Shown: one piece after another, positions 1-36,786 of the stretch | Position numbering within the stretch: the first letter of the stretch is position 1 | Layout of the letters: every line of letters starts with the position of its first letter | Assembly (NCBI GenBank): GCA_947166655.1 | Contig: CAMVFC010000022.1 | Coordinates: forward strand, 1-36,786 | Source of the DNA: an uncultured Prevotellaceae bacterium | Lineage (GTDB): Bacteria; Bacteroidota; Bacteroidia; Bacteroidales; Bacteroidaceae | Length of the DNA stretch: 36,786 nt | Direction of reading: 5' to 3' | Notes under the pieces: model-generated | Databases searched by the model: none | Seen by the model: only the letters and a program-made list of their open reading frames with translations | What the model was told of the DNA's origin: nothing | Program-made: the position numbers and the translations under genes

Positions 1-2
1 GC

Positions 3-383
3 TCACAGCATCCCCATTTCCAGCTTGGCTTCCTCGCTCATCATGTCCTGTGTCCATTCGGGCTCGAAGACGAGGTTCACGCGGACGGCCTGGAGGGTGT
101 CGATGGTCTCCAGCTTCTGGCGGACGTCCTCGACGAGGAAGTCGGCCATGGGACACGAGGGCGCGGTGAGGGTCATGTCGACGTCGAGCTGCGTGAGGTC
201 GTCGCTGAGCTCAATGCGGTAGATGAGTCCGAGGTCGTAGAGGTTGACGGGTATCTCGGGGTCGTAGACCGTCTTGAGCAGTTCGACGATGCGGTCGTAG
301 ATGGCGGCCGCGGCGTCGGTGCCCTTCCCGTCCGGGGAGGTGGCGGTGGGGATGGAGGTCTGGGTATTTGTCTTTTCTTCCAT
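3..383 (-). CDS. MIP18/DUF59 family iron-sulfur assembly protein (SufT-like)
   Basis: A 126-aa protein of the MIP18 (DUF59) family, whose members assist iron-sulfur cluster assembly or delivery in the cytoplasm. The sequence shows the family core: DPEIPVNLYDLGLIY in the first half and TAPSCPMADFL, with the conserved cysteine, in the second half. The ORF track extends to 446, but the extra 21 residues look like translated intergenic DNA; the ATG at 383 (MEEKTNTQ) fits the family length, with a short polar leader before the domain. It lies 72 nt downstream of radC on the same strand and may be the last gene of that operon. The family is clear; the exact client proteins are not. Confidence 0.88.
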   Translation of the reverse strand: MEEKTNTQTSIPTATSPDGKGTDAAAAIYDRIVELLKTVYDPEIPVNLYDLGLIYRIELSDDLTQLDVDMTLTAPSCPMADFLVEDVRQKLETIDTLQAVRVNLVFEPEWTQDMMSEEAKLEMGML

Positions 384-455
384 AGATAAAGTTGAATGTA
401 GGGATGTCTGTACCGTCGTTCGCCCTCTCTGTCGCAGGCGAGGCAAGGCGGAGTG

Positions 456-1142
456 TCAGCTCAGTTTTCCCTGTTCGCGGTAGCTGTAGTAATTGCCGTC
501 GGCCACGATGACGTGGTCCAGCAGTCGGAGGTCCATGATTCGGCAGGCCTGGGCGATGCGGTCGGTGAGGCGGTCGTCCTCGCGGCTGGGGCGTATGCTG
601 CCGGAGGGGTGGTTGTGCACGAAGACGACGACGGGCGTCTGGCGGATAAGGGCCTCGCGCACCACAAGCCGCAGGTCCACCTGCGTGCCCGCGATTCCCC
701 CCTTGCTGATGAGGAAGGGTGTGCCCTCGAGGCTGTAGTCGCTGCGCAGATAGAGGGCATAGCTCTCTTCGTGTGTCAGGTCCCTCACGCGCGGGTACAT
801 TATATTATATATGTCTGTCGAGCTCTGGATGCGGCGTTTCTCGTCGGCAGCCTCCAGCAAGCGCCGCTTGCCCAGCTCGCAAGCCGCCAGGATGGTGACG
901 GCCTTGGCCGGTCCGAGGCCCTTGTAGCGCCTGGCGAGGTCAGCCACGGAGAGTCGGCTGAGCGCCTTCAGGCTCCCCCCACAGTCGGCGAGCACGCGCT
1001 GCATCAGCTGCACCGCGCTCTCCTCGGTATTGCCGCTGCCGATGAGTATGGCCAGCAACTCGGCCGGCGAGAGAGCCTCAGCCCCCTGTTCCATCATGCG
1101 CTCGCGCGGCCGTTCGTCGGTGGGAAGGTCCTTGATGTTCAT
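456..1142 (-). CDS. radC: RadC family JAMM/MPN+ protein
   Basis: A 228-aa RadC protein. The N-terminal half has a helix-hairpin-helix-like region (LSVADLARRYKGLGPAKA) and the C-terminal half the JAMM metalloprotease-type metal site HNHPSG followed by a downstream aspartate (SREDD). RadC was historically linked to DNA repair; the biochemical activity of the family is unsettled. The track ORF begins at 1229, but the ATG at 1142 (MNIKDLPTDERPRERM) is the usual RadC start. That ATG overlaps the stop of the upstream glycosyltransferase gene (ATGA-type overlap), so the two are probably translationally coupled. Confidence 0.93.
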   Translation of the reverse strand: MNIKDLPTDERPRERMMEQGAEALSPAELLAILIGSGNTEESAVQLMQRVLADCGGSLKALSRLSVADLARRYKGLGPAKAVTILAACELGKRRLLEAADEKRRIQSSTDIYNIMYPRVRDLTHEESYALYLRSDYSLEGTPFLISKGGIAGTQVDLRLVVREALIRQTPVVVFVHNHPSGSIRPSREDDRLTDRIAQACRIMDLRLLDHVIVADGNYYSYREQGKLS

Positions 1143-2347
1143 GCTTTCTTCGTGTGTTCGTTTTCTCCGTAGAGCGTCTGGTTGGTGTCGAAGCCCTCGT
1201 CCTCGCGTCTCAGCACGAGGCGTTGCCATGCAGCGCTGAGGAAACCTGTGCCGTAGCCGGTGAGCTGTATGAAGGCTGCGGGCACTGCCAGCAGGCCCAC
1301 GCGCAGGCTACGGTTGCGCACGGAGGCATCGGCGAAGATGAGCAGGGCGTAGAGCAGCAGGGGCAGCAGCGCCACAGCCATCAGCGCGCAGCCGAAATAG
1401 GCCAGGACGAGCACCATGTTGCAGCCCTCGCGGGGACAGGCGACGAAGCCGGTGACGGCCATCACCAGCCCCACCAGGAAGACCAGGGCCAGCAGCCAGC
1501 AGCCGACGGTGAAGGCGGCAGGCAGCATGTGCACCAGCTTCATCGAGCCGGGATGCAGCAGGTGGAGGTTGATGCGTGCCGCGCCGGAATTGCGCACCTG
1601 CCGGAAGAAACGGCGGAAGTCGGTGCGGCGCTTGTGCCACACCCATGCCTCGGGGAAGAGACGGCAACGGGCACCGGCCTTGAAGATGCGGATGCTGAAG
1701 TCGATGTCCTCGCCGAAACGCATGGCACGGAAGCCACCGAGCTGCTGCCATAGCTGTCGGCTGACGCCCATGTTGAAGGAGCGTGGATAGAACTTGTCGA
1801 GTTTCTTGCGGCCGCCACGGATGCCTCCGGTGGTGAAGAAGGAGGTCATGGCGTAGCTGATGGCCTTCTGCACGGGCGTGAAGTCGGGATGTGCGCTGTC
1901 GGGTCCGCCGAAGGCGTCGGCCGGCTCGCGCTGCAGTTCCTCGTCGATGGCCGCGATGTATCCGGGCGGCAGCACGACGTCGCTGTCCAGGACGATGAAG
2001 TAATCGCCCTCGGCACGCTCAGCGCCGTAGTTGCGCGCCGCGCCGGGGCCGCCGTTCTCCTTCACGAAGTAACGGAGGGGGAAGGGGGCTGCAGGGGCCG
2101 AAGCGGGGGCGGAAGCGGGGGCGACGGCGGGGGAGGGAGAGGCGGAGGAGGGGGCGGAGGGGGCGACGGCGGGAAAACCGCCGTCCACTGTGCGGAAGCG
2201 GTCGCAGACGGATTTGCAGGGGATGTCGGAGCCGTCCTCGACCACGACGACCTCGAAGTCGCCGGCCGTCTGCCTGCACAGGCTGGCCAGCAACTCCGCG
2301 ACCTCGTCGGGACGATTATAAACGGGTATGATGAGGCTGTATCTCAT
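1139..2347 (-). CDS. Family 2 glycosyltransferase with C-terminal membrane segments
   Basis: A 402-aa GT2 (GT-A fold) enzyme that should move a sugar from a nucleotide sugar to an unknown acceptor at the inner membrane. Seen in the sequence: start SLIIPVYNRPDEV, VVVVEDGS, the DXD-type LDSDVVLPPGY, GEDIDFSIRI, and three to four hydrophobic segments after about residue 270. An Ala/Pro/Ser-rich stretch of about 35 residues (about 56-90) is inserted between the second strand and the ENGGPGAARN motif; it is encoded by G-rich simple sequence on the plus strand and is not part of the usual fold. Only 4 nt separate it from ackA, and it overlaps radC by 4 nt. Confidence 0.88.
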   Translation of the reverse strand: MRYSLIIPVYNRPDEVAELLASLCRQTAGDFEVVVVEDGSDIPCKSVCDRFRTVDGGFPAVAPSAPSSASPSPAVAPASAPASAPAAPFPLRYFVKENGGPGAARNYGAERAEGDYFIVLDSDVVLPPGYIAAIDEELQREPADAFGGPDSAHPDFTPVQKAISYAMTSFFTTGGIRGGRKKLDKFYPRSFNMGVSRQLWQQLGGFRAMRFGEDIDFSIRIFKAGARCRLFPEAWVWHKRRTDFRRFFRQVRNSGAARINLHLLHPGSMKLVHMLPAAFTVGCWLLALVFLVGLVMAVTGFVACPREGCNMVLVLAYFGCALMAVALLPLLLYALLIFADASVRNRSLRVGLLAVPAAFIQLTGYGTGFLSAAWQRLVLRREDEGFDTNQTLYGENEHTKKA

Positions 2348-2351
2348 CCTT

Positions 2352-3551
2352 TCACTTTCCTTCCACCAGGGCCAGGGTGTCGAGGGCGATCATCAGCTCT
2401 TCGTCGGTGGGGATGACGCAGACCTTGACGCGTGAGGAGTCCTTGCTGATGACGGCCTCAGTGGCACGGCATGCGCGGTTCTTCTGGTCGTCGAGTTCCA
2501 CGCCGAGGAACTCGAGTCCTCGGGTAGCGCCTTCGCGCACTTCCCACTGGTTCTCTCCGGCTCCTGCGGTGAAGAGGATGACATCGACGCCCCCCATGGC
2601 GGCGGCGTAGCTGCCGATGTATTTCTTGATTCGGTAGGTGTACATCTCCTTGGCCAGCCGCGCGAGGTCGTTGCCTTCGGCGATGCCTGCGAGGATGTCG
2701 CGGAAGTCACTGCGCCCCTCACTGACGCCGAGCAGTCCCGACTGCTTGTTGAGCAGGTTGGAGATGCCCTTGGTGTCGAGGCCGAGTTTGTCCATGAGGA
2801 AGGTGACGGCGCCGGCATCGATGTCGCCGGAGCGTGTACCCATCATCAGTCCTTCCAGGGGCGTGAGGCCCATGGAGGTGTCGACCACCTTGCCGTCCTT
2901 CACGGCAGCGATGCTGGCACCGCCTCCGATGTGGCAGGTGATGATCTTGGAGCCTTCCCTGGGCAGGCCGAGGTATTCGAGCACTCGCTGCGAGACATAC
3001 CGGTGGGAGGTGCCGTGGAAGCCATAGCGGCGCACGCCGTGCTTCTTGTACAGCTCATAGGGAAGGGCGTACATGTAGGCATAGTCGGGCATGGTCTGGT
3101 GGAAGGCTGTATCGAAGACGCCTACCTGTGGCAGGTCGGGCAGCAGGGCCTTGACGGCATTGACGCCCTTGATGTTGGCGGGGTTGTGCAGGGGGGCCAG
3201 GTCGTTGCAGGCAGCGAACTGCTCCATGACTTCGGGGGTGAGGAGGACGCTCTGCTGGAACTTCTCGCCTCCGTGCACCATGCGGTGACCGACGGCGCCG
3301 AGCTCGTGGAGGTCGCGCAGCACGGCGTGCTCGCCTTCGGTGAGGACCTTGAAGATGAGCTGCACGCCTGCGGTGTGCTCGGGCACGGGGGCTTCGAACT
3401 GGAACTTCTGGCCCTCGGCCTTGTATTTGATAAAGGAATCGGGCAGACCGATCTTCTCGATGCCGCCACTGGTGATGACCGAGCGGTCATCCATGTTGTA
3501 AAGTGCGTATTTGATGCTGCTGCTTCCGCAGTTGAGGACAAGTATTTTCAT
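2352..3551 (-). CDS. ackA: Acetate kinase
   Basis: A 399-aa acetate kinase, full length for the family. It interconverts acetyl phosphate plus ADP with acetate plus ATP, the energy-yielding step of fermentative acetate production. Motifs seen in order: LVLNCGSSSIKY at the N-terminus, MVHGGEKF, FHGTSHRYVS, CHIGGGAS, GLMMGTRSGDIDAG and FTAGAGENQ near the C-terminus. It starts 18 nt after the stop of pta on the same strand, the classic pta-ackA pair, and is followed 4 nt later by a glycosyltransferase gene. Confidence 0.98.
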   Translation of the reverse strand: MKILVLNCGSSSIKYALYNMDDRSVITSGGIEKIGLPDSFIKYKAEGQKFQFEAPVPEHTAGVQLIFKVLTEGEHAVLRDLHELGAVGHRMVHGGEKFQQSVLLTPEVMEQFAACNDLAPLHNPANIKGVNAVKALLPDLPQVGVFDTAFHQTMPDYAYMYALPYELYKKHGVRRYGFHGTSHRYVSQRVLEYLGLPREGSKIITCHIGGGASIAAVKDGKVVDTSMGLTPLEGLMMGTRSGDIDAGAVTFLMDKLGLDTKGISNLLNKQSGLLGVSEGRSDFRDILAGIAEGNDLARLAKEMYTYRIKKYIGSYAAAMGGVDVILFTAGAGENQWEVREGATRGLEFLGVELDDQKNRACRATEAVISKDSSRVKVCVIPTDEELMIALDTLALVEGK

Positions 3552-3569
3552 TTCTTTTTCTTTGGTTCT

Positions 3570-4577
3570 TTATTTAGCATCCATCGCCTGACAGGCAGTG
3601 ATGGCGATGAGGTAGTAGATGTCGTCGACGGAGCATCCGCGGCTGAGGTCGTTGACAGGACGTGCGATGCCCTGGAGGATGGGGCCGATGGCGATGGCTC
3701 CTCCGAGTCGCTGCACGAGCTTGTAGCTGATGTTGCCCACTTCGAGGTTCGGGTAGACGAGGACGTTGGCGTGTCCTGCGATGGCGCTTCCGGGTGCTTT
3801 CTTCTCGCCTACGGAGGGCACGAGTGCGGCGTCGGCCTGCAGCTCGCCGTCGACTTTCAGTTCGGGACAGCGCTCCTTGGCCAGACGTGTAGCCTCGACG
3901 ACCTTGTCGACGACCTCGTGTTTGGCCGAACCCTTGGTGCTGAAGCTGAGCATGGCCACGCGGGGATCGTCGAAGCCAGCGACGCTCTTGGCTGTCTGTG
4001 CGGTGCAGACGGCGATCTGCGCGAGCTGGTCGGCGTCGGGCATCGGGGTGACGGCGACGTCGCCGACCACGAGGACCCCGTCCTCGCCATACTCAGGACG
4101 GTCGGTGATGAGGAGCATGGCGCCGCTGACGCAGGTGATGCCGGGCGTACACTTGATGATCTGCAGGGCGGGCCGCAGGGTGTCGCCGGTGGTGCTGAGG
4201 GCTCCGGAGATCTGCCCGTCGGCGCCTTCTGTCTTGATGATCATGCATCCCAGGTAGAGAGGGTTGCGGACGAGTCGGCGTGCCTCCTCGATGGTCATGC
4301 CTTTCTTCTTGCGCAGTTCGCAGAGCAGCTGTGCGAGTTCCTCGCTGCGTTCATAGTTGTCGGGGTCGATGAGGGTGGCCTCGTCGATGTGTGTGAGGCC
4401 GTTCTTGCGGGCCAAGGCGTGCACCTCGTCGGGGTTGCCGATGAGGATGATGTCGGCCAGCTTGTCGGCCAACGCCCGGTCTGCCGCGATGAGCGTGCGC
4501 TCCTCCGTGGCCTCGGGCAGCACGATGCGCTGGCGGTTGGCCTGCGCACGCGCGATGATTTTTTCAATGAGTGACAT
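3570..4577 (-). CDS. pta: Phosphate acetyltransferase
   Basis: A 335-aa short-form Pta (only the catalytic PTA/PTB domain, without the N-terminal DRTGG and P-loop regions of long forms). It converts acetyl-CoA plus phosphate to acetyl phosphate plus CoA, feeding AckA. Seen: IVLPEATEERTL near the N-terminus, SGALSTTGDTLRPAL in the middle, MLSFSTKGSAKHEVV, and GPILQGIARPVNDLSRG at the C-terminus. It is the first gene of the minus-strand cluster; the 68 nt upstream separate it from the OPT transporter gene, and no clear leftward TAnnTTTG element was seen there. Confidence 0.97.
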   Translation of the reverse strand: MSLIEKIIARAQANRQRIVLPEATEERTLIAADRALADKLADIILIGNPDEVHALARKNGLTHIDEATLIDPDNYERSEELAQLLCELRKKKGMTIEEARRLVRNPLYLGCMIIKTEGADGQISGALSTTGDTLRPALQIIKCTPGITCVSGAMLLITDRPEYGEDGVLVVGDVAVTPMPDADQLAQIAVCTAQTAKSVAGFDDPRVAMLSFSTKGSAKHEVVDKVVEATRLAKERCPELKVDGELQADAALVPSVGEKKAPGSAIAGHANVLVYPNLEVGNISYKLVQRLGGAIAIGPILQGIARPVNDLSRGCSVDDIYYLIAITACQAMDAK

Positions 4578-4645
4578 GTTGTTTATTGGATGATAGTATG
4601 ATTAATGTATATTTGATGTCAGTGTGTTGACGGCGGCGCCGGGGT

Positions 4646-6607
4646 TCAGTCTTTCTTCGCCTGCAGGCTGGCCCGGACGACGTAGGCGATCAGGAGGAGA
4701 TAAGCTACGATGGAGAGCACCTCGGAGAGCGGATTGGCGAGCCACGCCTCGTTGATGGGGTTGTAGCCGAGGAAGCGCAGCAGCGCGGAGACGACGCCCA
4801 TGAGGGCTCCGCCAGCGATGAAGCCGCTGGCGAGCAGGGTGCCTCGCTCGCCACGGGCTTTGTTCAGGGCGGCATCGGCACTGCGGGTGGTGACGAACCA
4901 GTTGATGGCACCGCCCACGACGAGGGGGACATTCAGCTCCAGGGGGATGAACATGCCGAGGGCGAAGGCCAGCACGGGCACGCCGAGCACATTGAGCAGC
5001 AGTGCCAGCACGGCGCCGACGCCGTAGAGTGTCCAGGGTGCGCCCTGCCCCATCATGAGGGGTTCGATGACAGCGGCCATGGCATTGGCCTGGGGTGCCA
5101 CGAGGGCGTGCTCGCCGGTGAAGCCGTAGGTCTTGTTCAGGATGATGATGACGCCTCCGACGGTGGCGGCGGAGACGAGGGTCCCGAGGAACTTCCACGT
5201 CTCTTGCTTGGCGGGTGTGGTGCCGAGCCAGTAGCCGATCTTCAGGTCGGTGACGAAACCGCCGGCCATGGACAGGGCCGTGCAGACGACACCGCCGATG
5301 ACCATGCTGGCCACCATGCCGCTGGTGCCCTTGAGGCCCACGGCGACGAGGACGATGGAGGCGATGATGAGGGTCATCAGCGTCATGCCCGAGACGGGGT
5401 TGCTGCCGACGATGGCGATGGCATTGGCGGCCACGGTGGTGAAGAGGAAGGCGATGACGGTGACGACGAGCCAGGCGACGAGGGCCTGCGCCAGGTGGTG
5501 GATGACACCTGCATAGAAGAAGATGAAGACGACGACCAGCGCTGCGATGACGGCGATGGCGAGGAAGCGCATGGAGAGGTCGCGCTGCGTGCGCACGGTG
5601 GCCGCGGCGACGGCGGCGCTCTTACCGCGCAGCTCGCGTCCGGCCAGGCCCACGGCGCCCTTGATGACTCCCCAGCTCTTGACGATGCCGATGACGCCGG
5701 CCATGGCGATGGCGCCGATGCCGATGTAGCGGGCGTAGCTGGAGAAGATGTACTGCGGGTCCATCTGGCTGAGCATCGCGGAGTCGGCGGCGGTCATGCC
5801 CAGCAGGGGGATGAGGAACCACCAGACGAAGAGGCTGCCGGCGCAGATGATGGCGGCGTACTTCAGGCCTACGATGTATCCGAGTCCGAGGACGGCGGCG
5901 CCGGTGTTGATGGAGAAGGTGAGCTTGGCTTTCTGCGCCACGGCCTCGCCCCAGGCCATCATGCGGGTGGTGAGGGTCTCGTGCCAGAGGCCGAAAGTGG
6001 AGACGAGGAAGTCGTAGAGGCCTCCGATGGCGGCAGCCCAGATGAGGGGTCGCGCCTGCGAGCCTCCTTGCTGTCCGCTCACGAGGACTTGCGTGGTGGC
6101 CGTGGCCTCGGGGAAGGGATAGCGGCCGTGCATGTCCTTGACGAAGTAACGGCGGAAGGGGATGAGGAAAAGGATGCCGAGGCAGCCGCCAAGCAGAGAG
6201 GCCAGGAAGACTTGCATGAAGCTGACGGTGATCTCGGGGTAGCGGGCCTGCAGGATGTAGAGCGCGGGCAGGGTGAAGATGGCCCCGGCCACGATGACGC
6301 CCGACGAAGCGCCGATGCTCTGTATGATGACGTTCTCGCCGAGGGCTCCCTTGCGATGGGCGGCCGTGCTGAGGCCGACGGCGATGATGGCGATGGGGAT
6401 GGCGGCCTCGAAGACCTGCCCCACCTTGAGTCCGAGGTAGGCGGCCGCAGCGGAGAAGACGACGGCCATCACGATGCCCCATGAGACGCTCCAGGCGTTG
6501 ACCTCTGGGTATTCACGGTCGGCCCGCATCAGGGGCTCGTAGTGTTCGCCTTCGCGCAGCTCGCGGAAGGCGTTTTCGGGAAGGGTGTTGTTCTGTTGTT
6601 GTTCCAT
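4646..6607 (-). CDS. OPT family oligopeptide (or metal-chelate) transporter
   Basis: A 653-aa multi-pass inner-membrane protein of the OPT/YSL superfamily, which imports small peptides or metal-peptide complexes with protons. Many hydrophobic segments are visible, roughly 14-16. Family features include SWGIVMAVVFSAAAAYLGLK near the N-terminus, SIGASSGVIVAGAIF, PFRRYFVKD and FPEATATTQVLVSG. The track ORF begins at 6661, but the first 18 residues read into intergenic sequence; the ATG at 6607 (MEQQQNNTLPENAF) precedes the conserved region directly. Substrate cannot be told from sequence. The gene lies between cdaA and pta on the same strand, but a long repeat tract separates it from cdaA. Confidence 0.92.
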   Translation of the reverse strand: MEQQQNNTLPENAFRELREGEHYEPLMRADREYPEVNAWSVSWGIVMAVVFSAAAAYLGLKVGQVFEAAIPIAIIAVGLSTAAHRKGALGENVIIQSIGASSGVIVAGAIFTLPALYILQARYPEITVSFMQVFLASLLGGCLGILFLIPFRRYFVKDMHGRYPFPEATATTQVLVSGQQGGSQARPLIWAAAIGGLYDFLVSTFGLWHETLTTRMMAWGEAVAQKAKLTFSINTGAAVLGLGYIVGLKYAAIICAGSLFVWWFLIPLLGMTAADSAMLSQMDPQYIFSSYARYIGIGAIAMAGVIGIVKSWGVIKGAVGLAGRELRGKSAAVAAATVRTQRDLSMRFLAIAVIAALVVVFIFFYAGVIHHLAQALVAWLVVTVIAFLFTTVAANAIAIVGSNPVSGMTLMTLIIASIVLVAVGLKGTSGMVASMVIGGVVCTALSMAGGFVTDLKIGYWLGTTPAKQETWKFLGTLVSAATVGGVIIILNKTYGFTGEHALVAPQANAMAAVIEPLMMGQGAPWTLYGVGAVLALLLNVLGVPVLAFALGMFIPLELNVPLVVGGAINWFVTTRSADAALNKARGERGTLLASGFIAGGALMGVVSALLRFLGYNPINEAWLANPLSEVLSIVAYLLLIAYVVRASLQAKKD

Positions 6608-6710
6608 GCTTGTATGGGGGACGGTTGGGGATTCGAGGGGGAGGGAGGGGCCTCGCGACAAAATCGCTCGGCGCTATCGCAGGGCGGGAGGGAAATCTTC
6701 GGGGCGGCAG

Positions 6711-6856
6711 GGCGCGGGTGAAGAGGCGGCGGGGCTGGCATTTTCGGGAGCGGCGGGGCGCGGGTGAAGGGGCGGCGGGGCGAGGGTGAAGGGGCGGGGG
6801 CGGCGGGGGCAAAGCGGCAGACAGCGGGGGCGAGGCGGCGGGCGGCGGGTGAAGGG
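6711..6856. repeat. G-rich imperfect tandem repeats between cdaA and the OPT gene
   Basis: The plus strand is nearly pure purine plus C, built from imperfect copies of a unit like GCGGGTGAAGGGGCGGCGGG. Runs of three to five G spaced by one to seven bases fit a G-quadruplex pattern. Read as the minus-strand transcript of cdaA, the same sequence is C-rich and G-poor, the composition of Rho-utilisation sites. It begins exactly after the cdaA stop codon. Confidence 0.8.
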
Positions 6857-7624
6857 TTAGAAGGCGTCTTCGGTGAGGATGCGTTCGAGGTCCTCGGCGG
6901 AGATGCGCAGCTGGAAGTCGCCGCGGTGGGCGATGGAGATGTTGCCGGTTTCTTCGCTGACGACGATGGCCAGGGCGTCGGTCTCCTGCGAGATGCCGAG
7001 GGCGGCGCGGTGGCGCAGGCCGAGTTCCTTGGGGATATTCATGTCGTGGGCCACGGGCAGGATGCACCCTGCGGCGGCGATGCGCTTGTGGGCGATGATC
7101 ATGCCGCCGTCGTGCAGGGGGGAGTTCTTGAAGAAGATGTTCTCGATGAGGCGCTGGTTGATGCGGGCGTCGATGAGTTCGCCCGAGCGCACGAAGTCAT
7201 TCAGGGGCAGCGAGCGCTGCATGACGATGAGGGCGCCCACCTTCTGCTTGGACAGCGAGAGGCAGGCCATGACGATGGGGATGATGTCGTCGCGCGTATG
7301 CTTCTGCTTCTTCTCGCCGCTGAACAGGCGAACGATGGAGCGCACGCGCTCGTGCGTACCTATGGTGAAAAAGAACTTGCGGATCTCTTCCTGGAACAGG
7401 ATGAGCAGGGCGATGGCGCCGACGCTGACGATGCGGTCGAGCAGGGTGCCCATCATGCGCATCTCCAGGATCTGGGAGACGAACAGCCAGAAGACGATGA
7501 AGATGAGCACGCCGAAGAAGATGTTCAGCGAGCGCGACTCCTTCATGACGCGGTAGCTGTAGTAGAGCAGCAACGCCACCATGAGGATGTCTAAGATATC
7601 TTTTATGCCGAAGGTGAGGAACAC
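6857..7624 (-). CDS. cdaA: Diadenylate cyclase CdaA (DisA_N domain)
   Basis: A 255-aa membrane-bound diadenylate cyclase that makes c-di-AMP from two ATP. Three hydrophobic segments occupy about residues 5-75, followed by the DisA_N catalytic domain. The catalytic motifs are seen as NSPLHDGGMII (usually DGA; here the third residue is Gly) and LGLRHRAALGIS (RHR), with SEETG near the end. The start is GTG at 7624, which gives the usual first residues ahead of the first membrane helix. Bacteroidetes keep this as their main c-di-AMP synthase; c-di-AMP controls osmolyte and cell-wall homeostasis. folP lies upstream on the same strand, about 116 nt away across a repeat block. Confidence 0.95.
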   Translation of the reverse strand: MFLTFGIKDILDILMVALLLYYSYRVMKESRSLNIFFGVLIFIVFWLFVSQILEMRMMGTLLDRIVSVGAIALLILFQEEIRKFFFTIGTHERVRSIVRLFSGEKKQKHTRDDIIPIVMACLSLSKQKVGALIVMQRSLPLNDFVRSGELIDARINQRLIENIFFKNSPLHDGGMIIAHKRIAAAGCILPVAHDMNIPKELGLRHRAALGISQETDALAIVVSEETGNISIAHRGDFQLRISAEDLERILTEDAF

Positions 7625-7640
7625 GGGTCAGGAGGGGTTT

Positions 7641-7756
7641 TGAGTGACGAATGACGAGTGATGAATGACGAATGATGAGTGATGAATGATGAATGATGAG
7701 TGACGAATGATGAATGACGAATTTTCAATTTTTCAATTTTTCAATTTTTCAATTTC
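7641..7756. repeat. Two abutting simple-repeat blocks (TGATGAATGACGAA type and TTTTTCAA type)
   Basis: From 7641 to about 7722 the sequence is a run of degenerate 7-8 nt units of the form TGAATGAyGAa. From about 7721 to 7756 it is four copies of TTTTTCAA. The second block overlaps the last codons and the stop codon of folP, so the FolP C-terminus (KLKN) is encoded by the repeat. The first type recurs at 15561-15640 and, inverted, at 15751-15832; the second type recurs after the murF stop. Confidence 0.85.
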
Positions 7757-8583
7757 CCAACGGCCTGATGGATGCGCACGGCTTCGACGGCGGCGCGGAC
7801 GTCATGTACGCGCAGGATGCGGGCGCCGGCCTGCAGGGCCAGGGTGTTCAGGACGGTGGTGCCGTTGAGGGCCTCTTCGGGCGATGTGCCGAGCAGGCGG
7901 TAGACCATGCTCTTGCGTGATACGCCCACGAGCACGGCGTTGTCCTGGAACAGGCGGCAGAGGTCGGGCAGGCGGGCCATCAGTTCGTAGTTCTGCTGCA
8001 GCGTCTTCGAGAAGCCGAAGCCTGGGTCGAGGATGACGTCGGCCACGCCCCTGTCGTAGAGTTGCTGCAGGCGGAAGGCGAAGAACTGCGCCACGCTGAC
8101 GGCCAGGTCGTCGTAGTGCACGGTCTGGTGCATGGTCTGCGGCGTGCCGCAGACGTGCATCATCACGTAGGGCACGCGGAGGTCGGCCACCGTGTCGAAC
8201 ATGGCCGTGTCCCACTGTCCGCCGCTGATGTCGTTGACCATCTGTACGCCGAAGTCGCGCACGCAGCGGCGGGCGACGTCGGCGCGGAAGGTGTCCACGC
8301 TGACGAGGGCTTCGGGATGCTCGCGGCGGATGGCGCTCAGGACGAGGTCCAGCCGGCGCATCTCCTCGTCGGCCGACACGTCGTCGGCGCCGGGGCGCGT
8401 GCTGTAGGCCCCCACGTCGAGCAGGGCGGCTCCCTCGGCCAGCATCTCGGCCGCGCGCTGCCCGGCACCGGAGGCCTCGGGCGTGCGGCTGGAAGCGTAG
8501 AAAGAGTCGGGCGTGGCGTTGACGATGCCCATCACCACGGGCTCGGACAAATCGAGCAGTCGACCAGACAGATTGAGGGTCAT
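7741..8583 (-). CDS. folP: Dihydropteroate synthase
   Basis: A 280-aa dihydropteroate synthase, the sulfonamide target in folate synthesis, joining p-aminobenzoate to the pterin pyrophosphate. Seen in order: MGIVNATPDSFY, DVGAYSTRPGADDV, SVDTFRADVARR, MVNDISGG, ILDPGFGFSKT, VGVSRKSMVYRLLG and the terminal RVHDV. Length is normal. A minus-strand TATCTTTG element sits 28 nt upstream of the start. The last codons lie in a TTTTTCAA-type simple repeat, so the natural C-terminus may vary between strains. Confidence 0.97.
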   Translation of the reverse strand: MTLNLSGRLLDLSEPVVMGIVNATPDSFYASSRTPEASGAGQRAAEMLAEGAALLDVGAYSTRPGADDVSADEEMRRLDLVLSAIRREHPEALVSVDTFRADVARRCVRDFGVQMVNDISGGQWDTAMFDTVADLRVPYVMMHVCGTPQTMHQTVHYDDLAVSVAQFFAFRLQQLYDRGVADVILDPGFGFSKTLQQNYELMARLPDLCRLFQDNAVLVGVSRKSMVYRLLGTSPEEALNGTTVLNTLALQAGARILRVHDVRAAVEAVRIHQAVGKLKN

Positions 8584-8610
8584 AGAGGCTATTTATGCGT
8601 CTTTTGGCTG

Positions 8611-8618
8611 CAAAGATA
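8611..8618 (-). promoter_or_regulatory. Bacteroidetes -7 element for folP (TATCTTTG)
   Basis: Minus-strand TATCTTTG followed by C, matching TAnnTTTG. It lies 28 nt upstream of the folP ATG. No convincing TTTG is seen 19-21 nt further upstream. Confidence 0.6.
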
Positions 8619-8662
8619 ATGAAAAGTTGGCACTTGACGCATCAATAATGGCCTTTTTTCAT

Positions 8663-8670
8663 TACCTTTG
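8663..8670 (+). promoter_or_regulatory. Bacteroidetes -7 element for murF (TACCTTTG)
   Basis: Plus-strand TACCTTTG followed by CC, matching TAnnTTTG. A start about 6-8 nt downstream would give a leader of roughly 220 nt before the murF ATG, containing the four tandem repeats at 8783-8870. It is divergent from the folP element 45 nt away. Confidence 0.6.
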
Positions 8671-8782
8671 CCCCGAAAATCTGAGGCAACGCCGCCTAAG
8701 CGCCCTGCCCTCTGGGATAAAACCTGCGGGAGACGCGGTAAAAAGCTGTCGAAATTCGGCCGAAAGTCCCAAGACTTTCATG

Positions 8783-8870
8783 CAAAACTCAAGGCACTTT
8801 CGGCAAAATCTTACGGCACTTTCTGCAAAAACTCAAGGCACTTTCGGGCAAAACTCAAGGCACTTTCGGG
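8783..8870 (+). repeat. Four tandem 21-23 nt repeats in the murF leader
   Basis: Units of the form CAAAACTCAAGGCACTTTCGGG occur at 8783-8803, 8804-8825 (most divergent), 8826-8848 and 8849-8870, directly abutting and without spacers. A degenerate relative (AAGACTTTC) precedes them. They lie in the predicted 5' leader of murF, 27 nt before its ATG. No gene occupies 8584-8896 apart from the open but probably untranslated frame that precedes MurF. Confidence 0.85.
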
Positions 8871-8896
8871 CAGAAGCCTCTGCACATCTCACGACC

Positions 8897-10243
8897 ATGG
8901 ACATCGAAAAGCTATACGACCTCTTTCTGAAGCACCCCGACGTGACCACCGACAGCCGCCGCTGCACGCCGGGCAGTCTGTTCTTTGCGCTGAAGGGCGC
9001 TTCGTTCGACGGCAACCGCTTCGCCGCTCAGGCGCTGGCCGACGGCTGTGCCGCCGCCGTGGTGGACGACGCGTCGGCCGTCGTGGCCGGCGACAGCCGC
9101 TATGTGCTGGTGGACGACGTGCTCGCCGCCCTGCAGGCGCTGGCCGCCCACCACCGGCAGCACTTCCGCGCCCCCGTGGTGCAGGTGACCGGCACCAACG
9201 GCAAGACGACCACCAAGGAACTGCTGGCGGCCGTGCTCAGCCGGAAATACAACGTGCTGTACACCCAGGGCAACCTGAACAACCACATCGGCGTGCCCCT
9301 GACGCTGCTGCGACTGCGCACCGGCGAGCACACCATGGCCATCATAGAGACGGGCGCCAACCACCCGGGCGAGATCGACTTCCTGGCACGCATCGTCGAC
9401 CCCGACTGCGGCCTCATCACCAACGTGGGCCGGGCACACATCGAGGGCTTCGGCTCGTTCGAGGGCGTGAAGCGCACCAAGGGCGAGCTCTACGACTATC
9501 TGGCGGCGCGCCCCGGGGGACGCATCTTCCTGAACGGCAGCAGCGACGACCTCACGGCGATGGCGCGCCAACGCGGCTTCACGCCCGACCGCATGTGCGT
9601 CTACGGACATCCCGACGCGCCGCAGACGACGGCCGTGACGGGGCAGGTGGCCGCCTGCACACCCACCGTGCGCCTGCAGTGGCACGCCGGCGAGGGGCCG
9701 CTGCACGAGGTGCAGACGCAGCTCATCGGCGACTACAACCTGGACAACCTGCTGGCGGCCGTGGCCGTGGGAACGTACTTCGGCGTGCCACCCACGGACA
9801 TCGACGCCGCACTCGCGGACTACCACCCCACGCTGGGACGGTCGGAGTTCCGCCGGACTGCGGACAACGAGCTCGTCGTGGACGCCTACAACGCCAACCC
9901 GAGCTCGATGCAGGCGGCCCTGAACAACTTCGCACGCTTCAGCCATCCGCACAAGATGGTCATCCTGGGCGACATGCGCGAGCTGGGCACCGAGAGCCGG
10001 ACGGCCCACCTGCAGGTGGTACGCGCCCTGGCCTCGTGCGGCATCGAGCGGGCATGGCTGGTGGGCGAGCTGCTGGCACAGGCCGTGGACGAGGCCGGAA
10101 AACCCGAAGGCATCGACGTGCAGACGTTCGCCGACGCCGACGCGGTCAAAGACGCACTGAAGCAGCAGAAGCCCACAGGATGCTGCATACTCATCAAAGG
10201 CTCCAACAGCACACGCCTGCACCAACTGCCGGAACTGCTGTAA
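8897..10243 (+). CDS. murF: UDP-N-acetylmuramoyl-tripeptide--D-alanyl-D-alanine ligase
   Basis: A 448-aa MurF, the cytoplasmic ATP-dependent ligase that adds D-Ala-D-Ala to the UDP-MurNAc-tripeptide. Seen: N-terminal substrate domain with TTDSRRCTPGSLFFALKG, the P-loop VTGTNGKTTTKELL (about residues 100-113), ETGANHPGEIDFL, TNVGRAHIEGF, and the C-terminal domain with VVDAYNANPSSM and ILGDMREL. The track ORF runs upstream to 8513, but that part is repeat and intergenic sequence upstream of the likely promoter; the ATG at 8897 (MDIEKLYDLF) gives the normal family length. An AT-rich simple repeat follows the stop immediately. Confidence 0.96.
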   Translation: MDIEKLYDLFLKHPDVTTDSRRCTPGSLFFALKGASFDGNRFAAQALADGCAAAVVDDASAVVAGDSRYVLVDDVLAALQALAAHHRQHFRAPVVQVTGTNGKTTTKELLAAVLSRKYNVLYTQGNLNNHIGVPLTLLRLRTGEHTMAIIETGANHPGEIDFLARIVDPDCGLITNVGRAHIEGFGSFEGVKRTKGELYDYLAARPGGRIFLNGSSDDLTAMARQRGFTPDRMCVYGHPDAPQTTAVTGQVAACTPTVRLQWHAGEGPLHEVQTQLIGDYNLDNLLAAVAVGTYFGVPPTDIDAALADYHPTLGRSEFRRTADNELVVDAYNANPSSMQAALNNFARFSHPHKMVILGDMRELGTESRTAHLQVVRALASCGIERAWLVGELLAQAVDEAGKPEGIDVQTFADADAVKDALKQQKPTGCCILIKGSNSTRLHQLPELL

Positions 10244-10335
10244 AAAATTGAAAAATTGAAATATTGGAATATTGAAAAATTAAAAACGTTGAGGCGCCGA
10301 GACGTCGAGAGACAGAGGCCGAGCGCCGAGACCTG
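10244..10335. repeat. Post-murF repeats: ATTGAAAA type and GCGCCGAGAC type
   Basis: Immediately after the murF stop come several degenerate copies of ATTGAAAA, the reverse complement of the repeat that overlaps the folP stop. From about 10288 a GC-rich tract contains two copies of GCGCCGAGAC. The tract ends about 20 nt before the pdxB start. Confidence 0.7.
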
Positions 10336-10355
10336 CAGACGAAACTGCTGCAAGC

Positions 10356-11393
10356 ATGAAGATAGTCGTTGACGATAAAATACCCTTCATCCGCCCGGCA
10401 CTGGACGTGCTGGCCGACGAGGTGGTGGCCAAGAGCGGACGAGACATCACGCCGGACGACGTGCGCGACGCGGACATCCTGCTGGTGCGCACGCGCACAC
10501 GCTGCGACCGCCAGCTGCTGCAGGGCAGCCGCGTGAAGCTCATCGTCACCGCCACCATCGGCTTCGACCACCTCGACACGGCCTACCTCCACGACGCCGG
10601 CATACAATGGTTCAACTGCCCCGGCTGCAACGCCGACAGCGTGGCGCAGTACGTGCACGCGTGTCTCATCTTATTAAAGCGCGAACGCGGGCTGGACATC
10701 GCACACACCACGCTGGGCATCGTCGGCGTGGGCCACGTGGGACGCGCCGTACTCAAGGCCGTCCGCGGCATGGGCTTCCGCGAGATACTGCTGAACGACC
10801 CGCCCCTGGCCGAGGCCGGCACGGCGGCGCCCGAAGGCTTCGCCTGGAGTACGCTCGACGAGCTCACGGACCGCTGCCAGGTCATCACCCTGCACACACC
10901 CCTCACCGCCGCGCCACCCCACCCCACCCTGCATCTCTTCGACCGCCGACGCCTGGCCGCGATGCGCCCGGGAGCCGTGCTCATCAACGCCGGACGCGGA
11001 GAGGTGTTGGACAACGAGGCGCTGGAAGCAGCACTCGAAGACGGCACACCCGCCACCGCCATCATCGACACCTGGGAGGGCGAGCCCGACGTGCGCCGCA
11101 CACTGCTCAGGAAAGTCTTCATAGGCACACCGCACGTGGCAGGATACAGCACCGACGGCAAGGCCAACGCCACACGCATGACGCTCGAACAGGTGTGCCG
11201 CTTCCTGGGACGACCCATGACGTTCGACATACAGCCGCCCGCACTGCCCCCCACACTACGGCCTGCCGACGACCCCGACGAGCGCGCACTGCAGCTCTAC
11301 GACCCGCGGCGCGACAGCGAACGTCTGAAGGCGGCGCCGCAGGATTTCGAAGCCATACGCGGACATTATCCCCTGCGCCGCGAACACTTCTGA
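10356..11393 (+). CDS. pdxB: 4-phosphoerythronate dehydrogenase
   Basis: A 345-aa NAD-dependent D-2-hydroxyacid dehydrogenase of the PdxB type, acting in pyridoxal phosphate synthesis by oxidising 4-phosphoerythronate. The N-terminus KIVVDDKIPFIRPALDVL is diagnostic for PdxB over SerA. Also seen: VRTRTRCD, TATIGFDHLD, the Rossmann motif GIVGVGHVGRAV, LINAGRGEVLDNEAL with the catalytic arginine, and GTPHVAGYSTDGKANAT with the catalytic histidine. Its length is slightly below that of the enterobacterial enzyme, so the C-terminal dimerisation region is short. Confidence 0.93.
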   Translation: MKIVVDDKIPFIRPALDVLADEVVAKSGRDITPDDVRDADILLVRTRTRCDRQLLQGSRVKLIVTATIGFDHLDTAYLHDAGIQWFNCPGCNADSVAQYVHACLILLKRERGLDIAHTTLGIVGVGHVGRAVLKAVRGMGFREILLNDPPLAEAGTAAPEGFAWSTLDELTDRCQVITLHTPLTAAPPHPTLHLFDRRRLAAMRPGAVLINAGRGEVLDNEALEAALEDGTPATAIIDTWEGEPDVRRTLLRKVFIGTPHVAGYSTDGKANATRMTLEQVCRFLGRPMTFDIQPPALPPTLRPADDPDERALQLYDPRRDSERLKAAPQDFEAIRGHYPLRREHF

Positions 11394-11502
11394 GCGCACA
11401 CGCCGGCGCCCTTTTTAGGCATCTTTTCCACAAACACGGCACCGCTACAACCTTATTTTACAGGCCAAAACACGGGCAGAAAGGCACTTTTTTCCGTATT
11501 TG

Positions 11503-11534
11503 TTTGGTAATCTGAATAAAAATGCCGACCTTTG
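11503..11534 (+). promoter_or_regulatory. Likely acpP promoter (TTTG, 20 nt spacer, GACCTTTG)
   Basis: TTTG at 11503-11506 and GACCTTTG at 11527-11534, 20 nt apart, fit the Bacteroidetes -33/-7 pattern with one mismatch in the -7 TA. The predicted leader before the acpP ATG at 11591 is about 50 nt and A/T-rich. Confidence 0.55.
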
Positions 11535-11590
11535 CCACCCGAATCCAACGAGAATATTCAAAAACAAACCAAATTAACATTTTTACTACT

Positions 11591-11824
11591 ATGTCTGAAA
11601 TTGTAGAACAAGTAAAAGAAATCATCGCTGACAAGCTCGGCGTTGATGCAGCAGAAGTGACCGAAGAAAAGAAGTTCACCGACGACCTGGGCGCTGACTC
11701 CCTGGACACCGTTGAACTCATCATGGCTCTCGAAGAGAAGTTCGATGTGAAGATTCCCGATGACGAGGCTGAAAAGATCCAGACCGTCGGCGACGCTATC
11801 TCCTACATCGAGGCCCATAAGTAA
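11591..11824 (+). CDS. acpP: Acyl carrier protein
   Basis: A 77-aa acidic acyl carrier protein. The serine that receives the 4'-phosphopantetheine is in [18 protein letters not shown]. The track ORF begins at 11522, but the first 23 residues are upstream sequence; the ATG at 11591 ([17 protein letters not shown]) is the standard start. It carries the growing acyl chain in fatty acid synthesis. It lies 102 nt upstream of fabF, with a long hairpin between them that may uncouple expression of the two. Confidence 0.97.
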
Positions 11825-11839
11825 ACAAAAACTATCACA

Positions 11840-11908
11840 TTGACGAGCAGACGAGTAAGCAAGTAGAACAGTCACGACTGTCTACTCGTCTACTCGTTTG
11901 CTCGTCAA
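11840..11908 (+). repeat. Long imperfect inverted repeat between acpP and fabF
   Basis: The two arms, each about 33 nt, start TTGACGAGC and are made of degenerate GACGAGTA-type units; they pair with a few mismatches and a small loop near CACGAC. It begins 16 nt after the acpP stop. There is no T-tract directly after the second arm, so it is not a standard intrinsic terminator; it could protect the 3' end of an acpP transcript or attenuate read-through into fabF. Confidence 0.8.
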
Positions 11909-11926
11909 TCTTATATCCCTTAACGA

Positions 11927-13195
11927 ATGAAATTGAAAAGAGTTGTCGTGACAGGCTTAGGCGCCATCACCCCCCTGGGAAACTCGGCTGACGAGACGTG
12001 GAAAAACATGCTCGACGGCGTGAGCGGCGCCTCCCCCATCACATCGTTCGACACGGAGAAGTTCAAGACTAAGTTCGCCTGTCAGGTGAAGAACTTCAAC
12101 AGCGAGGACTACGGCATCAACCGCAAGGAAGCACGCAAGATGGACCCCTACTGCCAGTTCGCCATCGCTGCCGCCAAGCAGGCAGTGGACGACTGCGGCA
12201 TCGACCTGGAACAAGTCGACAAGAACCGCGTCGGCGTGGTCTTCGGCGTCGGCATCGGAGGCATCAAGACCTTCCAGGAAGAAATCGAAGCCTACGGACG
12301 TACAGGCGCCGAGCAAGGGCCCCGCTTCAACCCCTTCTTCATCCCGAAGATGATCGCCGACATCGCTGCCGGACACATCTCCATCATGTACGGCTTCCAC
12401 GGCCCCAACTACGTGACCACCTCCGCCTGCGCCTCCAGCACACACGCCCTGGCCGATGCCTTCAACCTCATCCGCCTGGGCAAGGCTGACATGATCCTCA
12501 GCGGCGGCGCAGAAGCCGCAGTGACCGAAGGCGGCGTGGGAGGATTCAACGCCATGCACGCCCTCTCCACCCGCAACGACGACCCCGAACACGCCAGCCG
12601 TCCCTTCAGCGCCAGCCGCGACGGGTTCGTCATGGCCGAAGGCGCAGGATGCCTCGTCCTCGAGGAACTGGAGCACGCCAAGGCACGCGGGGCAAAGATC
12701 TACGCCGAGATGGTGGGAGAAGGCATGAGCGCCGATGCACACCACATCACGGCCTCGCACCCCGAAGGCCTCGGAGCCATCCTCGTCATGAAGAACGCCC
12801 TCGAGGATGCCGGACTCAACCCCGACGAAATCGACTACATCAACGTACACGGCACGTCCACGCACGTGGGTGACATCTCGGAAGTGAAGGCCATCAAAGC
12901 CGTCTTCGGAGAACATGCCTACAAACTCAATATCTCCTCCACCAAATCCATGACGGGCCACATGCTCGGAGCCGCAGGAGCCGTGGAGGCACTGGCCAGC
13001 GTGCTGGCCGTGAAGAACGATATCGTGCCGCCCACCATCAACCACGCCGACGACGACCGCGACGAGGAGATCGACTACGACCTCAACTTCACTTTCGGAC
13101 AGGCACAGCACCGCACCGTGCGCGCGGCACTGAGCAACACGTTCGGCTTCGGCGGACATAACGCGTGCGTAATCTTCAAGAAATACGCCGAATAA
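11927..13195 (+). CDS. fabF: Beta-ketoacyl-ACP synthase II
   Basis: A 422-aa condensing enzyme of fatty acid elongation. The catalytic triad motifs are visible: the nucleophile cysteine in TTSACASSTHALADAF, the first histidine in NVHGTSTHVGD and the second in STKSMTGHMLGAAGAVEA. It begins RVVVTGLGAITPLG, typical for FabF, and ends in the glycine-rich NTFGFGGHNACVIF. It sits between acpP and rnc, a gene order seen in many bacteria. Confidence 0.97.
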   Translation: MKLKRVVVTGLGAITPLGNSADETWKNMLDGVSGASPITSFDTEKFKTKFACQVKNFNSEDYGINRKEARKMDPYCQFAIAAAKQAVDDCGIDLEQVDKNRVGVVFGVGIGGIKTFQEEIEAYGRTGAEQGPRFNPFFIPKMIADIAAGHISIMYGFHGPNYVTTSACASSTHALADAFNLIRLGKADMILSGGAEAAVTEGGVGGFNAMHALSTRNDDPEHASRPFSASRDGFVMAEGAGCLVLEELEHAKARGAKIYAEMVGEGMSADAHHITASHPEGLGAILVMKNALEDAGLNPDEIDYINVHGTSTHVGDISEVKAIKAVFGEHAYKLNISSTKSMTGHMLGAAGAVEALASVLAVKNDIVPPTINHADDDRDEEIDYDLNFTFGQAQHRTVRAALSNTFGFGGHNACVIFKKYAE

Positions 13196-13208
13196 CACCC
13201 CTCGAACC

Positions 13209-14030
13209 GTGTTCCTGAAGACGCAGATTTACGATCGTATAAGGCTCCCTTTCCGCAAGGACAGGGAGCTTTATACATCACTCCAAGAGATGCTCGGCTT
13301 CTACCCCCGGCACATTCAATACTACAAGCAAGCCCTGATGCACAAGTCGAGCGCCACGCCCGGACGACGCGGCACGACAGAGCACAACGAGCGCCTGGAG
13401 TTCCTCGGAGACGCCGTGCTGGAATCCATCACGAGCGACATCCTCTACCACCACTTCCGGACACAGCGCGAGGGCTTCCTGACCAACACGCGCAGCAAAA
13501 TCGTGCAGCGAGACACGCTCAACCAGCTGGCACGCGAGATCGGACTGGAGGGACTGCTGCACTCCAACGCCCACTCCAACGCGCACAACAGCTATCTCGG
13601 AGGCAACGCCTTCGAGGCACTCGTGGGCGCCATCTACCTCGACCGGGGCTACGATGCCTGCATGCACTTCATGCGCAACCGCATCCTCAAACACCTCATC
13701 AACGTGGACACCATGGCCACCAAGGAGGTCAATTTCAAGTCCAAACTCATCGAGTGGTGCCAGAAACAGCACATACAGCTCGAATTCAGACTCATCAGTG
13801 AGCAGCGCGACGAGCACGCTTCGCCCGTCTTCATCACGCGCATCATCCTCGAAGGGCTCGACGGAGAGACCGGAAAAGGATACTCCAAAAAGGAGAGCCA
13901 CCAGCAGGCCGCCAAGGCCACCCTCAGGGCCCTACGGGCAGACAAGGCTTTCGCAAGGAGCGTCTTCGACGCCAAAGAACGCCGCACAGCACAGGAAGAA
14001 ATGCCTGTCGCACTCGTCCCCGAGGCTTAA
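13209..14030 (+). CDS. rnc: Ribonuclease III
   Basis: A 273-aa RNase III that cuts double-stranded RNA in rRNA maturation and mRNA decay. The signature ERLEFLGDAVL is at residues 61-71, with the second acidic cluster in GNAFEALVGAIYLDRG; a double-stranded RNA-binding domain ends with KESHQQAAKATLRAL. The start is GTG at 13209, 13 nt after the fabF stop, so cotranscription with fabF is likely. A short basic N-terminal extension (about 25 residues) precedes the catalytic domain, as is usual in Bacteroidetes. Confidence 0.95.
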   Translation: MFLKTQIYDRIRLPFRKDRELYTSLQEMLGFYPRHIQYYKQALMHKSSATPGRRGTTEHNERLEFLGDAVLESITSDILYHHFRTQREGFLTNTRSKIVQRDTLNQLAREIGLEGLLHSNAHSNAHNSYLGGNAFEALVGAIYLDRGYDACMHFMRNRILKHLINVDTMATKEVNFKSKLIEWCQKQHIQLEFRLISEQRDEHASPVFITRIILEGLDGETGKGYSKKESHQQAAKATLRALRADKAFARSVFDAKERRTAQEEMPVALVPEA

Positions 14031-14052
14031 CCCTACACTTCCACTGGAAAAC

Positions 14053-15564
14053 ATGAACAGAACCAGCATCATACGCGCCTGCTTCACCCACCGCTTCCAA
14101 CAGCTGAACGACTATGCTGCCAACGCGCGCGGCATACAGCAGAAAGTGCTCTTGCACCTCCTGGCCAAGGCCAAGAACACGGAGTGGGGCGTGCAGCATC
14201 ACTTCGCCGACATTCGCTCCTACGAGGAATTCGCAGCCGCCTGCCCCGTCAGCAGCTACGACGACCTGAAACAGCACATCGACCGAATGCGCCATGGCGA
14301 GCGCGACATCCTCTGGCCCGGACGCGTGAAATGGTTTGCCAAGTCGAGCGGAACCACCAGCGACAAGAGCAAATTCATCCCCGTCTCACCCGACGGACTC
14401 GACGACACCCACTATCAGGGAGGCACCGACGCCGTCGTCTTCTACCTGCACAACCATCCCGAAAGCCGTCTCTTCCAGGGACGCGCACTCATCCTCGGAG
14501 GCTCACACGCCCCCAACTATAACCTGCCAGGCTCGCTGGTGGGAGACCTCAGCGCCATCCTCATCGAGAATATCAACCCGCTGGTGAACATGTTACGCGT
14601 GCCCAAGAAGAGCACCGCGCTGCTCGCCGACTTCGAAGAGAAGCGCGACCGCATCGCCCGGGAAGCCATCGGCAAGGACGTCACCAACCTCTCCGGCGTG
14701 CCCTCATGGATGCTCTCCGTGCTCAACCGCGTGCTGGAGCTCTCCGGAAAGGACAACATCAGCCAGGTGTGGCCCAACCTGGAGGTATTCTTCCACGGCG
14801 GAGTGGCCTTCACGCCCTACCGCGAGCAGTACCGCCGCCTCATCCCAAGCCCTAAGATGAACTACATGGAGACCTACAATGCCTCCGAGGGCTTCTTCGG
14901 CTTACAGAACGATCCGGCTGACGCGGCGATGCTGCTGATGATCGATTACGGCGTATTCTTCGAGTTCATCCCCATGGACGAGCTGGAGAAAGAGCAGCCC
15001 ACCGTCGTCCCGCTCTGGGAAGTGCAGACGGGGAAGAACTACGCCATGGTCATCTCCACCAGCAGCGGCCTTTGGCGTTATCTCATCGGAGACACCGTGC
15101 GTTTCACCTCGACAGAGCCGTACAAGTTCATCATCACAGGCCGTACCAAGTTCTTCATCAATGCCTTCGGCGAGGAACTCATCGTGGACAACGCCGAGAA
15201 GGGCCTGGCAGAAGCCTGCCGACAGACGGGGGCGCACGTGCTGGAGTACACGGCGGCACCCATCTTCATGGACGACGAAGGGCACTGCCGCCATCAGTGG
15301 CTCGTGGAATTCGCCACGCCGCCCGCCGACATAGAGGCCTTTGCCGATGCGCTGGACCGAGCCTTGCAGACCATCAACTCTGACTACGAGGCCAAGCGCT
15401 TCAAGGACATCACCCTGCAGCGCCTGGAGCTCATCGTAGCACGCCCCGGGCTCTTCAACGACTGGCTCAAGGCGAAAGGCAAACTCGGAGGGCAGCACAA
15501 GGTGCCCCGACTGAGCAACAACCGCGATTTCATAGAGGAGATGCTGGCCATCAACGGGGAATGA
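14053..15564 (+). CDS. GH3 auxin-responsive promoter family protein
   Basis: A 503-aa protein of the GH3 family, which in plants conjugates acyl acids to amino acids through an acyl-adenylate. Adenylate-forming motifs are seen: KSSGTTSDKSKFIPVS (ATP-binding loop), the ETYNASEGFFGLQ region, and YLIGDTVRFTS, with a small C-terminal domain. The bacterial substrate is unknown. The track ORF begins far upstream in another gene's frame; the ATG at 14053 (MNRTSIIRACFTHR) lies 22 nt after the rnc stop and gives the family length. Its stop codon TGA is already the first unit of a TGACGAATGATGAATG repeat block. Confidence 0.9.
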   Translation: MNRTSIIRACFTHRFQQLNDYAANARGIQQKVLLHLLAKAKNTEWGVQHHFADIRSYEEFAAACPVSSYDDLKQHIDRMRHGERDILWPGRVKWFAKSSGTTSDKSKFIPVSPDGLDDTHYQGGTDAVVFYLHNHPESRLFQGRALILGGSHAPNYNLPGSLVGDLSAILIENINPLVNMLRVPKKSTALLADFEEKRDRIAREAIGKDVTNLSGVPSWMLSVLNRVLELSGKDNISQVWPNLEVFFHGGVAFTPYREQYRRLIPSPKMNYMETYNASEGFFGLQNDPADAAMLLMIDYGVFFEFIPMDELEKEQPTVVPLWEVQTGKNYAMVISTSSGLWRYLIGDTVRFTSTEPYKFIITGRTKFFINAFGEELIVDNAEKGLAEACRQTGAHVLEYTAAPIFMDDEGHCRHQWLVEFATPPADIEAFADALDRALQTINSDYEAKRFKDITLQRLELIVARPGLFNDWLKAKGKLGGQHKVPRLSNNRDFIEEMLAINGE

Positions 15565-15640
15565 CGAATGATGAATGACGAGTGACGAATGATGAATGTC
15601 GGGTGACGAATGATGAATGTCGAGCGACAAACGACGAATA
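15561..15640 (+). repeat. TGACGAATGATGAA-type repeat block after the GH3 gene
   Basis: About ten degenerate units of GAATGAyGAATGAyGA type beginning at the stop codon of the GH3 gene. The same family is present at 7641-7722 and, in inverted orientation, at 15751-15832. With the latter it could form a long imperfect hairpin enclosing the start of the lipoprotein gene. Confidence 0.85.
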
Positions 15641-15660
15641 AGAAATGATCGAATAACAAA

Positions 15661-17790
15661 ATGACAATGAAGAGTTTCTTTATACGTTTATGGAAAGAAG
15701 GTCCTTTGTCTGTCTTTTCGGCAAAAACCGAAGAGCGCAAAGGCGATTCTCATTCGTCATTCATCACTCGTCACTCTTCATTCACGTCCCTTCATTCGTC
15801 ATTCGTCACTCGTCATTCATCATTCGTCATTCTCCTCCCCTTCACGCTCTTTCTTCTGCTTTCGGCCTGCGCCAGCATCGGCTCGCCCGACGGAGGGCCC
15901 TATGATGACACGCCGCCGCGCGTGCTTTCGGCATCGCCGGAGAACCAGGCTGTGGGCAACAAGAAGAGAGACATCAACATCTATTTCGACGAATACATCA
16001 AGCTGGAGAACGCCAGCGAGAAGGTCATCGTGTCGCCACTGCAGAAGGAAATGCCCAACATCCGCGCCGTAGGCAAGCGGGTGCGCATCACCCTTCACGA
16101 CTCGCTGCTGGCCAACACCACCTACACCGTGGACTTCGCCGACGCCATCGTGGACAACAACGAGGGCAACCCCATGGGCCACTACACCTACTCCTTCTCC
16201 ACGGGCAACGAGATCGACAGCATGGAAGTCTCGGGATACGTGCTGAACGCGGCCGACATGGAGCCCGTGAAAGGCATCCTCGTAGGCCTCTATGCCGAAC
16301 CTGCCGACTCGGTGCTGCCCGACTCGGTGCTGCGCACACGCCCCTTCGAACGCGTGGGACGCACCAACGGCGCGGGACGCTTCATCATCAAGGGCGTCGC
16401 TGCCGGACAGCGCTACAGAGCCTTCGCCTTGAAAGATGCCGACGGCGATTTCGTCTTCTCGCAGAAAAGCGAGCTCATCGCCTGGGACACCCTGCGCTTC
16501 TCGCCCTCATGCCGACCGGACATCCGCCTGGACACCATCTGGGCCGACTCCACACACTACGACAGCATCCAGCCCGTGCGCTACACCCACTTCTTCCCCG
16601 ACGACATCGTGCTGCGGGCCTTCCTCGAAGAGGGGCAAGACCGTCACCTGCTGAAGCATGAGCGACTCGTGCCCGAGAAGTTCTCCTTCTACTTCACCGC
16701 GCCTGCCGACACGCTGCCCATCATCCGGGGCATCAACTTCGAGGGCGACGGAGGATTCGTCATCGAGCCGTCGATGGGCGGCGACACCGTCACGTACTGG
16801 ATTCCCGACACCACCATCGCCTACGCCGACACGCTATCGATGTACTTCTCCTATCAGGAGACCGACACCACCGGCGTGCTCGCCTGGCGGACAGACACGC
16901 TCGACCTCGTCCCGAAAGAGACCCGCGCACAGCAGCTGAAGGAGCTGCAGAAGAAGACGGAGGAATGGGAGAAGGAGCAGAAAAAGAAACAGCGACGCAA
17001 CAAAAACCTGCCGCCCGAAGAGAACCCACACCTGACGACGTACCTCAACATCGACTGCAAGCCTGCTGGCACCATCGACCCCTTCCACCGGCCGACGCTG
17101 ACGTTCTCCGAGCCGCTGGCAGCCATGGACACCGCAGGCGTTCACTTCACGATAAAGGTGGACTCGCTGTGGCTGGACACGGCCTATGCCATCACGCCCT
17201 CCGACCTCAACCCGCGACTGCTGCAGTTCAGCGCAGAATGGGAACTGGGACAGCAGTACCAGCTCGTCATCGACAGCGCGGCCTTCACCAGCATCTTCGG
17301 ACATGTCAACAGACCCATGAAGCTGGACTTCAGAGTACATAAGGAAGAAGACTACGGAGCCCTCTTCATACAGGTGCAGCTGCCAGACACCGTGCCCGTC
17401 GTCGTGCAACTCATGAACGCCTCCGACAAGCCCGTGCGAACCGAGACCGCCGGCCCCGACGGACGCGCCGACTTCTTCTACCTGAAGCCCGGCGAATACT
17501 ACCTGCGCTGCTTCGAAGACAGAAATGCCGACGGCCTCTGGACCACCGGCGAATTCGACCTTCGCCGACAGCCAGAACAACTCTACTACTTCCCCCGACC
17601 GCTCAACGTCAAGGCGCAGTGGGAGGTGGAGCAGAAATGGGACTGCCGCGGCATACCCGCCTACCGGCAGAAGCCCGCCAAGATCACCAAACAGAAGCCC
17701 GACAAGCAAAAGAAAGTGCACGACCGCAACCGCGAGCGCGAAGAAAGAAAGCGCAACTCGGGCTCGCGCTCTTCGCGCAGCAGACGCTGA
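15661..17790 (+). CDS. Ig-like (SbsA/Big_5) domain lipoprotein with basic tail
   Basis: A 709-aa envelope protein of unknown function. A lipoprotein signal is visible at about residues 56-70 (LPFTLFLLLSAC), followed by a Big_5/SbsA Ig-like domain (DTPPRVLSASPENQAV, then INIYFDEYIKL). Later regions look like further beta domains, with a Lys/Glu/Gln-rich segment near residues 420-450 and a strongly basic C-terminus of about 40 residues rich in Lys and Arg (SRSSRSRR at the end). The N-terminal region before the hydrophobic core is unusually long and contains repeats of HSSF encoded by intergenic-type repeat DNA. No internal ATG, GTG or TTG lies between the repeat and the lipobox, so 15661 or the second ATG at 15667 should be the start. 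Confidence 0.85.
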   Translation: MTMKSFFIRLWKEGPLSVFSAKTEERKGDSHSSFITRHSSFTSLHSSFVTRHSSFVILLPFTLFLLLSACASIGSPDGGPYDDTPPRVLSASPENQAVGNKKRDINIYFDEYIKLENASEKVIVSPLQKEMPNIRAVGKRVRITLHDSLLANTTYTVDFADAIVDNNEGNPMGHYTYSFSTGNEIDSMEVSGYVLNAADMEPVKGILVGLYAEPADSVLPDSVLRTRPFERVGRTNGAGRFIIKGVAAGQRYRAFALKDADGDFVFSQKSELIAWDTLRFSPSCRPDIRLDTIWADSTHYDSIQPVRYTHFFPDDIVLRAFLEEGQDRHLLKHERLVPEKFSFYFTAPADTLPIIRGINFEGDGGFVIEPSMGGDTVTYWIPDTTIAYADTLSMYFSYQETDTTGVLAWRTDTLDLVPKETRAQQLKELQKKTEEWEKEQKKKQRRNKNLPPEENPHLTTYLNIDCKPAGTIDPFHRPTLTFSEPLAAMDTAGVHFTIKVDSLWLDTAYAITPSDLNPRLLQFSAEWELGQQYQLVIDSAAFTSIFGHVNRPMKLDFRVHKEEDYGALFIQVQLPDTVPVVVQLMNASDKPVRTETAGPDGRADFFYLKPGEYYLRCFEDRNADGLWTTGEFDLRRQPEQLYYFPRPLNVKAQWEVEQKWDCRGIPAYRQKPAKITKQKPDKQKKVHDRNREREERKRNSGSRSSRSRR
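15751..15832 (-). repeat. Inverted copy of the TGACGAATGATGAA repeat inside the lipoprotein gene
   Basis: The plus strand reads CATTCGTCATTCATCACTCG and similar units, the reverse complement of the block at 15561-15640. It lies in frame inside the lipoprotein gene and encodes HSSFITRHSSF-type peptide just before the signal-peptide core. Confidence 0.85.
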
Positions 17791-17827
17791 CACGCATCGA
17801 CGCCCTCACAACCCAAACCCGAACGCT

Positions 17828-18637
17828 ATGAAACGTCTACTGACCGCCATCCTATGGGCCTGCCTCGCACTGACGGCAGCCGCACAGTGCCCGCTCAAGA
17901 ACACGGCCTTCTCTGCCGGAGAAGACCTCAAGTACCAGCTTTACTTCAACTGGAAGTTCATCTGGATCAAAGCCGGAACGGCCAACCTCAACATCTCCTC
18001 TGCCACCTACAAGGGAAAGAGCGCCTTCCGATGCCATCTCATCACTAAGGGAAGCCGAAGGACGGACAAGTTCTTCGTCATGCGCGACACGCTGCTGAGC
18101 TACATCACCCCCGACCTCATCCCCCTCTACTACCGCAAAGGGGCCTTCGAGGGAAAGCGTTACAACGTCGACGAGCTCTGGTACACCTACCCCGCCAACG
18201 GCACACACCTGGAACAGCGCTTCCTCAACCACCGCGGCGAAGAAACACGACAGCAGCGCGACCTCACCGAATGCGCCTTCGACATGGTGTCCATGCTGCT
18301 GCGCGCGCGGTCCTTCGACCCCTCGGCCTTCCAGGAAGGACAGCACATCAAATTCCAGATGGCCGACGGACACAAGGTCTCCGAGGAAACCCTCATCTAC
18401 CGAGGCAAGAAGAAGTTCAAGATGGAGGACGAGGACATCACCTACCGCTGCCTCGTCTTCTCCTTCGTAGAGTACGACGGCAAGAAAGAGAAAGACATCG
18501 TCACCTTCTACGTCACCGACGACGCCAACCACCTTCCCGTGCGACTCGACCTCTATTTACGCTTCGGAACGGCAAAAGCTTATCTCCAAAAGGCCGCAGG
18601 AATCAGAAACCCTCAAACATCAATCATAAGAAAATAA
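17828..18637 (+). CDS. DUF3108 domain-containing secreted protein
   Basis: A 269-aa protein with a clear Sec signal peptide (RLLTAILWACLALTAAAQC) and a DUF3108 domain over most of the rest: GEDLKYQLYFNWKFIWIKAG near residue 35 and FYVTDDANHLPVRLDLYLRFG near the end. DUF3108 proteins are periplasmic or outer-membrane associated beta proteins without an established role. The track ORF begins at 17525 in the frame of the neighbouring gene; the ATG at 17828 starts the signal peptide and lies 37 nt after the lipoprotein stop, so the two are probably cotranscribed. A cysteine follows the signal (AAQC), which could be a lipobox variant, but signal peptidase I cleavage is as likely. Confidence 0.9.
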   Translation: MKRLLTAILWACLALTAAAQCPLKNTAFSAGEDLKYQLYFNWKFIWIKAGTANLNISSATYKGKSAFRCHLITKGSRRTDKFFVMRDTLLSYITPDLIPLYYRKGAFEGKRYNVDELWYTYPANGTHLEQRFLNHRGEETRQQRDLTECAFDMVSMLLRARSFDPSAFQEGQHIKFQMADGHKVSEETLIYRGKKKFKMEDEDITYRCLVFSFVEYDGKKEKDIVTFYVTDDANHLPVRLDLYLRFGTAKAYLQKAAGIRNPQTSIIRK

Positions 18638-18737
18638 TTCTTAACAAGTCTGCCCTCAACACCTAAACTTAGTTAATATTTGTCCTGTGAAGTTCATTTT
18701 TTTGGTGAAACAATGAAACTTTAACCAAAGAAATGTA

Positions 18738-18745
18738 TAAATTTG
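18738..18745 (+). promoter_or_regulatory. Likely -7 element of the BlaI-type gene (TAAATTTG)
   Basis: TAAATTTG followed by C matches TAnnTTTG and lies 41 nt upstream of the ATG at 18787, in AT-rich DNA that contrasts with the flanking genes. No clear TTTG is seen at 19-21 nt spacing. Confidence 0.5.
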
Positions 18746-18786
18746 CAATCGACAATAAAAGCTAATAGAACATCCAACCAACAACT

Positions 18787-19152
18787 ATGAGGGAAACTAA
18801 ACAATTAACACGTTCTGAGTTTCAGGTAATGCAGATTCTGTGGACGCTGCCCGAAGAGGGTGGATTCACGGGAGACATCCTGGAGCGCTTCGCTGATCCA
18901 AAGCCTGCCTATACCACACTGGCCACATTCCTGAAAATCTTACACCGCAAGGGATTTGTCAAGTATCGCAAGAGAGGCAACAAACTCTACTACACGCCTG
19001 CCGTCGACAAGAAAACCTATGCCGAAATCTACTTCGCACCCGTACGCAACACTTTCTTCAACGGATCCATCGTTGACGAGGTGCGATACATTCTCGAGCG
19101 CGAGCAGCTGACCGACGACGAGCGTCAGGCACTGCGCGAACTCATCGGATAA
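18787..19152 (+). CDS. BlaI/MecI/CopY family winged-helix repressor
   Basis: A 121-aa dimeric winged-helix repressor. The family start TRSEFQVMQILWTL, the recognition region PAYTTLATFLKILHRKGFVKYRKRG and a C-terminal dimerisation helix region are all present. In Bacteroidetes such genes normally sit directly before a BlaR1/MecR1-type M56 sensor peptidase, whose proteolysis relieves repression. Here no M56 gene follows: an intrinsic terminator comes 57 nt after the stop, and then the prophage-like element. Its own target operator is not identified. Confidence 0.92.
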   Translation: MRETKQLTRSEFQVMQILWTLPEEGGFTGDILERFADPKPAYTTLATFLKILHRKGFVKYRKRGNKLYYTPAVDKKTYAEIYFAPVRNTFFNGSIVDEVRYILEREQLTDDERQALRELIG

Positions 19153-19209
19153 AAACCTCTCCATACAGAAAAACAGCCACTGCAGGCTGAGGATTACAGA
19201 CAGAACGAC

Positions 19210-19250
19210 AACGGACCACCCACCGAGCCATCGGAGGGGAGTCCGTTTTT
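19210..19250 (+). terminator. Intrinsic terminator after the BlaI-type gene
   Basis: Stem AACGGAC / GTCCGTT with an inner CCGA/TCGG pairing and further GC pairs, followed by a T run. It lies 57 nt after the stop codon of the BlaI-type gene. Confidence 0.8.
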
Positions 19251-19492
19251 CGGTCTTATAGACGGCACCGGTGCCGCTGCCCTCCTGCAGCATTCGCCCG
19301 CCAGACGGGCGATGCCCGCCGCGCTCTCCGGCCCGCCGCTCTCCCGTCTGCAAACAAAAATACGTGACAGCTGATTGAGTGGCAATCTGCTATCACGTAC
19401 CCTGTCGGAAAGAGGCGATGACATAAGTGTGCAATCTCGTGAGAGCAAGTATTGATTATTAGGCAGTTAAGTTGTTGGGAAATGTTGTTTTT
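19251..19492. other. Palindrome-rich gap at the chromosome/element boundary
   Basis: No credible gene. Contains the perfect 12-bp palindrome GGCACCGGTGCC (19264-19275), a GC-rich hairpin at 19290-19315 (GCATTCGCCCG / CGGGCGATGC), the 39-nt symmetric hairpin at 19361-19399, and the near-direct repeat AGTG(T)GCAATCT at about 19377 and 19427. The left end of the prophage-like element probably lies here; no tRNA and no obvious att duplication can be shown within the window. Confidence 0.5.
19361..19399. repeat. Symmetric 39-nt inverted repeat near the element's left edge
   Basis: TACGTGA, 5 nt, GATTG, 5 nt, CAATC, 5 nt, TCACGTA. The intervening 5-mers also partly pair (AGC with GCT), so only two positions per arm do not match. 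No T-tract follows. The regular spacing resembles a recombinase or dimeric regulator site more than a terminator. Confidence 0.7.
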
Positions 19493-19963
19493 TCAAATTT
19501 TTGTCCCCAATTCGGCACGAGACAAGGGGGATATGCCTGCCTTTAGGCAGGCAGCTTGTAGTAATGAGTACTCTTCCAACAGCTGATTGTTCGTGTCAAC
19601 CAGTCGGAAATAGGCCTCACGCAGCCGACGGATCTCATCACGGGCATCTGCAAGGTCCTGACGGTAAGCCATACACAGCTCTTTATAGTCATCCCCTTTT
19701 GGACGAAAGAAACTATGCCCTAAAGTGTCGACATCGTCACGCAACGGAGAACCCTCACCCGTAAGAAGGTAGTCTTTATTAACTGTCGGATACATTTCAA
19801 TTATTTTGGACACGTCTTCTGATGAGATCCCGTCGCTTTTTATTTTGCCAAGCGAATTGACCCATCCAGCAGAACGTCCAATGCTCAAAGACAACTGCCG
19901 CATGGATATTCCCAGTGCTTCGCCGACGGCCATTAGGCGCAGCTGTATCATCTTTTTTGCCAT
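19493..19963 (-). CDS. Phage-type HTH repressor
   Basis: A 156-aa protein with an N-terminal XRE-like helix-turn-helix (EALGISMRQLSLSIGRSAGW) followed by the phrase YPTVNKDYLLTGEGSP, typical of Bacteroidetes phage repressors, and a C-terminal coiled-coil (about residues 95-140, EIRRLREAYFRLVDTNN). The track ORF begins at 20047, but the ATG at 19963 (MAKKMIQLRLMAVGEALG) is the natural start; the extra residues cover the divergent promoter region. It has no visible LexA-type peptidase domain, so induction must work by another route than RecA-stimulated self-cleavage. It faces an early operon transcribed the other way, the layout of a lysogeny switch. Confidence 0.8.
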   Translation of the reverse strand: MAKKMIQLRLMAVGEALGISMRQLSLSIGRSAGWVNSLGKIKSDGISSEDVSKIIEMYPTVNKDYLLTGEGSPLRDDVDTLGHSFFRPKGDDYKELCMAYRQDLADARDEIRRLREAYFRLVDTNNQLLEEYSLLQAACLKAGISPLSRAELGTKI

Positions 19964-19989
19964 AGATATATAAAATTTTGGATAAATAT

Positions 19990-20020
19990 TTTGATGTATC
20001 GAATATATTATATACTTTTG
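19990..20020 (+). promoter_or_regulatory. Strong early rightward promoter (TTTG, 19 nt, TACTTTTG)
   Basis: TTTG at 19990-19993 and TACTTTTG at 20013-20020, exactly 19 nt apart, match the Bacteroidetes sigma consensus. It lies inside the leader of the leftward repressor gene and drives the early operon beginning at 20070. Confidence 0.75.
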
Positions 20021-20044
20021 CCAAAGTTTTCTATGTTTCTGCCA

Positions 20045-20052
20045 CAAATATA
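20045..20052 (-). promoter_or_regulatory. Candidate leftward -7 element for the repressor (TATATTTG)
   Basis: Minus-strand TATATTTG matches TAnnTTTG and would give a leader of about 75 nt for the repressor, overlapping the rightward promoter. No good -33 element was seen. Confidence 0.4.
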
Positions 20053-20069
20053 CAATTTATTTCAATTAT

Positions 20070-20336
20070 ATGGTGCAACATAAAATTTATTTTTTCGACA
20101 AAGCTTACGGCAAGGTGCCTGTGTCTGAGGTGAAGAATGTGCGAGAGGAACTGATCGCAGTCATTTCCCCTGGTAGGATCTCGACATTTTACAAGTACCT
20201 TAGCTGCGGTTGCCGAGACATCCGGCTTCCTTTGTTCGAGGCAATCACAGAGGTCTTCGTACGCCATGGCATCCCTGCCAAAAAAGTATGGCGTACCGAA
20301 CTTATCGAAGGATCCCTTAAACAAGAATCAGTATGA
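20070..20336 (+). CDS. Small early phage protein, possibly Cro-like
   Basis: An 88-aa protein, first gene of the rightward early operon and divergent from the repressor. It contains a segment compatible with a helix-turn-helix (GRISTFYKYLSCGCRDIRLPL) but no family could be assigned. Position and size suggest a Cro-type antagonist of the repressor; this is inference from context only. Its stop overlaps the next start (ATGA). Confidence 0.65.
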   Translation: MVQHKIYFFDKAYGKVPVSEVKNVREELIAVISPGRISTFYKYLSCGCRDIRLPLFEAITEVFVRHGIPAKKVWRTELIEGSLKQESV

Positions 20337-20758
20337 ACCGTGTCAAAGGCTCCCGCAGCTGGAGTGCTGAAGAAGATGAGATCGTACGGCAAAACGCCGG
20401 GATGATGTCGTTTGCCGACCTCGCTGACCTGCTGCCTGGACGTTCGGCCCTGGCCGTCCAGCTTTATATATACAGACGGAAATATCCTATCCGGCGTGTG
20501 CTGAAACGTCCCATAGTCAAGCTGATGCTTCGCACTAAATTTGGCGACGAAACGCTTTTCACGCCCAACAAGGCGTTCTACGCAAGAGCAGGCATGAGCA
20601 GCGTGCGATTCAACCGACTGGCACAGGGCTACACGCAACCGACGCAGGACGAGATCATCAAGTTGTCTCGGGCACTCAATATGCAGCCGGAAGAGATGCT
20701 GCAGCTGCAGGATGCGACGCAACTGGACTTGTTCGAACAGATGAAGGAAGGAAAATGA
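20333..20758 (+). CDS. Putative DNA-binding protein with two HTH-like regions
   Basis: A 141-aa protein. The N-terminal third (RSWSAEEDEIVRQNAGMM, then SALAVQLYIYRRKYP) resembles a SANT/Myb-like helical fold; the C-terminal part (FYARAGMSSVRFNRLAQG, then IIKLSRALNMQPEEML) resembles an XRE-type HTH. It overlaps the preceding gene by 4 nt and belongs to the early operon, so it is probably an early regulator. The specific role is unknown. Confidence 0.7.
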   Translation: MNRVKGSRSWSAEEDEIVRQNAGMMSFADLADLLPGRSALAVQLYIYRRKYPIRRVLKRPIVKLMLRTKFGDETLFTPNKAFYARAGMSSVRFNRLAQGYTQPTQDEIIKLSRALNMQPEEMLQLQDATQLDLFEQMKEGK

Positions 20759-20776
20759 AAACAAAAAACTTAAAAT

Positions 20777-20998
20777 ATGAGGACAGACTATAGCATACAT
20801 CCACCACATAACAACTACGTGGCAACTCTCACTATCAGAGGCACAAAAAATGACTTCGTTGCCATAGGGCTAATGCTCCAGAAATGTTTGGAGGATCCAT
20901 CAACGAGCAAGGAAGACCTCGAAGAGCATAAGATAATCTCGGAGATACTGGAAGAAGTTGATGCAGTTGTCAACTATTTTAACGATATAAACATATAA
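20777..20998 (+). CDS. Hypothetical early phage protein (73 aa)
   Basis: A 73-aa acidic protein without recognised family. It has a short beta-like start (NYVATLTIRGTKNDFVAIG) followed by a Glu-rich helix. It lies 18 nt after the HTH gene and 12 nt before the next, in the early operon. Confidence 0.6.
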   Translation: MRTDYSIHPPHNNYVATLTIRGTKNDFVAIGLMLQKCLEDPSTSKEDLEEHKIISEILEEVDAVVNYFNDINI

Positions 20999-21010
20999 TA
21001 GATAAAGAAA

Positions 21011-21238
21011 ATGGAAGGATATAGGATTGCAGACTTCGAACAGGCTCTACCGGCTGGAGCTGTAATTGACGAAGTCGTCTACAAAAGCAAGGCCGGACTG
21101 CACGTGAAATATGTACATGGGCAGGTGCAGGATGTCTCGACGATACGGGTCACCTGGGATGACGACGGCAAATGCTACAAGAGGACCAACTGGCAGCGAC
21201 TACGGCAGTTTGATTTGAAGCTGAAGCCTGGTGCTTGA
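21011..21238 (+). CDS. Hypothetical early phage protein (75 aa)
   Basis: A 75-aa protein with alternating beta-like segments (AVIDEVVYKSKAGLHVKYV) and no recognised family. It overlaps the GTG start of the primase-helicase gene by 8 nt, so it is probably translationally coupled to it. Confidence 0.6.
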   Translation: MEGYRIADFEQALPAGAVIDEVVYKSKAGLHVKYVHGQVQDVSTIRVTWDDDGKCYKRTNWQRLRQFDLKLKPGA

Positions 21239-24203
21239 TTCCCTGATTTCAAAAATCACCCCCCCCGATATGATCAAGAAAGAAAATGTCCTGAACAGGA
21301 CCGACGGAGGATTGAAGATCCTCCTGGACTACTACCCTCAGGCCGAGCAGGTGGTGGGGACGAAAAATAAGTTCCGGATGCGCCGCGACGAGAGGACACC
21401 CAGTGCCACCATCCGGCAGAAGCAGGACGGAACGTGGGTGGTTACAGACTTCGGCGACGACGGGCACGAGATGAATGCCATCGACGTGGCCATGAAGGAG
21501 GACCGGCTGTCCTTCCGCGAGGCGGTGCTGCGCCTGGCAGCGAGATATGGGGTGTCGGACGAGCTGAAACGAGAGGTGAACCGCCCTCGAGTAGAGGAAC
21601 GCGCTGCCAAGCCGGACGAGAAGGAGGGCGCGGAGTTCTACGAGCTGAACGAGGAGATGACAGACGAGGAACTGCGCCTGCTGGGGCCGCTGGTGACGCA
21701 GGAGCACGTCGACACGCTGCACTGGCACTCGGTGAAGTGGTGGGCGCGGGTAAAGGACCGGCGGGTGAAGGTGAAATACTCGACGCCGACGTTTCCCATC
21801 TTTCTACGCGAATGTGTCGTCAAGGAAGGGAACGAAGGCGCACAGACAGAACGGTTTTTCAAGATCTACGAGCCGCTGAACTACGACAAGGGGTTCCGCT
21901 TCAAGTACTACCCGGCAGGCGCTAAGCCCCGACGATACGTGAATGGGCTGTATGAGCTGCGACAGGCATACCGGAAATACAATGCAGAGGAGGAAGCGGC
22001 GTTCAAGAACGATCCGCGGAACGAGGACAAGCCCTACAAGGAGAAGAAACTGCCCGAGGCCTTCATCTGCTCGGGCGAGAGGGACGCGCTGTGCGTGCGC
22101 TCGCTGGGCTACTGGCCGCTGTGGTTCAACTCGGAGACGTACAACGTCGACGAGAGAGAGATGAAGGAGATCATGAAATACGTCGAGGTATTGTACAATA
22201 TCCCGGACATCGACGAGACAGGCATCCGTCGGGGCACACAGCTGGCCCTGCAGTACATCGACATCCACACGATATGGCTGCCACAAAAGTACATGGCGGG
22301 GTTCACGGACATGCGCGGCAAGGGGTACAAGGACTTCCGCGACTGGATGGAGGCCAAGGACAACCAGGGGCCGAAGGCATTCCGGCAGCTGCTGAACATG
22401 GCCATGCCGGCGAAATTCTGGTGGTCGAAGCTGAACACTCGAACGAATCAATGGGACCACCAGATCGATACGGCGTGCCTGCATGAGTTCCTTCGCCTAA
22501 ACGGCTTCCAGACGCTGCATGACGACGATGTCGCGGCACCACAATACATACACATCAACGGCAATACGGTCAGACGCATCAACGCGAAGGATATCCGGGA
22601 GTTCATCATCAGCTGGGCGTCCAGCCACTACCTGCCCCGCGACATACGCAACCTCATCCTCAACAGCCCTAAGATACAGGGTCAGGCCCTGGAGAGCCTG
22701 GAAGAGGTGACGCTGGACTTCAGTAACTCAACGGCCTGCAGCCAGCTGTTCTTCTTCGAGAACACGACGGTGAAGGTAACGGCAGCCGGCATCGAGGACG
22801 GTGCAGCCGGACACTACGTCTGGGAGAAGGACGTCCAGCCGCACCGCCTGACGCTGATGGACGACATGTTCCGCATCGCCCGCGAGAAGGACGCCGAGGG
22901 CCGGGACGTCTGGGATATCGAGGTCTTCAGCCCGTCGGGGAAACCGGTGGGCACCGTGGCGTCGAAGTTCCTGGGCTACGTGATCAACTCTAGCCGGATA
23001 TACTGGCGCAAGGAGCTGGAGGAGAACCTGGCAGGAATGGACCCGAGTGCTGCAGAGGCTTACCGCCAGGCACATCACTTCGACATCGCCGGAGAAGGGC
23101 TGACGGCGGAGGAGGTGCGCATCCAGAAGCAGAACCTCATCTCCAAGATCTTCGCCATCGGCTACCTGCTGCACCGCTACAAGGAGGCGTCGAAGACGTG
23201 GGCGCCGTACTGCATGGACAACAAGGTGGGGCAGGACGGCGAATGCAACGGGCGCTCAGGCAAGAGTTTCCTCATCAAGAGCATCTCGACGCTGATGAAG
23301 ACGGTGAAGCTGAGCGGCCGCAACCCTCGCCTGATGGACAACCCTCACGTATTCGACCAGGTGACGCGCCACACAGACCTGCTACTGGTGGACGACTGCT
23401 CGCAGTACTTCGACACCGGCCTGCTGTACGACGTGATCACGGGCGACATGACCGTCAACCCGAAGAACAACCAGAGCTACACCATCCCCTATGCCGAGAG
23501 CCCTAAGATCGCCTTCACCACGAACTACGTTCCGATGAATTTCGCGCCCTCCACGGAGGCACGCCTGCTGTTCGTCGTGTTCTCGGACTATTACCACGAG
23601 AAGAGCCAGGAGAACGACTACCTGGAGAGCCGGAGCATCTACAACGACTTCGGAAAGGAACTCTACGGCCGCGACTACAGCGAGGCCGAGTGGAACGCCG
23701 ACTATAATTTCATGATGCAGTGCTGCCGCTTCTACCTCTCCCTGGCGCCGGAGAACCTGAAGCTGCAGCCGCCGATGGGCGACATCATGCTGCGCAAGTA
23801 CCGGGCGGACATGGGATCGAACTTCGAAGACTGGGCAGAGGTGTACTTCTCTCCGGAGAGCGGCAACCTGGACCGCTTCATCCCACGGTCGGAGGTCTTC
23901 GAGTGCTTCCGCCTGCAGACAGGCCTGCACAAATGGACACCTAACCGGTTCAAACGTGCACTTCAGGGCTTCGCACAGTTCCACCGCGACCGTCTTGAGC
24001 TGGACCCCGAAGAACTGCGCAACAGCAGCGGACGAATCATCAGAAAAGGCGCCGACGGCCGAACGACAGAGATGTACTTCATGCGCACACGCTCCGGACA
24101 GTTCGGTGACGCCGGATCCGAGACTCCGACTCAACAGTCACTACCCTTCTCCGCCCCAGAGGACGGAGAGATTGACTGGGATGCGATGCAATCAGATAAA
24201 TGA
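21231..24203 (+). CDS. Primase-helicase: CHC2-like region, TOPRIM, SF3 helicase
   Basis: A 990-aa replication protein combining primase and superfamily 3 helicase. In order: a CHC2-like region (about 45-110, RDERTPSATIRQ, then a slot VTDFGDDGHEMNAID where zinc cysteines would stand but are absent); a TOPRIM domain with ICSGERDALC (about 278) and the metal DxD in NIPDIDETG (about 323); an SF3 helicase with Walker A NGRSGKS (about 672), Walker B LLLVDD (about 716) and sensor KIAFTTNY (about 759). The architecture recalls the P4 alpha protein. The start is uncertain: GTG at 21231 overlaps the preceding gene, ATG at 21270 is an alternative. Iterons begin 137 nt after its stop. Confidence 0.87.
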   Translation: MLDSLISKITPPDMIKKENVLNRTDGGLKILLDYYPQAEQVVGTKNKFRMRRDERTPSATIRQKQDGTWVVTDFGDDGHEMNAIDVAMKEDRLSFREAVLRLAARYGVSDELKREVNRPRVEERAAKPDEKEGAEFYELNEEMTDEELRLLGPLVTQEHVDTLHWHSVKWWARVKDRRVKVKYSTPTFPIFLRECVVKEGNEGAQTERFFKIYEPLNYDKGFRFKYYPAGAKPRRYVNGLYELRQAYRKYNAEEEAAFKNDPRNEDKPYKEKKLPEAFICSGERDALCVRSLGYWPLWFNSETYNVDEREMKEIMKYVEVLYNIPDIDETGIRRGTQLALQYIDIHTIWLPQKYMAGFTDMRGKGYKDFRDWMEAKDNQGPKAFRQLLNMAMPAKFWWSKLNTRTNQWDHQIDTACLHEFLRLNGFQTLHDDDVAAPQYIHINGNTVRRINAKDIREFIISWASSHYLPRDIRNLILNSPKIQGQALESLEEVTLDFSNSTACSQLFFFENTTVKVTAAGIEDGAAGHYVWEKDVQPHRLTLMDDMFRIAREKDAEGRDVWDIEVFSPSGKPVGTVASKFLGYVINSSRIYWRKELEENLAGMDPSAAEAYRQAHHFDIAGEGLTAEEVRIQKQNLISKIFAIGYLLHRYKEASKTWAPYCMDNKVGQDGECNGRSGKSFLIKSISTLMKTVKLSGRNPRLMDNPHVFDQVTRHTDLLLVDDCSQYFDTGLLYDVITGDMTVNPKNNQSYTIPYAESPKIAFTTNYVPMNFAPSTEARLLFVVFSDYYHEKSQENDYLESRSIYNDFGKELYGRDYSEAEWNADYNFMMQCCRFYLSLAPENLKLQPPMGDIMLRKYRADMGSNFEDWAEVYFSPESGNLDRFIPRSEVFECFRLQTGLHKWTPNRFKRALQGFAQFHRDRLELDPEELRNSSGRIIRKGADGRTTEMYFMRTRSGQFGDAGSETPTQQSLPFSAPEDGEIDWDAMQSDK

Positions 24204-24339
24204 TTTTGTAATCCTTTCTTTAATTAGGCAATGGCCCTGGCTGGCACGTGAGTGTAGGCCGGGGCCTCTCGTATTCTTTCAGGGCGGGCGGCCACCGCCT
24301 CCGACCTCTCACACTCTTCCCTATTTTCACTCAAAATTT

Positions 24340-24590
24340 TTGTAACTTTGTAACCAAGAGGGAAGGAAAAGCATAATCTTTTGAAAAAGAGTAAGAAAAG
24401 AGGGTTACAAATTCGGTTACAAATTCGGTTACAAATTCGGGGCGATTTGTAACCACACCCCGAAGGCTACAGCCGGACAATCCGGTTACAACTCCGTCAG
24501 GACCCGAAAAAAATGTAACCCCATATTTGTAACCTATCAGAAGCGCATAAGAATCAATATTTTACACGCATTTTTTCAAAAGGTTACAAA
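24340..24590. repeat. Iteron array (GGTTACAAATTC), putative replication origin
   Basis: Three perfect head-to-tail GGTTACAAATTC copies occupy 24403-24438. Inverted TTTGTAACC forms occur at 24347-24355, 24445-24454 and 24525-24534, a variant AAATGTAACC at 24511-24520, and further forward GGTTACAA copies at 24484 and 24582. A 7-bp inverted repeat TTCGGGG / CCCCGAA (24436-24464) brackets one inverted copy. The array fills the gap between the primase-helicase gene and the next gene, as expected of an origin bound by that protein. The preceding 24204-24339 holds only a small GGCGG/CCGCC hairpin. Confidence 0.8.
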
Positions 24591-24649
24591 ATTACAGTTT
24601 TTTTGCGTGATTTTATATCACCTCACGCACAAGTGCAGAATCTTTTTAC

Positions 24650-24657
24650 TATCTTTG
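24650..24657 (+). promoter_or_regulatory. -7 element TATCTTTG before the virion-side genes
   Basis: TATCTTTG followed by CAC, 22 nt before the ATG at 24679. It lies at the right end of the iteron array, so initiator binding could influence it. No -33 TTTG was seen at the usual spacing. Confidence 0.55.
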
Positions 24658-24678
24658 CACGGAAAACGAGATGGAATA

Positions 24679-25272
24679 ATGAAGAAAAACCGCTATATCG
24701 TCTGGATCCACGTGGCACCTTACGTCTGCCGATACCTGGTGGACAATTTCGGCGTATCTGACCCTGAGGTCAGGAACCTGGTGGACATTCGGGCCGATGC
24801 CCAGCTGATGGCCTTCTTCTCGCCACGCCTTGTTAAGGCTTCCCACCGGTACGACAGAAAAAAGAACGGTGCTCCATCGCGACACTATCGCACGGTTAAG
24901 GTGGGTCTCCTGATCTCAGCTGACCAATTCACACGCAGCGGATGGGCATTATCTCCGACAGACGAGGACGCGCTTGCCAAGCTATTGGAAAAAAGATGCC
25001 ACGGAATACTGATGGCATTCCTCGCCGGGTACTACATGCTCACAGGCGACCTGGCGGCCAGCATCAGGGCGTTCTACCGACGCTTCCACCAGACAGAGGA
25101 CACATGGCCTTACGACTCCATACGGAAAATATGGAACCGAACGTTCACACCTGCAGAGAAAATGTCGCTCAAAGATGACAAAATAGAACATTTCGTGGAA
25201 AAATTTTTGGTGAAGTTGTCCCAATTTGGGACAATATCAAAAAAAGGACTCTCATTATATGAAGAAGATTGA
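24679..25272 (+). CDS. Hypothetical phage protein (197 aa)
   Basis: A 197-aa basic protein without a recognised family. It starts MKKNRYIVWIHVAPYV; the extra 24 residues in the track lie before the likely promoter. It is mostly helical by composition, with aromatic-rich segments such as GILMAFLAGYYMLTGDL. It is the first gene right of the putative origin and overlaps the next gene by 14 nt. Its role may be regulatory or linked to replication; nothing in the sequence decides this. Confidence 0.6.
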   Translation: MKKNRYIVWIHVAPYVCRYLVDNFGVSDPEVRNLVDIRADAQLMAFFSPRLVKASHRYDRKKNGAPSRHYRTVKVGLLISADQFTRSGWALSPTDEDALAKLLEKRCHGILMAFLAGYYMLTGDLAASIRAFYRRFHQTEDTWPYDSIRKIWNRTFTPAEKMSLKDDKIEHFVEKFLVKLSQFGTISKKGLSLYEED

Positions 25273-25738
25273 TTTTGATTTCGACAACGTCGGCGGTCTC
25301 GCACACCTCTATCTCATTGATGCCTCCGGCCTGCTCAGGTGTGACGTGAATGTCAAGAATGGGCATGTGCGACCGGTCATCGCATCTGAGAATATGATTT
25401 ATGACATCGCAGTCTATGCGGGCGACAACTTCGCTTTCACCGAAAATCTCCTCGAAGAGGACACCGGCGAGGTGTATGACGTCGCGATCAGCGGCTTCAT
25501 ACCCAAAATGGACAACATTATGACCGTGGCCGAGATGGAGAGGAAGGAATGGATTGCCGTGCATCAGGATGCCAACGGCAACTTACTCATCTCCGGAACT
25601 AAAGAGATGCCGTTGCGCTTCATCAGCAATAAAACGACGGGGACCGCACCTACCCGAAATGCAACAGCGTTTACCCTCGTGGGGAAGCTGACATGCCCAA
25701 GCAAGGCGTGTGACAGCTGGGTTCTTAGCTCTAACTGA
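25259..25738 (+). CDS. Putative virion protein, divergent member of a three-paralog family
   Basis: A 159-aa protein starting MKKIDFDFDNVGG. It shares with the two genes at 28091 and 28708 a near-N-terminal DNVGG, a middle segment of the form (I)V-D-NG--L--G----P-RF, and the ending TTGTAPT followed by a hydrophobic strand and CPSK. These support a shared beta-rich fold. No named family was recognised. A structural role such as decoration, head completion or tube subunit is inferred from its paralogs lying next to the capsid gene. The track start at 25226 is 33 nt upstream; the ATG at 25259 is preferred because the conserved region begins straight after it. Confidence 0.6.
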   Translation: MKKIDFDFDNVGGLAHLYLIDASGLLRCDVNVKNGHVRPVIASENMIYDIAVYAGDNFAFTENLLEEDTGEVYDVAISGFIPKMDNIMTVAEMERKEWIAVHQDANGNLLISGTKEMPLRFISNKTTGTAPTRNATAFTLVGKLTCPSKACDSWVLSSN

Positions 25739-25770
25739 CGTTAAAAGAAGCTGTTTGCGTCTCAAAGATT

Positions 25771-25799
25771 ACGCTGCAGAGGTATTACCTTTGCAGCGT
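25771..25799 (+). promoter_or_regulatory. Late promoter -7 (TACCTTTG) embedded in a palindrome
   Basis: ACGCTGCA, one unpaired base, AGGT, loop ATT, ACCT, one unpaired base, TGCAGCGT: a 29-nt nearly perfect inverted repeat. The -7 element TACCTTTG (25786-25793) lies in its right half. It is 23 nt upstream of the prohead protease gene and is followed by a long TA run. It may be an operator at the late promoter or a hairpin in a read-through transcript. Confidence 0.65.
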
Positions 25800-25821
25800 A
25801 TTATTATATATATATATATGT

Positions 25822-26934
25822 ATGAAACAAGCAGTCTTAAAGATCTACGGACCCATCGACAGCTACGGATGGCAACTGTACCGCGTGCGATCATTCCTCG
25901 CCGAACACGCCAAGGATGACGTCATCATCGATGTCAACAGCCTGGGAGGTGCTGTCAACGACGCCATGATGATATCAAAGGAAATTCAGGAACACGGCAA
26001 CGTGACAGTGCGCCTGCTGGCGTTCTGCGCCAGTGCCGTGACATGGATGGCCTATGGCGCCAAACGCGTGGAGATTGCCGACGACGCCCTGTGGCTCTGT
26101 CATCAGGCTTCCGTCCGCGTGGATATCTATACCTCGATGAACGCTGATGAACTGGAGCAGGCCATCTCGGACCTGCAAAAATCGAAGAAAATGGCGGAAG
26201 CCATGGATCTCATCATCGCACGCAAGTACCTGAACAAGGCTACTGCCAACGGCAAGGAAACCAACCTGGCGAAGGTACTCGACCTCATGAAGGAGGAAAA
26301 ATACCTCACCGCTCAGGAGGTCCTGGATCTGGGCTTCGTAGACGCGATCATCACTGGTGCCAAGAGCATGACGCAGGAAGTGCGGCAGTTCGTGGTCGAG
26401 AACCACGCTGAACTGCAGATGCCTGACGTGCCTGCCCCTGCAGCACAACAGGAAGAGGAGGGACTGGTGACACGCGTGCGCAACATCGTGGCGGAACTCT
26501 TCGGTACTCGACAGCCGGAGAAACCTATAGAGAACAAAGAACCCGACAAACAACCCCAAAACCAAAGTGAAATGAAGAAACAGTTTATTCTCATCAACGC
26601 GCTGCTCGCCGTAGCCACGCTGGAGGCAGGCGAGGACGGCAAGGTCACGATCACACAAGACCAGCTGCAGACCATCGAAGATGCACTGGCACAGAAGAAG
26701 ATCGCAGACCAGGCTGTCAAGGAGGCCACAGAGGCTCTCGACGCCATCAGCGATAACGTGAAGTCCATCGAGGGACTGAAGAACAAGGTCATGGCTGTGA
26801 AGACCGTGCTCGACCGCACACCTCTCATGGCTCCTGTCACTACCACTCCCCAGCAGACAGAGGAGCAGAAGAAAGCAAAAGAGCTGGAAGAGTCCGCAAA
26901 GGACGAAGTTAACCAGTATGTCCGCAATCTCTAA
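25822..26934 (+). CDS. ClpP-like prohead maturation protease with scaffold-like C-terminal region
   Basis: A 370-aa protein. The N-terminal 190 residues are a ClpP/S49-like serine protease as used for prohead processing: VIIDVNSLGGAVNDA, then the nucleophile in FCASAVTWMAYGA (Ser71) and the histidine in LWLCHQASV (His94). Residues from about 200 are a charged linker and, from about 251, MKKQFILINALLAVATLEAG followed by Gln/Glu/Ala-rich helices suited to a scaffold. Fusion or nesting of protease and scaffold before the capsid gene is common in tailed phages. The major capsid gene follows 22 nt later. Confidence 0.85.
   Translation: MKQAVLKIYGPIDSYGWQLYRVRSFLAEHAKDDVIIDVNSLGGAVNDAMMISKEIQEHGNVTVRLLAFCASAVTWMAYGAKRVEIADDALWLCHQASVRVDIYTSMNADELEQAISDLQKSKKMAEAMDLIIARKYLNKATANGKETNLAKVLDLMKEEKYLTAQEVLDLGFVDAIITGAKSMTQEVRQFVVENHAELQMPDVPAPAAQQEEEGLVTRVRNIVAELFGTRQPEKPIENKEPDKQPQNQSEMKKQFILINALLAVATLEAGEDGKVTITQDQLQTIEDALAQKKIADQAVKEATEALDAISDNVKSIEGLKNKVMAVKTVLDRTPLMAPVTTTPQQTEEQKKAKELEESAKDEVNQYVRNL
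26572..26934 (+). CDS. Possible nested scaffold start within the protease gene
   Basis: In-frame ATG at 26572 beginning a 120-aa helical product (MKKQFILINALLAV). The preceding DNA is strongly A-rich, as is typical before Bacteroidetes start codons, although it encodes the linker of the longer protein. A separately translated scaffold nested in a protease gene is known from lambda (C and Nu3). Inference only. Confidence 0.35.
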   Translation: MKKQFILINALLAVATLEAGEDGKVTITQDQLQTIEDALAQKKIADQAVKEATEALDAISDNVKSIEGLKNKVMAVKTVLDRTPLMAPVTTTPQQTEEQKKAKELEESAKDEVNQYVRNL

Positions 26935-26956
26935 CGCTAAATAAATAATTATCAAA

Positions 26957-28072
26957 ATGGATCCAACTAAACCTATCGACATTACAGGGGTCATTGGAGC
27001 TGTAAAAAAGCACCAAGACCTGCTGGTTTCTGTCCGCGACAAGGATGCTGCAGCCCTGCTTAGTCTTTTCGCGTCGATCCCCGGTGTTAAAGACAGCATC
27101 GTCATTGGACGTACCGAGCTGGGCAGCGTGAGCCGTGGCTACACCGGCGAGTTTTTGGGACAACTGAAGAGCGGTGCCATCAAGCCTCGCACTCTTAAAG
27201 TATACCGAGTCGTCATGGAACTTGAGGACGAGCCAGAACGCCTCCGTCGCACGTATATTGCTGAAGTGTATGGACATATCGTTCCGAACACACACCCCTT
27301 CGAGGTCTGGCTGAACAACTACGGCATCCAGTGCGCCTCTGAGGACCTGGCAGCCGGACTGCTCTGTGCCATGCGCAACGAGGCGAAGCTGAAGGATGGC
27401 GTACAGTACGCCTTCGACGGACCACTCACCATCGTCGAAAAGGAAATCGCCGCCGGAGAAATCTCCGTGGCCAAGGGCAATATGTACACCACGGGCATTC
27501 TGACACGTGCCAACGTGGGCGACAAGTTGCTGGCTATGTGGCGCAGCCGACCCAAGAGTTTCCGCGACAAGCCCTCAGAGATGTGGATCAGCTCCGATGT
27601 CATGGACTTGTACACCGACTGGCTCGAGGATCAGGGCGTGCATGTCTCCGGTACCACGGGCGAGGCTACTGATGAGACTACCTATCTGCGTAATACGGGC
27701 AAGAAGGTAAAACTCGTCGAGGTGCCCTACATGCCTGAAGGATGTCAGTTCGTGCAGCTGATGGAGCCACGTACCATCTTCTATGGTTTCGACAAGAGCT
27801 CCGACATGAAGCAGCTGCTCCCCTTCGCCAGTGGCAACCCCTACCACTACACGGCGACGGGATCCTACCTCATCGGATTCCAGCTGGTGAGCATCAACAA
27901 GCTCATCTACTGCTGCAACGACCAACCCATCGTGACCTACACCGCCGCAACGGACACCGCCGGCAAGAAACCCATCGAAGAGGGGTGGTTTGTCAAGAAT
28001 GGTGACAAGTACGAGCTCTCAACGGACGAGAGCGTGCAGCAGGGCACCGACTACTATGTCCGTAATGTCTAA
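26957..28072 (+). CDS. Probable major capsid protein
   Basis: A 371-aa protein placed straight after the protease/scaffold gene, the normal site of an HK97-fold major capsid gene. Features fitting a coat protein are the length, an early helical segment, central beta/alpha alternation (TTGILTRANVGDKLLAMW), and a hydrophobic beta-rich late part (GSYLIGFQLVSINKLIYC). The last 40 residues (KPIEEGWFVKNGDKYELS, ending DYYVRNV) look like a small appended domain seen on other phage structural proteins. No exact family signature was recognised, so the assignment rests on context plus general character. Confidence 0.7.
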   Translation: MDPTKPIDITGVIGAVKKHQDLLVSVRDKDAAALLSLFASIPGVKDSIVIGRTELGSVSRGYTGEFLGQLKSGAIKPRTLKVYRVVMELEDEPERLRRTYIAEVYGHIVPNTHPFEVWLNNYGIQCASEDLAAGLLCAMRNEAKLKDGVQYAFDGPLTIVEKEIAAGEISVAKGNMYTTGILTRANVGDKLLAMWRSRPKSFRDKPSEMWISSDVMDLYTDWLEDQGVHVSGTTGEATDETTYLRNTGKKVKLVEVPYMPEGCQFVQLMEPRTIFYGFDKSSDMKQLLPFASGNPYHYTATGSYLIGFQLVSINKLIYCCNDQPIVTYTAATDTAGKKPIEEGWFVKNGDKYELSTDESVQQGTDYYVRNV

Positions 28073-28090
28073 CATCTAACAGATACAACT

Positions 28091-28636
28091 ATGTCAGAAT
28101 GTATACAACTGGCCGACCTGGAAGAGGCCATCGGATGCGCGGACATTGACAATGTTGGCGGTATCAAGATGAAGTTTCAGGTCGGATTCGCCGACGATGT
28201 GATCGCGTGGCCGAGCCTTCCCGGTCCTTCCGGCGGCTCCTTGTTGTCCTTGCTGCAGGCAGGCCAATGGGAGGGCGCACTGCAGATGAAGGCTGGTGCC
28301 TCACTGAAAACCGTGTATTTCACCGACGAGACCGGCGTTTTTACCATCACCATGCAAGGAGAGTCTGGCTGCGAGAGCTACCTCTATCAGCTGGATGTAT
28401 CGCGCGCCAAGATGGAGGCTGCCGTGTTCGGCCTTGAGAACGCCTTACGCGGACGAAAACTCGTCATCATCGTCGAAGACAAGAACGGTACGAAGTACCT
28501 CATGGGCGACGAGAAGTGCCCAGCACGCATGGTCGCTGCTGATGCCTCTACCACCGGAACTGCCGTCACAGACAAGAATAACGTGCCGCTGCGCTTCCAG
28601 TACAGCTGCCCGCGCAAACTTGTCTATGTTGGTTAA
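28091..28636 (+). CDS. Putative virion protein, paralog A
   Basis: A 181-aa protein strongly similar to the N-terminal 185 residues of the gene at 28708: both have ADLE-AIGCA, VGF-DD, the FTDETG-F-IT segment, ESYLYQLD, ENALRGR, V-DKNGT-YLMGD and DASTTGTAVTD. It follows the capsid gene by 18 nt. No named family recognised; a capsid-associated or tube-forming structural role is inferred from position and beta-rich character. Confidence 0.65.
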   Translation: MSECIQLADLEEAIGCADIDNVGGIKMKFQVGFADDVIAWPSLPGPSGGSLLSLLQAGQWEGALQMKAGASLKTVYFTDETGVFTITMQGESGCESYLYQLDVSRAKMEAAVFGLENALRGRKLVIIVEDKNGTKYLMGDEKCPARMVAADASTTGTAVTDKNNVPLRFQYSCPRKLVYVG

Positions 28637-28648
28637 GTCTTCTCTATT

Positions 28649-28681
28649 CTGCAGTGCCCGTCTAATACGCGGGCACTGCAG
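28649..28681 (+). repeat. Perfect 12-bp stem-loop between the two paralogs
   Basis: CTGCAGTGCCCG / CGGGCACTGCAG with a 9-nt loop. It begins 12 nt after the stop of paralog A and ends 26 nt before the start of paralog B. There is no T-tract, so it is a weak terminator at best; it could set transcript end stability or lower downstream expression. Confidence 0.85.
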
Positions 28682-28707
28682 CCCTATAACTGTTATATAC
28701 CATAACT

Positions 28708-29622
28708 ATGACAAAAGACAACACCTGCTCGGCACTCGCCGACCTGGAGCCTGCCATCGGATGCGCTGAGCTCGACAACAGAGGTGGTATCGTCTCCGAG
28801 ATGCTCGTCGGATTTATGGATGACATGCTGGCGTGCGGAGGTATGCCCTATTCGCCTGTACGTTCCCTGTCACTTAAGGACAATGGAACCTTAGCCTCGC
28901 CGCCAATATGGAAAGCGGGAACACGCCCTTACCGGCTCTCTTTCACGGATGAGACAGGCACTTTCTCCATCACACCACAAGGAGAAGCAGGCGGTGAGAG
29001 CTACCTCTACCAGCTGGACATCATAAGGGCTAAAATGGGAGCCGAAATATTCGGCTTCGAGAACGCCTTACGCGGACGCGACCTCGTCATCATCGTCAAA
29101 GATAAGAACGGCACACGCTATCTCATGGGCGATAGCAGGACACCAGCACGCATGGTCTCCACGGACGCCAGCACCACAGGAACTGCCGTCACAGACCGAA
29201 ATCAATCAGTACTTCGATTCCAGTTTTCTTCGCCGCGCAAACTGGTCATCGGAGATGATCCTATTTACGAGGACCTCGAGGTCCATACAGAAGAATACAT
29301 CGATGATGGCATCCTTTATATGGAGGCAAACGGCGAGTGCAGAGTCTACTGTAAAAGTGCTCAACGGGGTGCCTATACATTCAGTTCTAGCGATTCCGAT
29401 GTCGCTACAATTGCAGATACCGCCAACTACGGTTCTTCCAGCGAGGCTGCAGCTGCTACCTCAGCAGAGGCTGTCATCACGTCTGTGGCTGCAGGCACTT
29501 GCACCATCACTATCAAGAAAGAATATGCTAACCTGGAATCGTCAACAACCAAAACCATTCAAGTCAACGTGTCGAGTGGAGATATCAAACCGCCCATCGA
29601 CATTCCTGGCGGCGGATGGTAA
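28708..29622 (+). CDS. Putative virion protein, paralog B with C-terminal Ig-like domain
   Basis: A 304-aa protein. Residues 1-190 repeat the fold of paralog A (FTDETGTFSITPQGE, ESYLYQLD, ENALRGRDLVIIVKDKNGT). Residues 200-295 form a separate beta domain with bacterial Ig-like (Big_2-like) character: an alternating SSSDSDVATIADTANYG segment and the end VAAGTCTITIKKEYAN. Ig-like domains on phage virion proteins are often exposed and adhere to host surfaces or mucus glycans. The C-terminus is glycine/proline rich (PPIDIPGGGW). Confidence 0.65.
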   Translation: MTKDNTCSALADLEPAIGCAELDNRGGIVSEMLVGFMDDMLACGGMPYSPVRSLSLKDNGTLASPPIWKAGTRPYRLSFTDETGTFSITPQGEAGGESYLYQLDIIRAKMGAEIFGFENALRGRDLVIIVKDKNGTRYLMGDSRTPARMVSTDASTTGTAVTDRNQSVLRFQFSSPRKLVIGDDPIYEDLEVHTEEYIDDGILYMEANGECRVYCKSAQRGAYTFSSSDSDVATIADTANYGSSSEAAAATSAEAVITSVAAGTCTITIKKEYANLESSTTKTIQVNVSSGDIKPPIDIPGGGW

Positions 29623-29632
29623 TTTTTGAGAT

Positions 29633-30514
29633 ATGATTACACAGAAAAACCTGCAGGATGCCATCGATTGGCTCCACACAACAAACAAGGATTTTGCCAC
29701 CGGTGTCGAAATACTCAGTCAGGCTGGATTCCGGCCGGCTGTCACACGGAAACTGAAACGCGATGGAGAAGGTGGACCTGATGCCTTCGAACGACTGACA
29801 TGGAACCTGAGGTCACTCGTCGCGGCGTATGGACGTGACGTCAACATAGAGGACACAGATCCCGTCCTCTCCGTCTTCGACGGGAAAGAGGCTCCGAAAG
29901 AACACGATGAAAGCCATCAGCTGGGCATCATGACACTCGCCTGCCAGATCGAAAAGGATGAAGTGCTCATCGAGGGCGAAAACCCAAGGAAGGTCATTAG
30001 TGAGTATGCCAACGCCTACCGAAGCCGCGAGAAAGCGATACGCCTCATGGGAGAGGTTGGCGAGCAGAATGACGAAGAGTCCATGACACGACGCAAACAG
30101 CTCTCTGACGAGATCGAGAGCCACACCGCCCTCATGGAAAGGCTCTATCCTCTCTATGAGAAATTTGAGAGTGGCGCAGACATTTCAGACGAAGACGTCG
30201 AGAAGGCTCTGGAGATGAACTCCCAAACCATTCCCGACACTACTTCTGAAAACTCTGTTGCCAACGACAGTTCTGCTGCTCACACCTCCGAGGACCTCGA
30301 AGGCAAGAGCCGAGACGAACTGCTGAAGCTGAAGAAGAACGCACAGGTGCGCCTCCTTCGCACAGAGAACAAACTGCTCTACCAGAGCGAGAAAAAGCTG
30401 GAGGTTGAGAATCCGATGCCGCCAGGACCTGAACGGGTGAAGCTGGAGACACGGGTCGAGAATATCAAAAAGGATATCGAGGCTATCGACATGGCTATCG
30501 CCAAGTTCGGATGA
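29633..30514 (+). CDS. Hypothetical coiled-coil phage protein (293 aa)
   Basis: A 293-aa acidic, mostly helical protein without recognised family. The N-terminal 90 residues look globular (DAIDWLHTTNKDFATGVEI); the middle and C-terminal parts (from about 110) are charged helices with coiled-coil character, interrupted by a Ser/Thr/Asn-rich stretch near residues 195-215. It lies between the virion paralogs and the PLD-like gene and overlaps the latter by 4 nt. Its role is unknown. Confidence 0.6.
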   Translation: MITQKNLQDAIDWLHTTNKDFATGVEILSQAGFRPAVTRKLKRDGEGGPDAFERLTWNLRSLVAAYGRDVNIEDTDPVLSVFDGKEAPKEHDESHQLGIMTLACQIEKDEVLIEGENPRKVISEYANAYRSREKAIRLMGEVGEQNDEESMTRRKQLSDEIESHTALMERLYPLYEKFESGADISDEDVEKALEMNSQTIPDTTSENSVANDSSAAHTSEDLEGKSRDELLKLKKNAQVRLLRTENKLLYQSEKKLEVENPMPPGPERVKLETRVENIKKDIEAIDMAIAKFG

Positions 30515-31101
30515 TCTACAGCATATCAACCCCAGAACCCACGCCGCCCGCACCTGCTTTAACTCCGACAACGGGCAGGATCTGCTCCAGCGACTTCGCT
30601 GACCGCAGTGATATGGTAGCTACCATGCTGCTCTCACCAGAAGGGCTTGGACAGATCCAGACTGGGCTGGAGAAACATTTCTACTCTAAAGGGGCTTTCA
30701 ACCTGGTGCAGCTCGTGCTCTACCTGCTTAAGCAGACAGGCCCGGCTCATGTGCTCCTCTCTTCCTACTCTATCGCCGAGGACAGCCTGGCAGCCCTCAA
30801 ACGAAGAGAAGAAAAGGGAGAGCTTCTATCGATCAGATTCCTCATCGACAACCGCGTGCGCAGCATCAGTCCTAAGCCATTCGCATACCTCGCAGAGGCA
30901 TTCGAAGGCAAGTACAGGTGCTGCGCACTCCACGCCAAGGTGGCGCTACTTTGGAATAGTGAGTGGCACGTCTCCGTGGTCACATCAATGAACGCGACTC
31001 ACAACCCCAAGCTGGAACGGGGCATCATCTATACCTCAAAGGATGTTTTCGACTTCGACCTCAAGATACTGAACGATGAATTTGAACAAGGAACAACTTG
31101 A
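30511..31101 (+). CDS. PLD-superfamily-like protein (single HxK motif)
   Basis: A 196-aa protein with a phospholipase D/nuclease-type half site: LLSSYSIAEDSLAAL (strand-helix), RFLIDNR, then CALHAKVALLW with HxK, followed by VVTSMNATHNPKLERG, the usual Ser-x-Asn-x-Thr and Asn-x-x-x-Glu positions. The classic aspartate of HxKxxxxD is not obvious. Proteins of this type can be nucleases that work as dimers. The first 25 residues are Pro/Thr-rich and probably disordered. It overlaps both neighbours, within a run leading to terminase. Confidence 0.6.
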   Translation: MIYSISTPEPTPPAPALTPTTGRICSSDFADRSDMVATMLLSPEGLGQIQTGLEKHFYSKGAFNLVQLVLYLLKQTGPAHVLLSSYSIAEDSLAALKRREEKGELLSIRFLIDNRVRSISPKPFAYLAEAFEGKYRCCALHAKVALLWNSEWHVSVVTSMNATHNPKLERGIIYTSKDVFDFDLKILNDEFEQGTT

Positions 31102-31360
31102 ACAGCTGGAACAGATGGGCTACACGCTTATCCCTCCTCAGCTGGCGGCCATCAACCTGGAGGTGAATGAGCTGGAGTTCCTGACGGAGCTGAAGACAGC
31201 CGGATCCGGAGTGCGGCAGGCTTATTATAGCGGATACCTACGCCAGCTCGTGGAGACGCGGCAGGCCATCGTCAAGGCGGCTCACAACGGAAGCAACCCA
31301 GCACAGGTGGAACTGCTGAAACTTATCAACAGAATGCAACAAGCCATCGACCATGCATAA
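31076..31360 (+). CDS. Hypothetical small protein upstream of terminase (94 aa)
   Basis: A 94-aa helical protein (start MNLNKEQLEQLEQMGYTLIP) overlapping the PLD-like gene by 26 nt and the next gene by 8 nt. No family recognised. The tight overlaps argue that it is translated. It may be an accessory packaging factor; that is inferred from position only. Confidence 0.6.
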   Translation: MNLNKEQLEQLEQMGYTLIPPQLAAINLEVNELEFLTELKTAGSGVRQAYYSGYLRQLVETRQAIVKAAHNGSNPAQVELLKLINRMQQAIDHA

Positions 31361-31955
31361 AGGTGCTTTAGTTAAGAGAGGTGCACGCGCCATCGACGAG
31401 GAACGATTCGAGACTATACGGAACCATATTCTGGATCCCGAACAATTTCCTCTGCAGACAGTAGAGGAGGAACGGCAACTGAAGCGGGTGCAGCAGGCGG
31501 CAATGCTCATGCAGGAGTACCCTAATGAAGCACACGTCATCACACTCATGCTGCAGAGCCACCGCGTCAGCCGAACGCAGATCCGACGGGATATCGCCAT
31601 GGCTAAGGAACTCTTCAAGACGGACTTCACTTTCGACTGGGACTTCTGGCGCAGCTGGCAGATCAAGGACCAGCTGGAACTCATACGAGAGGCTAAAATG
31701 CGTGGCGACCTCCGCGAATGGAACAACGCCAAGAAGCTGCTCCACGAGATAATCGGCGAGAAACCGGAGGGAGGAGAGGATCCGCGCCGCATGGAACGCA
31801 ACATCTTCATGTTCCAGGTCATCAATGCCGACGGCCGCACCGTACAGATACCCATCGACCGACTGCGATATTCCGCAGAAGATGTGGCAACGCTCATAGA
31901 GTCTATGAACAACCCTATCACGGAAACACAGGCCGAAGAAATAATGAATAGCTAG
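31353..31955 (+). CDS. Putative terminase small subunit
   Basis: A 200-aa protein directly before the large terminase gene (1 nt gap). A helix-turn-helix-like region lies at about residues 50-85 (ITLMLQSHRVSRTQIRRDIA), followed by helical segments and a C-terminal beta part. Position, size and HTH fit a TerS that recognises the packaging site. No specific family signature was recognised. Confidence 0.6.
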   Translation: MHKGALVKRGARAIDEERFETIRNHILDPEQFPLQTVEEERQLKRVQQAAMLMQEYPNEAHVITLMLQSHRVSRTQIRRDIAMAKELFKTDFTFDWDFWRSWQIKDQLELIREAKMRGDLREWNNAKKLLHEIIGEKPEGGEDPRRMERNIFMFQVINADGRTVQIPIDRLRYSAEDVATLIESMNNPITETQAEEIMNS

Positions 31956-31956
31956 C

Positions 31957-33690
31957 ATGAAAGAAGAGAACGTATGGGAAGAGGATATCCACGTCAACCC
32001 TGCACAGATGGCTTTCATGATGATGCCGGCACGGAACAAGTACCTCGTCTGGAGCCGTGGTACCGGCAAATCGTTCATTGTCGGAGCAGAGGTGGACGAG
32101 AACGTGCGCCTGATGCCACGAGGCATCACCACGCTGGCTCAGGCTACCTACGGACAGGCACTGACGAAGACGCTTCCGTCAACCTTCAAGATGCTGGAGA
32201 TGCTGGGCTACCGCAAATACGACCCAAAGACGGGCATCGGCGACTATGTGGTTTGCCGGCAGCCACCTGCAGGATGGTACCTGCCATACGAACACCTGCT
32301 CAGCTTCGAGCACTGTATCTCCTTCGCGAACGGACATGCCCTCTACATCCTCACTCAGGACGGCAACAGCCGAGGACCTAACGCCGACTACAACATCACA
32401 GATGAAGCCCTGACGCTGGACAAGGAGCAGTTCGACCAGGAGGTAGCGCCGACGAACCGTGGCAATGAACACGTCTTCGGACGGCTGTCACCCCACCCGC
32501 TGATGAAGCATCATGGCAATACGTTCCTCTCATCAATGCCCTATGAGCCGAAACAGAAATGGCTGCTGGAACCGGCCAAATATTACGAGGAGGAACGTGG
32601 CGTGCAGCTCTTCGACGTCTGGAACCGCATCGTCCGGCTGCAGATGACACTCGTGGATGCACGCCTGACAAATGATGCAGCACAGTTCCGCGAGGTGTGG
32701 AACGAGGTGCTGCGACTCCGACGACAGATACAACCCTTCGTCAGCCGCGACGGAACGCTGTTCATGCTGGCCAGCATCTTCGACAACATCGCTAACGTGG
32801 GCATGTCGTACATCATCAACCAATATAAGGTGATGGCAAAGCTGCAGTTCATGATCGAGATCCTGAACTATGTGGTCGACAAGATTGACCACTGCTACTA
32901 CCAGCTCTCTGATCAGCACAAATACTACCACGCCGACAACGATGCCTTCATCCGTGATTTCGCCGATGATACGAACTTCGCCTGGCAGAAACTCGCAGAA
33001 CGCGACAGTCGCATGGATGCCGACTGCAACCCATCGGAACCGCTCGAAGTATGCTTCGACTGGGGTTCTTCGGCATCGTTCATGGAGGTGGCACAGCCCT
33101 CGCATTTCGACTGGACGACGAAGATGCTGATGCCTGACCGCATCGTTGACAACACGATCAACGAGTTCTTCGTCAAGCGCGAGGAGGAACAGGACACCGA
33201 GGTCAATGCTCTCGTGGACCGCTTCGCAGAATACTACCGCTACCATACCAACAAACTCGTCATCTTCTACCGCGACCGCTATGGCGATGCACACCGGGCC
33301 AACAGCCGACGCACGTACAACGAACTGGCCATCGCACGACTGCAGAAGTACGGATGGAGGGTGGAGACACGTGCACACCGGGGCATGGAACCGCCACAAC
33401 ATGACAAGTATCTCCTGTGGTCATACATCCTCGCAGAGACCGACACACGCTTCCCCATCAAGCGCTTTAACGCTGTCCACTGCAAGTACATCCTCATCTC
33501 CATGAACAATACACGTGTCCGGCAGTCGCCCTCCACGGGCCGCTTCGAGAAGGACAAACGCTCGGAGCGCAACGACAGCATCCTGCCCGAGGAAGCTACA
33601 CACTTCGGCGACGTCGTGGACAAACGCATCTGGACCAAGTACGGCGACCTGCTGCAGAAACAGTACTCGTTCGTCGACGTGCGCCTGTGA
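31957..33690 (+). CDS. Terminase large subunit
   Basis: A 577-aa DNA-packaging motor. The ATPase domain shows a Walker A-like WSRGTGKS (residues 31-38) and a Walker B-like NITDEA (about 146-151). The RNase H-like nuclease domain shows CFDWGSSASF (about 366), FYRDRYGD (about 435) and a late acidic GDVVDKRIW (about 549). Between them lies a charged, helical insertion of about 80 residues (VDARLTNDAAQFREV region). It lies at the 3' end of the virion cluster, after the capsid genes, the reverse of the common phage order, and ends before an intrinsic terminator. Confidence 0.85.
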   Translation: MKEENVWEEDIHVNPAQMAFMMMPARNKYLVWSRGTGKSFIVGAEVDENVRLMPRGITTLAQATYGQALTKTLPSTFKMLEMLGYRKYDPKTGIGDYVVCRQPPAGWYLPYEHLLSFEHCISFANGHALYILTQDGNSRGPNADYNITDEALTLDKEQFDQEVAPTNRGNEHVFGRLSPHPLMKHHGNTFLSSMPYEPKQKWLLEPAKYYEEERGVQLFDVWNRIVRLQMTLVDARLTNDAAQFREVWNEVLRLRRQIQPFVSRDGTLFMLASIFDNIANVGMSYIINQYKVMAKLQFMIEILNYVVDKIDHCYYQLSDQHKYYHADNDAFIRDFADDTNFAWQKLAERDSRMDADCNPSEPLEVCFDWGSSASFMEVAQPSHFDWTTKMLMPDRIVDNTINEFFVKREEEQDTEVNALVDRFAEYYRYHTNKLVIFYRDRYGDAHRANSRRTYNELAIARLQKYGWRVETRAHRGMEPPQHDKYLLWSYILAETDTRFPIKRFNAVHCKYILISMNNTRVRQSPSTGRFEKDKRSERNDSILPEEATHFGDVVDKRIWTKYGDLLQKQYSFVDVRL

Positions 33691-33747
33691 GGTGAACGAA
33701 CCGCACTTGGCTGCTGCTCTTGATGGAACCATAGCACATACATTCTT

Positions 33748-33774
33748 CCCCGTGACGTGAGTTGCGGGGTTTTT
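33748..33774 (+). terminator. Intrinsic terminator after the large terminase gene
   Basis: CCCCG / CGGGG stem with a 12-nt loop that can pair further (GTGA with TTGC region weakly), followed by TTTTT. It is 58 nt after the TerL stop and closes the virion operon. Confidence 0.75.
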
Positions 33775-33779
33775 CGTTT

Positions 33780-33945
33780 CTATAGCCTGATGCCGGTTGC
33801 CGTCGCCGCCCTGTGTGATTCTCGGGCGGCTGCGCTGTGAGATCCACCACAGGCCTCGTGCTCCGCTCTCCTAACCCTGAATCTCTCTGTTTCTGGCCCT
33901 GAGGAGGCAGCGGCGGTGGCTGCAGGCACGGGAGCCGGAGGTCAT
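33780..33945 (-). pseudogene. Decayed inverted copy of the 71-aa gene at 34215
   Basis: Read on the minus strand from the ATG at 33945, the peptide starts MTSGSRACSHRRCLL and continues to EIQ, matching MTSSFRTRSHRRCLL and EIQ of the plus-strand gene. A stop then appears, and after a frameshift the reading resumes as HEACGGSHSAAARESH and GIRL against YEVCAESHHEAAREAH and GIQI. The DNA shares an identical 24-25 nt block (GCAGCCACCGCCGCTGCCTC and on). Stop plus frameshift indicate a pseudogene. Confidence 0.75.
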
Positions 33946-33998
33946 GGAGTTGTCGTCGTGAGTTTTTGGTGTGAATGAACAAACGACTTTTTCCGCTG

Positions 33999-34006
33999 CA
34001 AAGGTA
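33999..34006 (-). promoter_or_regulatory. Leftward -7 element TACCTTTG of the decayed copy
   Basis: Minus-strand TACCTTTG followed by C lies 54 nt upstream of the pseudogene start. The plus-strand copy has the degenerate TACCTTGG at the equivalent place (34159-34166). The flanking sequence, including TCCTTGCA upstream and ATTCA downstream, is also shared. Confidence 0.55.
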
Positions 34007-34158
34007 ATTCGCCGTCTTCCGCTGCAAGGATGTCCGGAGGACTTGGCTTCAATAATTATTTTCACACAAATAAGCCGTGCCCAGGGGCTGACTGATTTCT
34101 GCTGGCGCCCTGAAGGGTGAAAATAATTCTCTGCGTCCTTGCACCGATGCACCTGGCT

Positions 34159-34166
34159 TACCTTGG
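34159..34166 (+). promoter_or_regulatory. Candidate rightward -7 element TACCTTGG
   Basis: TACCTTGG differs by one base from TAnnTTTG and lies 49 nt before the ATG at 34215, at a position equivalent to the TACCTTTG of the inverted copy. It would drive the three plus-strand genes at 34215-35364. Confidence 0.45.
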
Positions 34167-34214
34167 CAAAGCAACGTAAAAAATCTATTCATCCACCCTA
34201 AAAACTTCATCACA

Positions 34215-34430
34215 ATGACAACTCCTTACATGACTTCCAGCTTCCGCACCCGCAGCCACCGCCGCTGCCTCCTCAGCAACCAGTTCACCGTCGAGATCCA
34301 GGACTTCGACGGAGATCAGATCACCTACGAGGTCTGCGCCGAATCTCACCACGAAGCTGCACGAGAAGCACACGAACTGGCCTATGCCGATGGCATACAA
34401 ATCAACATCATGACTATCTACGAATTCTAA
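34215..34430 (+). CDS. Hypothetical small protein (71 aa), intact copy of an inverted duplication
   Basis: A 71-aa protein with a Ser/Arg/His-rich start (SSFRTRSHRRCLL) and a compact second half (QDFDGDQITYEV, EAAREAHELAYADGIQINI). No named family. The second ATG at 34230 may be the true start, since only that ATG is shared with the inverted decayed copy. The gene is first of a short operon with the 114-aa gene and the phosphoribosyltransferase gene. Its conservation in two copies at one locus suggests it is a real protein family. Confidence 0.7.
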   Translation: MTTPYMTSSFRTRSHRRCLLSNQFTVEIQDFDGDQITYEVCAESHHEAAREAHELAYADGIQINIMTIYEF

Positions 34431-34453
34431 TAACCCTCTAAACATCTCACATC

Positions 34454-34798
34454 ATGGAAAAGAATGTTATCATCGCAGAAATGGTTCAATCCATCAAGAG
34501 CAGCAACCAAGTGTGGCACGTACACGTCACCGGCATCGACAACCCTGAGCTGCAGGGATACTGCAAGCAACCACTCGCCGCCATACGCCTGGCGTTTATC
34601 CTCAAACAACGTTCCGGCTATATGATCTCGGGCACATCCCTGCAGACACTCCAGCAGCTGTACAAGGCGTCGAAGCAGCCCGCAGAGGTCAAGCAGCCGG
34701 CAGAGCCTGAGGCCACTGTGCCCGCAGGTTCTCCCGAAGGGGATTCCACCCCGGCCAAGAAGACACGCCGCACAAAGCGAGAGAAGGCAGCCCAATGA
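34454..34798 (+). CDS. Hypothetical protein (114 aa) with basic Pro/Lys-rich tail
   Basis: A 114-aa protein, 23 nt after the previous gene. Residues 1-72 look globular (VWHVHVTGIDNPELQGYC, then IRLAFILKQRSGYMISG); residues 73-114 are low-complexity, Pro/Glu/Lys-rich and end basic (KKTRRTKREKAAQ), like nucleic-acid-binding tails. No family recognised. Confidence 0.65.
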   Translation: MEKNVIIAEMVQSIKSSNQVWHVHVTGIDNPELQGYCKQPLAAIRLAFILKQRSGYMISGTSLQTLQQLYKASKQPAEVKQPAEPEATVPAGSPEGDSTPAKKTRRTKREKAAQ

Positions 34799-34815
34799 GG
34801 CTGCTTTCTCCGTAA

Positions 34816-35364
34816 ATGTATGACCAGCTAAAAGGAGATACGGCCATGCTGAAGTACGCACTCTATGATTACATCCCCCGCCGGCAACAACGCCGGGCCA
34901 CCTTCGAGCAGCAGGAGACGTGCCGCCGGATCCTCGACTTCAAGGACGGCCGCAACTACGCCAAGCAGTGGGCGGCCACGGAGATAGGACGAGCACTACA
35001 CGCGGCGAAGCTCAGCGAAGTGGTCATCGTGTGCGTGCCGGCAAGCTGCCAGCACACATACGTGCGACGCTACAAGAAGTTCTCGCAGATGCTGTGTGCC
35101 ATCCTCGGGACGGCCAACGGCTTCGATTGCATTGAAGTCATCGGCCATCGCAAGAAGGCACACCATGGAGCACCCAGGGACGAGCGCCTGGTCCAAAACG
35201 TCGCCATCAGCAGCAGCCTGCGCGGACGCAAGGTGCTGGTCATCGACGACATCTACACCACAGGCGCGACATCGGATGCCTTCATCCGACGGCTCTGCGC
35301 CGTGGGCGCAACGGTCTGCGGTGCTGTGTTCCTGGGCAAGACCCGCCAACACAGGACCGCATGA
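34816..35364 (+). CDS. ComF-like phosphoribosyltransferase domain protein
   Basis: A 182-aa type I phosphoribosyltransferase fold. The PRPP-binding motif is seen as VLVIDDIYTTGAT (about residues 138-150), preceded by VVIVCVPAS and a basic loop (RRYKKFSQMLC), as in ComF-type proteins. The N-terminal zinc finger of true ComF is absent. The ATG at 34846 (MLKYALYDYI) is an alternative start with an AGGAG 9 nt upstream. ComF proteins act in DNA uptake; phage-borne PRTases are of unknown role, perhaps nucleotide salvage or regulation. It is the last gene of a three-gene operon and is followed by a stem-loop at 35401. Confidence 0.75.
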   Translation: MYDQLKGDTAMLKYALYDYIPRRQQRRATFEQQETCRRILDFKDGRNYAKQWAATEIGRALHAAKLSEVVIVCVPASCQHTYVRRYKKFSQMLCAILGTANGFDCIEVIGHRKKAHHGAPRDERLVQNVAISSSLRGRKVLVIDDIYTTGATSDAFIRRLCAVGATVCGAVFLGKTRQHRTA

Positions 35365-35400
35365 CCAATAAGCTGCCGCAACCCCAAGGGGATACAGAGA

Positions 35401-35486
35401 GTGTCGCGCCTACCGTTCCCGCCCACCCTGAGCCGTTCGCAGTGGCCAGGGTCATTGCTCATGCCCGGGGACGGTAGGCGCGACAC
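35401..35486 (+). ncRNA. Structured element: 20-bp stem with inner hairpin
   Basis: Arms at 35401-35420 and 35467-35486 pair over 20 positions: 16 Watson-Crick bp (GTGTCGCGCCTACCGT), one T-G position and three more G-C. The T-G pair is a wobble in plus-strand RNA but a mismatch in minus-strand RNA, which favours the plus strand. The 46-nt loop contains a second hairpin ACCCTG / CAGGGT. It starts 37 nt after the phosphoribosyltransferase stop and has no T-tract. It may be an RNA element, a transcript end, or a DNA site for a recombinase or relaxase. Confidence 0.5.
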
Positions 35487-35825
35487 CACAGCGCACAAAC
35501 GCCACGCTCCCGCAGACACATCGCCGTACAGGTCACGCTCACACTGCTTCTGACTGTCCACGCCTGCGCCGCGCATGAAGCTGGTGCCCGTGACTTGCAC
35601 GGTGAAGAGTCTGCTGGGACTGGCTATCGAGAGCATAGGACTATGCACTCGACTCCGCACCGCAGCCACAGGACTGCGCCCGCGCTGCGGTGTAGGACAA
35701 GGCTTGCTGCACTGCGCTCTGATGCGGTGCCCGCAGTTGTACCGAGGGGGAGGGTGCCCGTCATATTTCCTATATGACTGCGGAAGGGGCTGCGGCGCGG
35801 CTTAGGGCGCGTCGGACTTCACTGT
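35487..35825. other. Gene-poor structured stretch
   Basis: No convincing gene. Open frames exist on both strands (a 76-aa plus-strand frame at 35575, and a 138-codon minus-strand frame at 35253-35669 that overlaps the phosphoribosyltransferase gene), but codon character is poor and start context weak. Several GC-rich inverted repeats occur, for example CACCGCAG / CTGCGGTG near 35660-35700. This may be decayed sequence or a second structured region. Confidence 0.4.
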
Positions 35826-35860
35826 GAAAAAAAGGCCTCATTTCTCAAAAATGGAGGCCT
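35826..35860 (-). terminator. Leftward intrinsic terminator
   Basis: On the minus strand the stem AGGCCTC / GAGGCCT, extended by AT pairs, is followed directly by TTTTTTT. On the plus strand only GTTTT follows, so activity should be mainly leftward. Confidence 0.75.
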
Positions 35861-35960
35861 GTTTTCCGCATACTCAGTGGGTTCTCCGTTTCTTTTAACG
35901 TTCATTAGCTTTTAGCCATCCGAGGCAGTTTCTGCAGTGTCGCCGGCCCCAAAGCACCCT

Positions 35961-35990
35961 GCGCCGCTCCCAGGGCGTTGGAAGCGGCGC
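35961..35990. repeat. GC-rich hairpin downstream of the hicBA operon
   Basis: GCGCCGCT / AGCGGCGC, 8 bp, with a 14-nt loop. It is beyond the hicBA terminator in the direction of transcription and may be a backup structure. The rest of 35861-35960 holds no gene; a 28-codon minus-strand frame is noted as doubtful. Confidence 0.6.
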
Positions 35991-35994
35991 AGAA

Positions 35995-36029
35995 AGAAAA
36001 AACGCCCTCAGCTTCACAGCCAAGGGCGT
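35995..36029 (-). terminator. Intrinsic terminator of the hicAB operon
   Basis: Minus-strand stem ACGCCCT / AGGGCGT with inner GCT/AGC pairing, followed by TTTTTT. It lies 67 nt after the hicB stop. On the plus strand a T run also follows at about 36040, but 9 nt from the stem, so plus-strand activity is doubtful. Confidence 0.8.
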
Positions 36030-36095
36030 CCAAAAGTTCTTTTTTTATGAAATACAACGAACCGGAAAGCCACAGGGTGGCAGGTCACGGAATCG

Positions 36096-36524
36096 TTATG
36101 CGTATGTCAGGACCGGGCGCTCAATAAGCGGCACAGTTCCAATGTCTGCAAGGAATTTCTTCATACCAGCATGAATCTTGTTGAGGGTCGCCTGACGGGG
36201 TTCCTTGACGGCACTGGCATATTGTCGCAGTTGTGCGGCGTTCATGCCGATGTACTTGGCAAAGGCGGAGATGTTAAGGGGATAGTAGTCGAAGAAGGCA
36301 CCGACATCAAATTTGAATGTGAATTCCAATTCCGGCATCGTCTCACCCCTTTCCGCCAGAATCTCGCGTGTTTCTTCCTGTGCGACATAGAGGTCATCCA
36401 TGGCCTCTTGCGCCGTCCGTCCGTACCCCGCAAGGCCGAAACCGGGAAGCTCGTCAGCCACAAAACAGGAGAAATTCATATCCCCTTTTCCCTTCTCTAC
36501 GATAACTGTCACTTTCTGTGCCAT
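36096..36524 (-). CDS. hicB: HicB family antitoxin
   Basis: A 142-aa HicB-type antitoxin: the N-terminal degraded RNase H-like domain (VTVIVEKGKGDMNFSCFVAD, LPGFGLAGYGRTAQEAMDDL) and a C-terminal HTH region (FAKYIGMNAAQLRQYASAVK) for operator binding. The ATG at 36524 (MAQKVTVIVEK) is chosen over the track start at 36578, which reads through the gap. It pairs with the hicA gene just upstream and is followed by an intrinsic terminator. Such pairs are typical addiction modules of mobile elements. Confidence 0.85.
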   Translation of the reverse strand: MAQKVTVIVEKGKGDMNFSCFVADELPGFGLAGYGRTAQEAMDDLYVAQEETREILAERGETMPELEFTFKFDVGAFFDYYPLNISAFAKYIGMNAAQLRQYASAVKEPRQATLNKIHAGMKKFLADIGTVPLIERPVLTYA

Positions 36525-36605
36525 ATATTGAATTTTAAGTGGGTTTCTCAAAAAAGTTCTTCTCCAGCAATCTGTCATGAACTTGGGCGGAAAGGTTGCC
36601 CGGGG

Positions 36606-36786
36606 TTATCCCCCGAGCAACGTTTTCATGATGTCACGGAGGATGCCGACAGGCACCTCCTCGTTACCATGCCGACTGAAGATGTGGGTCTTTCCCGTGG
36701 CTGGGCTGTACCAAATCTCATGTCGGCCACCTTGTCGAAGCCGAAAGCATCCTGCTTTCTTCAGCTTCCGTTCAAGTTCATTGTAC
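36606..36786 (-). CDS. hicA: HicA family mRNA interferase toxin, N-terminus cut by the window
   Basis: Not in the ORF track because it runs off the right edge. The visible 59 residues read YNELERKLKKAGCFRLRQGG, then RHEIWYSPATGK and IFSRHGNEEVPVGILRDIM. This is the HicA double-stranded RNA-binding-like fold with the catalytic histidine after the RQGG turn (usually GSH, here GRH) and the late PVGILRDI helix. It needs only one or two more codons at the start. It lies 81 nt upstream of hicB on the same strand. Confidence 0.82.
   Translation of the reverse strand, partial: YNELERKLKKAGCFRLRQGGRHEIWYSPATGKTHIFSRHGNEEVPVGILRDIMKTLLGG

Follow-up and report, generated by a model that had tools for sequence, protein, structure and literature searches.

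A family of conserved hairpins dispersed behind genes of rumen Bacteroidales phages

Introduction

Where phages conserve hairpins, or large structured RNAs of unknown function, these point to control points or RNA machines in phage growth. A long stem-loop at 35401–35486, in a 36,786-nucleotide stretch of DNA from an uncultured Prevotellaceae bacterium (the window, the whole of the DNA analysed), raises the question of what such an element does behind a phosphoribosyltransferase (PRTase) gene. A sequence-only reading had proposed a small RNA of the plus strand, a packaging or transfer site, or a recombination site. The best-supported statement from the comparison with relatives is that the stem-loop is one of a family of conserved 3'-end hairpins dispersed in phages of rumen Bacteroidales. 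The family appears to be previously undescribed in these temperate phages, one published candidate, HMP2_4078, being compared by description only. The group is testable, as it offers a short hairpin, a nearly invariant core and a complete-prophage record (2654588113). Because copies lie behind different genes, effects on transcript ends can also be separated from effects on single genes. The more surprising part of the finding is a large neighbouring structure of ~370 nt, which has strong covariation support and is without an Rfam entry.

The stem-loop of the window

The stem-loop is confirmed as real and beyond chance. Its 21-nt arms, 35401–35421 and 35466–35486 on the plus strand, form 21 consecutive pairs, 20 of them Watson-Crick, and both covary in homologues. 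The remaining pair, T35417 with G35470, is the sole wobble of the stem and appears in the folds, although it is uninformative across homologues. The coordinates and the single wobble had been read correctly from the letters, while the length had been given as 20 of 20 pairs instead of 21. Folded alone, the plus strand reaches −58.7 kcal/mol (z −7.8, with 0/200 shuffles as good) and the minus strand −55.7 kcal/mol (z −6.4). With loops of up to 60 nt allowed, no other perfect stem in the whole window is as long, and 24 dinucleotide shuffles of the window gave longest stems of 12–18. The loop of this copy is 44 nt, longer than in many relatives, and the inner hairpin noticed earlier inside it is borne out as a prediction, although it is among the parts that vary most strongly between relatives.

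The PRTase-domain gene (ComF-like; 34816–35364, plus strand; Pfam PF00156, E 4e-7) ends with a stop codon 36 nt upstream of the hairpin, in agreement with the earlier placement, and the stretch downstream of the hairpin is indeed without a convincing gene. The mobile element to which the PRTase had been assigned is a temperate prophage of the siphophage type, starting near 19.3 kb, and not a conjugative element. The prophage is related to phages of rumen Prevotella/Bacteroidaceae, of ~45 kb each. Its genes include those for a terminase large subunit (31957–33690, plus strand; tblastn match to the annotated terminase large subunit of Microcystis phages, 30% identity over 95%) and a head maturation protease of the ClpP type, besides a D5-like regulator and primase-type gene and a weak match to a tail protein. 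As the contig stops at 36,786, the remainder of the prophage is missing. An integrase and a tape measure are encoded in relatives, and a 44.4-kb relative (G064, locus L109), read in all three of its stretches, runs from repressor to integrase in a complete-prophage layout. The ends of a complete prophage are present in the associated 44.4-kb IMG/VR record, 2654588113. Proteins related to the PRTase were found at 47 IMG/VR loci, and close matches at 15 genome loci. These genome loci are without exception in Bacteroidales MAGs, most of them sampled from the rumen or another forestomach. No DNA similarity to plasmids or annotated phages was found, and the window holds no tRNA gene. No relaxase was found among the prophage proteins scanned, whose matches were to phage protease, terminase, tail and primase-like proteins. 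A conjugative transfer site or origin is therefore unlikely, as the element is a temperate phage and a relaxase is absent among the proteins scanned.

Two further features of the window were observed. A large imperfect palindrome (33683–34534, centred near 34,090), with several nested inverted repeats of 12–48 nt, fills the space from the terminase stop to the 34454 gene. It looks as if part of the 34215/34454 genes had been duplicated in inverted orientation, and L003, L004 and L064 retain its inner repeat, AATTATTTTCAC..GTGAAAATAATT. At 36096–36786, a leftward HicB-type-antitoxin-like gene and a HicA-like frame that is cut off where the contig stops were recognised by eye, with no match in Pfam.

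Covariation and the invariant core

Covariation analysis on homologues had been proposed as a check and was carried out here. When 63 loci were read over 1 kb behind the PRTase gene, about half carried the hairpin, its core retained and its arms changed. Among the 19 pairs of an alignment of 16 representatives, 12 display compensatory double changes, with 31 doubly changed cells compared to 5.5 ± 2.1 in shuffles. Pairing holds in 93% of cells, against 25–47% when the partners are slid. The structure is thus kept through compensatory change to an extent beyond that of shuffled alignments.

The arms covary around an invariant core, CCCGCCCACCCTGAGCCG...CATGCCCGG, which across the family reads nearly without change as CCCGCCCRCCCTGRGCCG ... 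CTYATGCCCGG, with an inner loop part variable in length and sequence. In the window the near-invariant 5' core CCCGCCCACCCTGAGCCG comprises the inner stem and the C-rich loop side (35418–35435, plus strand; alignments A2 and A3), and the conserved 3' core GCTCATGCCCGG lies at 35457–35468 (plus strand; alignment A2). The 17.5 kb of the window prophage and the 48 kb of record G061 each hold a single instance of the motif CCCACCCT; it is found once or twice per phage record, confined to the hairpin region. Three copies of one clade share the inner stem GCCTACCG, and their outer stems (GTGTCGC, GATTTCGC and GGTGTAAC) are unrelated yet complementary in each. With regard to a possible G-quadruplex on the minus strand, only three of the four G-tracts are invariant by eye.

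Mini-hairpin repeats of the form TTCTGCTATTCGCAGA-N-GATGCTTATGGCC-N-GGCCATC were also seen in intergenic islands of the phages (L017 5522–6200, L090 5519–6200, L104 2857–3500 and L105 5516–5700). The repeats and the hairpin core have GCTTATGCCC in common.

Distribution among phages and hosts

A covariance model of the hairpin was searched over 69 sources and 21 whole phage/host records; in all, 41 copies are located, that of the window included. These lie behind four different genes, encoding the PRTase, terminase, primase and tape measure, and always in the direction of the gene. As the late genes all run one way, orientation relative to the genes and orientation in the genome are not independent observations. 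Where the preceding gene is that of the PRTase, primase or tape measure, the start of the hairpin is at most ~50 nt from the stop codon. Phages that have no copy behind the PRTase often carry one downstream of the terminase, 150–235 nt from the stop. Second copies are found 16 nt behind the primase/helicase stop (G062 and G063) and in the gap that separates the tape-measure gene from the tail gene after it (G081). A phage record holds 0, 1 or 2 copies, usually one; the hairpin is absent from 4 of 19 virus records (G074–G077) and appears to have been lost in L067, beside its relative L005. In a close relative (L181, 1482–1823) the PRTase is reduced to residues 117–182 directly behind the terminase gene, and the hairpin is kept.

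Host genomes G080 and G081 yielded no further copies at E 0.001 among the best 150 candidates each, and none was found in G000 and 300 other sampled Bacteroidaceae genomes. Pattern scans of IMG/VR found the hairpin in this phage group only. Other contigs matching the bare core motif were set aside as mostly chance matches with weak model scores, and six examined human-faecal phage contigs with a distant PRTase lack the hairpin.

Strand of the hairpin

The lone U-G wobble of the window had been taken as evidence for a plus-strand RNA, and this argument does not survive comparison with homologues. An A.C on the plus strand would read U-G on the minus strand, and in the solid stem of 37 distinct copies there are 11 C.A/A.C cells (~8 independent events) against 3 G.T cells. 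The 16-row alignment likewise has 8 A.C-type mismatches to 1 G.T. As A.C exceeds G.T, and the minus strand gives the better fold for 18 of 24 distinct hairpins, wobble gives no support to the plus strand. RNase P, taken as a control from the same family, has wobbles of 125:18 in favour of its true strand, or ~7 G.T per A.C. Since G.T is not preferred in the hairpin, unlike in this control, selection may not act on a plus-strand RNA.

The plus strand is favoured instead by one-sided T-runs. TTTT occurs within 48 nt downstream on the plus strand in 20 of the 41 copies, compared to 4.9 ± 2.1 at random positions, while AAAA occurs in the same 48 nt in none of the 41. As random positions are mostly coding sequence, this A/T asymmetry is the better control. 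The upstream flank displays no asymmetry (TTTT 10, AAAA 11), and among 19 dereplicated copies downstream TTTT is found in 9 and AAAA in 0. A short GC hairpin with a T-run comes immediately after it in two groups (GGGGCAAAGCCCCGTTTTTCT; GCGGGTAGACCCGCCTTTTT), the latter being called as a terminator. A strict terminator pattern is matched beside the L078 copy, by the second hairpin, and not in L077. Behind the window copy and its close relatives no T-run was found, and the strict pattern scan misses the window hairpin. The missing T-tract described earlier holds for this copy and not for many relatives. Overall, the flanking T-runs point to the plus strand as that of a putative transcript of the hairpin.

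The adjacent multi-branched region

In most relatives a further region of 320–390 nt lies behind the hairpin, starting with CCACCCTC..CCCCTGCGCACCTGAACG and ending with GGTGCTTGCCT. The fold shared by 22 sequences is multi-branched and closed, with 132 pairs in 14 helices. Double changes are found at 70 of the 132 pairs, with 265 doubly changed cells compared to 83 ± 8 in shuffles. The consensus fold scores −273.6 on the minus strand and −247.0 on the plus strand, against approximately −100 for column shuffles (ten trials). Among pairs common to both folds, wobbles of the minus versus plus strand number 110:44, 40:25 and 24:12 in three groups. The lean is consistent, and weaker than that of a known RNA, as the RNase P control gave 125:18. 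The large region thus leans to a minus-strand RNA, although a mutation bias is possible instead. A Bacteroidetes-type promoter (TTTG-N-TANNTTTG), sought on the minus strand behind the large structure, did no better than in shuffles.

Folds of 35365–35720, which reach −191.4 kcal/mol on the minus strand (z −5.6) and −171.3 on the plus strand (z −6.5), suggest a divergent window counterpart at 35488–35719, tentatively assigned to the minus strand. Its position and the internal-loop motifs recognised by eye are consistent with homology to the large structure of the relatives. In L077 (5659–6035) and its relatives, recurrent internal loops are seen in which A.A mismatches alternate with G-C pairs. 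At several places of the large structure such loops have AGAGAG opposite CACACA on the plus strand and U.U on the minus strand, and the window has AGA/ACA.

The hairpin occurs without the large region in L108 and at the second copies, and the large region without the hairpin in L070 and L097; in the terminase group the two lie 1–2 kb apart. As each occurs without the other, they are separable modules. It is possible, if somewhat doubtful, that the ~370-nt structure with its 132 conserved pairs represents an undescribed ornate RNA opposite the late genes, ended by the hairpin in some lineages and unrelated in sequence to GOLLD/ROOL.

Beyond this region in the window, a conserved non-coding block at 35746–35852 (no strand assigned) is 75% identical in a same-genus genome (E 5e-11; similarity search, query 381–487). 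A similar block, CTTACATATTCCGCT..GGGCGTAGGGCGGTG, is seen in relatives, even in those without the hairpin and the large structure. A GGCCTC/GAGGCC hairpin flanked by an A-run and a T-run was recognised in the sequence at 35818–35856 (no strand assigned), where the pattern scan misses it. Possibly it could serve as the end of transcripts from either side.

Possible function of the hairpin

The reading that fits best, held at somewhat less than even confidence, is that of a 3'-UTR or terminator-region hairpin of phage transcripts, which would mark the 3' end and be recognised through its core. The placement in the 3' end of rightward phage transcripts is read from the one-sided downstream T-runs, and the reading also draws on the covarying structure, the invariant core and the dispersal in gene orientation. 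Upon rightward transcription of the upstream phage gene, the RNA would fold into the long stem, the arms being free to change as long as pairing persists. The stem end would then present the invariant, C-rich, asymmetric core, CCCGCCCACCCTGAGCCG opposite CATGCCCGG. The hairpin may be the upstream component in a composite terminator; alternatively, it may protect the 3' end as a structure that is bound via the core by a phage or host factor. Transcription of the hairpin, its part in termination or protection, and the binding factor are all what we infer from these patterns. As the window copy is without a T-run, which it would have lost, its transcript would run on past the hairpin and across the neighbouring folded region, possibly as far as the T-run hairpin near 35.86 kb. 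A plain terminator would have no need of an invariant core, and the 4 virus records of 19 without a copy argue against the preferred reading as a whole.

The minus-strand lean of the neighbouring region raises an alternative, in which a large leftward RNA in the style of GOLLD/ROOL has the ~370-nt region as its body and the hairpin as its 3' domain. The double changes at 70/132 pairs (265 cells vs. 83 ± 8), the better consensus fold on the minus strand (−273.6 vs. −247.0), the excess of minus-strand wobbles (110:44, 40:25, 24:12) and the 18/24 hairpins that fold better on this strand are all consistent with such an RNA. It is nonetheless unlikely, as the T-runs point the opposite way and the two structures are separable in second copies, L108, L070, L097 and the terminase group. 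Additionally, no minus-strand promoter was found behind the large structure and the strand skew is below that of the RNase P control.

The near-equal or reversed numbers of A.C and G.T in the stem would also suit a site acting as DNA, where a phage protein binds the extruded or single-stranded palindrome during replication, packaging or recombination. One copy per phage is usual, often near the terminase gene, and CCCACCCT is restricted to one or two occurrences in the hairpin region of a phage record, as might be expected of such a site. Against this, copy number ranges from 0 to 2 and the position shifts between four genes, which also speaks against cos/pac packaging, and the consistent downstream T-runs would serve no role; we regard a DNA site as quite improbable. 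Least probable is a selfish or passively dispersed palindrome whose arms are kept complementary by template switching during replication, with no selection on the fold. Outer stems that differ wholly within one clade while each is complementary, symmetric intermediates and the apparent loss in L067 beside L005 are what this process might leave behind. Template switching cannot keep a loop core, however, and this core is near invariant across divergent phages; the T-runs recur in several lineages, and the host chromosomes examined contain no copies.

Comparison with known systems

Neither the window nor the loci of ten relatives matched Rfam 15 at the gathering threshold, and down to E 1 the window stretch gave only three chance matches to unrelated families. 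No papers on these hairpins or large elements were found in the open literature, although one may exist elsewhere. The 3'-end hairpin shares with intrinsic terminators in phage 3'-UTRs its position behind stop codons, its gene orientation and, often, a T-run or a GC hairpin with a T-run. It differs in its invariant core, in the 44-nt loop and missing T-run of the window copy, and in that the actual terminator in two groups is a separate second hairpin. REP or palindromic-unit repeats of bacteria are likewise dispersed non-coding hairpins behind genes with covarying arms. They number hundreds per chromosome, however, whereas the phage hairpin has 1–2 copies per phage in one phage group, with no GTAG-type flank seen. 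Membership of REP/BIME, which requires many host-chromosome copies, is rejected, as G080 and G081 (best 150 candidates each), G000 and the 300 genomes hold none further.

HMP2_4078 is a 109-bp palindromic candidate structured RNA found mostly in Bacteroidetes of human microbiomes (Fremin and Bhatt 2021, PMC8040213). It lies near D5 N-terminal and phage integrase domains and was not predicted as a terminator (PMC8040213). By description, which is the sole basis of the likeness, it resembles the phage hairpin in its palindromic form, its Bacteroidetes hosts and its D5/integrase context, and differs in its human-microbiome source. GOLLD and ROOL are large, extensively covarying phage RNAs of unknown function, often near tRNA islands (PMC12286853). 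Covariance models of GOLLD, ROOL or any other Rfam family gave no match here. The 370-nt region is shorter than these RNAs, is without an Rfam match, lies in a window with no tRNA gene and belongs to another host group. The likeness concerns this region only, which is, as they are, large, covarying and phage-encoded.
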